A DNA stretch of 64,000 bases. Source: an uncultured Lachnospiraceae bacterium. GTDB lineage: Bacteria; Bacillota; Clostridia; Lachnospirales; Lachnospiraceae. The notes below the pieces were generated by a model. The model was not told where the DNA came from. It worked only from the letters and a program-made list of their open reading frames with translations, and did not search any database. The DNA is taken from contig CAMNXA010000004.1 of assembly GCA_946566685.1 (NCBI GenBank), positions 62,001 through 126,000 of the forward strand, given 5' to 3'. The stretch's first letter is position 1, and each line of letters starts with the position of its first letter. Shown here in pieces: positions 1 through 64,000 of this stretch. A program made the position numbers and the translations under genes.

Positions 1-1
1 A

Positions 2-319
2 CGGGAAATCTGGGAGAAGGAACCGGAAGCGCTTGCGACAGCATCGTATAATAAATTTCGCGCTTATTCGGATGTGACACAGAGGCTGATTACGATGTGG
101 CAGATTTGTTCCGGAAATTTTGTGCCGCATAAGTATCGGGGAAAGATGTTTCTTATCGATGAGAGCAACTATCGGGAAGTGGCGAAAGCTATCGGGAATC
201 AAGAGTACCCGATTGTCAGTCTGAACGAAACGGGCGAGGGAGATTTTGTGCTAATCAAAACGGAAATCAACAGGGCGCTTGCTGAACTTTTTCCTCAAAA
301 ATCTGCTTTTGAAATATGA
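2..319 (+). CDS. C-terminal fragment of a Stealth-family (capsular polysaccharide phosphotransferase-like) protein, truncated by window start
   Basis: Frame 2 is open from nt 2: REIWEKEPEALATASYNKFRAYSDVTQRLITMWQICSGNFVPHKY, resembling the conserved C-terminal regions of Stealth proteins; it adjoins a glycan cluster. Confidence 0.55.
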   Translation, partial: REIWEKEPEALATASYNKFRAYSDVTQRLITMWQICSGNFVPHKYRGKMFLIDESNYREVAKAIGNQEYPIVSLNETGEGDFVLIKTEINRALAELFPQKSAFEI

Positions 320-369
320 CTTCCGTGGCGAGGGAAGTGGCGTGTAAATATTTTGGAATGGAGATTATC

Positions 370-1413
370 ATGCAGGCATTGACAATCAGGGACAACGACA
401 GGCTGCTTATTGTGGCACCCCACCCGGATGACGAATGTATCGGGCCAGGCGGGATTCTTGCATTGTACCCACAGCTTTGCAAGGTGGTTGTGCTTACAGA
501 TGGAAGGCAGGGGCAGGGGGATACGCCTCCTGAGCTTGAAAAACAGATAAGAAAACGGGAATTTATCAGCGGGATGCAGGAAGCGGGTATCAGGGACTAC
601 GAAATGCTGGATTATGAGGACGGCAGTCTGATGCAGCATACGGATTGTCTTGCAAATATGAATCTGAGTTTTTTCACTAAGATTTTTGTGACAGGGATAC
701 ATGACAATCATCCTGATCATACGGCGGCATGTATGAGCGTGCAGAAGGCGTTAAAAAAACAGGAAATTACCGATGTGGAAATATATCTGTATGAGGTGCA
801 TACCCCACTGCTGGAAGCAACGCATACGTTAGATATTACGCAGGTTTTGGAAAAAAAGATGAATCTGATCAGACATCATCAGTCGCAGCTGACAAGCCTC
901 CCATATGATAAGATGGCCAAATCTCTTGCAGAGTATAGGGCTTTGCAGAACCGGGCGGATGGATGTTATTTTGAAACCTATGCTTGTATGAGACCGGGTG
1001 ACAATCTGGAGAGCGGTACGGTAGAACTGGAAAAGAAATGGCAGAAAAGCGTATTGTTCTACTGGATACTGACAAAGTGGATGGATTGGAAGATTAGGGG
1101 CAAATGTGTTGCTGATGCGCTGTTGAAACAGAATTTTCGTCAAATAGCGGTATACGGTTATGCAGAACTGGGACAGCTGCTTTGCCGTGAACTTGCGGAT
1201 ACAAAGGCAGAGGTATCCTATGTATTGGATAAAAGAGTAAAAGACACAGGAATAACAGGGCTGTCAGTATACATTCCACAAAACGGACTGTCCCATGTGG
1301 ATGCTGTGGTCGTAACGGCGGTTTACTATTTTGATGAGATCAAAGAGGAACTGTCGCAGATGGGATATCGGAATATTATTTCTTTCAGGACACTTCTGGA
1401 GGCGGACGAGTGA
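370..1413 (+). CDS. PIG-L family (LmbE-like) deacetylase with C-terminal Rossmann-like domain
   Basis: Motif VAPHPDDECIGPGGILAL and later HDNHPDHTAA; C-terminal IAVYGYAELGQ...VLDKR...DAVVVTA. ORF opens at 316; ATG 370 is the likely start. Confidence 0.85.
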   Translation: MQALTIRDNDRLLIVAPHPDDECIGPGGILALYPQLCKVVVLTDGRQGQGDTPPELEKQIRKREFISGMQEAGIRDYEMLDYEDGSLMQHTDCLANMNLSFFTKIFVTGIHDNHPDHTAACMSVQKALKKQEITDVEIYLYEVHTPLLEATHTLDITQVLEKKMNLIRHHQSQLTSLPYDKMAKSLAEYRALQNRADGCYFETYACMRPGDNLESGTVELEKKWQKSVLFYWILTKWMDWKIRGKCVADALLKQNFRQIAVYGYAELGQLLCRELADTKAEVSYVLDKRVKDTGITGLSVYIPQNGLSHVDAVVVTAVYYFDEIKEELSQMGYRNIISFRTLLEADE

Positions 1414-1449
1414 GCGCGGAAATGCAAAGTGGGGCAGTGAGGGGCGATT

Positions 1450-2544
1450 ATGAAAAACATTATTGTTTTTGGAACAGGAAAGTATTTTGAATGTAAAAAG
1501 GAAACGCTGGAAACAAAATATCATATTATAAAATTTCTTGATAACAGAGTGGAGAAGGGAAAAAGGGAGTTGTATCAGGATGGGGATATAGAAGTGGTCA
1601 ATCCTGACGATTTAAATAGAGACGATGATACTCCTATATTTCTGATGTCGGTACATTTTGTGAGTATGTGGAGACAGCTTTGCCGGATAGGTATATCAGC
1701 GGAACGGATTCAGTTTCCTTATATGGAGAAACCATATTTTGAAAATGATGATGCTCTGTGCCATTATCTGAGCCATATTACATTTTTGGAAGATTATTTT
1801 TCATGTGTTCGGGAAGACGGTATGGCGATAGAAATCAGGAATGAAGATGAATGGCGCGGTCTGCTGCGGGATGCTTACCGAAGCCGTTATCCGTTAATTC
1901 ATTCTATTGCGGAGATGAAGACAGAGCCTGTCAGCCGGCAGTTTGGAACGGAGAGAGGGACTCCGGTTGATCGGTATTATATCGAAAAAATTCTGGAAGA
2001 GCATAAACAAATAGTCAGAGGAGAGGTCCTCGAGATTGAAGACAATATCTATTCTCTGCGGTATGGGGAAGAACGGTTGCAAAAGGCAATTGTTATGGAT
2101 GTGGGAAAGGAAGGTGGGGGTATTTCATTCCGGGGCAACCTTGAGACGGGGGAAGGAATTCAGGATGAGATAGCGGACTGCTTTATATTAACACAGACTT
2201 TAATGTATATTTTTGACTTAAAAAGTGCGGCGCACCATATTGTGCGGCTGTTAAAACGCGGCGGAAGTGTACTGATTACATGCTCCGGTATTTCTCAAAA
2301 TTCGAAACGGTGTATGGACGATTATGGATGTTGTTTTAATTTCAATACGGATGCTCTGCGTAGATTATTTGAACAGGAAAAGGGCGTGGAAGTTGTGGAA
2401 GTCGGAAGTTACGGTAATGTGAAGACGGTCACCGCGCATTTGAATGGCTTATGCTGTGAAGATTTGGAGCCAGACGATTTTATACCGAATGACAAGTATT
2501 ATCCGCTGATTGTGTATGCGGTGGTGAGAAAGTATGAAAATTGA
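1450..2544 (+). CDS. SAM-dependent methyltransferase-like protein with N-terminal Rossmann-like domain
   Basis: N-terminal KNIIVFGTGKYF...FLDNR; C-terminal FGTERGTPVDRYYIEKIL...LKRGGSVLITCSG is methyltransferase-like. Confidence 0.65.
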   Translation: MKNIIVFGTGKYFECKKETLETKYHIIKFLDNRVEKGKRELYQDGDIEVVNPDDLNRDDDTPIFLMSVHFVSMWRQLCRIGISAERIQFPYMEKPYFENDDALCHYLSHITFLEDYFSCVREDGMAIEIRNEDEWRGLLRDAYRSRYPLIHSIAEMKTEPVSRQFGTERGTPVDRYYIEKILEEHKQIVRGEVLEIEDNIYSLRYGEERLQKAIVMDVGKEGGGISFRGNLETGEGIQDEIADCFILTQTLMYIFDLKSAAHHIVRLLKRGGSVLITCSGISQNSKRCMDDYGCCFNFNTDALRRLFEQEKGVEVVEVGSYGNVKTVTAHLNGLCCEDLEPDDFIPNDKYYPLIVYAVVRKYEN

Positions 2545-2561
2545 AATTTTATGGAGGCAAA

Positions 2562-4115
2562 ATGGATAAAAGAAAAATCCCCCGGATTCTGGCAATTTAT
2601 CTGCCACAGTTTCATGAGACAAAGGACAACAATTCATGGTGGGGCAGAGGGTTTACGGACTGGGAGACTGTGAAAACTGCGGAGACGTATTTTCCCGGGC
2701 ATAATCAGCCGAGGGTGCCGTTCAACCAATACTATTATGATCTCAGCCAAAAGAAGGCCATGGAAAGGCAGGCAGAGTTGGCAGCGGATTACGGTATCGG
2801 CGGGTTTTGTTTCTACCACTATTATTTTAAGGATGGAAAAAAGGAGTTGGAACTACCGGCTGAGAACTTATTGAAATGGAAAGATATAAAAATGCCATTT
2901 TGCTTTAATTGGGCGAGTGAATCATGGATTCGATCATGGAGCAGATTTACAGGGAATGTCTGGGCAGAAAAATATGAAAAGAAAACGGAAGACGTGACGG
3001 GTGTCGCAAACGGAATACTTGCAGAGCAGGATTATGGAGGAGAGGAGGACTGGGTAAAGCATTTTGCATATCTTTTGCCTTTTTTTAAGGATGATAGATA
3101 TATCAAAAAGGATGGCAGGCCGGTATTTGTCTTTTACAGCCCGAACGATATAAAACCGCTTGGCGAAATGACGGACTGTTGGCGCAGATTAGCCCGGGAA
3201 GCAGGATTGGAAGGCCTATATCTGATTGGTTCAAGGTTGAACGCGCCGACCTCATATCTGGATGCCGCACTCATTTATGAACCGAGAAACAGTATTAATA
3301 AGTTGAATTCTGATGGAAAAGCGCAGATAAGAAATGGCGTAAGGTGTTTTTCTTATGATGATATTTGGAATTGTATTAATGAAACCGCACCAGTTTATGG
3401 CTGTAAGACGTACTTTTGTGGTGTTTCAGGATATGATGACACGCCAAGGCGGGGAACCAGCGGAGAGTGTCTGGTGGAAGCTTCGCCAGCAATATTCGAG
3501 AGGCAGTTGGAAGCGCTCGTGCAGAAAAGTATCGATGAGGATAATGAGTTTCTTTTTATCAATGCCTGGAATGAGTGGGGAGAAGGAATGTATCTTGAGC
3601 CGGATATAACGGACGGATACCAATATCTTAATGCTGTTAAAAATGCCGTAGATGCTTCTTATAGCTGGGAAAAAGCAAACGTGGAGGGGAAAGCCAAGGA
3701 AGTAGTAAAAGCGGAAATAAGCGCATTGAGTGATAATGTCCAGAAATTTAAGAGTCTGTTTGAGTTGATCGATAAATGGCTGTTTTTGGAACAGGAAGAT
3801 AAAGTGAGTTTCAGAAGATATTTTCAGGATAAGGGCATTCATAGTGTTGCAGTTTATGGTATGGCGGCATTGGGGAAGCATGTGTTGGTTCAGTTAAGGA
3901 AGGAGGGGATTGCTCTTCTTTTTGGAATTGACCGTTATGTGGGACAGTTTGGGGATGATTTTAAAATATACCGTCCGGAAGAGGAGTTTCCAGATGTGGA
4001 TGCCATTATTATTACGGCTTATGATACAGGCGCAATTTGCAGGCAGTTACAGGACAGATACAAAGGAATTGTTATTGCCTTGGAAAATATAATTGATGAG
4101 ATGGCCAGATGGTGA
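2562..4115 (+). CDS. WbsX-like / glycoside hydrolase family 99-like protein with C-terminal Rossmann-like domain
   Basis: RILAIYLPQFHE..NSWWGRGFTDWETVKTAETYFPGHNQPRVP and FLFINAWNEWGEGMYLEPD are typical of WbsX; C-terminal VAVYGMAALGK...GIDR. Confidence 0.85.
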   Translation: MDKRKIPRILAIYLPQFHETKDNNSWWGRGFTDWETVKTAETYFPGHNQPRVPFNQYYYDLSQKKAMERQAELAADYGIGGFCFYHYYFKDGKKELELPAENLLKWKDIKMPFCFNWASESWIRSWSRFTGNVWAEKYEKKTEDVTGVANGILAEQDYGGEEDWVKHFAYLLPFFKDDRYIKKDGRPVFVFYSPNDIKPLGEMTDCWRRLAREAGLEGLYLIGSRLNAPTSYLDAALIYEPRNSINKLNSDGKAQIRNGVRCFSYDDIWNCINETAPVYGCKTYFCGVSGYDDTPRRGTSGECLVEASPAIFERQLEALVQKSIDEDNEFLFINAWNEWGEGMYLEPDITDGYQYLNAVKNAVDASYSWEKANVEGKAKEVVKAEISALSDNVQKFKSLFELIDKWLFLEQEDKVSFRRYFQDKGIHSVAVYGMAALGKHVLVQLRKEGIALLFGIDRYVGQFGDDFKIYRPEEEFPDVDAIIITAYDTGAICRQLQDRYKGIVIALENIIDEMARW

Positions 4116-4205
4116 GAAGGAGAATTGGGAATATGGGGTGTGAGTCAGTCACGTTTATAAAGAAAGCAGAAAGGTATATTTATCTGTATTTGGAGGAAAG
4201 GGACT

Positions 4206-5267
4206 TTGTGTGACATTGAAAAGATTCAGGAGATTTATAAAAGATTACAGGACGATGAATCAAAAGAAATTTATATTGACAGGCTGAATTACAGTATGAC
4301 ACAGGATGTTTATTTCTTGAAGAAAATGGTTGATCAGTCGGTAAAAAGCAAAGCGGTATGGAAGAATTTCCTGAATAATCTGGCTGTATTGTCTGAAAAG
4401 AATGAACTCGCTATTTTTGGCGCTGGTATGTGGGGCAATATTTTATATAGAGAGACATGTGGGATAGTGAAGTGGAAATATATGGTGGATACTAATCCTG
4501 CTAAGAAGGAGGATAGTCCGATACCATTTCTTGATTTTCAGAGATATATGGAAAAATTTCAGGGGAAGGGATATGTTGTTCTGTCCTCCTTTAAATATTT
4601 CTGGGAAATGAAAGAGCAGTTACAGAGCAATGGTATTCCCGATGAGCGGATCATCGATGCAGGAAGCGTCATTTACCAGTTGACGGAGCAGGCCATTTAC
4701 TTTGACTTGAAGGAATTACTGCCATTTAGAAAGCAGGAGGTTTTTGTGGACGCAGGCTGTTTTGATGGGGCAACGACAAGACAGTTTTTTAAGTGGTGCC
4801 AGGGGAAAGGTTATTCCTACTGCCTGGAGCCCGATGCAAGTAATATTTCCTTGATCAAAACAAATTTAGGAAACAGCCGTGATTTTCAAATAATAGAAAA
4901 AGCGTTATGGTCAGAAACAACGGAACTCTCGATAAACGTCAGAGGAAATTGTGCGACATCAGTTACTGAGAACAATGGCGAGAACGGGCAGCAGAGAATA
5001 GGGGCTGTGGCGCTTGACGATATTCTGTTGGATAAAAATGTGACTATTATCAAGATGGATATCGAGGGCGCGGAGGTGGCGGCTTTACACGGAGCGATGC
5101 GGATCATATCCGAACAAAAGCCGCGACTTGCCATCAGTATTTACCACAAGCTGGATGATATCTGGGAAATTCCCCAGACAATCTTAAGCTATCATCCTGA
5201 GTATAAACTTTATCTAAGACATTATTCGTTTTCCGACTATGATACTGTCTTGTATGCAATTCCGTAG
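4206..5267 (+). CDS. FkbM family methyltransferase with N-terminal Rossmann-like domain
   Basis: EVFVDAGCFDGATTRQF...LEPDASN...IIKMDIEGAEVAALHGA; TTG start after GGAGGAAAG; N-terminal LAIFGAGMWGN. Confidence 0.85.
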   Translation: MCDIEKIQEIYKRLQDDESKEIYIDRLNYSMTQDVYFLKKMVDQSVKSKAVWKNFLNNLAVLSEKNELAIFGAGMWGNILYRETCGIVKWKYMVDTNPAKKEDSPIPFLDFQRYMEKFQGKGYVVLSSFKYFWEMKEQLQSNGIPDERIIDAGSVIYQLTEQAIYFDLKELLPFRKQEVFVDAGCFDGATTRQFFKWCQGKGYSYCLEPDASNISLIKTNLGNSRDFQIIEKALWSETTELSINVRGNCATSVTENNGENGQQRIGAVALDDILLDKNVTIIKMDIEGAEVAALHGAMRIISEQKPRLAISIYHKLDDIWEIPQTILSYHPEYKLYLRHYSFSDYDTVLYAIP

Positions 5268-5325
5268 AATGGATACAGGAGTGTATGGTGTAAAATGCCA
5301 TACGTACTCTGAAATGAGGAGGCAT

Positions 5326-6723
5326 ATGAAATATCTTATTTTTGGCACCGGCGATTACTACAACCGCTACAAAGAATGGTTTCCCAGGGAGAAAGTCGCA
5401 GCACTGCTCGACAACGCGCCGGAAAAGCAGGGCACTCTCCTGGATGGCATACCAGTAGTCTCACCGAGGCAGGGGGTACAGCTTCCTTATGATACTGTCG
5501 TGATCTTAAGCTTTTACGTGAAGACAATGAAGTGTCAGCTTTTGGAGCTGGGCGTGCCAGAAGAAAAAATCTATCATTTCTTTGATCTAAACAGGCTGAT
5601 CTGCCGTGGAAATGGCGGACAGGCCATCGATTATAAGAAACCAATACAGTATTACGGGGGTGCGGAACAGATTGAGCCGTCTACCGCTATCCTGCTTTTA
5701 TCCCATGATCTGAACATGAGCGGGCCGGCGCTCGCCCTCTATCACATGGCACAGGCATTTCAGAAGATGGAGAATAAAATCGTGGTGGCATCCATGCTGG
5801 ATGGGCCATTACGGCCGGTGCTTTTGGAGGCGGGAATCCCGGTCATTGTCGATGTCAATTTGCAGATTGAGACTATGGATGATGCAGGATGGCCGGAAAA
5901 GTTTTCCCTGATTGTCTGCAATACTATTAATTTCCATGTGTTTTTATCAAAACGGAATACGGACACACCGGTGGTATGGTGGCTGCATGATTCGGCCTTT
6001 TTTTATGACGGGGTGAGCCCCGATGTTTTAAAGTCGGTCAGTATGGAAAAAATGCGGGTTTGTGCCGTTGGACCTGTGGCGCGGTCTGCGATGGAGAGAT
6101 TCCGTACGGATCTGGAGATTGAGGATTTACTGTATGGGGTTGCGGATGAAGCGGAGAACGGGGAGAGATGGAATACAGACAGGGATAAGGTGTGCTTTGT
6201 GACAATTGGTTACATAGAGATGCGAAAAGGGCAGGATATTCTTGTAAAGGCACTTCGGGGTATACCAGAGCAAATCCGCCGGAAGGCAGTGTTTTATATT
6301 GTCGGGCAGGACACCTCTTTACTTGCGAAGCAGGTCAGGGAAGAGTTGGGAGAGATTGCGGAAGCGGTTATGACAGGCGTTTTGGACAGGGAGAAAATAC
6401 ACGGACTTTTAGAGCAGGCAGATGTGCTGGTGTGTCCATCCAGGGAGGATCCCATGCCAACGGTGGCGGCGGAGGCGATGATGCACGGCGTGCCTTGCAT
6501 TTTATCGGATGCCACAGGCACAGCCGGGTACATACAGGACGGGATGGACGGTATCGTGTTTCGCAGCGAAGATGCTGAGCAGCTTGCGGATAAGATGATC
6601 TGGTGCATCGAACATCCGGGGCAGCTTGCGGATATGGGAATCCGGGCGCGAAAGGTCTATGAAAATGTATTTTCCATGCGGGTATTTGAAGAAAACGTGC
6701 AGCGGATTTTGTCTAAAGCGTAA
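5326..6723 (+). CDS. Glycosyltransferase family 4-like protein with N-terminal Rossmann-like domain
   Basis: VTIGYIEMRKGQDILVKAL...VLVCPSREDPMPTVAAEAMMHGVPCILSD; N-terminal KYLIFGTGDYY...LLDN; ATG 5326 after a GAGGAGG RBS. Confidence 0.87.
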   Translation: MKYLIFGTGDYYNRYKEWFPREKVAALLDNAPEKQGTLLDGIPVVSPRQGVQLPYDTVVILSFYVKTMKCQLLELGVPEEKIYHFFDLNRLICRGNGGQAIDYKKPIQYYGGAEQIEPSTAILLLSHDLNMSGPALALYHMAQAFQKMENKIVVASMLDGPLRPVLLEAGIPVIVDVNLQIETMDDAGWPEKFSLIVCNTINFHVFLSKRNTDTPVVWWLHDSAFFYDGVSPDVLKSVSMEKMRVCAVGPVARSAMERFRTDLEIEDLLYGVADEAENGERWNTDRDKVCFVTIGYIEMRKGQDILVKALRGIPEQIRRKAVFYIVGQDTSLLAKQVREELGEIAEAVMTGVLDREKIHGLLEQADVLVCPSREDPMPTVAAEAMMHGVPCILSDATGTAGYIQDGMDGIVFRSEDAEQLADKMIWCIEHPGQLADMGIRARKVYENVFSMRVFEENVQRILSKA

Positions 6724-6874
6724 GGGAAACTGGATGAGGTGATAAAACAGTATTGCTGATTAAGTGTTGAAGAGGCAAATGGAAATTAGGGCAAGTCATT
6801 TGGTGAAATTTGATTGTATTAGAATTTTAGAGACAAGCTGCATGGACAGATAAATTGGGAAAAGAGGGGAAAAC

Positions 6875-8941
6875 GTGTCCGATTTACAAAAATTTTTAGT
6901 AGAATACAGAGACTGTAAGATTGCCATATATGGGCTTGGTGCCGAGACGGAGCGTGTTCTCAAAGAAATTGGAGACTGCGTTCAGGTAGTCGGACTGTTG
7001 GACAGTTATCAGAACAGCGGGAGCTTATATGGGAAACCAATTATTTCTCTGGAAGAGGCGATTTTGGAATCGGTCAGGCTGATTTTGGTGGCGGCACGGC
7101 CAGGATCCTGCCGGGCGATCGCGAAACGGATCGGCGGTATGTGCAGGGAAAAGCAGATTGCCCTGTTTGATATAAGGGGAAACGACCTTTGCGATGCAAA
7201 ACGAGTAGTATATGATTTTAAAAAAGTACCAGGTTATACGAAAAGCCAGGTGATGCAAAAGGCCCTGACATATGACGCCGTCAGCTTTGATCTGTTTGAC
7301 ACATTGATCATGCGTCAGGTACTGTTTCCGGGCGATGTCTTTGAAGTGGTAGATGACAGGCTGAGGCAGCATGGAATTATAATAGAAGATTTCCCGGCCA
7401 AACGGATGGCGAGCGAGAAGGAATTGTCCAGAGATCGAGCACCCAGGCTTTCGGAGATTTACACGCACATGAAACAGGCCTATCAGTTATCCGAGATTGA
7501 GCCGGAGCAGATGGCGGTGCTGGAGTGGGAGATTGACTGCGGGCTGATTGTTCCACGCAGGGAGGTCTGTCGGCTGCTTTCCGATTTGGAAGCGCGGGGG
7601 AAGAAAGTCTATATTGTGACCGATTCCTACTATAATAAGAAACAGATTACACGTATATTGAGAAAGTGCGGCATCACTCATTATACTGATGTTTTTGTTT
7701 CATGTGAGTATGGAATTGGAAAGACCCAGGGGCTTTTTCAGGAATTTAAGGAGGTCGTGGATGTCTGGTCATACCTTCATGTCGGGGATGATGTGGCGGC
7801 GGATGTGGAGAGTGCGGAAAAAAACGGCATCAGCGCCTGCCGGCTTTACAGCGGTATGGATTTTCTGGAGCAGGCCGGGTATATGGGGCTGTGGGATTAC
7901 ACGGAGTACCTGTCAGACCGGATTAGGATCGGCATGTTTGCAGCCAATGTCTTTAATAGTCCGTTCCAGTTTGAGACACAGGAGTGCCGGATTGGCGTCC
8001 ATACGGCGTATGATATTGGCTATGTCTTTTTTGCGCCTATGATCTGTGACTTTGTTCTGTGGTTCCGTGAACAAGCGGAACAATTTCAGCTTGAAAATAT
8101 TCTTTTCTGCGCAAGGGATGGTTACCTAGTCAAGCAGCTCTATGACGAGCTCTGCAATCAGATTTCTTCCGTCTATTTTCTGACATCACGGATGGCGGCA
8201 ATCCGAGCTGGCATGGAGAGCGAGGAGGATATTCGATATGTGGGGAATATGAAGTTCAGCGGAAGCCTGTTTAGGCAGCTGGAGGAACGGTTTGGGATTC
8301 AGGTCAGCAGGGAAGAGGGGCAGGAGAACGCGAGGACGGAGTTGTCAGACTATATGTCTGAGATTCTGGAACGTGCGGTCGTGAGCAGGCAAAATTATCT
8401 TACATATATTGAAAAGCTGGATTTAAAAAGTGGAGGGGCAGGCTTTTTTGATTTTGTGGCAAAGGGAACTACCCAGATGTATATGGGCAGGATGATGGAA
8501 CAGCATCTGAAGGGGATTTATTTTTTGCGTCTTGAAAAGGAGCAGATGGCGGGAAAGGATTTGGATATCGTATCCTTCTATGATACGGAGGAGATGAACA
8601 ACAGTGTGATTTTTAAGGACTATTATATACTCGAGACGATGCTGACGGCGCCTATGCCCTCGGTCAGGGAGTTTGATGCGGATGGGAATCCTGTGTATGC
8701 GGAGGAAACCAGGAGGGAAAGCGATATCCGGTGTTTTCAGGAGGCGCAGGAAGGAATCAGAGGGTATTTTAGGGAATATTTGAAGGTGTGCCCTATATCT
8801 GCCAGGAGGGTGGATAAAAAACTGGATGAAGTTTTTCTAACACTGATTCACGGAATAGAAATTACAGATAGTGATTTCCTGAATTTAAAGGTAGAAGATC
8901 CGTTCTTTAACCGCATGACGGATATGATAGATATGCTGTAG
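6875..8941 (+). CDS. HAD-superfamily hydrolase (COG5610-like) with N-terminal Rossmann-like domain and long C-terminal region
   Basis: SFDLFDTLIMRQ (HAD motif I), YIVTDSYYNKKQI, HVGDDVAADVESAEKNGI; N-terminal KIAIYGLGAETER...LLDS; GTG start. Confidence 0.8.
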   Translation: MSDLQKFLVEYRDCKIAIYGLGAETERVLKEIGDCVQVVGLLDSYQNSGSLYGKPIISLEEAILESVRLILVAARPGSCRAIAKRIGGMCREKQIALFDIRGNDLCDAKRVVYDFKKVPGYTKSQVMQKALTYDAVSFDLFDTLIMRQVLFPGDVFEVVDDRLRQHGIIIEDFPAKRMASEKELSRDRAPRLSEIYTHMKQAYQLSEIEPEQMAVLEWEIDCGLIVPRREVCRLLSDLEARGKKVYIVTDSYYNKKQITRILRKCGITHYTDVFVSCEYGIGKTQGLFQEFKEVVDVWSYLHVGDDVAADVESAEKNGISACRLYSGMDFLEQAGYMGLWDYTEYLSDRIRIGMFAANVFNSPFQFETQECRIGVHTAYDIGYVFFAPMICDFVLWFREQAEQFQLENILFCARDGYLVKQLYDELCNQISSVYFLTSRMAAIRAGMESEEDIRYVGNMKFSGSLFRQLEERFGIQVSREEGQENARTELSDYMSEILERAVVSRQNYLTYIEKLDLKSGGAGFFDFVAKGTTQMYMGRMMEQHLKGIYFLRLEKEQMAGKDLDIVSFYDTEEMNNSVIFKDYYILETMLTAPMPSVREFDADGNPVYAEETRRESDIRCFQEAQEGIRGYFREYLKVCPISARRVDKKLDEVFLTLIHGIEITDSDFLNLKVEDPFFNRMTDMIDML

Positions 8942-9251
8942 GGAATAGCTTATCCTACTGAGAGTAGTTCTTGGGAAACAGGATAAAGGCGAAGATGAAG
9001 ATGCATCATCTGGTGGTAATATAAATGGATCATGAAGAGATTTATAAAATGGCAAAAACAATAATATAGGGGGACTTTTTCGGGTAAAAAAAGAAGTTCG
9101 TCAGCTACACAGTGCAAGAAGAGTGACGGAAACATTGTATTTAAATGATATGACTGAGATGGAGATAGTTATAAATCAGGCAGAGCAAAAGATTGATGGT
9201 ATGTTAGAAGACGTAAAAGAGAATATGCGAGACGAATTACAGCTGAAAAAC

Positions 9252-9280
9252 TTGTCTTTTTAGTTAGATTATGCTATAGT
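9252..9280 (+). promoter_or_regulatory. Putative sigma-A promoter (TTGTCT-17-TATAGT, extended -10 TGC) for the Rpn gene
   Basis: TTGTCT at 9252-9257, 17-bp spacer, TATAGT at 9275-9280 preceded by TGC. Confidence 0.55.
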
Positions 9281-9286
9281 AAACCT

Positions 9287-9490
9287 ACATTTCATATCGT
9301 ATCACTTTTCACATGGATACGATATCTGGCTTCCGGCTCATCCGGAAGATGAACGGAGCAGTTCGCTCCAGCATTACCAACTTTTAACCGACAGAAAAGG
9401 CAGGACAGTGTTAAGGGCGGGCTCTTTGATCTTCTCTCCTTTTCTGTATCAAACAAGGTGTGTCTGGCACACCGTTCAGAAAAGGAGGCA
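9287..9490 (+). ncRNA. Structured 5' leader of Rpn gene with mutually exclusive RBS-sequestering helices
   Basis: Perfect inverted repeats 9294-9303/9316-9325, 9330-9336/9342-9348, 9457-9462/9468-9473; 9436-9446 complements the RBS region 9477-9487, while 9391-9400 complements 9438-9447. Confidence 0.55.
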
Positions 9491-9492
9491 CT

Positions 9493-10680
9493 ATGGCCAA
9501 GGAAAAGCAAGTCACTTCCAAAAGGAAGAATATCATCAACAATCCGCATTTGCATGACAGTGGCGGTAAACTGATCTTCGGGGATAATATCCTCTGTTCT
9601 CAGTTCCTCAGGGATTATGCAGATGTGGATATCCTCCGGAATATCAGCCCGGAGGATATCGAGGATGTATCGGAACGTTATGTCCTGCTCTTCAGTTCCC
9701 AAAGAGACAGCGATTCCGTTAAGAAAGTAAATATCTCCAAATATCTTTCAAAAAAAGAAGACGAAAATCCACTTGGATTACCACTTTATATTGTTTCTCT
9801 TGTTGAACATAAGACCAAAGTGGAGTACAATGTATGTATGCAGATATTCCGATATATGTTCTGTATCTGGGAGGACTATGAAAAAGAGATGGAAAGAGCT
9901 CATCCCGGAATCAGTGCCAGGAGGGATTTCAGGTATCCGCCAATCCTGCCGATTGTGTACTATGAGGGGACGGACCGCTGGACGGCGCCGAAGGACCTGT
10001 CGGATCGGATACTCTGCAAGGAACTGTTGGGCGATTATCTTCCGCACCTTACCTATCAGGTGGTAAGACTGCACGATTACAGTAATGAAGAGCTATTGTC
10101 GAAGGGAGATGAGATCTCTCTTGCCATGCTGGTCAATAAGATTAGAAGTCCGGAGGATGTAGAGGACTTTGCCCAGCTTCCCAGGGAGAAGGTGGACAAG
10201 ATCCTACAGGATACGCCGGGATATTTATTGGAGATTATGGCCAAGCTGACACGTGCGTTGTTTTATAATATGGACATACCGGAGGATAAGACAGAGGAAG
10301 CGGTAGCAAAGATAAAGGAGCGCAAGATGGGAAGATTATTTGAGGGGATAACATTTGACTATCAGGCAGAGATGAGGAAGATGAGGGAAGCAAGAGAGGC
10401 CGCGGAGAAGGAGATAGAGGCGGCGGAGAAGGAAATAGAAGCCGCACGGCAGGAAGCCCAGCGGGAAGCCCAGCGGGAAGCCCAGAAAGAAGTAGAGGCG
10501 GTGCAGCGGGAAGCCCAGAAGGAAATAGAAGCTGCCAGGCAAGAACTCAAAATTTCGAGGTATATTGCAAAGATGTTGAGTGGAGACCATTCGGTAAGTG
10601 AAATTAAGGCTTCATTAAAGCAAGAGTTTGGTTTGTCAGAAGAACAGGCAGATGAGGCGTATCAAAAGGCGATCGAATAG
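9493..10680 (+). CDS. Rpn family recombination-promoting nuclease / putative transposase (PD-(D/E)XK)
   Basis: LGLPLYIVSLVEHKTKVEYNVCMQIFRYM (ExK core), PPILPIVYYEG; C-terminal coiled coil; ATG 9493 after AAAGGAGG. Confidence 0.85.
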   Translation: MAKEKQVTSKRKNIINNPHLHDSGGKLIFGDNILCSQFLRDYADVDILRNISPEDIEDVSERYVLLFSSQRDSDSVKKVNISKYLSKKEDENPLGLPLYIVSLVEHKTKVEYNVCMQIFRYMFCIWEDYEKEMERAHPGISARRDFRYPPILPIVYYEGTDRWTAPKDLSDRILCKELLGDYLPHLTYQVVRLHDYSNEELLSKGDEISLAMLVNKIRSPEDVEDFAQLPREKVDKILQDTPGYLLEIMAKLTRALFYNMDIPEDKTEEAVAKIKERKMGRLFEGITFDYQAEMRKMREAREAAEKEIEAAEKEIEAARQEAQREAQREAQKEVEAVQREAQKEIEAARQELKISRYIAKMLSGDHSVSEIKASLKQEFGLSEEQADEAYQKAIE

Positions 10681-10719
10681 CCGGTATTAAGAGAAATTTT
10701 TTAGAAATATAAATAAATT

Positions 10720-10760
10720 CCCAATGTAAGATATGTAATTGTCTTATGTTGGGAGTTTTT
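10720..10760 (+). terminator. Intrinsic terminator after the Rpn gene
   Basis: CCCAATGTAAGA / TCTTATGTTGGG stem (two G-T pairs) followed by AGTTTTT. Confidence 0.7.
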
Positions 10761-10958
10761 ATTGTTTTATGTTGTTAAAAGAGATGCAGCATGGAAGCTT
10801 TATCAGTATTGATAGAAAAATAATCAACATAGATATAGGAAGATATGGTCAGTCATGTTACACTATGGTTATAAAGAGAGCGGCCGGTTCATACTGGAAA
10901 GCAGTACTGCCAAGTATGTGAACATGGCTGCATAATGAGTAGACAGGAGGGTTATAAC

Positions 10959-13256
10959 ATGACAGCAGACAAGATCAGGGAGATCATATCGAAGATGACA
11001 CTGGAAGAGAAGGCTTCGATGTGTTCCGGTGCAGATTTTTGGCACACGGAGGCGGTGGAGCGTCTGGGAATTCCTGCAAGTATGGTGTCCGATGGGCCTC
11101 ACGGACTGCGTAAGCAGGATCAGGTGGGCGATCATTTGGGAGTCAATGACAGTATCAAGGCGGTTTGTTTTCCGGCGGGATGTGGCACGGCGGCTTCTTT
11201 TAACAGGGAACTTTTGGTGCAGATGGGGGAGACCCTCGGTGAGGAGTGTCAGGCAGAGGGTGTGAGCGTGATCTTAGGCCCTGCGGTCAATATCAAGCGT
11301 TCTCCTTTATGCGGACGTAATTTTGAATACTATTCTGAGGATCCGCTTGTTGCCAGTGAGATGGCGGGTGCCTTGATTCATGGGGTGCAGAGTAAGCAGG
11401 TGGGTACCAGCATTAAGCATTTTCTGGCAAATAATCAGGAGACCAGAAGAATGTCTTCGGATTCCAGGGTTGACGAGCGTACACTGCGAGAGATCTATCT
11501 GGCAGCCTTTGAGGGTGCAGTAAAAAAGGAAAAGCCCTGGACGGTGATGTGTTCTTACAATAAGATTAATGGAACTTATGCGGCTCAGAATCACAAGTAT
11601 CTGACGGAAGTCCTGCGGGATGAGTGGGGCTTTGACGGCTATGTGATGAGCGACTGGGGTGCAGTCAACAGCCGTGTGGAAGATTTAAAGGCGGGGCTTG
11701 ATCTGGAGATGCCCTCGTCCATGGGAGTCAATGACCGGCTGATCGTGGGCGCAGTGCAGAGCGGAGAACTCGATGAGAGCATATTGGATACGGCAGTGGA
11801 GCGGATTTTGAACATTGTGTTTCGTTATGAGGAGAACAGGAATCAAAATGCGGTGTTTGACAGAGACAAGGATCATGAGATGGCGCGCAGGGTGGCGGAG
11901 GAGACGATTGTTCTTCTGAAAAACGAAGGGGTGCTTCCGCTATCTGAGAAGGATGAGGTTGTTTTCATCGGGAAATATGCGAAATCGCCGCGTTACCAGG
12001 GAGGCGGCAGTTCCCATATTAACAGTCATAAGGTTACATCGGCGTGGGATGTGGCAAAGGATATGGGAAATGTCACTTATGCGCAGGGATTTGATGATAA
12101 AGAGGATAAAGTAGATGGGAAGCTGCTTGCAGAGGCTGTGGAAGCGGCGAAGAGAGCAAGGGCGGCGGTTATCTTTGCGGGGCTTCCGGATGCCTTCGAG
12201 TCGGAGGGATTTGACAGGGAGCATATGTCGATGCCCACGTGCCAGAATGAATTGATCCGGCAGGTGGCGCAGGTACAGCCGAATACCGTGGTGGTGCTGC
12301 ACAATGGTTCTCCGGTGGAGATGCCCTGGGTTGGACAGGTGAAGGGTATTTTGGAGGCTTATCTTGGTGGACAGGCAGTGGGAGGCGCAGTCTGTGATAT
12401 TCTGTTTGGCAGGGTGAATCCCAGCGCGAAACTGCCCGAGACTTTTCCGTTGAAACTGGAGGATAATCCATCTTATCTTTCTTATATCGGAGAAGGTGAT
12501 ATGGTAGAATATCGGGAAGGTATTTTTGTGGGATACCGCTATTACGATAAGAAGAAAATGGACGTTCTTTTTCCGTTTGGCTATGGACTTTCCTATACAA
12601 CTTTTGCATATTCGAATCTGAGGACGGATAAGGATCAGATGAAGGATACAGATACCGTGAACGTTTCTGTGGACGTGACCAATACCGGTAAGATGGCGGG
12701 CAAGGAAGTGGTGCAGCTTTATGTGGCGGATCGGGAAAGCACGGTGATTCGGCCGGTTAAGGAACTGCGGGATTTCGCCAAGGTGGAACTGGCTCCCGGC
12801 GAGACGAAGACGGTGACTTTTACATTGGATAAGCGGGCATTTGCTTATTATAGTGTGAGGATTCATGATTGGCATGTGGAGACCGGCGTGTTTGATATTA
12901 TGATCGGAAGATCTTCCAGAGATATTGTATTGACTAAAGAAGTCGTTGTAGAGTCTACTGTTATGCTTCCTTTTGTATATACCACAGATACGACCATGGG
13001 AGATGTGTTGAAGGATCCAAGAGCCAGGGAGATTGTGAAAGACCTTCTCAAGAGCGATATTTTCTCGGCTGCCGGAGAGGAGAGCAGCATGGCCAGTGAA
13101 GCAATCACCAATGAAATGAGCGAGGCGATGGCGAGATTTGCGCCCCTTCGGAGTGCGGTCAGCTTTGGCGGCAGAGTGAGCATGGCGGATATTCAGGCAA
13201 TCGTGGACAAGCTGAATCTGCTGAATGATGATGCGGCGGTAAAAGGAGAGTCATGA
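10959..13256 (+). CDS. Glycoside hydrolase family 3 protein (beta-glucosidase-like)
   Basis: SDGPHGLRKQ, KHFLANNQETRR, GYVMSDWGAV, LFPFGYGLSYTTF; C-terminal Fn3-like domain. Confidence 0.93.
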   Translation: MTADKIREIISKMTLEEKASMCSGADFWHTEAVERLGIPASMVSDGPHGLRKQDQVGDHLGVNDSIKAVCFPAGCGTAASFNRELLVQMGETLGEECQAEGVSVILGPAVNIKRSPLCGRNFEYYSEDPLVASEMAGALIHGVQSKQVGTSIKHFLANNQETRRMSSDSRVDERTLREIYLAAFEGAVKKEKPWTVMCSYNKINGTYAAQNHKYLTEVLRDEWGFDGYVMSDWGAVNSRVEDLKAGLDLEMPSSMGVNDRLIVGAVQSGELDESILDTAVERILNIVFRYEENRNQNAVFDRDKDHEMARRVAEETIVLLKNEGVLPLSEKDEVVFIGKYAKSPRYQGGGSSHINSHKVTSAWDVAKDMGNVTYAQGFDDKEDKVDGKLLAEAVEAAKRARAAVIFAGLPDAFESEGFDREHMSMPTCQNELIRQVAQVQPNTVVVLHNGSPVEMPWVGQVKGILEAYLGGQAVGGAVCDILFGRVNPSAKLPETFPLKLEDNPSYLSYIGEGDMVEYREGIFVGYRYYDKKKMDVLFPFGYGLSYTTFAYSNLRTDKDQMKDTDTVNVSVDVTNTGKMAGKEVVQLYVADRESTVIRPVKELRDFAKVELAPGETKTVTFTLDKRAFAYYSVRIHDWHVETGVFDIMIGRSSRDIVLTKEVVVESTVMLPFVYTTDTTMGDVLKDPRAREIVKDLLKSDIFSAAGEESSMASEAITNEMSEAMARFAPLRSAVSFGGRVSMADIQAIVDKLNLLNDDAAVKGES

Positions 13257-14095
13257 AATTTCAACATATTAGTATAACAGGTATTTTGAAAGCTGCCGCA
13301 TTCTTGGTAATAGGCGCCATTGCATTTCGGGGATTATCACAAGGGGAAGGGATGTCCGTGTGTGAAGCCAGGGAAAATCAGGAGGAAAAGGAAGTCGAGA
13401 GATTTATCAGAGGATATTACAGGGCGCTCTCTGGAGACAGTCTCACATCGTTAGAAGATTATATTACAGATGAGGAGGCGCTGGAGAAGGAAATGCTTTG
13501 CAAAAAGGTACTTCTCGAATATGGATTCGTCAGACATGATATAACAGATATAATTGTATATCCTTTGTCATACAATACGTATTGGCTGACCTTTGTGAAC
13601 TCTGAGATGGTAGTTGAGGATCTGGATGTTACTCTGCCGGGAGCAAGAACATTTTTGGTAGGCAAGGACAAGGATGGAAATCTCTATATGGATGATAATT
13701 CATCAGGCGATCTGGAACAGGATCTCATTCAGGAAATATATGAGATTGTGTTTTCTGATGAGATGGCAGACAGGAATAATGAAGTGGCGATTAAATATAA
13801 TGATATTATTGCGGAGCATTCTGAGGCAGCGCAGTGGGTTCTGGAGGTTTCGGATGCCCAGACAGATGTTTTGTCTGAGATGTATGTAAAAAGGGAATAT
13901 GAAGAATCCGCCGAAAGAGAAAAAGAGGGTTATATTGTCAAGAAGGGAGACTGTCTGTGGAGCATAGCAGAACAGGAACTTGGCGATGGTATGTATTGGG
14001 GACAGATTTATAACACTAATCAAGCAGTAATTGGAGAAAATCCGGATTTGCTCTATGTTGGCATTAAGTTAAATCTCGGTAAAGTGGCAGAATAA
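13253..14095 (+). CDS. LysM domain-containing membrane-anchored protein
   Basis: N-terminal hydrophobic segment; C-terminal YIVKKGDCLWSIAEQELGDGMYWGQIYNTN...LYVGIKL LysM; overlaps GH3 stop (ATGA). Confidence 0.75.
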   Translation: MKFQHISITGILKAAAFLVIGAIAFRGLSQGEGMSVCEARENQEEKEVERFIRGYYRALSGDSLTSLEDYITDEEALEKEMLCKKVLLEYGFVRHDITDIIVYPLSYNTYWLTFVNSEMVVEDLDVTLPGARTFLVGKDKDGNLYMDDNSSGDLEQDLIQEIYEIVFSDEMADRNNEVAIKYNDIIAEHSEAAQWVLEVSDAQTDVLSEMYVKREYEESAEREKEGYIVKKGDCLWSIAEQELGDGMYWGQIYNTNQAVIGENPDLLYVGIKLNLGKVAE

Positions 14096-14106
14096 GATAA
14101 TATCAA

Positions 14107-14150
14107 AAAACAGGGCGAAATGGATTGATAAAATTTCGCCCTGTTTTATT
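14107..14150. terminator. Bidirectional intrinsic terminator between the LysM gene and pyrG
   Basis: AAAACAGGGCGAAAT / ATTTCGCCCTGTTTT perfect 15-bp inverted repeat. Confidence 0.9.
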
Positions 14151-15769
14151 TAAGACTGTTTCTGTGCCAGCGCCGCCTCCACAAATCCTTTGAACAGCGG
14201 ATGTGGTCTGTTGGGCCTGGATTTTAATTCCGGATGTGCCTGTGTGGCTACGAAGAACGGATGCTCAGGCAGTTCACACATTTCCACAATACGGCCGTCA
14301 GGTGACAGGCCTACAAGGCGCATACCCTTTTCCGTGAGTACAGCCCGATAATCATTGTTGACTTCGTAACGGTGTCTGTGTCTTTCGTGGATAGTTTCTT
14401 CTCCATAAAGAGCGTATGCCTTGGAGCTCTTGTCCAGCACACAGGGATAGGAGCCGAGGCGCAACGTGCCGCCGATATCTTCCACGCCGTTCTGATCGGG
14501 CATCAGCGCGATCACGGGGTGGGTGGTGGAAGGATCAAGTTCGATACTGTGGGCATCGTTATATCCGATCACGTTTCTGGCAAATTCCACGATGGCAAGC
14601 TGCATGCCGAGGCAGAGTCCCAAGAAGGGGATCCTATTTTGTCTTGCATAAGTGATTGCATGAATCTTGCCCTCGATTCCTCTGTCGCCAAAACCGCCGG
14701 GCACTAAGATTCCATTTACGTCATTCAGCAGTTGGGCCACATTCTCTTTGGTGACCGTTTCGGAATCTACCCATCGAATATCAACTACACAGCGGTTGGA
14801 AATGCCGCCATGTTTTAAAGCTTCCACTACGCTGATATAGGCGTCATGAAGCTGTGTATACTTGCCGACTAAAGCAATCGTTACCTCTCCGGTAGGAGTC
14901 CGCAGGGATTCCACCATAGCCTTCCAGTCTGCCAGATCGGGTTCCGGGCAGTCCAGATTCAGGCATTCGCAGGCCACCTGCGCCAGATGTTCTTTCTCCA
15001 TGGCCAGGGGCGCCTCGTAGAGGTGTTCCACATCCAGATTCTGCAAAACGCGGTTATTCGGCACATTACAAAACAGTGCGATCTTATCTTTGATTCCCTG
15101 ATCCAGGGGGTGCTCACTGCGGCATACAATGATATCCGGCTGGATACCCATTCCCTGAAGATCCTTGACGCTGGCCTGGGTGGGCTTGGTCTTAAGTTCC
15201 TGGGAAGCACTCAAATATGGAATCAGAGTCACATGAATCAGAATCGCATTTTCATGGCCGACCTCATGCTGGAACTGTCTAATGGACTCTAAAAAGGGCT
15301 GGCTCTCGATGTCACCTACCGTACCGCCCACTTCAATGATAGCGATGCGGGTGTCCTGATCCGTAAAGTTGCGGTAGAACCGGCTCTTAATCTCATTGGT
15401 AATATGGGGAATGACCTGCACGGTACCGCCGCCATAGTCGCCCCGGCGTTCCTTTTGTAACACTGACCAGTACACTTTACCGGTAGTTACATTGGAGTTC
15501 TTGTCCAGATTCTCATCAATAAAGCGCTCATAATGTCCCAGATCCAGATCGGTCTCGGTTCCATCCTCTGTGACAAACACTTCACCGTGTTGGATTGGGT
15601 TCATGGTACCCGGATCGATATTGATATAGGGGTCAAATTTCTGCATGGTCACCTTGTAACCACGCGCTTTTAATAATCTTCCCAGTGATGCAGCCGTAAT
15701 CCCCTTACCGAGACCGGATACAACGCCGCCTGTTACAAATACGTATTTTACTGCCATCTGCTTGTCCAT
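14150..15769 (-). CDS. pyrG: CTP synthase
   Basis: [33 protein letters not shown]; glutaminase GLCLGMQ; full length. Confidence 0.98.
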
Positions 15770-16043
15770 GCCTTTCTGTGCGGATAAAAAGCAATATCTT
15801 ATAACATTATAGAGAATAATTTGGGGAAAATCCAGACTAAAACATAATTTTTGTAAAAAACTTTATAATACTTTAATACTTGTGTTCACAAATTCATAAT
15901 TCTCTTATTGATTTATGATTTTTCCTTCCCTATAATAGTAAATAGTGTAGTTGAAACAGAAATGAGAGTTTGAGCATAAAACTGTGACAGCAGAGGATAT
16001 AGAGTATACAGATACCAGGATAATAAGAAAGTGAGGATTCCTC

Positions 16044-18350
16044 ATGGAAGATAATATGAACCAATATGATAACGGCGGCGGCCCAGGCCCGGGCGGTCCC
16101 GGCAATAATGGCGGTTCGGGAGGCCCGGGCGGGCCTAATGGGAATGGTAACCGCAATGGGAATGGCAGTGACCCCCGCAAACAGAGTTTGATCATGCTGG
16201 TGGTGGCAGCACTGGTTACCCTGCTATGTATCAGTCTGTTTATGAAAATGCTGACGGGTGCGACCAATCAGGAGATTACTTACAATGAGTTTGTAAAGAT
16301 GGTGGAGGAAGGTAAAGTAGAGAAGGTTTCGGTTGGCTCTGACCGGATTGAGATTTATCCGAAATCAGCACAGACGAAATCCCCCTTTTCTTACGGATAC
16401 GGCATGAGCAGCATCACCTACTATACCGGTAAGATGGAAGATGATGCTACGCTGGCGAAACGACTGCTGGAACATAATGTGGAGATGCATAAAGAAGTTT
16501 CTGACAGTTCCAGTGTGATCATGACGGTACTGCTTTATTATATTCTTCCGGTTCTTTTGATGTGGGGACTTTTGAGTCTGCTATTTCGGCGAATGGGTGG
16601 CAAAGGCGGGCCCATGGGTGTGGGTAAGAGTACGGCGAAGGCCTATGTACAGAAAGAGACAGGCATTACCTTTAAAGATGTGGCAGGTGAAGATGAGGCC
16701 AAGGAATCTCTTGTGGAAGTGGTAGATTTTCTGCATAATCCGGGGAAATACTCCAAGATTGGTGCCAGGCTGCCGAAAGGAGCGCTGTTGGTAGGCCCTC
16801 CCGGTACCGGTAAGACGCTGCTTGCCAAGGCGGTGGCGGGCGAGGCACATGTGCCGTTCTTCTCCCTGTCAGGTTCAGACTTTATTGAGTTATATGTGGG
16901 CGTGGGTGCTTCCCGAGTCCGTGATCTGTTCAAGGAAGCTGAAAAGAACGCGCCCTGTATCGTATTCATCGATGAGATTGATGCCATCGGCAGAAGCCGT
17001 GATACCAAGTATGGCGGCGGCAATGAGGAACGGGAGCAGACGCTGAATCAGCTTCTCTCCGAGATGGACGGTTTTGACGGTAAGAAGGGTATCATTATTC
17101 TGGCAGCCACCAACAGGCCGGAGATTCTGGATAAAGCGCTCCTGCGTCCGGGACGTTTTGACAGGCGTATCATTGTGGATAAGCCAGATTTAAAGGGGCG
17201 TGTGGAAATCCTGAAAGTACATTCCAAGGATGTGCTGATGGACGATACGGTAGATTTAAATGAGATCGCACTGGCAACTTCCGGCGCCGTAGGCTCTGAC
17301 CTGGCCAATATGATCAATGAGGCGGCCATCAATGCTGTGAAGATGGGCAGGGAGTATGTGAGCCAGAAGGATCTGTTTGACGCGGTCGAGCAGGTGCTGG
17401 TGGGCAAGGAGAAGAAAGACCGCATCATGAGCAAGGAGGAGCGTAAGATTGTCTCCTATCATGAAGTGGGACATGCGCTGGTGAGTGCTCTGCAAAAGAA
17501 TGCGGAGCCGGTACAGAAGATTACCATTGTTCCCAGGACGATGGGTGCCCTTGGTTATGTCATGCATGTGCCTGAGGAAGAGAAATACCTGGATACCGAG
17601 GCGGAACTGCGGGACAGGCTGGTGGGACTCTTAGGCGGGCGTGCGGCGGAGGAAATCGTGTTTGACACAGTGACAACTGGGGCGGCCAACGATATCGAGC
17701 AGGCAACCAGTATCGCGCGCAACATGATAACGCGTTTCGGTATGAGTAAAAAATTCGGCCTGATGGGACTTGCCACGGTGGAGAGCCAATATCTGGACGG
17801 CAGGGCGTCTCTGACCTGTTCGGATGTGACGGCGGCAGATATCGACACGGAAGTCATGAAACTGTTGCATGACAGTTATAAGAAGGCCAGGAAACTTTTA
17901 AAAGAAAACCGTGAGATCATGGATAAGCTTGCGGCGTATCTGATAGAGAAAGAGACTATCACAGGTAAGGAATTTATGAAGATTTTCCGAAAGGAAAAAG
18001 GACTTCCGGAACCTGCGGAGGAAGAGACCGAGAGGTTTAAAGATAAGAAGGAAGAAAAGGTATCGGAGGAGAAATCCGGGGATGCATCAGGCCAGCCAGC
18101 GGCGGATCAGCCGGCGGGTGGTTCAACGGCAGGAAATGTACAGTCTGGAGACCAGAGGACGGACGGAGTGCCGCCAGAGGGATACGAATCAAACGGCCAG
18201 CCGACAGGAAACCTACAGACAGATGGCCAGATAGCAGGTGGCGCACGATCGGAAGGGCAGACACCGGGTGAGGCATCGCAGCAGGCTCCTTCCGGGAACC
18301 GGGGATTGTTTTCCCAGGCGCCGGACAGGACATCGCAGGAAGATAAATAG
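16044..18350 (+). CDS. ftsH: ATP-dependent zinc metalloprotease FtsH
   Basis: [46 protein letters not shown]. Confidence 0.97.
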
Positions 18351-18361
18351 GAAACCATAAT

Positions 18362-18398
18362 ACAGGGCAAAGTCTACGATTGACTTTGCCCTGTTTGT
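18362..18398 (+). terminator. Intrinsic terminator after ftsH
   Basis: ACAGGGCAAAGTC / GACTTTGCCCTGT perfect stem, then TTGTTC. Confidence 0.85.
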
Positions 18399-18454
18399 TC
18401 CAGTACAATTTATATGGATCATAGAAAGTTTACAACTGACAGAAGGAAAATAAG

Positions 18455-20332
18455 ATGTTTGATTTTGAAGAAGAACTGAAAAAACTTCCGAACTCGCCGG
18501 GCGTCTATCTGATGCATGACGGGAATGATACTATCATTTATGTGGGCAAGGCCGTGAACCTGCACAATCGCGTCCGTTCTTATTTTCGTAAGATTGTGGG
18601 AAGGGGCCCCCAGATTGACAAGATGGTGGAGCAGATCGCGCGGTTTGAGTACATCGTGACAGACTCCGAGTTAGAGGCGCTTGTTCTGGAGAATAACCTT
18701 ATCAAAGAATATAGCCCCAAGTATAACACCATGCTCAAGGATGATAAGACTTATCCTTATATTAAGGTGACCATGGGGGAGGAGTTCCCGCGGATTCTTT
18801 TTTCCAGGGAAATGAAAAAGGACCGGTCGAAATACTTTGGCCCTTATACCGGTGCGGCGGCGGTGAAAGATACCATCGATCTGATGAACAAGCTGTATCA
18901 GCTTAAGACCTGCAACCGGAAACTGCCGCGCGATATTGGTCTGGAACGGCCCTGTCTGAATTATCATATCAAACAGTGCGCGGCACCCTGCCAGGGATAT
19001 ATCAATAAGGAAGAATACCGGGAAAAGGTGGAACAGGCGCTGGACTTTCTGAATGGCAATTACAGACCTATTCTGAAAGATTTAGAAGAAAAAATGACAT
19101 TAGCGTCAGAAAATATGGAATTTGAGGAGGCAGCCAGATTCCGGGATCTGTATAACAGCGTCAAGAGCGTGGCCCAGAAGCAGAAGATTACGGACAGTGA
19201 TGGGGAGGATAAAGATATCATTGCCCTGGCGAAAGATGAGCATGATGCGGTAGTGCAGGTGTTCTTCGTCCGGGACGGCAAACTGATCGGCAGGGAACAT
19301 TTTTACATGATGCATGTGGACGGATATGATACGTCCCAGATTCTCTTGGATTTTGTCAAACAGTTCTATGCGGGAACACCCTATATCCCCAAGGAATTGA
19401 TGCTGCAAGAGGAGATAGAAGACCTGGAGATTCTGGAGAAATGGCTTTCTGCCAGAAAGGGAAGCCGGGTTTATATCAGAGTACCCAGAAAAGGTGCCAA
19501 GGAAAAACTGGTGGAACTGGCGGCACAGAACGCCAACCTTATTTTGAGCCAGGATAAGGAGCGCATCCGCCGGGAGGAAGGGCGCACGATCGGCGCCATG
19601 AAAGAGATTGCGGCACTCCTTAAACTGGAGGACGTGAGCAGGATGGAGGCCTATGATATTTCCAACATCAGTGGTTTTGCTAACGTGGGTTCTATGGTAG
19701 TTTTTGAAAAAGGAAAGGCCAAGCGCAGCGATTATCGTAAGTTCCGGATTCAGTCCGTGTCCGGGCCGGACGATTACGCCTGCATGAGGGAGGTACTCAC
19801 CAGACGGTTTGTACACGGCATGGAGGAGAAAGAGGATTTAACCCGCAAAGAGGTGGATCATGCTTTCGGCAGCTTTACCAAGTTCCCGAATCTGCTGTTG
19901 ATGGACGGTGGCAGAGGACAGGTGAATATTGCTTTGCAAGTGTTAGCGGAACTGCATCTGGATATTCCTGTGTGCGGGATGGTGAAAGATGATAACCACC
20001 GTACCAGAGGTTTATATTATCAGAATGTGGAGATTCCCATCGATACCCATTCGGAAGGCTTTAAGCTGATTACCAGGATTCAGGACGAGGCCCATCGTTT
20101 TGCCATTGAGTATCACCGGTCACTGCGCTCCAAAGCCCAGGTGAAATCCGTGCTGGATGAGATTCCGGGGGTGGGGCCTGCCAGGCGAAAGGCGTTGATG
20201 CGGCATTTTGGTTCCATTAACGAGATTAAAGAAGCATCGGTTGAGCGGCTGTCTGAGGTGCCCGAGATTCCGGAACATATCGGGAAGCAGATTTATGAGT
20301 TTTTCCGGACGGAAGAAAAACAGGAGCAGTGA
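18455..20332 (+). CDS. uvrC: Excinuclease ABC subunit C
   Basis: [23 protein letters not shown] (GIY-YIG), UVR motif, C-terminal HhH. Confidence 0.97.
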
Positions 20333-20373
20333 ACCTTTTAGAAGATTTGATTTTTAATATATCATTCATAACA

Positions 20374-20418
20374 AGGGAGCGCACAGGGCAACAGTCCTGT
20401 ATTGCGCCCCCTTTTCTA
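20374..20418 (+). terminator. Probable intrinsic terminator after uvrC
   Basis: GCGC-ACAGG...CCTGT-att-GCGC stem followed by CCCCCTTTTCT. Confidence 0.55.
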
Positions 20419-20431
20419 TTATGATACAATA

Positions 20432-20478
20432 GACGCAGGTTCGGCAACCTGCGTCCCAAGAATTGCGATGCAATTCTT
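20432..20478. repeat. Two adjacent hairpins upstream of hprK
   Basis: GACGCAGGTT-CGGC-AACCTGCGTC (20432-20455) and AAGAATTGC-GAT-GCAATTCTT (20458-20478), both perfect. Confidence 0.75.
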
Positions 20479-20575
20479 GCTGAAGTTGCCAAGGATTACA
20501 GCATTTGTGATTATAATATAGTAGACGCAGGTTTGAATTAGTAAATATTAATACACCGATCACAAGGAGAAGGAA

Positions 20576-21514
20576 ATGGCGAGCATTAATCTGACAAAAG
20601 TAATCGAGAAATTCAAGTGGGAGAATCTGACACCGGAGATTGATATTTCCAAGATCAAGGTAACACAGCCGGATATCAACAGGCCGGCCTTGCAGATGGC
20701 GGGATATTTTGAGCATTTTGAGACAACGCGTTTGCAGATTGTGGGGTTTGTGGAATATTCGTATATGAATGCCCTGGAGCAGGACAGGCAGAGGGAGATT
20801 TATGAGAAATTGTTAAATAACCCTATTCCGGGTATTGTATTCTGCCGGGAACTGTATCCGAACGATCTGTTCCGGGAAATTGCAGTCAAATATGGTGTGC
20901 CGCTTTTAATGAGTAAGAAGGCCACTTCTGCATGTATGGCGGAGGTTATCCGCTGGCTGAATGTAAAGCTTGCGCCCTGTATCTCGGTGCACGGTGTGTT
21001 GGTGGATGTATATGGTGAGGGTGTGTTGATCACGGGTGAGAGCGGCATCGGTAAGTCCGAGGCGGCACTCGAATTGATTAAGAGAGGACATCGTCTGGTA
21101 ACGGATGATGTGGTGGAACTCAGGAGAGTGAGTGAGGACACGTTGATCGGCTCTGCACCGGATATCACGAAGCACTTTATCGAACTGCGCGGTATCGGTA
21201 TTGTGGATGTGAAAGCTTTGTTCGGTGCTTCCAGCGTCAGGGATACACAGAATATCGATCTGGTCATTCGGTTGGAGGACTGGGATAAGGATAAAGAGTA
21301 TGACCGTCTTGGATTGGAGGAAGAATACACTGAGTATCTGGGCAACAAGGTAGTCTGTCACAATATTCCCATCAGGCCGGGGCGTAATCTGGCGATCATC
21401 TGTGAATCCGCAGCGGTCAATCACCGCCAGAAGAAGATGGGTTATAATGCGGCGCAGGAACTGTATAAGCGGGTACAGAATTCCCTGGCGCGGGGACGCG
21501 ATGAGGACGAATAG
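20576..21514 (+). CDS. hprK: HPr(Ser) kinase/phosphorylase
   Basis: GVLITGESGIGKSEAALELIKRGHRLVTDDVVEL, ELRGIGIVDV. Confidence 0.97.
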   Translation: MASINLTKVIEKFKWENLTPEIDISKIKVTQPDINRPALQMAGYFEHFETTRLQIVGFVEYSYMNALEQDRQREIYEKLLNNPIPGIVFCRELYPNDLFREIAVKYGVPLLMSKKATSACMAEVIRWLNVKLAPCISVHGVLVDVYGEGVLITGESGIGKSEAALELIKRGHRLVTDDVVELRRVSEDTLIGSAPDITKHFIELRGIGIVDVKALFGASSVRDTQNIDLVIRLEDWDKDKEYDRLGLEEEYTEYLGNKVVCHNIPIRPGRNLAIICESAAVNHRQKKMGYNAAQELYKRVQNSLARGRDEDE

Positions 21515-21622
21515 AGCAGGCCTGAGATACTGTTAAAAAGACAGGCATTAGAAGACAGGTATTGATAAGAATTGATTAGAAATGAAAAAGCAGACCAAAA
21601 ATAAAGGAGAGGGGTATTGGAG

Positions 21623-22561
21623 ATGGCAAAGTATGTATTTGGGATAGACGTGGGCGGCACTACTGTTAAACTGGGGTTGTTTGAATTGAACGGCATGGTG
21701 GTCGATAAGTGGGAAATTCCTACGCGGACAGAAAACAGCGGAGAGATGATCCTTCCTGACATTGCACAGAGTGTCAAGGCTAAGATGGCGGAGAGATCCA
21801 TTACCAGAGAAGATTTGGCAGGTGTGGGAGTGGGTGTGCCGGGGCCGGTAGACAGCTATGGGATAGTACACCGGGCTGTTAATCTTGGCTGGAACATGTT
21901 TAACCTTAAGGAGAATCTTACCACACTTCTGGATGGTATGAGAGTGGAGTGCGGTAATGATGCCAATGTGGCAGCCCTGGGTGAAATGTGGAAAGGCGGC
22001 GGCCAGGGACATAAGAACCTGGTGGCAGTTACCCTGGGAACCGGTGTGGGAGGCGGTATCATTATCAATGGCGAGATTATGACCGGTGCCACAGGAGCAG
22101 GCGGTGAGATCGGCCATATCCATGTGGAAGATAATGAGACGGAAGCCTGCAACTGCGGTAACTTTGGATGCCTTGAAGAATATGCTTCCGCTACGGGTAT
22201 CACCAGGCTGGCTAACAGGGCTTTAAAGGCCAGTGATAAGGACAGTGTCCTGCGGACGGGTGAAGTATCTGCCAAGACGGTATTTGACGCCGTAAAGGCG
22301 GGAGACGGGCTGGCAATCGAGGTGGCATGTGCTTTTGGCGAGTATCTTGGAAAAGGGCTGGGTGTCATTGCGGGAGTGGTAAACCCGGAGATTTTTGTGA
22401 TTGGCGGCGGCGTATCCAAAGCCGGAGAAATTTTGTTTGATTATATCAAACCGCCTTTCGAGAGGACGGTATTCCATGGATGCAGGGATACGAAGTTTGC
22501 ACTGGCTACGCTTGGCAATGATGCAGGCATTTATGGCGCAGCCCGAATGGTCTTAGATTAA
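21623..22561 (+). CDS. glk: ROK family glucokinase
   Basis: YVFGIDVGGTTVKLGLF, GNDANVAALGE, EIGHIHV, CNCGNFGCLE. Confidence 0.93.
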   Translation: MAKYVFGIDVGGTTVKLGLFELNGMVVDKWEIPTRTENSGEMILPDIAQSVKAKMAERSITREDLAGVGVGVPGPVDSYGIVHRAVNLGWNMFNLKENLTTLLDGMRVECGNDANVAALGEMWKGGGQGHKNLVAVTLGTGVGGGIIINGEIMTGATGAGGEIGHIHVEDNETEACNCGNFGCLEEYASATGITRLANRALKASDKDSVLRTGEVSAKTVFDAVKAGDGLAIEVACAFGEYLGKGLGVIAGVVNPEIFVIGGGVSKAGEILFDYIKPPFERTVFHGCRDTKFALATLGNDAGIYGAARMVLD

Positions 22562-22690
22562 AATAAACAGCATTTACAGACAGGGCACTTGTTAGGGATA
22601 GCATGTGCCTTGTACATAATTTATGCGGAACAGAACATGCTAAGAAGGAATATAGATAGAACAGGAAGTTTAAGAAGCAGAGGTTAGAGA

Positions 22691-23602
22691 TTGAATACAT
22701 CGATGTATGAATATATCCGGACGATCGTCCCTGATGAGAGGCTTTTATTTCACGAACCTATGAGCAGATATACCACCTTCCGTGTGGGCGGAGAGGCGGA
22801 GTGTATCGTTGTTGTCCAGACAGAGGAAGAACTTGCAAAGTTGATTCCTTATCTGAACCAGGTGGAGCAGGAGTATTTTATTCTGGGTAATGGCAGCAAT
22901 CTGCTGGTGGGGGATAAGGGTTACCGGGGAGTCATTGTGAAATTGGGAGGCCCAATGGAGGAAGTACATGTGGAAGGCTGTCGTGTTGTGGCCAGCGCAG
23001 GCGCCTTGTTGTCAAAGGTTGCGGCAACAGCGCGGGCGAACAGTCTTACCGGCATGGAATTTGCTGCGGGGATTCCGGGAAGTATCGGCGGAGCGATCGT
23101 CATGAACGCCGGTGCTTACGATGGAGAGATGAAACAGATTGTGCAATTGGTGCGGGTGATGGATCGTGAGGGTCAGATCATGACGCTTGATAATGATACA
23201 ATGGAGTTCGGATATCGTACCAGTATCATCAAAAACAGACCCTTTATTGTGCTGGAAGTAACGATGCAGCTGGCTGAGGGAGATGAGGCGCAGATTGGGG
23301 CGAGGATGGAAGAACTGGCACGCCTCAGAAAAAGCAAACAGCCTCTTGAATATCCCAGCGCAGGAAGTACCTTTAAGCGGCCGGAGGGGCACTATGCCGG
23401 CAAGCTGATCATGGATGCCGGCCTTCGGGGTTACCGGATCGGAGGGGCGCAGGTCTCCAACAAGCATTGTGGGTTTGTGGTCAATACGGGCAATGCGGCG
23501 GCGGCGGATATCCGTGAGGTCATTGAGGAAGTGCAGGAGAAGGTGAAGGATAAATTCCATGTGACACTGGAGCCTGAGGTGATTTTTCTGGGTGATTTTT
23601 AG
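22691..23602 (+). CDS. murB: UDP-N-acetylmuramate dehydrogenase
   Basis: YTTFRVGGEAE, GNGSNLLVGDKGYRGVIV, GIPGSIGGAIVMNAGAYDGE, YPSAGSTFKRP. Confidence 0.97.
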   Translation: MNTSMYEYIRTIVPDERLLFHEPMSRYTTFRVGGEAECIVVVQTEEELAKLIPYLNQVEQEYFILGNGSNLLVGDKGYRGVIVKLGGPMEEVHVEGCRVVASAGALLSKVAATARANSLTGMEFAAGIPGSIGGAIVMNAGAYDGEMKQIVQLVRVMDREGQIMTLDNDTMEFGYRTSIIKNRPFIVLEVTMQLAEGDEAQIGARMEELARLRKSKQPLEYPSAGSTFKRPEGHYAGKLIMDAGLRGYRIGGAQVSNKHCGFVVNTGNAAAADIREVIEEVQEKVKDKFHVTLEPEVIFLGDF

Positions 23603-23634
23603 TACGGTTTTTGATAAAGGCATGGGGGATACGT

Positions 23635-24489
23635 ATGAGATTTGTGATCGTGACAGGAATGAGCGGTTCTGGGAAAAGAACCGCCATGAAAATGTTGGAA
23701 GATGTGGGATTCTACTGTGTGGATAATCTGCCGGTAGCATTGATTGAAAAATTTGTGGAACTGATCGCGATGCCCAACAGCGAAGTGAATAAGGTGGCGC
23801 TGGGAATAGATGTGCGCGCCGATCAGTCCTTTGACGGGGTGTGCAGGATTTTAGAGACGCTGAAAGAGAACGGGTATCTGTTTGAGATTCTTTTTATGGA
23901 GGCTTCGGATGCCGTTCTTCTGAAACGATATAAGGAGACTAGGAGACTGCATCCCCTTTCCCCGGAAGGCCGGGTGATAGAGGGAGTAAATAAGGAACGT
24001 GAGACCTTAAAAGAGATTCGGCAGATGGCGGATTATATCTTTGACACATCCAATCTCCTGACGCGGGAATTGAAAGAAGAGATTGACAATATTTTTATAC
24101 ACAATAAGGAATATAATTCCCTGATCGTGAGTATTTTATCTTTTGGTTTTAAGAATGGGATTCCGGCGGATGCCGATCTGGTCTTTGATGTCAGATTTCT
24201 TCCGAACCCGTTCTATATCGATGAACTCAAACATAAAACTGGTAATGATAAAGAAGTACAGGACTATGTGATGGAATTTCCGGAGGCTTCAGCGTTTTTG
24301 AAAAAACTGGTGGACATGCTGGATTTCCTGATTCCCAATTATGTGAAGGAAGGTAAACACCAGCTCGTGGTAGCGATCGGATGTACCGGCGGGAAGCACA
24401 GGAGTGTGACACTTGCCAATGAACTTTATGCCCAGATGAAAGACCATGGAACCTACGGCATGAAGCTCTACCATCGGGATGTGGATTAG
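23635..24489 (+). CDS. rapZ: RNase adapter protein RapZ / YvcJ-like nucleotide-binding protein
   Basis: RFVIVTGMSGSGKRTAMKMLEDVGFYCVDNLP, GCTGGKHRSV. Confidence 0.95.
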   Translation: MRFVIVTGMSGSGKRTAMKMLEDVGFYCVDNLPVALIEKFVELIAMPNSEVNKVALGIDVRADQSFDGVCRILETLKENGYLFEILFMEASDAVLLKRYKETRRLHPLSPEGRVIEGVNKERETLKEIRQMADYIFDTSNLLTRELKEEIDNIFIHNKEYNSLIVSILSFGFKNGIPADADLVFDVRFLPNPFYIDELKHKTGNDKEVQDYVMEFPEASAFLKKLVDMLDFLIPNYVKEGKHQLVVAIGCTGGKHRSVTLANELYAQMKDHGTYGMKLYHRDVD

Positions 24490-24501
24490 AGGAGTGTAAG
24501 G

Positions 24502-25404
24502 ATGTCTTTTTCCGGAAATGTCAAAGAAGAATTGGCGGCGTACATCAGTTCAGCCAGACATTGCCAGTTGGCAGAATTGGCAGCGCTTTTACTTTTCAGT
24601 GCAGGCACCTGTGAAGGGAATATGCACCTGAGGCTTGACACAGAAAATGAAGCAGTTGTGAGAAAATGCTTTACATTACTTCGCAAAACGTTTAATATAG
24701 AAACTGTTATGCAGGGAAAAGAAAGACTGATCCCTGATGATGCTCTGGAAAGTAAAGTCATACAGGCTTTACATCTTGGCAGAACGGAGAATGGGGGATT
24801 AGATTTGACTGCATCGGTCAATTCTATGCTGATCAAAAACTCCTGTTGTGCCAGAGCATATCTGAGAGGCGCTTTTCTGAGTATTGGTTCCATGAGTGAT
24901 CCGCAGAAGAGTTATCATCTGGAATTTGTCTGTAATGAGAAGGTACAGGCATTACAGGTACAGACAATCTTGCAGGAATTTCAGATAGAAGGCAAGATTA
25001 TCAGGCGCAAGAAATACAATGTGGTCTATTTAAAAGAAGGTTCCTGCATCGTGGATCTGCTGAATGTTATGGGGGCGCATGTATCTTTAATGAATCTGGA
25101 AAACCTTCGGATTGTGAAGGAGATGCGCAATTCTGTCAATAGGAGGGTTAACTGTGAGACGGCTAATATCTCCAAGACAGTGACAGCGGCATCCAAGCAG
25201 ATAGAGGACATCCTGCTGATCAGGGATAAATATGGATTTGAGAACCTGCCGGATAATCTGCGGCAGATGGCGGAGATTCGGCTGGAGTATCCGGATGCAG
25301 CGTTAAAAGAGCTGGGTGAATATTTGGAACCGCCGGTGGGGAAGTCGGGGGTAAATCACAGGTTACGCAGACTGAGTGAAATCGCTGATAAAATCAGATC
25401 ATAA
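24502..25404 (+). CDS. whiA: DNA-binding protein WhiA
   Basis: MSFSGNVKEELA, RAYLRGAFLSIGSM, NRRVNCETANISKTVTAA, HRLRRL. Confidence 0.95.
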   Translation: MSFSGNVKEELAAYISSARHCQLAELAALLLFSAGTCEGNMHLRLDTENEAVVRKCFTLLRKTFNIETVMQGKERLIPDDALESKVIQALHLGRTENGGLDLTASVNSMLIKNSCCARAYLRGAFLSIGSMSDPQKSYHLEFVCNEKVQALQVQTILQEFQIEGKIIRRKKYNVVYLKEGSCIVDLLNVMGAHVSLMNLENLRIVKEMRNSVNRRVNCETANISKTVTAASKQIEDILLIRDKYGFENLPDNLRQMAEIRLEYPDAALKELGEYLEPPVGKSGVNHRLRRLSEIADKIRS

Positions 25405-25418
25405 AGGAGGAGAATGTT

Positions 25419-25673
25419 ATGATTCAAAAGTCTATCCAGATCAAACTGGAAACTGGTCTGGAAGCAAGACCGGTGGCAATGCTTGTGCAGGTGGCAAGTC
25501 AGTTTGAGAGCACAGTGTACATCAACTCAGAGAACAGAAAAGTAAACGCGAAGAGCATCATGGGTATGATGAGCATGGGGCTTGAGAGCGGCGCGGAAGT
25601 AACAGTGATCGCTGAGGGGAGCGATGAGGAAGCGGCTGTTGCTGAGATTGAGAAATTCCTGAGCGAGAAGTAA
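25419..25673 (+). CDS. HPr family protein, Crh-like (Glu at position 15, Ser at 46)
   Basis: MIQKSIQIKLETGLEARPVAMLVQVA...VNAKSIMGMMSMGL; HPr fold; lies after rapZ-whiA. Confidence 0.92.
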   Translation: MIQKSIQIKLETGLEARPVAMLVQVASQFESTVYINSENRKVNAKSIMGMMSMGLESGAEVTVIAEGSDEEAAVAEIEKFLSEK

Positions 25674-25833
25674 GAAAATAACCGGCACAAGTGACATTTG
25701 ATCAGGCATAATATAAAGAAATTGGAGAAGACGGGTAGACCGTCTTTTCTTTTTTATTCTTTTTTGATATGATGAATGCGATGAGATTATCACCGTAAAT
25801 TGATATGGTTTCAATAAAGGCGGCAAGGAGGTT

Positions 25834-26730
25834 ATGATGGATAAGAAAATGCTTTTTATTTATAATCCCAAAGCGGGTAAGGCACAGATTAAAAGTAACC
25901 TTTTAGATATTATTGATATTTTTACCAAAGCGGGTTATGAAGTAACGGCATATCCCACACAGGCGCCGGGAGATGCAGTCCGAGCCGTAAAGGAAAGGCA
26001 TTTGGGCTATGATATGGTGGTATGCAGCGGCGGTGATGGCACATTGGATGAGGTGGTGACCGGCATGATGAAGTCTGATTTAAGGCTTCCGATCGGATAT
26101 GTGCCAGCGGGCAGTACCAACGACTTTGCCAATAGTTTAGGAATTCCCAAGAATATGCGCCAGGCCGCTGATGTGGTGGTGAACGGCAGGGATTTTGACT
26201 GTGATATAGGGACTTTTAATAAGGATGTATTTATTTATGTGGCAGCTTTTGGCATCTTTACGGATGTTTCCTATCAGACCAAACAAGACGTCAAGAACGT
26301 GCTTGGCCATGCCGCTTATCTGCTGGAGGGTGTGAGGCGGTTGCCATCAGTGAGGGCTTATCCTCTTAAGATTACCTGCAATGGTGAAATCATTGAGGGA
26401 GATTTTATCTATGGCATGATCACAAATTCCCATTCTGTGGGAGGATTCCGGGGCATCACAGGGCAGAACGTAGCATTGGATGATGGACTTTTTGAAGTGA
26501 CACTGATCCGCAGGCCGTCCAACCCACTGGATATCAACAATATTATTCTGGCGCTGGTCGATAAGCGGGTGAAATCGGAGCATATCTATACGTATGCGGC
26601 CAAGAGTGTGAAAGTGGAATCGGAAGAACCTGTAGCATGGACTCTTGACGGAGAGTTCGGAGGGGAGCATCTTGTGGCGCAGGTTCAGAACTGTCACAGA
26701 GCGTTACAAATCCGGATTCCGGCAGAATGA
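25834..26730 (+). CDS. Diacylglycerol/lipid kinase family protein (YegS/DgkB-like)
   Basis: LFIYNPKAGKAQ, VVCSGGDGTLDEVVTG, GYVPAGSTNDFANSLGIP. Confidence 0.92.
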   Translation: MMDKKMLFIYNPKAGKAQIKSNLLDIIDIFTKAGYEVTAYPTQAPGDAVRAVKERHLGYDMVVCSGGDGTLDEVVTGMMKSDLRLPIGYVPAGSTNDFANSLGIPKNMRQAADVVVNGRDFDCDIGTFNKDVFIYVAAFGIFTDVSYQTKQDVKNVLGHAAYLLEGVRRLPSVRAYPLKITCNGEIIEGDFIYGMITNSHSVGGFRGITGQNVALDDGLFEVTLIRRPSNPLDINNIILALVDKRVKSEHIYTYAAKSVKVESEEPVAWTLDGEFGGEHLVAQVQNCHRALQIRIPAE

Positions 26731-26860
26731 TCCTTTAGAATAATTCTGCGTAATAAATCCCTTAAAATACATTGCTTTTCGTGGACATGGCTGTTAAAAT
26801 AAGAGTTAGGTTCCAGCAAATGGAAAGCATAAAATATCAAATAGAAAGGAAGAAAATAGT

Positions 26861-27829
26861 ATGGCATTAGTTACAACAACCGAAATGTTTAAGAAGGCAT
26901 ACGATGGCGGCTATGCAGTCGGCGCTTTCAACGTAAACAACATGGAGATCGTTCAGGGTATCACAGAGGCAGCAGGCGAATTGAACAGTCCTGTTATTCT
27001 TCAGGTTTCCAAAGGTGCACGTGCTTATGCAAACCACACATATCTGGTGAAGTTAGTAGAAGCGGCCGTAGCGGAGAATCCGCAGATCCCGATCGCTCTT
27101 CACTTAGATCATGGTGACACATTTGAGCTGTGTAAGTCCTGTATCGACGGCGGCTTTACTTCCGTTATGATCGATGCTTCCTCCAAGTCTTTTGAAGACA
27201 ATATCGCTCTGACAAAGCAGGTAGTGGAGTATGCGCATGATAAGGGCGTTGTGGTTGAGGCTGAGCTTGGTACTCTGGCAGGTGTTGAGGATGAAGTAGT
27301 CGTAGAGGCTGGTAAAGAGTCCTATACACGTCCGGAAGAGGTTGAGGAGTTTGTTGATAAGACAGGCTGTGACTCTCTGGCTATCGCAATCGGTACTTCC
27401 CATGGTGCATATAAGTTCACGGCTGCACAGTGTACCAGAAATGAAGAAGGCATCCTTGTTCCCCCGCCGCTTCGTTTCGATGTATTGGAGGAATGCATTA
27501 AGAGACTGCCTGGCTTCCCGATCGTTCTGCACGGTTCTTCTTCTGTTCCGCAGGAGTTCGTAAAGATGGTTAACCAGTACGGCGGTAACATGCCTGATGC
27601 AGTAGGTATTCCGGAAGAACAGCTTCGTAAGGCAGCAAAACTTGCCGTATGTAAGATCAATATTGACTCTGATATCCGTCTTGCTATGACAGGTGTTATG
27701 CGTAAATACTTCGCAGAGCATCCGGATCACTTTGATCCTCGTCAGTATCTCAAACCTGCACGTCAGGCTGTAAAAGAGATGGTTGCTCATAAGATCGTCA
27801 ATGTACTTGGTTCTGACGGTAAGGCATAA
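26861..27829 (+). CDS. fba: Class II fructose-bisphosphate aldolase
   Basis: GAFNVNNMEIVQGI, ALHLDHGDTFELC, VEAELGTLAGVED, LHGSSS. Confidence 0.95.
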   Translation: MALVTTTEMFKKAYDGGYAVGAFNVNNMEIVQGITEAAGELNSPVILQVSKGARAYANHTYLVKLVEAAVAENPQIPIALHLDHGDTFELCKSCIDGGFTSVMIDASSKSFEDNIALTKQVVEYAHDKGVVVEAELGTLAGVEDEVVVEAGKESYTRPEEVEEFVDKTGCDSLAIAIGTSHGAYKFTAAQCTRNEEGILVPPPLRFDVLEECIKRLPGFPIVLHGSSSVPQEFVKMVNQYGGNMPDAVGIPEEQLRKAAKLAVCKINIDSDIRLAMTGVMRKYFAEHPDHFDPRQYLKPARQAVKEMVAHKIVNVLGSDGKA

Positions 27830-27892
27830 GAAAATCGGAAGGGTTCGATTTTGAGAAACTCTTTGCGGATTTAGCTTCGAGTATGAAATAAA

Positions 27893-27932
27893 AAATATCC
27901 TGGGTTGTATATAGACCCAGGATATTTCTATT
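27893..27932. terminator. Intrinsic terminator between fba and the convergent AGCS transporter gene
   Basis: AAATATCCTGGGT / ACCCAGGATATTT perfect stem with flanking A/T tracts. Confidence 0.85.
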
Positions 27933-27935
27933 CGT

Positions 27936-29432
27936 TTAATTTTCCTGCATTTCTTTCAGTTCCCTGATCTGTGTCTCCTCGATATCCGGGAAGACCGAAA
28001 GGATCGGTTTCACATCTTCTTTCTTAATGTTACGCGCTACATAGTTTCTTGTAATCTTCACAACCACCGGAGAAAGGCTTAAGACACCGATCAGGTTGGG
28101 GATTGCCATCAGACCATTAAAGGTGTCTGAAAGATCCCAGGCGAGATTCTGTTTCATGACAGCGCCCTCATAGATCATCACAATGAATACAATCTTATAA
28201 ATAATAATGGATTTTGTATTAAAGAGATATTCCCATGCCTTAGAACCATAATGACTCCAACCGAGCACTGTCGAAAAGGCAAATAACAGGATTGCCAGGG
28301 CGATGAAAGCCGGGCCGGCCTTGCCAAATACGGTGGAGAATGCTTCTCCCACCAGGGCGGAACCCTCTGAAGCACTCAGTACAGCACCGGTCTCCAGATC
28401 CACCAGACCGGAAGAGAGCACTGCAAAAGCGGTCAGAGTACAGACCACGATAGTGTCTGCAAATACCTCGAAGATACCCCACATACCCTGCCGGACAGGT
28501 TCTTTGACATTGGAATTGGAGTGAACCATAACGGAGGAACCAAGCCCCGCTTCATTGGAGAATACGCCACGCTTCATACCCCAGGTAATGGCCATCTTGA
28601 TGCCGGAACCAACAATACCGCCGCCCACAGCCCGCAGGCCGAAAGCGCCCTTAAAGATAGCGGAGAATATGGCGCCGCACTGCCCGATATTTATAATGAA
28701 AATAATCAGTGCACCGACTATGTAGATGATAGCCATAAAAGGAACCAGCTTTTCCGTAACGGAGGCAATTCTCTTAAGACCGCCCAAAATGACCAGCGCA
28801 GCCAGTACTGCCAGTACGATGCCAACCACCATTGCAGGGATGCCAAAGGCAGAATTCATATTACTGGAGATGGAATTTACCTGGCTCATATTGCCGATGC
28901 CGAAAGAGGCCAGCAGACAGAAGATGGAAAACAGCACTGCCAATATAGCGCCGACCCGTTTACAGCCCTTGTAGGCGCCGAGGCCATCTTTCAGATAATA
29001 CATGGCGCCGCCGCACCACTCATTCTTTTCGTTTTTACGCCGATAGTAAATGCCGAGTACATTCTCTGAATAGTTGGTCATCATGCCAAAGAACGCTACA
29101 ATCCACATCCAGAAGATGGCGCCCGGTCCGCCTGCAACCAATGCGCTGGCCACTCCCACGATATTACCTGTGCCGATGGTGGCTGCAAGCGCTGTACACA
29201 GGGACTGGAACTGGGAAATGGACTGATCGTCCTTGCCTGTATGCTTTGTGATGTGTTTGTCCTTAAAGATACCGCCGATGGTGTTCTTAAACCAGTGCCG
29301 GATGTGGGACAACTGAAAGAACTTTGTCAGGACAGTCATCAGGATGCCGGTGCCGATCAGCAGTACCAGCATGGGGATGCCCCAGACGAAACTGTTGACG
29401 GCATTGTTTACGTTACTAATCAATTCTATCAT
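27936..29432 (-). CDS. Alanine/glycine:cation symporter (AGCS) family protein
   Basis: ALAATIGTGNIVGVASALVAGGPGAIFWMWIVAFFGM, WGMKRGVFSNEAGLGS. Confidence 0.94.
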   Translation of the reverse strand: MIELISNVNNAVNSFVWGIPMLVLLIGTGILMTVLTKFFQLSHIRHWFKNTIGGIFKDKHITKHTGKDDQSISQFQSLCTALAATIGTGNIVGVASALVAGGPGAIFWMWIVAFFGMMTNYSENVLGIYYRRKNEKNEWCGGAMYYLKDGLGAYKGCKRVGAILAVLFSIFCLLASFGIGNMSQVNSISSNMNSAFGIPAMVVGIVLAVLAALVILGGLKRIASVTEKLVPFMAIIYIVGALIIFIINIGQCGAIFSAIFKGAFGLRAVGGGIVGSGIKMAITWGMKRGVFSNEAGLGSSVMVHSNSNVKEPVRQGMWGIFEVFADTIVVCTLTAFAVLSSGLVDLETGAVLSASEGSALVGEAFSTVFGKAGPAFIALAILLFAFSTVLGWSHYGSKAWEYLFNTKSIIIYKIVFIVMIYEGAVMKQNLAWDLSDTFNGLMAIPNLIGVLSLSPVVVKITRNYVARNIKKEDVKPILSVFPDIEETQIRELKEMQEN

Positions 29433-29470
29433 TCCTATCTCCTCCTCTTTTTATCCTTTGCCCATGAGAC

Positions 29471-29504
29471 AAAAAAGCGTAGACATTGAAAAAGAATGTC
29501 TACG
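29471..29504 (-). terminator. Intrinsic terminator in the leader of the AGCS gene (candidate attenuator)
   Basis: Minus strand CGTAGACATT-CTTTTTC-AATGTCTACG-CTTTTTT; ends about 38 nt before the AGCS start codon. Confidence 0.75.
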
Positions 29505-29654
29505 TTGACAATCATAAGAAACCATATGAGATGCACTTCCAGTTTCCAAGTATACCACTGAATCACCTGCATGGCAAGTATAAATTGTATACATGGATAT
29601 CTGAAAACATTATTTTTATAGATGAATAAAAAGGATAGGGTATCCGTGAAAAAT

Positions 29655-29708
29655 AAAAACCTCCCATAAAAAGGGAGGATGCCAAGTAAAGTTTCCTTTA
29701 CTTGGCAT
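29655..29708 (-). terminator. Tandem hairpins downstream of the PPIase gene
   Basis: Minus strand ATGCCAAGTAAAG-GAAA-CTTTACTTGGCAT, then CCTCCC-tttttat-GGGAGG-TTTTTATTTTT. Confidence 0.8.
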
Positions 29709-29912
29709 TATTATGAAAAAGTTTTAAATTTATCAGCTAACTTTGTTGTAATCGTTTCTGTGCTATATCTTATGGTATTAGTATACGTGGCAGAAATGTC
29801 TAAAAGATGTTAGGGAAGTGAAGTTTTTTAAAATTATATATGAACAATTTATGAACAGGACAGGTATACTAATATAAAGAACAGTACTTCAGCATATTTC
29901 TGTGGGAGCGTC

Positions 29913-30443
29913 TCACAGCTTTTCCGGCTCCGGATACTCTACCCCAAAGGTATCCACGACAACTTCCTGCATCACCTGATCTTCCAGCGGCCTGTCCTCA
30001 TAATCGGTAGCTGTTTCAGCGATACGGTTCACCACTTCCATCCCTTCAATCACTTTCCCAAACGCCGCATAAGCGCCGTCCAGACTGGGGTATGTCTTGT
30101 GCATGATGAAGAACTGGCTGCCGGCAGAGTCCGGATGCATGCTTCTTGCCATGGATAGTACACCTTCCGTATGACGCAGGTTATTGTCAAAACCGTTCTG
30201 CTTAAACTCACCGCGGATAGAATAGCCCGGGCCGCCCATGCCGGTGCCTTCCGGGTCGCCGCCCTGGATCATAAATCCTTTGATGACCCGGTGGAAGATC
30301 AGGCCGTCATAGAATTTGGCATTGATCAGGCTGATAAAATTATTGACGGATACAGGCGCCACATCAGGATATAATTCCGCTTTGATGATATCGCCGGTTT
30401 TCATGGTAAAGGTTACGATTGGATTTTGTGTATTCTGTGACAT
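29913..30443 (-). CDS. Cyclophilin-type peptidyl-prolyl cis-trans isomerase
   Basis: FHRVIKGFMIQGGDPEGTGMGGPGYSIRGEF, SMARSMHPDSAGSQFFIMH. Confidence 0.96.
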   Translation of the reverse strand: MSQNTQNPIVTFTMKTGDIIKAELYPDVAPVSVNNFISLINAKFYDGLIFHRVIKGFMIQGGDPEGTGMGGPGYSIRGEFKQNGFDNNLRHTEGVLSMARSMHPDSAGSQFFIMHKTYPSLDGAYAAFGKVIEGMEVVNRIAETATDYEDRPLEDQVMQEVVVDTFGVEYPEPEKL

Positions 30444-30578
30444 AAGTTCCTCCATTTAGATGTTTTTATTTTCTTTGAGCTATGAGACATTTCAACTCGC
30501 AATATGATATCATTATATATAGAAAAGAAGGAATAATGCAAGGGTCAGATGATAGTTGCAGGGAGACGAAGAGGAAAT

Positions 30579-31442
30579 ATGCTTGAAAAACTGGTTATCA
30601 AAATGGAAGAGGAAATACTGCAAAAAAATAATTTATACAGGGCAAACGGTCTGTTGGATGAGCTTCAAGGACATGGCGTTGAGATAACAATCGGGGATAC
30701 AGGAGAATTGTCTGAGGAGGATATGGAAAACACTCTATATATCACGGATTCGGAAGAGGAGTATCGGGCGCTGCGGAAGAGGGGGCGGTATGTACTGCCA
30801 TATCGGCATGAAGAAAACACAGCAGCGGATTTTACAGGCGCCCTGTATGTGCTGGAGCAGATTGCAGAGGCGGATTACAGTACGGTAGATATGGCTTACC
30901 GCCGTCTGGCAGGGCTTCCATGGGAAATCTTGCAGACCGGACGCTGTGTCATAAGGGAGACGACATTGAAGGATGTGGAGGCTTTTTACCGGATCTATGC
31001 GGAAGAATCCATCACAGAATATATGGAAAATTTATTTGAGGATCCGGAGGAAGAGATTGCATACACAAAAGACTATATTGAACGGGTATACGGGTTTTAT
31101 GGATATGGTATGTGGACAGTTCTTGAGAAAGAGAACGGGCAGGTGATCGGCAGGGCGGGCGTCAGCTGGCGGGAAGGGTTCGATCTGCCGGAACTCGGGT
31201 TTGTGATCGGAGTGCCCTGGCAGAGACAGGGGTATGCGTATGAGGTATGCAGCGCCATTCTCGATTATGCGAAAGAAGAACTTGGCATGGACAGAGTGCA
31301 GGCCCTGGTGATGGAGGGAAATCAAAGATCGGAGATGTTGTGTCAAAAATTGGGGTTTGTGGAAAGCGGTGAGCGCGCCAGACTGGATAGGGAGATGTAT
31401 ACGGTATGGATTAAAAACCTTTATGATTCTGGCAGTGTATGA
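30579..31442 (+). CDS. GNAT family N-acetyltransferase with an N-terminal extension domain
   Basis: C-terminal RCVIRETTLKDVEAFYRIY...ELGFVIGVPWQRQGYAYEVC; N-terminal about 115 aa is not GNAT. Confidence 0.85.
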   Translation: MLEKLVIKMEEEILQKNNLYRANGLLDELQGHGVEITIGDTGELSEEDMENTLYITDSEEEYRALRKRGRYVLPYRHEENTAADFTGALYVLEQIAEADYSTVDMAYRRLAGLPWEILQTGRCVIRETTLKDVEAFYRIYAEESITEYMENLFEDPEEEIAYTKDYIERVYGFYGYGMWTVLEKENGQVIGRAGVSWREGFDLPELGFVIGVPWQRQGYAYEVCSAILDYAKEELGMDRVQALVMEGNQRSEMLCQKLGFVESGERARLDREMYTVWIKNLYDSGSV

Positions 31443-31474
31443 ATGACGGCCCATATCATGTAATGCAGTCAACA

Positions 31475-31500
31475 AAAGCCCCGTTTATGCGGGGCTTTCA
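31475..31500. terminator. Bidirectional intrinsic terminator
   Basis: AAAGCCCCG-tttatg-CGGGGCTTT. Confidence 0.85.
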
Positions 31501-31519
31501 TGAACGGATCTGCTGGTTA

Positions 31520-32458
31520 TCATTCCGGATTTGTATCCTTGATGACCGGAGGGATTTGTGAGAGCATGTTATCGATATCTTCAAACATGGCGCTTTTGGT
31601 CGTGCCGAGGATACTGGCGCGGTTAATGTGTTTGATAACTTCCTGGTATTGCAGTTTTATCTCATCAAAAAACTGGCAGAGTGTCTGCAATCTGTTTTGG
31701 GAGGAACCGATCACAGTCGAGATTTCTGACTGTACGGTAGAGGCTCCGTCAGCGGCCTGTGTGATCTCATGGAAAGAATCATAGGTGGCGTTTACAATGT
31801 CGGTACCCTGTCCGAGTTTCTGTGCAGAATCAGAAATACTCTGATTCAGCTGGCTGGTACCGGCTTCCACATTATGAATATCAGCCTCTGCCTCGTTGGC
31901 AAGGGATTTGATCTCTTCCGCCAGTTCTTTCACCTTGGAGGCGACTACAGCAAAGCCCTTGCCGCTTTCGCCGGCTCTGGATGCTTCTATGGAGGCATTG
32001 ATAGCGAGGATGTTAGTCTCATCGGCAATGGAGACGATCTTATTGATGCATTTGCAGATACTGGTGACAGCAGTCTGAAGCTGTCCAAAGGTCTGTTCCA
32101 TTTCAACATAAGACTGCTCGATTGTCATGGAAGTATTTTTCAGGTCTTCCACTCTGTCCTGTGTTTTGGATACAGTCTGCCCGATAGATTCCCGTACTTG
32201 TGAGAATTCACCCGCCGTATTGTTGATGCTGGAAAAGGACTGGCCAAAATCCATAAGCTGTTCCTGAAAATGATCCGCTTTTTCCAGCACGCTGGAAAAG
32301 GATTTATTGACAAGATTTAGTTCCCATAGGGATTCCACTTCTTTCTGGATCAGTTCGTCCTTATAATCTTTTAAATGATCTGTTACATATAACACGGGAT
32401 AAAGGCTTTTTTCATTATGTAATATTTGTCCTGACTTCTTCTTTTTTGCAAACAACAT
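31520..32458 (-). CDS. Soluble methyl-accepting chemotaxis-like protein (MCP signalling domain)
   Basis: [42 protein letters not shown]; no transmembrane segment seen. Confidence 0.93.
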
Positions 32459-32470
32459 GTTCTTCCTCCT

Positions 32471-33526
32471 TTATTCGAATACCACGCAAGTCATGGACTG
32501 ATTGACAAAACGGTTATTGTAATGTTCCCCATATCCTACAAAGCCGATATGATTGCCAAGTGTGGACATTTCCTGAAGATAGTTCTGCATATAATTTTTT
32601 TCGGTAAACAGTTTGTAACGGAACAGGCAGTTCACCGAGAAGACAGCGGAACGCTTGGGGAATTCCCGGCAGATAGTCTCAATGGTCTGCCTTGTGATAG
32701 CTTTGTAATCCCCCAGTTCAAGAAGTATCAGCACATCAGAATCATTGACCTGACGATAGCATGCCAGGGCATTGCCGGCAACTTCCTTGATGGAAATGAT
32801 ACAGGTATCATTTCCATTGATCTTACCAAATGGATTCTGAAATGTTTGTGTCAGGATCTGTTGGTCTGTTACATGGAGGATTTCCTGATATACCTGTTTG
32901 GCTGGTCTGCCGTTTAAGGAACCGATTATGTAGTTGGCCCTGTCTGTATTGGAGGCAATAAAGCGATAATTGCCGCATTGGTGATAGATATTTTCTTTGT
33001 AAGTCTTTACCCGGCCGTTTTGATTCTTTATAAGTGCATAGGCAACGGCATCTTCATAGACTTTACCATTGGCGGAAGCCTTTCCGGCGTCAACGGTTGC
33101 GCCCATCAAAGAGACATTGTTTCGCTTCAGTGCAGTATTGATTGTTGTTAAGGCCAATGCATCATTTCCGGTACAAAAGTCAATGCATACGGTATCCTGG
33201 TGGGAGGCATTTATCTTCAGAAGATCCTCTTCCAGACGATGGATGTATTTTACAGGCATGACGGAAACCTGTTCCAGCACATTAGCCGTTGCGCTGATCC
33301 CGCCGCAAAAAGCGACAACACAGACGCCGTTTTCTATGACTTCGGTGCTGTAACCCATGCCAATACAGCCAATGCTTGGAACCTTGGGATATAATTTCTC
33401 TAGTGCCTGGACGTGAGCCTCAAATTGACTGTTATTGGAAAACAGCATAATAAATTTGGGGTTTTTCAGGCCGCTTACTGCTTCTGAAAGATTTCCGCTC
33501 TTGCTCTTTCCAAAAAATTGCTGCAT
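32471..33526 (-). CDS. FIST domain sensory protein
   Basis: FIST N/C-like organisation: PSIGCIGMGYSTEV, SLMGATVDAG, AVFSVNCLFRYKL, GNHIGFVGYGEHYN. Confidence 0.8.
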   Translation of the reverse strand: MQQFFGKSKSGNLSEAVSGLKNPKFIMLFSNNSQFEAHVQALEKLYPKVPSIGCIGMGYSTEVIENGVCVVAFCGGISATANVLEQVSVMPVKYIHRLEEDLLKINASHQDTVCIDFCTGNDALALTTINTALKRNNVSLMGATVDAGKASANGKVYEDAVAYALIKNQNGRVKTYKENIYHQCGNYRFIASNTDRANYIIGSLNGRPAKQVYQEILHVTDQQILTQTFQNPFGKINGNDTCIISIKEVAGNALACYRQVNDSDVLILLELGDYKAITRQTIETICREFPKRSAVFSVNCLFRYKLFTEKNYMQNYLQEMSTLGNHIGFVGYGEHYNNRFVNQSMTCVVFE

Positions 33527-33649
33527 ATTGCTGCGTCTCCTTTTCTATTATATTTTAGATTTTTGCTCAATACATTATAAGGGAAATAAAATGGATGCGT
33601 CAATGGTTTTATTGTGATCGTGGCAACTTAAGTGCGAGCGGGACTGCCC

Positions 33650-33678
33650 TTTACAAATCCGGTCGAAATAGCTATAAT
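33650..33678 (+). promoter_or_regulatory. Sigma-A-like promoter for the DMT transporter gene
   Basis: TTTACA-17 bp-TATAAT. Confidence 0.7.
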
Positions 33679-33718
33679 AAAAAATCGCAGTCGATCATCT
33701 GGACAGAAAGGTTTACTT

Positions 33719-34675
33719 ATGAAAAAAGAATTCAGAAATTCGTTTCTCCTTATCCTGACAGCCCTTGTCTGGGGTATTGCCTTCGTGGCGCAAAGACAGG
33801 GTGGTGCCGCGGCGGGGCCATATACGTTTAACTGTATCAGGTCATTTCTTGGTGCAGCGGTGCTCCTGCCGGTCATCCGTCTGCTGGATGGCCGCAGTAA
33901 AAGCCATGAACCGCAGACGATACAGGACAAACGCAGATTATGGATTGGCGGCAGCCTGTGCGGGGCGGTGCTTTTTGTGGCAAGCACTTTTCAGCAAATG
34001 GGAATGTATTACGGCACTACTGCGGGCAAGGCGGGATTCCTGACGGCCTGCTATATCCTTCTGGTGCCGGTGTTGGGAATCTTTCTTGGGAAAAAGTGCC
34101 GATGGAATGTGTGGGTGAGTATCCTGGTGGCAGTCGTGGGACTTTATTTTCTATGTCTGACAGAAGGATTTTCATTTTATATGAGCGATGTTTTGCTGCT
34201 TCTGTGCGCAGCATGTTTTTCCGTTCATATTATGGTGATAGACCATTTTTCACCATTGGTGAACGGGGTGCGTATGTCCTGTATACAGTTCCTGGTCTGT
34301 GGCGTGCTGGGGCTTGTGCCGATGATCGCTGTGGAGATATTGCATGCACCGGGAGGCATTCAGGGCTGGGCGCAGATGTTCACAGGCTGGGATGTGTGGA
34401 TCCCGATCCTGTATGCGGGGGTGATGTCCTGCGGTGTAGGCTATACATTACAGATCATCGGGCAGGATGGGATCAATCCGGCGATCGCGTCTCTGTTGAT
34501 GAGTCTGGAGTCGGTATTCTCCGTACTGGCGGGCATGCTGATCTTACATGAGACCATGACCGGGCGGGAAGTTCTGGGCTGTGTTCTTGTGTTTGCGGCG
34601 GTGCTGTTTGCGCAGGTGAATTTTGGGGAGTTACAGAGTGTATGCCGGGGTTTTAGAAAGAAGTCTGAGAAGTAA
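33719..34675 (+). CDS. EamA/DMT family transporter
   Basis: NSFLLILTALVWGIAFVAQRQG; multi-TM; ISLLMSLESVFSVLAGMLILHE-like C-terminal EamA repeat. Confidence 0.93.
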   Translation: MKKEFRNSFLLILTALVWGIAFVAQRQGGAAAGPYTFNCIRSFLGAAVLLPVIRLLDGRSKSHEPQTIQDKRRLWIGGSLCGAVLFVASTFQQMGMYYGTTAGKAGFLTACYILLVPVLGIFLGKKCRWNVWVSILVAVVGLYFLCLTEGFSFYMSDVLLLLCAACFSVHIMVIDHFSPLVNGVRMSCIQFLVCGVLGLVPMIAVEILHAPGGIQGWAQMFTGWDVWIPILYAGVMSCGVGYTLQIIGQDGINPAIASLLMSLESVFSVLAGMLILHETMTGREVLGCVLVFAAVLFAQVNFGELQSVCRGFRKKSEK

Positions 34676-34732
34676 TTTGGGAAAATGAGACAAAAATGAT
34701 TGTACAAATTTGTGAAAAATGAAATATTGCAC

Positions 34733-34761
34733 TTGACACGGCAAAATGATAGTGCTACAAT
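34733..34761 (+). promoter_or_regulatory. Sigma-A-like promoter of the ammonium transporter gene
   Basis: TTGACA-17 bp-TACAAT. Confidence 0.8.
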
Positions 34762-34779
34762 GCAACTCATAAAAGCAAA

Positions 34780-34809
34780 GGCGCTTTGAGGAAACTCAAG
34801 GCGCTTTTT
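34780..34809 (+). terminator. Leader terminator / candidate attenuator upstream of the ammonium transporter gene
   Basis: GCGCTTTGAG-GAAA-CTCAAGGCGC-TTTTT between the promoter and RBS. Confidence 0.75.
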
Positions 34810-34872
34810 CTATTGCGCGTATAAGCTATTCGGGCCCGCTTACACACGTATCGATAATGAGGAGGGAATATT

Positions 34873-36642
34873 ATGACAAATGAGATTATGGAAGTCATGA
34901 ACGGACAGATATTTGGCGTCTGGTTTTTGATCGGTGCGGCATTGGTGTTCTGGATGCAGGCTGGATTCGCCATGGTGGAGACAGGATTTACCAGAGCGAA
35001 GAACGCGGGCAATATCATTATGAAGAATCTGATGGACTTTTGCATCGGTACTGTAGTATTTATCCTGATTGGTTTCAGTCTGCTTTTGGGCGAGGACATG
35101 ATGGGATTGATCGGTAAGCCGGGATTTGATATCTTTACGGCGTATGAAAGTTTTGACTGGTCCAACTTTGTGTTTAACTTAGTGTTCTGTGCGACCACAG
35201 CGACCATCGTATCCGGCGCCATGGCGGAGAGAACGAAGTTCTTAAGCTACTGTGTGTATTCTGCGGTGATCTCGGCGTTAATTTATCCGATTGAAGCGCA
35301 CTGGATCTGGGGCGGCGGCTGGCTTGCACAGATGGGTTTCCACGATTTTGCAGGTTCCTGTGCGATTCATATGGTGGGAGGTATCTCCGCGTTGGTAGGT
35401 GCGAAGATTCTGGGTCCCCGTATCGGTAAGTTTACGAAAGATAAGAATGGCAAGATTACAAAGGTCAATGCTTTTCCGGGCCATAACCTGCCGATTGGCG
35501 CACTGGGTGTATTTATCCTGTGGCTTGGCTGGTATGGTTTTAACGGGGCGGCGGCAACGACTGTGGAACAGCTGGGATCCATCTTTGTGACGACCACCAT
35601 CGCTCCTGCGGTAGCCACTGTAGTATGTATGATCTTTACCTGGATTAAGTATGGGAAACCGGATGTATCCATGTGTCTGAATGCATCTCTGGCAGGACTG
35701 GTAGCTATCACGGCGCCCTGTGATGTGACAGATGCTTTTGGGGCGATCGTGATCGGTGCGGTAGCGGGACTTCTGGTGGTGTTCGGTGTCTGGTTATTGG
35801 ATTATAAGCTGCGCATAGATGATCCGGTGGGCGCAGTGGCGGTACATATGATGAATGGTATCTGGGGCACTATTTCAGTGGGATTCTTTGCCACCAACAC
35901 AGCGCCGGGATATTCTATCGCCAATGCCTCCGGGCAGGAACTGGTGGGCCTGTTTTATGGCGGTGGGTTTGAACTTCTTGGTTTGCAGCTGATCGGTTTT
36001 ATATCGGTGGCAGCGTGGACGGGTGTGACGATCACGATCGTATTTCTGATCATCAAGGCAGTGATCGGTCTTCGGGCTTCTCAGGAGGAAGAGATCATTG
36101 GTCTGGACAGCATGGAACATGGTCTGGCTTCTGCATACTCAGGCTTCAGTATCATGGATGTTTCAAACACCATGTCCATGGAGGTAAATGAAAATACGAG
36201 TCTTGGCGTGGAAGATTATGACGAGGCATCCCAGACGCTTAAGGAGGCGGCTGTCAAAGTCGCACAGGTACCGATGGCGGCTGCAACGGGCATCTATAAG
36301 GTGTCTATCATCGCCAGACTTTCCAGATATGATAAACTCCGTAAGGCCATGAATGATCTGGGCGTGACCGGCATGACGGTGACACAGGTCATGGGCTGCG
36401 GCATCCAGAAAGGTGCGGGCGATAAGTACCGTGGTGTTGAGATGGATGCAACCCTTTTGCCGAAGGTTAAAGTGGAAGTGGTAGTCAGCAAGATTCCGGT
36501 AGATACTGTAGTGGAAGCTGCCAAAAAGGCGCTTTATACAGGCCATATCGGAGATGGTAAGATTTTTGTCTACAATGTGGATAAGGTGGTTAAGATCCGC
36601 ACAGGTGAAGAAGATTTTGCAGCATTGCAGGATGTTGAATAA
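34873..36642 (+). CDS. Ammonium transporter fused to a C-terminal PII (GlnB/GlnK-like) domain
   Basis: Amt: GFAMVETGFTRAKNAGNIIMKNLMDF; PII: TGMTVTQVMGCGIQKGAGDKYRGVEM...TGHIGDGKIFVYNVDKVVKIRTGE. Confidence 0.95.
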   Translation: MTNEIMEVMNGQIFGVWFLIGAALVFWMQAGFAMVETGFTRAKNAGNIIMKNLMDFCIGTVVFILIGFSLLLGEDMMGLIGKPGFDIFTAYESFDWSNFVFNLVFCATTATIVSGAMAERTKFLSYCVYSAVISALIYPIEAHWIWGGGWLAQMGFHDFAGSCAIHMVGGISALVGAKILGPRIGKFTKDKNGKITKVNAFPGHNLPIGALGVFILWLGWYGFNGAAATTVEQLGSIFVTTTIAPAVATVVCMIFTWIKYGKPDVSMCLNASLAGLVAITAPCDVTDAFGAIVIGAVAGLLVVFGVWLLDYKLRIDDPVGAVAVHMMNGIWGTISVGFFATNTAPGYSIANASGQELVGLFYGGGFELLGLQLIGFISVAAWTGVTITIVFLIIKAVIGLRASQEEEIIGLDSMEHGLASAYSGFSIMDVSNTMSMEVNENTSLGVEDYDEASQTLKEAAVKVAQVPMAAATGIYKVSIIARLSRYDKLRKAMNDLGVTGMTVTQVMGCGIQKGAGDKYRGVEMDATLLPKVKVEVVVSKIPVDTVVEAAKKALYTGHIGDGKIFVYNVDKVVKIRTGEEDFAALQDVE

Positions 36643-36686
36643 GCGTTTACCTATATCCCTTAGTTTGTATATATCTATGAAAACGG

Positions 36687-36722
36687 ATTCCCCGGCGCTC
36701 CACCGCCGGGGAGTTCGTTTTC
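36687..36722 (+). terminator. Intrinsic terminator after the ammonium transporter gene
   Basis: CCCCGGCG-ctccac-CGCCGGGG followed by agTTCGTTTTC. Confidence 0.75.
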
Positions 36723-36947
36723 GGTGGGAAAATTCTCTGTTTTGCGAGATTTATGAAAGGCTCCTTATCGAAAATGATGCAACTATGATGCAAAAATGAT
36801 GATATTTTGATGCATGGCATTTGTATTCTTAATATAAGAAGATACGACAGAATCCGGGTGAGGAAGGAGTGCGGCCAGAGAACACCATGTTGTATTTGAC
36901 GACAACATACGATATGATTAAATAGGGCTGAGGGAGCGTAATTAATT

Positions 36948-38096
36948 ATGGAAGGAATACAGGCGGAATATAAGGAGTATTTATCGGGATATAGGGAAAA
37001 CAGAAATAGTATTAAAGATATATTGATTAAAAAATTCGGAAAGAATACATACCTGCCAGAAAAAGAAGTGCCGGAGCAAGCGCTGGTGGAGCAGACAGAA
37101 CCAGAGCAGACAACACCAAAACAGATGGTATCAGAACAGATCATGTTGAACCAGGCACAGGCATTCACAAAGAGTCATCGGCTGCTGTTGGTTTTCGTGG
37201 TGGTCATTATCCTGGCGGTGGCGGCAGGCGCAGCTGCGGCTTATCTGGTAAGCCACGCAGGGCCCAGGGGATACCATGATTATACCGTGCAGAAACAGCA
37301 GTATTATGTGGAATATTCAGATGAACATCCTTATTGGGATGTGCTGACGGTGGAATATCCCATCCTGACCGGGACAGACGAAGAGCCGATAGAACAGGCG
37401 GAACAGATCAATGCCAGGCTCTATGAGATGGCCATGGACCGGGTAAACTACTGGCATCTGAAGCCCAACGCTGAAGTGGAGCATCTACAGGAGGAGTACA
37501 GTATTTATAGCAGTGATGTGGAGTGCAATGTGACATACCACAGCCAGTATCTTATGAGTGTCCGTTACAAGGAAATCTATGCACCGATCAATCCGGTCTG
37601 GTATACTTATATTACCCAGCGGGCTCTGACGGTGGATCTGTTGACAGGAGAAAGTTATGCCCTGAAAGATATATTGCGGCTGGATGAGGATTTTGTCGCG
37701 CTGTGGGCGGATAAGTTCAATGAAAAACTGGGAGAAGAGATGATCGCACCGGAGGATGAGATTATTTTTGTGGACTGGTTTAACTGCGCGGATAAAGAGT
37801 TGGAGCCATACTATGAATTTGTACCGTATTTTTATGTGACAAAAGAGGGGAATTTTGTGATTGGAGTATCTTTGGATCCCAAGGCGGCGGGAATCTCCAG
37901 CAGCGATCCCGCCAACAGTACTTTTTACACGGAACTTACGGCCGAAGAGATTGCGCCTTGCAGGAGAGAGTCCCTGTTCTGGGACAGATATGACAGATCG
38001 GAGAGCACGGGAGAGGTGCTGCGCTGTAAGGATAAACATGACAATATTTGGCTGGGGGATCAGGCAAGCATTTGGGATTATTGGGAAGAAAAGTAG
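36948..38096 (+). CDS. Single-pass membrane protein with RsiV/DUF3298-like extracytoplasmic domain
   Basis: One TM (LLLVFVVVIILAVAAGAAAAYLV) and a C-terminal region with LTVDLLTGESYALKDIL and FVPYFYVTKEGNFVIG. Confidence 0.55.
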   Translation: MEGIQAEYKEYLSGYRENRNSIKDILIKKFGKNTYLPEKEVPEQALVEQTEPEQTTPKQMVSEQIMLNQAQAFTKSHRLLLVFVVVIILAVAAGAAAAYLVSHAGPRGYHDYTVQKQQYYVEYSDEHPYWDVLTVEYPILTGTDEEPIEQAEQINARLYEMAMDRVNYWHLKPNAEVEHLQEEYSIYSSDVECNVTYHSQYLMSVRYKEIYAPINPVWYTYITQRALTVDLLTGESYALKDILRLDEDFVALWADKFNEKLGEEMIAPEDEIIFVDWFNCADKELEPYYEFVPYFYVTKEGNFVIGVSLDPKAAGISSSDPANSTFYTELTAEEIAPCRRESLFWDRYDRSESTGEVLRCKDKHDNIWLGDQASIWDYWEEK

Positions 38097-38168
38097 TGGG
38101 CTATAGTGAGAAAAAGAAGAGCAATAAGGAAAAGCTTCAGGATTAGATGAGAGAAGGGAAGAACGTTC

Positions 38169-39101
38169 ATGGCGGCAAGAAAAAAGCAGGAAATAGAGTT
38201 CCGTTATTATGAGATTCCCCAGAACGAGCCATGTATGGCGCTTCTGGGAGAAGCGTGGATACGGCCTTATGGAGAGGCCATAGATTGCCTGCATTTTCAT
38301 AATTATATGGAAGTTGGATTTTGCTATGACGGACATGGAATAATGGAACTGGATGAGCAGGAAGTTCCCTATAGGCCTGATATGTTTACTGTGATTCCCA
38401 GGAATTTTCCTCATAATACAAACAGTGATAATTTTAGCTTGAGCCGCTGGGAATATCTGTTTATTGATGTGGAAGCTTTTTTGCGGGAAATGTATGGGGA
38501 TGATTCCCTCTATACGGATAATCTGAGTATGGTCATCAACAACAGGGCCTGGGCGGTAGATGCATCTAAATATCCGGAACTGGCAGCGTTGATTAAGAGT
38601 ATCATGGAGGAGATGCGTTATAAAAAGGAATTTTATGTGGAGAGTGTCAAGGGGCTTCTGCTGTCGCTGCTGATCAATATTGCACGGATGAATCACGGAA
38701 AGGTGGGAGAGGTCAGAAAACAGAGCCGGGGTGCTTCCCAAGTGTCTTTTGCGCTGCATTATATAGGCGTACATTATGCGGAGGAACTGACGATTGGAGA
38801 CCTGGCACAGATCAGCAATATGTCGGAGACGCATTTCAGGAGAGTGTTCCAGAAGATCATGAATATGACACCCTCCGATTATCTGAATCTGGTGCGGGTG
38901 CAGATGGCCTGTGAATATATGAAGAAACATACGGACAGCATGGAACTGGTGGCTGAACGGTGCGGGTTCCAATCGGTGTCCACATTCAACAGAAATTTTA
39001 AGAAGGTATTGAATATCACGCCCTATCAGTGGAAAATCCATCCGGAGAATTATGAGGCAAAGCTTTTGGGATATAAAATTTCCGCCTATAAGGGGTGGTA
39101 A
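38169..39101 (+). CDS. AraC family transcriptional regulator
   Basis: N-terminal cupin-like region; C-terminal LTIGDLAQISNMSETHFRRVFQKIMNMTPSDYLNLVRV...CGFQSVSTFNRNFKKVLNITPYQWK. Confidence 0.95.
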   Translation: MAARKKQEIEFRYYEIPQNEPCMALLGEAWIRPYGEAIDCLHFHNYMEVGFCYDGHGIMELDEQEVPYRPDMFTVIPRNFPHNTNSDNFSLSRWEYLFIDVEAFLREMYGDDSLYTDNLSMVINNRAWAVDASKYPELAALIKSIMEEMRYKKEFYVESVKGLLLSLLINIARMNHGKVGEVRKQSRGASQVSFALHYIGVHYAEELTIGDLAQISNMSETHFRRVFQKIMNMTPSDYLNLVRVQMACEYMKKHTDSMELVAERCGFQSVSTFNRNFKKVLNITPYQWKIHPENYEAKLLGYKISAYKGW

Positions 39102-39177
39102 AGTATGGATGTTTATGAATTTTTTGAAACATACTGTTTCATAAGATAGTGATAAATTCAATAACGCAAACGTTTAA

Positions 39178-39212
39178 GGTGCAAATTGATGGTCGAATTT
39201 GCATCTTTTTTG
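39178..39212 (+). terminator. Probable terminator after the araC-like gene
   Basis: GGTGCAAATT-gatggtcg-AATTTGCATC-TTTTTT (one G-T pair). Confidence 0.65.
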
Positions 39213-39379
39213 CTTTTTGATGATAGCACATGGAGAGGATAAAGAGTTATAATGCATATACAATCAGTTCAAAAGGGCGTTATAATATACAAAATGACGA
39301 AATGCCCGTGAGGACTGAGGAGAAGCCAACTGGCACAGTGCACAATGTGCACAAAAAAGGGAAAATGGGAGGAAAAAAG

Positions 39380-40762
39380 ATGAAAAGAAAGATTTTAGCA
39401 ACTTTACTGGCATCTGCAATGATTCTTTCATTGGCAGGCTGCGGCGGCGGTTCTGGTACAGAGGCACCTGCTGCGGACAATGGGGGAGCAGCAACAGAGG
39501 CACCTGCAGCGGATGCAGGAGCGGCAGATGCAGGGACAGAGGCTCCAGCAGCAGATGCGGCAGGCGGCGAAGAGACACTGACTGTATGGTGTTGGGATCC
39601 GGCGTTCAACTTAAACGCAATGTATGAGGCAGAGAAGGTTTACCAGAAAGACCATCCGAACTTCAAGTTAAATGTAGTAGAGACACCTTGGGATGATATC
39701 CAGACAAAGATTACCACAGCGGCTACTTCCGGTGATCTGAGCACATTGCCCGATATCTTCCTGATGCAGGACAATGCATTCCAGAAGAATGTTATCAGCT
39801 TCCCGGATGTATGCGCGGATCTGACAAACAGCGGCATCGACTTTTCACAGTTTGCAGCTGGTAAAACAGCATACTCTGTAGTTGATGGCAAGAATTATGG
39901 TGTTCCTTTCGATAACGGCGCTGTAGTTGCATGTTATCGTACAGACTTACTGGAGCAGGCAGGCCTGACAGTTGATGACTTCACAGATATCACATTTGAC
40001 CAGTATATTGAGAATGGTAAGAAAGTTCTTGAAGCAACAGGCAAGCCCCTCATCACAATGCAGGCAGGCGAGTGCGACCTGATCATGATGATGATGCAGT
40101 CCGCAGGCGCATCCTTATTCAATGAAGACGGCACAGCTAATATTGTTAACAATGATACATTAAAAGTAGTTATGGAGACCTATAAGAATCTGAAGGATGC
40201 CGGTGTGTTGGCTGAGGTTAACAGCTGGGATGAGTATGTAGGTTCTATCGTGAGCGGCGAGGTTGCAGGCACGATTAACGGCTGCTGGATCATGGCTTCC
40301 GTTCAGACGGCAGAAGACCAAGCCGGTAACTGGGCGATCACAAATATGCCCAGCCTGGTAGGTGTATCTAGTGCAACTAACTACTCCAACAACGGCGGTT
40401 CTTCTTGGGCAGTTACCACAAGCTGCAAGAATCAGGCACTGGCAGCAGATTTCCTGGGAAGCACCTTTGCAGGCAGCACAGAACTGTATGACAATATCCT
40501 TCCGAGCGGCGCTCTGGCAACATGGGCTCCGGCAGGTGACTCCGATGCGTATGGCGCACCCAGCGATTTCTTCGGCGGCGATGCAGTATCTGCTAAGATC
40601 GTTGACTTCTCTACCAAGGTTCCGTCCAATATTACAGGCGTTTACTACTATGAGGCTCGTAATGCAGTAGCAACCGCGATCACAAACTATATCAACGGCA
40701 GTGATCTTGCAACTGAGTTGGAGACAGCAGAATCTACCATTAACTTTAATATGGGACAATAA
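39380..40762 (+). CDS. Sugar ABC transporter substrate-binding lipoprotein
   Basis: Lipobox LSLAGC; TEAPAAD linker repeats; SBP family 1 features (DIFLMQDNAF, NYGVPFDNGAVVACYRTDLLEQAG). Confidence 0.93.
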   Translation: MKRKILATLLASAMILSLAGCGGGSGTEAPAADNGGAATEAPAADAGAADAGTEAPAADAAGGEETLTVWCWDPAFNLNAMYEAEKVYQKDHPNFKLNVVETPWDDIQTKITTAATSGDLSTLPDIFLMQDNAFQKNVISFPDVCADLTNSGIDFSQFAAGKTAYSVVDGKNYGVPFDNGAVVACYRTDLLEQAGLTVDDFTDITFDQYIENGKKVLEATGKPLITMQAGECDLIMMMMQSAGASLFNEDGTANIVNNDTLKVVMETYKNLKDAGVLAEVNSWDEYVGSIVSGEVAGTINGCWIMASVQTAEDQAGNWAITNMPSLVGVSSATNYSNNGGSSWAVTTSCKNQALAADFLGSTFAGSTELYDNILPSGALATWAPAGDSDAYGAPSDFFGGDAVSAKIVDFSTKVPSNITGVYYYEARNAVATAITNYINGSDLATELETAESTINFNMGQ

Positions 40763-40766
40763 TAGA

Positions 40767-40889
40767 TCGAGCAGAGCTCGATCACGAGGACTGCTTCGCA
40801 GCCTCGGTAAAGGGCGTGCATTTTGTTCGATCACGAGGACCGCTTCGCAGCCTCGGCCGAAAAGCACGAGCAGAGCTCGATCACGAGGA
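40767..40889. repeat. REP-like palindromic element cluster between the SBP and permease genes
   Basis: CGAGGACTGCTTCGCAGCCTCGG (40785-40807), CGAGGACCGCTTCGCAGCCTCGG (40834-40856); CGAGCAGAGCTCGATCACGAGGA twice (40768-40790, 40867-40889). Confidence 0.85.
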
Positions 40890-40976
40890 TCGTAATATAA
40901 TTTAAGCAAAAATAGGGGAATGGTTTTAACGGGCTGTTCCCCTATTTTCTCCAAAGACAGAGAAGGAGGGAGTTTC

Positions 40977-41867
40977 TTGAGTAAGCCAAAAAAAATGACG
41001 CTTAGCAGAAAACATAATCTGACGGGGTGGGCGTTTCTGGCACCGGGCGCATTGTTGATTTTAGTCATGAGTTTCATACCGATGATAAGGGCGCTCCTTT
41101 TATCTTTTCAGACGGGTGTAGGGGCGAACATGAAGCCCTGCGGTATTTTGAATTACACGCGAATGTTCCAGGATAAGGTGTTTCTCCAGTCCGTTAAAAA
41201 TACATTTTTCTATTTGATCATTCAGGTGCCGATCATGCTGATCTTTGCATTGATTCTGGCATCTATACTGAATAATAAGGATTTGAAGTTTAAGGGACTT
41301 TTCCGTACCATGATCTTCTTACCCTGTGCGACATCTCTGGTTGCATATGCGATCATTTTCCGTTCCCTGTTTGCGAACAACGGCCTTATCAATCTGCTGT
41401 TTGTCAAACTTGGGATTCTGGATCAGCCCTATGCTTTCCTGACCAATACGTTCAGCGCAAGAATCGTTATCATCATTGCACTCTTATGGCGGTGGACGGG
41501 GTATAATATGGTGTTCTACCTGTCCGGTCTGCAAAACATCGAGTATTCAATTTATGAGGCGGCCAAGATTGACGGTGCATCGGCTGTGCAGACATTCTTC
41601 CGGATCACGGTGCCGCTCTTGAAGCCAACGATTCTGTTGACGGCCATCATGTCCACCAATGGTACCTTACAGCTGTTTGATGAGTCTGTAAACCTGACCA
41701 ATGGCGGCCCGGCGAATACTTCGATTACCATGTCGCATTACATATATGATATGTCATTTAAATATGTACCAAACTTTGGCTACTCGGCAGCAATGTCCTT
41801 CTTTATTTTGATTCTGGTTGCCATCCTGGCATTCCTACAGATGAAAGTAGGTGATAAGCGTGATTAA
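40977..41867 (+). CDS. Sugar ABC transporter permease (MalF-like)
   Basis: GWAFLAPGALLILVMSFIPMIRALLLSF; EAAKIDGASAVQTFFRITVPLLKP; TTG start after GAAGGAGGG. Confidence 0.94.
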   Translation: MSKPKKMTLSRKHNLTGWAFLAPGALLILVMSFIPMIRALLLSFQTGVGANMKPCGILNYTRMFQDKVFLQSVKNTFFYLIIQVPIMLIFALILASILNNKDLKFKGLFRTMIFLPCATSLVAYAIIFRSLFANNGLINLLFVKLGILDQPYAFLTNTFSARIVIIIALLWRWTGYNMVFYLSGLQNIEYSIYEAAKIDGASAVQTFFRITVPLLKPTILLTAIMSTNGTLQLFDESVNLTNGGPANTSITMSHYIYDMSFKYVPNFGYSAAMSFFILILVAILAFLQMKVGDKRD

Positions 41868-42666
41868 ATTGAAAAAATTCGGTATGTATCTGTTTTTGTG
41901 CATAGTGTCATTTATTTCTGTTTTTCCGCTGTACTGGATGGTGAGTGCGGCAACGAATAAGAGCGCGGAGGTCATTTCCGGGCGGCTGGTTCCCGGCACC
42001 TATTTTATGGAGAACCTGAGAAACCTTCTGGCGACACAGAATGTGGGAAGAGCGTTTGGCAATTCTTTTAAATATGCAGCTATCCTGACACTGGTATCCC
42101 TGGTGGTCTGTTCGCTGGCAGGTTATGGCTTTGAGATTTATCATGACAGAGGAAAAGATTTGGTCATGAACATTATCCTTCTGGCAATGATGGTGCCTTT
42201 TGTGGCAACTATGATACCTTTGTTCCAGATGGTTTCCAAGTTCGGCTGGCTCAATACTACGATCGGTTTTATCCTGCCGACAGTATCGACTCCGTTCCTG
42301 ATCATGATGTTCAGACAGAGTGCAAGGTCTTTCCCGCATGATATTATGGAAGCGGCCAGGATTGATGGTCTGTCTGAGATTCGAATCTTTTTCCAGATGT
42401 TCATGCCGACCATGCGTTCCACTTATGCGGCGGCTATGACAATCACCTTTATGAATGCCTGGAACAGTTATCTGTGGCCGAAGGTTATCATGACGGATAC
42501 TACGAGTCAGACAATGCCTATGGTGGTGGCCAATCTGACAGAGGGTTATGTGACTGATTACGGCATGCTGATGTTAGCGGTGCTGATCTGTACACTGCCT
42601 ACCGCGATCGTGTTCTTCTGTCTGCAAAACGCTTTCGCAGAAGGTATCACAGGTGCTGTGAAATAA
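41851..42666 (+). CDS. Sugar ABC transporter permease (MalG-like)
   Basis: EAARIDGLSEIRIFFQMFMPTMRS; C-terminal AFAEGITGAVK; overlaps the upstream permease. Confidence 0.94.
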   Translation: MISVIKLKKFGMYLFLCIVSFISVFPLYWMVSAATNKSAEVISGRLVPGTYFMENLRNLLATQNVGRAFGNSFKYAAILTLVSLVVCSLAGYGFEIYHDRGKDLVMNIILLAMMVPFVATMIPLFQMVSKFGWLNTTIGFILPTVSTPFLIMMFRQSARSFPHDIMEAARIDGLSEIRIFFQMFMPTMRSTYAAAMTITFMNAWNSYLWPKVIMTDTTSQTMPMVVANLTEGYVTDYGMLMLAVLICTLPTAIVFFCLQNAFAEGITGAVK

Positions 42667-42716
42667 TTATATATTCCTATATGGCATAACAGATTGATGT
42701 GATGATTTGTTGACAA

Positions 42717-42768
42717 AAAGGTGTCAGGGGCGTCTGGATTTGCGAGGATGTTTTTGACACCTTTATTA
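42717..42768 (+). terminator. Probable terminator after the ABC operon
   Basis: AAAGGTGTCA...TGACACCTTT inverted repeat followed by ATTATA. Confidence 0.55.
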
Positions 42769-42835
42769 TACCCATGCCTGCCGGATATACGTCCGCGGGC
42801 GGCGAGCCGGATAAATGGCGTGAGAATGTTAATGA

Positions 42836-45925
<3,090 letters not shown>

Positions 45926-45956
45926 GATAAGCTTTAGGAGTATTTGTGTGATCATG

Positions 45957-45993
45957 GAAACAGGTGGCAGAGTTTACATCTGCCACCTGTTTC
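45957..45993. terminator. Terminator between lacZ-like gene and the convergent sulfatase gene
   Basis: GAAACAGGTGGCAG / CTGCCACCTGTTTC perfect stem. Confidence 0.8.
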
Positions 45994-47653
45994 AGTCATT
46001 CTCTATCCTGCCGTTTGCGTCATACTCCACTCCGGTCAAATGAAAATTTTCCAGAGAGATGCCGGCGGGATCTACTTCATATTCGAACATTTTCTCCGCG
46101 GATCTTCCGGTGATCTCTGTTGCAACTTTGACCGTCTTATAATAGTATCGCTTTTTATTGTTTTCGCCTTCCGTATCAAAAACAGAGATACCATATGCAT
46201 CCGTATCGATGCCGGCAAGATCCAGGATAGTTGGTCCAAGGTCAACCTGACTTGCAGGCGTGTGATCTGATCTTAAACGGCCGCGTGCGTTACGGGGCTT
46301 TACCAGAAATACAGGGTTGGTACAGTCAGCGGTAAACCGTCCATGGTCGGCGGTGATAATGACCGATGTATTATCATAAATATTTAGGGCTTTCATTTCA
46401 TCCAGATACCTGAGTACCATTCGCAGGGAACCTTTGATGGATTTGTTTTCATCACTGGTCTCATCGGTTCGCTGTCCCCATTCATCAATACTGTATGGCG
46501 GGTGTGCTCCACTAACATGAATAAATTTGAACTGCGGATGGCCAGCATCGGCAGTAACCGGCTGTTGATCCAGATAATCCACAAGAGCGAGGTTTTCCGG
46601 ATTATAATAATGATCCTCACATTGTAATTGCCTTCTGTGCTCGAATTCATAACCGTAGAGCCACACATAAGGTTTAACGACATCAGGGAAATATTTGCAC
46701 ATGACAAGTCGGTACAGTAAAATGGTAAATGCCTTGTGATTGGCTATTTTAAAATCTGTCTTCACAAAGTTAATGGCATTGGCTCCGGCTCGTTCCGGGA
46801 TGAGTTCACTGCTGCTGTACAGACTCATTTCATATCCATTTTGAATCAGCGCGTCCCAATAAACCTCTTCTTCGCAGAGCGTATCAAGACAGGCAGGGAC
46901 ATCCGCCTGCGGATAATAGCGGCCGGAGAGCATAAAGGGAATAGCATACTGCGTGTTGCTATAGCAGCCGGCAAAATTATCATACCAGACAAAACCGTCA
47001 AGCTGTTCTTCGAATTCCGGCACTTCTTCTAATGCCTGTCTGAAAAATTCCACATCATAGTAATCCAGTACAAATACCAGCACATTGCTGTCATCAGATA
47101 AAGCTGTGAGATTTCTGTCTGTCGGGTAGCCGCATGCCGGCACTTTATTTTCTTGCAGACAGGGAACGATGAGAACTATGAGGGTCACAAACAAAACAGC
47201 GGTCAGAAACAGCGATACACCGGTTATAATTTTCTGAATATATTTACCATCCCGGAGACATACTACGATACAAGTACAGATTATGATAATCCAAAAGAGC
47301 ATGTCCAGAATGAGCCGGCCTTTGTACTGTGACCAGCTAATGCTCTCGCCTGTCATCATTCCGAGTTTTAAGTTAAGGAAATTGCCCTGTATATAAACAC
47401 AGATTCCAGTACCAAAAATAACAGCGGTATAGATTTTGAGGAGTTTCCCTTTTAGAAAGCATCCCAGTAAGGCAGCGGCAGCCATTGCAAACACACCGCA
47501 GGCGAGGGGAATATACCAGAAATCTTTCAAAGAAAACCACAGATCTTGTGAGTTTATTGAATACAATTCAAAGGGTGCAAAAATGCAAGAAATAAAGCCT
47601 AAGAATAATATGGCGCTAAACATTTCTTTTCTGGCAGAGATTTTTTCCTTCAT
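45992..47653 (-). CDS. Sulfatase / alkaline phosphatase superfamily membrane protein
   Basis: N-terminal multi-TM region; VFVLDYYDVEFFRQALE, NTSVIITADHGRF, GPTILDLAGI. Confidence 0.75.
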   Translation of the reverse strand: MKEKISARKEMFSAILFLGFISCIFAPFELYSINSQDLWFSLKDFWYIPLACGVFAMAAAALLGCFLKGKLLKIYTAVIFGTGICVYIQGNFLNLKLGMMTGESISWSQYKGRLILDMLFWIIIICTCIVVCLRDGKYIQKIITGVSLFLTAVLFVTLIVLIVPCLQENKVPACGYPTDRNLTALSDDSNVLVFVLDYYDVEFFRQALEEVPEFEEQLDGFVWYDNFAGCYSNTQYAIPFMLSGRYYPQADVPACLDTLCEEEVYWDALIQNGYEMSLYSSSELIPERAGANAINFVKTDFKIANHKAFTILLYRLVMCKYFPDVVKPYVWLYGYEFEHRRQLQCEDHYYNPENLALVDYLDQQPVTADAGHPQFKFIHVSGAHPPYSIDEWGQRTDETSDENKSIKGSLRMVLRYLDEMKALNIYDNTSVIITADHGRFTADCTNPVFLVKPRNARGRLRSDHTPASQVDLGPTILDLAGIDTDAYGISVFDTEGENNKKRYYYKTVKVATEITGRSAEKMFEYEVDPAGISLENFHLTGVEYDANGRIEND

Positions 47654-47847
47654 TAATTTCCATGACCTCTTTTTTCTGTCTTTATAATGTAGAGATATTT
47701 TTTCCTTTTAACCGCATTTATTATACAGTATAATATAGTAAATTTCCACAGTTTTGTATGGGCCAAAGAATTTGTCCTGCGTGAAACTTTTGGCTCGCAT
47801 AACAGGGTGGATATCGCCCGGTGAAAGACCGGAGAATGGAGGCAAAG

Positions 47848-49263
47848 ATGCGCAAAACAAAGATTGTATGTACACTGGGACCTTCCACAGACAATGAGGA
47901 AGTATTAAGACAGATGATGTTAGAAGGGATGAATGTGGCAAGATGTAATTTTTCCCACGGCACTTATGAAGATCATAAGAAGAGGATGGATATGGTCAAA
48001 AAACTTCGGAAAGAAGTGGGCAGACCGGTGGCAATCCTGCTTGATACGAAGGGTCCTGAAGTCCGTGTGAAGAATTTTAAGGAAGGAAAAGTAATCCTGG
48101 AAGAGGGGCAGCTTTTTACACTGACGGCCGATGATGTGGAGGGAACAAAGGATAAGGTAAGTGTGACTTACAACCGTCTCTATGAGGATCTTGAGGTGGG
48201 TATGCGAGTGCTGATCGATGACGGCCTGATTGAGATGAAAGTAGAGAAAGTGGAAAAAAACGATATTGTCTGCCGGGTTATCAATGGCGGCGCTGTCTCC
48301 AATCATAAAGGCGTCAATGTGCCGGATGTGGATCTTTCCATGCCGTATATCAGCGATAAAGACAGAGAGGATATCCTGTTTGGCATAGAGCAGGATGTGG
48401 ATTTCATTGCAGCATCTTTCGTACAGAAAAAGGAAGATATCCTGCAACTTCGTAAACTGCTGGAAAAGAATGGCGGAGAGGATATCAAGATTATTTCCAA
48501 GATAGAGAATGCGCAGGGGGTAGCCAATATTGATGATATTGTGGAGGTGTCGGATGGTATTATGGTAGCCCGCGGTGATATGGGTGTGGAGATTCCTTAT
48601 GAGGAAGTTCCGGTGATCCAGAAGAAGATTATCAAGAAAGTATATCGTGCAGGCAAGCAGGTCATTACTGCCACGCAGATGTTGGAATCCATGATCAAAA
48701 ATCCCAGGCCGACCAGGGCGGAGACCACGGATGTTGCCAATGCAGTTTATGACGGTACCAGCGCTATCATGCTCTCCGGAGAAACAGCGGCAGGGTCTTA
48801 TCCGGTGGAGGCGGTCAGGACAATGGTAAGGATTGCGGAGCGCACGGAGCAGGATGTGGATTACCGTAAGCGGTTTTTCCTGTTTGAAAGAGAGGCAAAC
48901 CCGGATATCACGGATGCAATCTGTCATGCTACCTGCACCACGGCATTGGATTTAAATGCCACTGCTATTGTGACAGTCACCAAATCCGGCAGATCGGCAA
49001 GAATGGTGTCCAGCTATCGGCCAAAGAGTGATATTATAAGCTGTGCCACCACGGAGAAGGTGTGCAGACAATTGTCCCTGGCGTGGGGCGTGACACCGCT
49101 TGTGATCAAAGAAGAGAAGGACGCTTATGCGCTGTTTGATAAGGCGCTTATGGCTGCCGAGAAGAAGGGATTTTTGAAAAAAGGAGATCTGACAGTCATC
49201 ACATCCGGGGTGCCGATTGGATGCTCCGGGACAACGAATATGATTAAGGTACAGCTTGTATAA
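47848..49263 (+). CDS. pyk: Pyruvate kinase
   Basis: RKTKIVCTLGPSTDNEEVLRQMMLEGMNVARCNFSHG, MVARGDMGVEIP, PRPTRAETTDVANAVYDG. Confidence 0.98.
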   Translation: MRKTKIVCTLGPSTDNEEVLRQMMLEGMNVARCNFSHGTYEDHKKRMDMVKKLRKEVGRPVAILLDTKGPEVRVKNFKEGKVILEEGQLFTLTADDVEGTKDKVSVTYNRLYEDLEVGMRVLIDDGLIEMKVEKVEKNDIVCRVINGGAVSNHKGVNVPDVDLSMPYISDKDREDILFGIEQDVDFIAASFVQKKEDILQLRKLLEKNGGEDIKIISKIENAQGVANIDDIVEVSDGIMVARGDMGVEIPYEEVPVIQKKIIKKVYRAGKQVITATQMLESMIKNPRPTRAETTDVANAVYDGTSAIMLSGETAAGSYPVEAVRTMVRIAERTEQDVDYRKRFFLFEREANPDITDAICHATCTTALDLNATAIVTVTKSGRSARMVSSYRPKSDIISCATTEKVCRQLSLAWGVTPLVIKEEKDAYALFDKALMAAEKKGFLKKGDLTVITSGVPIGCSGTTNMIKVQLV

Positions 49264-49274
49264 ATGCCTGTTTA

Positions 49275-50132
49275 TTAGAGTGCGGGTAGGTTAGGCAGGG
49301 GAACCGGCCCTGAAATGATTTCTCTGGCCACATAAAGTGTACTGTCAGCCCTGGCGCTCATGCTCCATTTGACTAAAGTCATGGCTTGGCGTTCAATCTC
49401 GATGCAGGTGATGCAGCGGGGGTGGACACAGCTTCCTGTGTTATAGTAGCAGGCAGGTTCAGCAGGCAGGATAGGCCGGTGCGTGTGGCCGGTAATCAGG
49501 ATATGGTGATTATCTTCTGCCCACTGGTTCAGACGGATCTCGCATTTGTTTTTGACATGATAGTTTTTGGCGGCGCTGGTGGGATCCAATACACCCATAT
49601 TTTCCAGGGGGCGCCAGATATATCGGACAAGGAATCGGGAGAGGGGCCAGAACGTGGAATTGAGCAGACTGGCCTGGTGTCCGTGTGTAAGATATAAGGA
49701 TATATGGGACCTGTTGCCAGGCAGCAGGTCCGTAGTGAGAATGATACTTTCATAAAAGGTGAGATTGGGGAAGAGAGAGTGTACTTTTCTCTTCCTTTTG
49801 ACAATATCATGGTTCCCATAGAGCAGGTATAGCCGGTTTTCCTTGTAAAATTGGGTGAAAAACCAGAATACATCGCTGTGGATATCCAGGATATTTTTCA
49901 TGTTTCTGTTTTCCCATAGTTCGTCTCCATCTCCCAGTTCGATATAGGTAAATCCCTGTCTGTAATAGTATTCCAATGCAGCAAAATACAGATGCTGGTT
50001 CTTCAAAAAATTGTCGGAAGAGTTGCCCATACCCCTGTGGCAGTCGCTCATGAGAATATAGCGGGAACGGTTTGACAAAGGGAGCAGAGGAGCATTCAGG
50101 AAAGCATGGTCAAGACGGGAAGAAACGCTCAT
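49275..50132 (-). CDS. Metallophosphoesterase
   Basis: YILMSDCHRGMG, ELGDGDELWE, YLLYGNHDIV, ILITGHTHRPILP. Confidence 0.92.
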   Translation of the reverse strand: MSVSSRLDHAFLNAPLLPLSNRSRYILMSDCHRGMGNSSDNFLKNQHLYFAALEYYYRQGFTYIELGDGDELWENRNMKNILDIHSDVFWFFTQFYKENRLYLLYGNHDIVKRKRKVHSLFPNLTFYESIILTTDLLPGNRSHISLYLTHGHQASLLNSTFWPLSRFLVRYIWRPLENMGVLDPTSAAKNYHVKNKCEIRLNQWAEDNHHILITGHTHRPILPAEPACYYNTGSCVHPRCITCIEIERQAMTLVKWSMSARADSTLYVAREIISGPVPLPNLPAL

Positions 50133-50134
50133 GG

Positions 50135-51043
50135 TCAGGACTCCTTACAATGATGTTTATGGCAGCGTTTGTTAAATCTGCGCAGTCTCAGAAGCTTGCG
50201 GAAAGCTGCCGGGAGATAATAGTACAGGTATAAGATTCGGTCTTCCGTACAGGTAAACGGTCTGGTGACCCACAGGTAGAGTTTGCAGAAGATCCTGTTC
50301 TTCCATTGGGAAAAACAGCGCCAGAAGCGGGTGATCCAATTGTATCTCTCCGTGATATTCCGGCAGAAGACAAAGCTTACATGGAGGCCCTTGACACAGA
50401 TACTGTCATCCCTGTAACCGGCTCTTTTCAGGCCGTCCACGAAAGCGGAGAGCATTTCCCTGTTCGGGAAGCAGACTGTGGCTTCCATGGTGAGTGCGGA
50501 AGGTTCGGTAAAGCAGCCCACCAGAAAGGCAGTGAGCCACCAGTGGCGCCCAGCATTGCGTAAACAGTCATTGTCCCTGTTGCATAGAACAAAGGAGCAG
50601 TCCAGCATTTCGTTATCCTGTGCGCAGGAAAACCAGGTGGTCTTGTAATCTGTCTCAGGAATGATGGAATCAGCATGATATATACCGATTTCCGCGCCGG
50701 TATTAATGCCATACTGGCCTTTCCAGAATTCAATCAGCCAGGTTCTGCCATGATAATCAAAATAGACAGGAAGGGCATCGAAGACCATCTGAAACCTGGG
50801 GGCCATATAGTCATAGAGCCAGGTGTACCCGGCTTGCTTCTGCCAGGCGTCTGTTGTGGAAGAAAAGATACCGCTGTCACAGTGAAAACAGTAGCCGAAA
50901 GGGTATACCAGTTCCTTTATGAGGGAGCATTTGGTACAGCAGTCCATGGAACAGATCTTACAGATGATTTTTTTCCTGCGACAGTGAAAAAAGATGCAGC
51001 CGAGAAGGGCCAGAAGAAGTAGAGCAAAGAGTAAATAATACAT
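50135..51043 (-). CDS. Membrane-anchored DUF4474-like protein with Cys-rich N-terminus
   Basis: N-terminal TM then CKICSMDCCTKCSLIKELVYPFGYCFHCDSGIFSSTTDAWQKQAGYTWLYD; RTWLIEFWKGQYGINTGAEIGIY. Confidence 0.65.
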   Translation of the reverse strand: MYYLLFALLLLALLGCIFFHCRRKKIICKICSMDCCTKCSLIKELVYPFGYCFHCDSGIFSSTTDAWQKQAGYTWLYDYMAPRFQMVFDALPVYFDYHGRTWLIEFWKGQYGINTGAEIGIYHADSIIPETDYKTTWFSCAQDNEMLDCSFVLCNRDNDCLRNAGRHWWLTAFLVGCFTEPSALTMEATVCFPNREMLSAFVDGLKRAGYRDDSICVKGLHVSFVFCRNITERYNWITRFWRCFSQWKNRIFCKLYLWVTRPFTCTEDRILYLYYYLPAAFRKLLRLRRFNKRCHKHHCKES

Positions 51044-51108
51044 AACTTAATATCCTATGTGGTTTTACTCTATTTTATGACAATGGCAGAGAAATTGTTC
51101 AGATATTT

Positions 51109-53900
<2,792 letters not shown>

Positions 53901-53963
53901 CGGAAATGAGCATGACTGTATAGTAACAGGGCGAAGCCCATAAAGGAAGAAAGGGATTATAGA

Positions 53964-56174
53964 ATGAACATCACCTATTATGAAGAGAATAGATTGTTTA
54001 AGCTGGATACACCCCACACCAGCTACTGTATCGCTGTTGTGGATGAAGAAAATTTTCTGGGGCACGTGTATTATGGAAGGAAGCTGTCGGAGAATAATCT
54101 GATTTATCTGATGCGCACGAATGAGATGCCTTTTGTTCCGTCCCGGAATAATCGGGAGAGGCTCTCTTTCCTGGATACCTTTCCCATGGAGTATACGGGA
54201 AATAATTTGGGCGATTACAGAGAAGGCACATTGGCGGTACGGACTATGGGCGGTCATACGGGTGTATCGCTCTCCTATGTGTCCCACCGGATTTATGACG
54301 GGAAGGAAGCATTGGAGGGATTGCCGGCGACTTTTGGCGGAAAAGATGTCTGCCAGACGCTGGAGATTACCTGTGAGGATAAAGTGCTGAAACTACAGGT
54401 CATTCTGTCCTACAGCATTTTTGCCGACACGGATGCGATCGCCAGAAGCGTGAAGATTGTGAACGGCGGTGACGAGCCAATATATCTGACGAAAGTATTG
54501 TCAGCCTGTATTGATATGGATAATGAGGAGTATGAGATGATCACGCTGCATGGTTCCTGGGGGAGGGAGCGCGGGATTCAGACACGTCCCATTATGAGAG
54601 GTAAGCAGAGTGCAGGTTCGGTGCGCGGGGTGTCGAGTCATCAGGAGCATCCCTTCATGGCCTGGAAGAAGCGTGAGACGACAGAAGAATCGGGTGAGAT
54701 TTATGCCATGAACTTTGTCTATTCCGGTAATTTCCTGGCGCAGATTGAGGCCAACCAGTTTGGTTCCATCCGGGCGTTGATGGGAATCCATCCGGATAAT
54801 TTCTGCTGGAAACTGGAAGCCGGGGAGCGTTTTCAGGCGCCGGAAGTCATCTGTATGTATTCGGCACAGGGAATCGGCGGTATGACCAGAAATTTCCATG
54901 ACCTGTATCGAGAGCATCTGATACGGGGAATTTACAGGGATACCAAGCGTCCCATCCTCATCAATAACTGGGAGGGCACGTATTTTGAATTTAATACACA
55001 GAAACTGATAGATATTGCAAAGCAGGCTTCTGAACTTGGCATAGAGATGCTGGTGATGGATGACGGCTGGTTTGGGCACAGAGATGATGATAACAGCAGC
55101 CTGGGAGACTGGCAGGTGAACGAATCCAAGCTGGAGGGCGGACTTAAATATCTGGTGGAAGAAGTAAATAAGCTGGGCATGAAGTTCGGCATCTGGTTTG
55201 AACCGGAGATGATTTCGCCGGATTCTGATCTGTACAGGGCGCATCCTGACTGGGCGATCCAGATTCCGGACAGGACGGGAAGTCTTAGCAGGAATCAGTA
55301 TGTGCTGGATCTGACACGTAAGGAAGTCAGGGATTCGGTTTATGACCAGATGGCGGCTGTGCTCCACAGTGCTAATATCGAGTATGTCAAGTGGGACATG
55401 AACAGGTGCCTGAGTGATGTGGGCAGTTACGGGCTTCCGGCGGACAGACAGGGAGAACTTCTGCACAGGCAGGTGCTGGCGGTCTATGAGATGCAGGAGC
55501 GGTTGATCACCGAGTTCCCGAATCTTTTGCTGGAGAACTGTGCCAGCGGCGGCGGCAGATTCGATCCTGGTATGTTGTATTACAGTCCTCAGATCTGGTG
55601 CTCTGATGATGCGGATGCGGTGGAGAGATTGTCGATTCAGGCTGGTACGGAACTGGTTTATCCGCTGTCCACCATGGGTGCCCATATATCTGACTGTCCG
55701 AATCATACGGTGGGCCGGGTGACACCTTTTGCGACCAGGGGTTATGTGGCGCTTGCCGGAACTTTCGGATATGAATTGGATGTGACGAGGATTCCACAGG
55801 AAGACCGTGATAGGATTCCGGAACAGGTGGCAATGTATCATAAATATAATGATCTGGTGCGCCAGGGAGATTATTATCGTATTGCACATTATGCCGAGAA
55901 CCATTATTATGATTGCTATGAGGTGGTGTCCAAGGATAAGAGCGAGGCGCTTGTCACTTATGTGCAGGTGATCGGCAGGCCCAATTTCCACAGCAGGCGG
56001 ATTCACATTCCGGGCCTGGATCTGGATAGAACATATGTGATTGAAAATGCGGCGGATTGGCCGGAGATAGGACAGACAGAGTACCGTGGGGATACCCTGT
56101 ATTATGCGGGGCTCAATATACCGCCTGTCCAGGGCGACTTCCAGGGCAGGCTGTTACATTTGAAGGCGAGGTAG
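53964..56174 (+). CDS. Alpha-galactosidase (GH36)
   Basis: ILINNWEGTYFEFN, LVMDDGWFGHRDDD, KFGIWFEPEMISPDSDLYRAHPDW, YVKWDMNR, LENCASGGGRFDPGMLYYSPQIWCSDD. Confidence 0.97.
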   Translation: MNITYYEENRLFKLDTPHTSYCIAVVDEENFLGHVYYGRKLSENNLIYLMRTNEMPFVPSRNNRERLSFLDTFPMEYTGNNLGDYREGTLAVRTMGGHTGVSLSYVSHRIYDGKEALEGLPATFGGKDVCQTLEITCEDKVLKLQVILSYSIFADTDAIARSVKIVNGGDEPIYLTKVLSACIDMDNEEYEMITLHGSWGRERGIQTRPIMRGKQSAGSVRGVSSHQEHPFMAWKKRETTEESGEIYAMNFVYSGNFLAQIEANQFGSIRALMGIHPDNFCWKLEAGERFQAPEVICMYSAQGIGGMTRNFHDLYREHLIRGIYRDTKRPILINNWEGTYFEFNTQKLIDIAKQASELGIEMLVMDDGWFGHRDDDNSSLGDWQVNESKLEGGLKYLVEEVNKLGMKFGIWFEPEMISPDSDLYRAHPDWAIQIPDRTGSLSRNQYVLDLTRKEVRDSVYDQMAAVLHSANIEYVKWDMNRCLSDVGSYGLPADRQGELLHRQVLAVYEMQERLITEFPNLLLENCASGGGRFDPGMLYYSPQIWCSDDADAVERLSIQAGTELVYPLSTMGAHISDCPNHTVGRVTPFATRGYVALAGTFGYELDVTRIPQEDRDRIPEQVAMYHKYNDLVRQGDYYRIAHYAENHYYDCYEVVSKDKSEALVTYVQVIGRPNFHSRRIHIPGLDLDRTYVIENAADWPEIGQTEYRGDTLYYAGLNIPPVQGDFQGRLLHLKAR

Positions 56175-56263
56175 TCGGTTTGAAAAAAAGAAAGCTATGA
56201 CAGGATGACTTGGGCAGCAGTCCGGGAAGTGCTGAAAAGAATATGGAAAGAAGGAAAAAGGTT

Positions 56264-57448
56264 ATGATCGTACAAAAATACAAAGATATGCTACAGGGAA
56301 AATCCGTGATCAGACAGTTATCGGAGTTTGCCACGCAGAGAGGGAAGGAGATTGGCTATGAAAATGTGTTTGACTATAGTCTCGGCAATCCTTCCGTACC
56401 GGTGCCGCAGGCATTTACCGATACGATGATCAGGATGTTACAGGAGAGAAACCCCATGGAACTGCACGGTTACAGTCAGAGCCTGGGCATCCCATCGGTG
56501 CGGGATAAGGTGGCAGCTTCCCTTAATCAGAGATTTGGGATGAACTATACGGGAAATCATATTTTCATGACTACCGGTGCGGCGGGGGCTATTGCCCATG
56601 CAGTGCGCTGTGTGGCCGAGCCTGGGGATGAAGTCATTACTTTTGCACCCTACTTTCCGGAGTATGCACCTTATATTAATCTGACGGGGGCCGTGCTTAA
56701 GGTGGTGCCGGCGGATACGGAGAGTTTTCAGATCAACTTTGAGGCTTTTGAGCAGATGCTGACCGAGAAGGTGGCGGCGGTACTCATCAATACGCCGAAC
56801 AACCCTTCCGGGATGGTCTATTCTACGCAGACTATACAGGAGATGGCACGAATCATGCGGGAAAAAGAAGCACAGTACGGACACGATATTTTCCTGATTT
56901 CAGACGAACCTTACAGAGAGATTGTCTTTGCAGGTGTGGATGCTCCTTATCCCTCCAGATTCTACGACAATACCTTATCCTGCTATTCGTTCTCCAAGTC
57001 CTTATCTCTGCCGGGGGAACGTATCGGATATGTGGCGGTCAATCCGGCCTGTACGGATGCCGATCTCATCAGTGTTATGTGCAGTCAGATTTCCAGGGGG
57101 ACGGGACATAACTGCCCGCCGTCTATCATCCAGCTGGCGGTGGCTGAGGTGCTTGACTTAACAGCGGATTTATCGGTCTATGAGACGAATATGAACATAT
57201 TATATAAAGAACTGACAGATTTGGGATTCGAGTGTGTCAAACCCGGCGGAACATTTTATATTTTCCCGAAAGCATTGGAGGAAGATGCAGTTGCTTTCAG
57301 TGAGAAAGCAAAGAAATATGACCTGGTACTGGTGCCCAGTGACAGCTTCGGCGTGAAAGGATATTTCCGGCTTGCCTACTGTATTGATACAGAGAAGGTG
57401 GAGCGGTCGCTGGAGGCTTTCCGGAAGTTTGTGAAAGCGGAATATTAG
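56264..57448 (+). CDS. Pyridoxal phosphate-dependent aminotransferase
   Basis: FDYSLGNPSVPVP, TTGAAGAI, NTPNNPSG, SFSKSLSLPGERIGY. Confidence 0.94.
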   Translation: MIVQKYKDMLQGKSVIRQLSEFATQRGKEIGYENVFDYSLGNPSVPVPQAFTDTMIRMLQERNPMELHGYSQSLGIPSVRDKVAASLNQRFGMNYTGNHIFMTTGAAGAIAHAVRCVAEPGDEVITFAPYFPEYAPYINLTGAVLKVVPADTESFQINFEAFEQMLTEKVAAVLINTPNNPSGMVYSTQTIQEMARIMREKEAQYGHDIFLISDEPYREIVFAGVDAPYPSRFYDNTLSCYSFSKSLSLPGERIGYVAVNPACTDADLISVMCSQISRGTGHNCPPSIIQLAVAEVLDLTADLSVYETNMNILYKELTDLGFECVKPGGTFYIFPKALEEDAVAFSEKAKKYDLVLVPSDSFGVKGYFRLAYCIDTEKVERSLEAFRKFVKAEY

Positions 57449-57468
57449 GATTGGCATTGGAGGAGATT

Positions 57469-58323
57469 ATGTATCAGGCAGGACTTATTTTGGAAGGCGG
57501 CGGTATGAAAGGGATTTATACTGCCGGTGTGTTAGATTTCTTTATGGACAGGGAGATTCTCTTCTCTGACTGTTATGGCGTGTCGGCGGGGGTATGTCAT
57601 CTGTGCAGCTATCTGTCGGGGCAGAGAGGGCGTTCTTATCGGATTGCCCTGAACTATTTGGACATGAAACAGTATTGCAGTGTGGAAAGTCTGCTGAAGA
57701 CAGGCGACCTGTTCGGCGTGGATATGAGTTATAAGCTGATACCGGATTATCTGGATCCCTATGATTATGAGGCTTTTGGGAAATACGAGGGCAGGGCTTA
57801 CGCGGTGGCCACGAACATCCGCACCGGCAAGCCGGCCTATCTGCCGCTTCAGGATATGCATAGGGATATCATTGCAGTGCGGGCTTCCAGTTCCCTGCCC
57901 TTAGTTTCCCGCAATGTAGAGATAGACGGCCAATTATATCTGGATGGCGGCATCTCCGATTCCATTCCGATCAGACAGTCTATTCGGGATGGCAATCGGA
58001 AGAACGTAATCGTCATGACCAAGGAGGAAGGGTATATCAGAAAACCGGCCGGGATGGAACTTGCAGCGGTGCGGGCCAGGTATCTGCGTTATCCGAAGGT
58101 TTACGAACTGATGCGGGAGAGGCATCTTTCTTATAATAATACGGTACAGTACATTGAAGAAAAAAGACAAAGCGGTGATGTATTCGTGATTCGGCCCAAA
58201 CAGGCAAGTAAGGTGGGCAGGATAGAGAAGGATAAGGAAAAAATGAAGGCGCTCTATGAAGAGGGATATCAGGATGCTAAGGATTGTTATCTGGATTTGT
58301 TAGAATATCTGGAAAGGGCATAA
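57469..58323 (+). CDS. Patatin-like phospholipase family protein
   Basis: LILEGGGMKGIYTAGVLDFF, GVSAGVCHL (GxSxG), YLDGGISDSIPI. Confidence 0.93.
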   Translation: MYQAGLILEGGGMKGIYTAGVLDFFMDREILFSDCYGVSAGVCHLCSYLSGQRGRSYRIALNYLDMKQYCSVESLLKTGDLFGVDMSYKLIPDYLDPYDYEAFGKYEGRAYAVATNIRTGKPAYLPLQDMHRDIIAVRASSSLPLVSRNVEIDGQLYLDGGISDSIPIRQSIRDGNRKNVIVMTKEEGYIRKPAGMELAAVRARYLRYPKVYELMRERHLSYNNTVQYIEEKRQSGDVFVIRPKQASKVGRIEKDKEKMKALYEEGYQDAKDCYLDLLEYLERA

Positions 58324-58330
58324 GAAAGGT

Positions 58331-59164
58331 ATGGTTGTGCATATGGATATAATAGAGATTTTAAAGGCGGTGCTGTTCGGCATCGTGGAAGGCATCACGG
58401 AGTGGCTGCCCATCAGCAGTACCGGGCATATGATATTACTTAACGAGTTTGTGACGCTTGATGTGAGTCCTGAATTCTGGGAAATGTTCCTGGTGGTAAT
58501 CCAGCTGGGAGCGATATTGGCAGTAGTGCTATTGTTCTGGAATAAAATATTTCCTTTTCATTTTAAGGAAAAACCAGTGGTGCAGAAGGATATCTTCATT
58601 CTTTGGTTTAAGATTCTGGCGGCCTGTGTTCCGGCGGCGGTAATCGGCCTTGCTTTCGATGATGTCCTGGATGCGCTTTTCTATAATCCCTGGTGTGTGG
58701 CGATCGCACTGATCGTGTTTGGTATTGCCTTTATTGTGATCGAGAACAGGAATAAGAATATTGCTCCAAAGATTACGGAATTGAATCAGATTACGTATCA
58801 GACGGCATTTCTGATCGGTGTGTTCCAGCTTTTGGCGGCGGTATTCCCGGGCACATCCCGTTCCGGAGCTACGATCGTGGGAGCTCTTTTGATCGGAGTG
58901 TCCAGAACGGTGGCGGCAGAGTTTACATTCTTTCTGGCAATTCCCGTCATGCTGGGAGCGAGCCTTCTTAAAGTCCTGAAATTTGAAGGACCGATCACAA
59001 GTGCAGAGACGGTGATTCTGTTAGTGGGTATGATAGTGGCGTTTGTCGTATCTGTTTTGGTTATCCGTTTCCTGATGGGCTATATCAAGAAACATGACTT
59101 TAAAGTGTTTGGCTGGTATCGTATCGTGCTGGGCGCAGCAGTGCTGCTCTATTTCATGGTATAG
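58331..59164 (+). CDS. uppP: Undecaprenyl-diphosphatase
   Basis: GIVEGITEWLPISSTGHMILL, PGTSRSGATIVGALLIG. Confidence 0.97.
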   Translation: MVVHMDIIEILKAVLFGIVEGITEWLPISSTGHMILLNEFVTLDVSPEFWEMFLVVIQLGAILAVVLLFWNKIFPFHFKEKPVVQKDIFILWFKILAACVPAAVIGLAFDDVLDALFYNPWCVAIALIVFGIAFIVIENRNKNIAPKITELNQITYQTAFLIGVFQLLAAVFPGTSRSGATIVGALLIGVSRTVAAEFTFFLAIPVMLGASLLKVLKFEGPITSAETVILLVGMIVAFVVSVLVIRFLMGYIKKHDFKVFGWYRIVLGAAVLLYFMV

Positions 59165-59236
59165 GAAAGCCCTCTGCTTATCCGAGGCCGCGAAGCGGTC
59201 CTCGTAAGGATAATTCCGAAGGAATTTACCTTTTTT
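59160..59236 (+). repeat. REP-like palindromic element after uppP (possible terminator)
   Basis: CCGAGGCCGCGAAGCGGTCCTCG (59182-59204), AATTCC-GAA-GGAATT (59212-59226), then TTTTTTT. Confidence 0.85.
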
Positions 59237-59294
59237 TATGTCATTTCGTATAAAATAATGAGACAGGATGTAACTATTTGTTACAGATTGTTGG

Positions 59295-59323
59295 TTGACA
59301 GTGCTTTGGGATTGCGCTAGAAT
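59295..59323 (+). promoter_or_regulatory. Sigma-A-like promoter
   Basis: TTGACA-17 bp-TAGAAT. Confidence 0.75.
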
Positions 59324-59427
59324 CTTCATATGGTCCAAAGGTATAATGGATTCATGGATGATTATGAAAAGGTTAGAAGTGGAACGCGCAGCGTTCAAGG
59401 AGCCAGAGATGGGGAAGGAGATTAGTC

Positions 59428-59871
59428 ATGGCAGAAACCAAGAAAACAGTAAGCGTTAAACCGGCGGCAAAAGCAGCAGCCGCTAAAGCCACAGATACAA
59501 AGACAGCACAGGCAGAGACAACAACGACAGCATCTGTAGCAGCGACAGAACCCGTTGCAGAGACTAAAAAGGCAGCAGCGAAGAAGACAACCACGAGAAA
59601 GACGACAGCAAAAAAGACAACAGCGAAGAAGGATACCGCGAAGAAGACAACTGCGGCAAAGAAAACGGCTGTAAAAGAGACCGTACATGTGCAGTTTGCA
59701 GATAAGTCCTACACAGCGGAGGATCTTGTAAAGATTGCCAAGGATGTGTGGAAATATGATCTTCATCAGAAAGTTGCAGACTTCAAGAGTGTTGAGTTAT
59801 ATGTAAAACCCGAGGAGAGCGTTGTTTACTATGTGATCAATGGTGAGGTTCAGGGCAATTTCGGAATCTAA
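59428..59871 (+). CDS. DUF6465-like protein with histone H1-like Lys/Ala/Thr-rich N-terminus
   Basis: AAAKKTTTRKTTAKKTTAKKDTAKKTTAAKK tail; C-terminal VHVQFADKSYTAEDLVKIAKDVWKYD...VYYVINGEVQGNFGI. Confidence 0.75.
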   Translation: MAETKKTVSVKPAAKAAAAKATDTKTAQAETTTTASVAATEPVAETKKAAAKKTTTRKTTAKKTTAKKDTAKKTTAAKKTAVKETVHVQFADKSYTAEDLVKIAKDVWKYDLHQKVADFKSVELYVKPEESVVYYVINGEVQGNFGI

Positions 59872-59914
59872 TTAGATTTTAAGAAAATGTTGGTGAACAG
59901 CTTAAAAGAAGAAT

Positions 59915-59965
59915 GTGAGCAGTTAATTTGAGGATACTCTAAATTGACTGCTTTTTTCTTTTATA
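59915..59965 (+). terminator. Terminator after the H1-like gene
   Basis: AGCAGTTAATTT...AAATTGACTGCT followed by TTTTTTCTTTT. Confidence 0.7.
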
Positions 59966-59995
59966 TTTTTTTAATAATTTTTTTGTATCCAGATG

Positions 59996-60024
59996 TTGAC
60001 AATAAAAATCTTAAGTGATAACTT
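59996..60024 (+). promoter_or_regulatory. Sigma-A-like promoter of the hrcA operon
   Basis: TTGACA-17 bp-TAACTT just upstream of CIRCE. Confidence 0.75.
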
Positions 60025-60038
60025 ACTACTAGAAGGTG

Positions 60039-60065
60039 TTAGCACTCTAGTGAATTGAGTGCTAA
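60039..60065. promoter_or_regulatory. CIRCE element (HrcA operator)
   Basis: TTAGCACTC-N9-GAGTGCTAA, exact match to consensus. Confidence 0.98.
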
Positions 60066-60081
60066 CAATGGGAGAAATGGT

Positions 60082-61110
60082 ATGCAGTTAGATGAAAGAA
60101 AATATATAATATTGCAAGCCATCATTCGCACTTACCTGGAGACCGGTGAACCGGTGGGCAGCCGTACGATTTCCAAGTACACCGATCTAAACTTAAGTTC
60201 CGCCACCATCCGCAATGAGATGGCGGATCTGGAGGAACTGGGATACATTCTACAGCCTCACACTTCCGCCGGCAGGATTCCTTCCGATAAAGGATATCGT
60301 CTGTATGTAGACAGGATGATGGAGGAGAAGGAACGGGAAGTGGAAGAGATGAAAGAGATGCTTCTTGAGAAGGAAGATAAGATGGATCATCTCTTAAAAC
60401 GTGCGGCGAAGGTGCTGGCGAATAATACCGAGTATGCGGCCATGATCTCGGCACCGCAGTATCACCGCAACAAGCTGAAATTCATTCAGCTATCCCAGGT
60501 GGATGCCAATCAGATACTGGCGGTTATCGTGGTGGAGGGCAATGTTATCAAGAACACCATACTGACAGTGGCCGAGAGATTGGGAGAGGAAACGCTTTTA
60601 AAGTTAAATATCCTTCTCAATACACATTTGAACGGCCTGTCCCTGGAAGAGATTAATCTGGGAATGATCTCGGCCATGAAGCAGCAGGCCGGAATCCACA
60701 GCGAGATTGTGGCGGATGTGATTGATGCGGTGGCGGAGGCCATCAGGGCTGATGAGGATCTGGAGATTTACACCAGCGGCGCGAAGAACTTCTTTAAGTA
60801 CCCGGAACTTGCGGATCATGAGAGGGCCAGCGAGCTGATTACAACCTTTGAGGAGAAGCAGCTGCTCAGCGAGCTTGTGCAGGATAATCTGGCAGATGAG
60901 AACAATACCGGCATACAGGTTTATATCGGCAGTGAGACACCGGTAGCAGGGATGAAGGATTGCAGTATTGTGACTGCAACTTATGAACTGGATGAAGGAA
61001 TGAAGGGTACGATTGGTATTATCGGTCCCAAGAGAATGGATTATGAGAAAGTAGTCAGCAACCTGAAGCTGTTAAAAAATCAGCTGGATGATTTATATAG
61101 GAATCATTAA
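60082..61110 (+). CDS. hrcA: Heat-inducible transcription repressor HrcA
   Basis: LDERKYIILQAIIRTYLETGEPVGSRTISKYTDLNLSSATIRNEMADLEELGYI. Confidence 0.97.
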   Translation: MQLDERKYIILQAIIRTYLETGEPVGSRTISKYTDLNLSSATIRNEMADLEELGYILQPHTSAGRIPSDKGYRLYVDRMMEEKEREVEEMKEMLLEKEDKMDHLLKRAAKVLANNTEYAAMISAPQYHRNKLKFIQLSQVDANQILAVIVVEGNVIKNTILTVAERLGEETLLKLNILLNTHLNGLSLEEINLGMISAMKQQAGIHSEIVADVIDAVAEAIRADEDLEIYTSGAKNFFKYPELADHERASELITTFEEKQLLSELVQDNLADENNTGIQVYIGSETPVAGMKDCSIVTATYELDEGMKGTIGIIGPKRMDYEKVVSNLKLLKNQLDDLYRNH

Positions 61111-61135
61111 TTTTGGTCGGTTTTGACAGAAAGGA

Positions 61136-61765
61136 ATGAAAAGCGTGGCAGAGGAAAAAGATAAGATGCAGGAAGAAAACCTGACAACGGAAAGTCCCGA
61201 AGAAGAACAGGCATCTGAGACGGCGGAGGCAGAAACCGTGAAAGAGGATACCGCAGAAGCAGAAAAAGGGGTTTCCAAAGAAGATAAGAAAGAGAAGAAG
61301 AAAAAGGAAAAGGCAGACAAGAAACAGGATGCCCTGAAAGAAAGGATTGAGGAACTGGAAGACAGGGTAAAACGTCAGATGGCCGAGTTCGAGAATTTCC
61401 GTAAACGGACAGAGAAAGAAAAGACGGCGATGTTTGAGACCGGTGCCAAGAGTGTGATCGAGAAGATACTTCCGGTGGTAGATAACTTTGAGAGAGGTCT
61501 GGCGAGTGTTTCCGAAGAAGAGAAGGACAGCGGCTTTTCACAGGGAATGCAGATGATCTACAAACAGCTTATGACAGAACTGGAAAATATGGAAGTGAAA
61601 CCAATCCCAGCTGTGGGAGAGGAATTTAATCCGGAGTTCCATAATGCGGTGATGCAGGTGGAGAGCGAGGAATTCGAATCCGGCGTGATTGCACAGGAAC
61701 TGCAAAAGGGTTATACCTACCGGGACAGCGTAGTCAGACACAGCATGGTTGCAGTGGTACAATAA
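61136..61765 (+). CDS. grpE: Nucleotide exchange factor GrpE
   Basis: AEFENFRKRTEKEK, VVDNFERGL, FNPEFHNAVMQV. Confidence 0.97.
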   Translation: MKSVAEEKDKMQEENLTTESPEEEQASETAEAETVKEDTAEAEKGVSKEDKKEKKKKEKADKKQDALKERIEELEDRVKRQMAEFENFRKRTEKEKTAMFETGAKSVIEKILPVVDNFERGLASVSEEEKDSGFSQGMQMIYKQLMTELENMEVKPIPAVGEEFNPEFHNAVMQVESEEFESGVIAQELQKGYTYRDSVVRHSMVAVVQ

Positions 61766-63721
<1,956 letters not shown>

Positions 63722-63739
63722 TCAGTATAGGATTTAATA

Positions 63740-63762
63740 GGGCTGCGCGATAAGCGCAGCCC
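63740..63762 (+). other. Hairpin between dnaK and dnaJ
   Basis: GGGCTGCGC-gataa-GCGCAGCCC, perfect 9-bp stem without a T tract. Confidence 0.75.
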
Positions 63763-63807
63763 GGGAAACTAAGAATACAAGGATAGGCAGAGTAGGAAGG
63801 GTTTATC

Positions 63808-64000
63808 ATGGCAGAACAGAAAAGGGATTATTATGAGGTGCTCGGCGTAGAGAAAAACGCCGATGAAGCCGCGATTAAAAAAGCATACAGAGTTCTGGCT
63901 AAGAAATATCATCCTGATATGAACCCCGGTGATGCAGAGGCAGAGAAGAAATTTAAAGAAGCTTCTGAGGCGTATGCAGTCTTAAGCGATCCTGAAAAGA
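63808..64000 (+). CDS. dnaJ: Molecular chaperone DnaJ (truncated by window end)
   Basis: [64 protein letters not shown]. Confidence 0.97.

Follow-up and report, generated by a model that had tools for sequence, protein, structure and literature searches.

The leader of an rpn toxin-antitoxin gene from an uncultured, gut-type Lachnospiraceae bacterium is, with a probability of roughly 0.6, a cis-acting translational switch, which acts on the full-length toxin RpnL apart from the antitoxin RpnS. The gene is located in a stretch of 64,000 nucleotides (contig CAMNXA010000004.1, positions 62,001 to 126,000), which was analysed as a whole and is named the window below; all coordinates refer to it. 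The leader is conserved, its three 5' hairpins (H1, H2, H3) covary, two rival helices can be formed further downstream, one of them unevenly among the homologues, and the internal start within the gene is conserved as well. The riboswitch-like interpretation given in the original prediction is partly supported by these results. Table 1 lists the features.

Table 1. Features of the rpn leader and gene in the window.
Feature	Position	Strand	Remark
Promoter, sigma-70-type TTGTCT-17-TATAGT, extended -10 TG	9252-9280	+	conserved in homologous leaders
Promoter element TTGTCT, followed by a 17-nt spacer	9252-9257		
Promoter element TATAGT	9275-9280		
Hairpin H1, 9 bp, ATATCGTAT/ATACGATAT	9294-9325	+	covariation
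Hairpin H2, 7 bp, CTTCCGG/CCGGAAG	9330-9348	+	covariation
Hairpin H3, 5 bp, GGAGC/GCTCC	9355-9369	+	covariation; missing from the original prediction
Conserved linker TTACCAACTTTTAAC, probably single-stranded	9374-9388	+	near-invariant alignment columns
Strand U (anti-anti-SD), an upstream copy mimicking the RBS; forms the 5' side of helix P4	9391-9400	+	
Strand A, switch strand; partner is U (via 9438-9447) or the RBS (via 9436-9446)	9436-9447	+	
Hairpin P5 (GGTGTG/CACACC), between strand A and the RBS	9457-9473	+	
Strand R, RBS region CAGAAAAGGAG; buried when the switch is OFF	9477-9487	+	
rpn gene, PF04754 (Transposase_31), 395 aa, full-length product RpnL	9493-10680	+	E = 3.9e-16
Internal Shine-Dalgarno AAGGAG, serving the putative antitoxin within the gene	10315-10320	+	conserved
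Putative RpnS antitoxin (117 aa), internal in-frame ORF with ATG start	10327-10680	+	analogy with PMC10327210
Terminator-like hairpin, end of the rpn unit	10715-10758	+	

All segments named in the original prediction, i.e. the promoter, the four complementary stretches, the hairpin P5 and the 5' hairpins, were located at the positions given there. Due to the extended -10 element of the promoter, transcription is expected to start near 9287, which results in a leader of about 206 nt, and the terminator-like hairpin 3' of the gene makes the rpn unit look monocistronic. As predicted, reverse complementarity is exact between 9436-9446 and 9477-9487 (11 nt) and between 9438-9447 and 9391-9400. A perfect 11-nt complement of the RBS occurred once in 2000 dinucleotide shuffles of the upstream leader; none of 3000 shuffles contained a segment (9 nt or longer) with complementarity both to the RBS and to a second upstream copy. 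The leader folds with -77 kcal/mol, compared to -56.4 ± 4.4 kcal/mol for shuffled sequences (z = -4.65).

The protein encoded downstream matches the PF04754 domain with 59.7 bits (cut-off 21). A 2023 study described Rpn proteins as toxin-antitoxin systems directed against phages, whose antitoxin is translated inside the same gene: the full-length nuclease RpnL is blocked by the C-terminal RpnS, which is synthesized from a start site within the gene (PMC10327210). Internal starts giving RpnS have been described for rpn genes of E. coli and C. difficile, and one plasmid-encoded Rpn member restricts phages (PMC10327210). Four-residue repeats set the specificity of RpnS. The window gene resembles these systems (COG5464/PF04754) with respect to the PF04754 domain, the internal SD-ATG for a C-terminal RpnS and the C-terminal repeats; by analogy, the toxin and its antidote are probably both encoded by this gene. 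The Lys-Glu pair at the internal SD is written AAG GAG at all 14 of 14 distinct homologous sites, many of these rows being close relatives. In view of the 2023 description and of the matching internal start, the framing of the gene as a mobile nuclease in the original prediction is probably outdated. A check with PADLOC gave no specific match. The C-terminal coil contains short tandem repeats (units of 21 bp and 12 bp, 10395-10485), which resemble the repeats described for RpnS. Elsewhere in the window, a 30-bp tandem repeat with 2.9 copies of the unit CAGCGAAGAAGACAACAGCGAGAAAGACGA is found at 59576-59662.

A DNA search of the window's own genome yielded three further copies of the leader, one of them weak, and a search of the genus yielded more; the homology of the paralogous copies starts at the window promoter, from the -35 element onward. 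A covariance model of the 5' part of the leader (R1) detected 11 places in six of 77 genus genomes, among them a leader outside model building (G045), and all 11 are located directly 5' of an rpn gene or an rpn remnant. Close leaders are present in Lachnospiraceae bacterium UBA7086 and in Bacterium 0.1xD8-71. When R1 was applied to 397 genomes of the family, clear matches were restricted to the window's own genome; one weak extra match (L076, 29 bits), preceding a comM-like ATPase gene, was judged to be due to chance. The leader was not found in phage and plasmid collections, and the exact pattern of the conserved linker had no match in viral contigs. Rfam 15 contained no match to the leader at the gathering threshold, nor at E-values up to 1. 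Kinship with HEARO, cited as a loose precedent in the original prediction, or with another Rfam RNA consequently found no backing; the likeness to HEARO consists in a structured RNA beside a nuclease ORF. Among the open-licence papers searched, no description of an rpn leader or riboswitch was found.

In the alignment of homologous leaders, 98.1% of the cells of H1-H3 are paired, and six pairs are changed on both sides, compared to 2.4 ± 1.0 in shuffles. For H1, the paired fraction is 98.9%, and one pair shows a two-sided change (UA to CG); the corresponding values are 97.1% and two pairs for H2, and 98% and three pairs for H3. Shifting the partner by 1-3 columns destroyed the pairing signal. 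Conservation and covariation in homologous Rpn leaders had been named beforehand as a check, and both are present in H1-H3. The two 5' hairpins predicted originally were borne out, although their list was incomplete, as H3 had been overlooked. Because H3 covaries, the minimum-energy fold of the window leader, which does not contain H3, is not the conserved one and is misleading when considered alone. Judged from these aligned sequences, the 5' part of the leader is a conserved structured RNA. A pairing of CTTTTAAC (9381-9388) with GTTAAGGG (9410-9417) had additionally been proposed as a pseudoknot. The letters are present; the pairing was rejected, because the closest paralogue carries GTGAAGGG in its aligned sequence, which disrupts it without compensation.

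For the switch helices, the comparison comprises 10-11 sequences, which represent about four clades of one genus; consequently, covariation on these helices is thin. The ten intact leaders are those of type a (window, C3, G010 and G006), C75 alone, type b (C15, G010b, G006b and G045) and G046 alone. The mutually exclusive helices expected from an RBS mimic and an anti-SD strand can both be folded in all ten of them. P4, formed by U and A, exceeds shuffles in at least one member of each of the four clades (p about 0.003-0.03); taken singly, P4 of G006 and of G010b is not significant against shuffles, and in G046 the helix is rebuilt from different letters. For the RBS helix, pairing is better than in shuffles with p 0.001-0.04 in type a and p 0.002 in C75, whereas in type b and G046 this helix is no better than shuffles (p 0.2-0.35), which is the main weakness of the switch reading. 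Of the RBS-on/RBS-off switch as originally conceived, P4 holds, being kept or replaced in four clades, whereas sequestration of the RBS is strong in two clades and weak in the other two. In C75, the RBS region GGAAAGGAGCC pairs with GGCTTCTTTCC, located just 5' of the usual strand; this combination of a changed RBS and a different partner strand signals that the RBS cover is kept through different pairs. P5 does not exist in type b leaders, and a longer hairpin takes its place in G046.

The unpaired fraction of the RBS has a median of 0.18 in the leaders and of 0.57 in 32 control genes of the window (p = 1e-4, with rows that are not independent); the RBS is more strongly occluded than in other window genes. 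The free-energy differences between the forced states range from -4.8 to +8.4 kcal/mol in the ten leaders. When growing transcripts were folded, P4 reached a probability of at least 0.86 in all ten leaders prior to transcription of the RBS; for full-length transcripts, the computed probability is at most 0.14 in nine of the ten, and for G006 the calculation favours the ON state even at full length. According to these models, the early formation of P4 and its subsequent loss would look like the pattern of a translational OFF/ON platform. The platforms of translational riboswitches and attenuators likewise possess two exclusive helices, one of which buries the RBS, and an early helix in the nascent RNA; the rpn leader differs in that it has no known aptamer, no Rfam match, and is located before rpn only. 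An RNA thermometer was rejected, since the window leader is not predicted to respond to warming: the unpaired fraction of its RBS is 0.01 at 20-50 °C. Among the leaders folded, warming clearly increased RBS exposure in G046 only.

From this arrangement we infer switching in cells, its direction, its trigger and the sparing of RpnS as follows. The nascent RNA would fold H1, H2 and H3 as well as the P4 hairpin. Once the RBS has been transcribed, strand A could leave U and pair with the RBS, which would shut off translation of RpnL. A signal (protein, RNA, ribosome state or small molecule), acting via H1-H3 and the linker, would hold P4 in place and keep the RBS open. RpnS, translated from its own internal RBS about 830 nt downstream, would escape this control, and the leader would set the RpnL:RpnS ratio on a single mRNA. 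Note that RpnS of E. coli rpn genes is also made from an internal promoter (PMC10327210); with such a promoter, control by the leader could be less decisive.

Several other explanations have to be weighed against this switch. Static occlusion of the RBS combined with a stable 5' end might keep the toxin constantly low without any switching, strand U being a by-product of a local duplication of the RBS region. Low translation benefits a toxin gene, the RBS is occluded at equilibrium in most leaders, and no trigger is known; however, static occlusion needs neither a P4 that occurs in all four clades, in one of them rebuilt, nor the covariation of H1-H3, and we regard such constitutive down-tuning as unlikely. 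Autogenous control, in which binding of RpnL, RpnS or the complex of both to H1-H3 and the linker shifts the balance between P4 and the RBS helix, is compatible with the switch; it is the version that names the trigger, and the confidences in the two overlap. Ribosomal-protein leaders are subject to autogenous control of this sort. We know of no RNA binding by Rpn proteins, which counts against it. The leader occurs only before rpn and rpn subfamilies have leader types of their own, as co-evolution predicts, but the narrow range also follows from simple linked descent. In favour of an RNA-binding role, RpnS is predicted to be HTH-like (PMC10327210); in total, we consider autogenous control possible, if rather doubtful.

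If the leader were a riboswitch whose ligand is bound by an aptamer consisting of H1-H3 and the linker, this would account for the covarying multi-hairpin domain, the near-invariant linker and the kinetic type of the expression platform. Metabolite riboswitches usually have a wider range, and most are not confined to one gene family. The rpn leader, in contrast, precedes one gene family only, is limited to the genus apart from one chance-level match among the 397 family genomes, and has no counterpart in Rfam, which makes this reading improbable. The leader shares with erm attenuation an upstream RBS-like copy and a segment that can pair with either copy, and U might be the RBS of a leader peptide, whose translation opens the downstream RBS. 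A start codon does follow U at a distance of 5-12 nt in seven of ten leaders, but the ORFs differ in frame and in length (1, 1, 2 or 6 and more than 28 codons), three leaders have none, and no conserved upstream ORF was found among the ten. Lacking the conserved leader peptide of the erm systems, the rpn leader is very unlikely to operate by ribosome-dependent attenuation. The hairpins might also act at the level of DNA, as the left end of a mobile unit that is recognised as single-stranded DNA in the manner of IS200/IS605. Rpn proteins are annotated as transposases, and the extension of paralogous homology up to the -35 element would suit such an end; covariation fits an RNA between promoter and RBS instead, and we give this explanation hardly any credence.

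Relatives of rpn occur in 42 of the 77 genus genomes. Among the rpn genes with upstream DNA read (L082-L126), the majority are preceded by a long structured leader containing short hairpins, with a promoter-like sequence located about 140-240 nt 5' of the start, and the other rpn leaders of the genus belong to several sequence types. For one of these, an RNA model (R2) was built; its covariation is strong, and nine pairs are changed on both sides, compared to 3.4 ± 1.3 in shuffles. R2 gave 17 strong matches in the genus, 16 of which precede rpn genes that the protein search had already detected, and most of these 16 had served for model building; the out-of-sample match, in G056, precedes a short ORF resembling a solitary RpnS (MGELFENF...). 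In other genera, E-values were mostly 0.002-0.01, and 12 of 397 genomes had matches, compared to about 4 expected by chance at E 0.01. The best of these matches (L134), the single one inspected, was discarded, as it is located within a coding ORF and has no rpn gene in its vicinity. Occlusion of the RBS in the other rpn leaders is moderate (median 0.36), and an Rfam search of 20 other rpn loci returned nothing except a partial tRNA outside the leader. One leader type contains a GCRUGGGA segment that can pair with a UCCCAUGC strand beside the RBS (L089, L103-L105, L109, L115-L120, L131); by eye, GCRUGGGA could alternatively pair with an upstream UAUCCCA motif, which would constitute a second switch-like design.

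Several loci contain truncated arrangements. Two leaders, one of the window type (G010) and one of the R2 type (G056), precede rpnS-like remnants without a toxin part, the two loci with an rpn leader directly before a solitary rpnS-like ORF being L035/L047 and L160; in G010, the window-type leader is fused to the internal start at a shared AGAAAAGGAG (junction seen in L035). In L037/L044, the leader is joined to the rpn coding sequence at a shared GACAGTG, so that the usual start codon is absent together with strand A and the RBS.

The levels of RpnL and RpnS vary without explanation, and the release of the Rpn toxin from its antitoxin is, according to those who described the system, a key unresolved issue (PMC10327210). 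The terms 'leader' and '5 UTR' are absent from the main text of that study, whereas the toxin start in the window is placed behind a structured RNA. This leader may be the missing control over the timing of toxin production. If true, control of the first start only, on an mRNA with two products, would be a direct answer to the question of toxin release and would connect anti-phage toxin-antitoxin genes with structured RNA leaders. More tentatively, and with the odds somewhat against it, the rpn genes of this group might generally be under fast-evolving structured leaders, each subfamily having its own type, which gate the toxin and not the antitoxin; a gene-within-gene defence system would then possess an RNA trigger.
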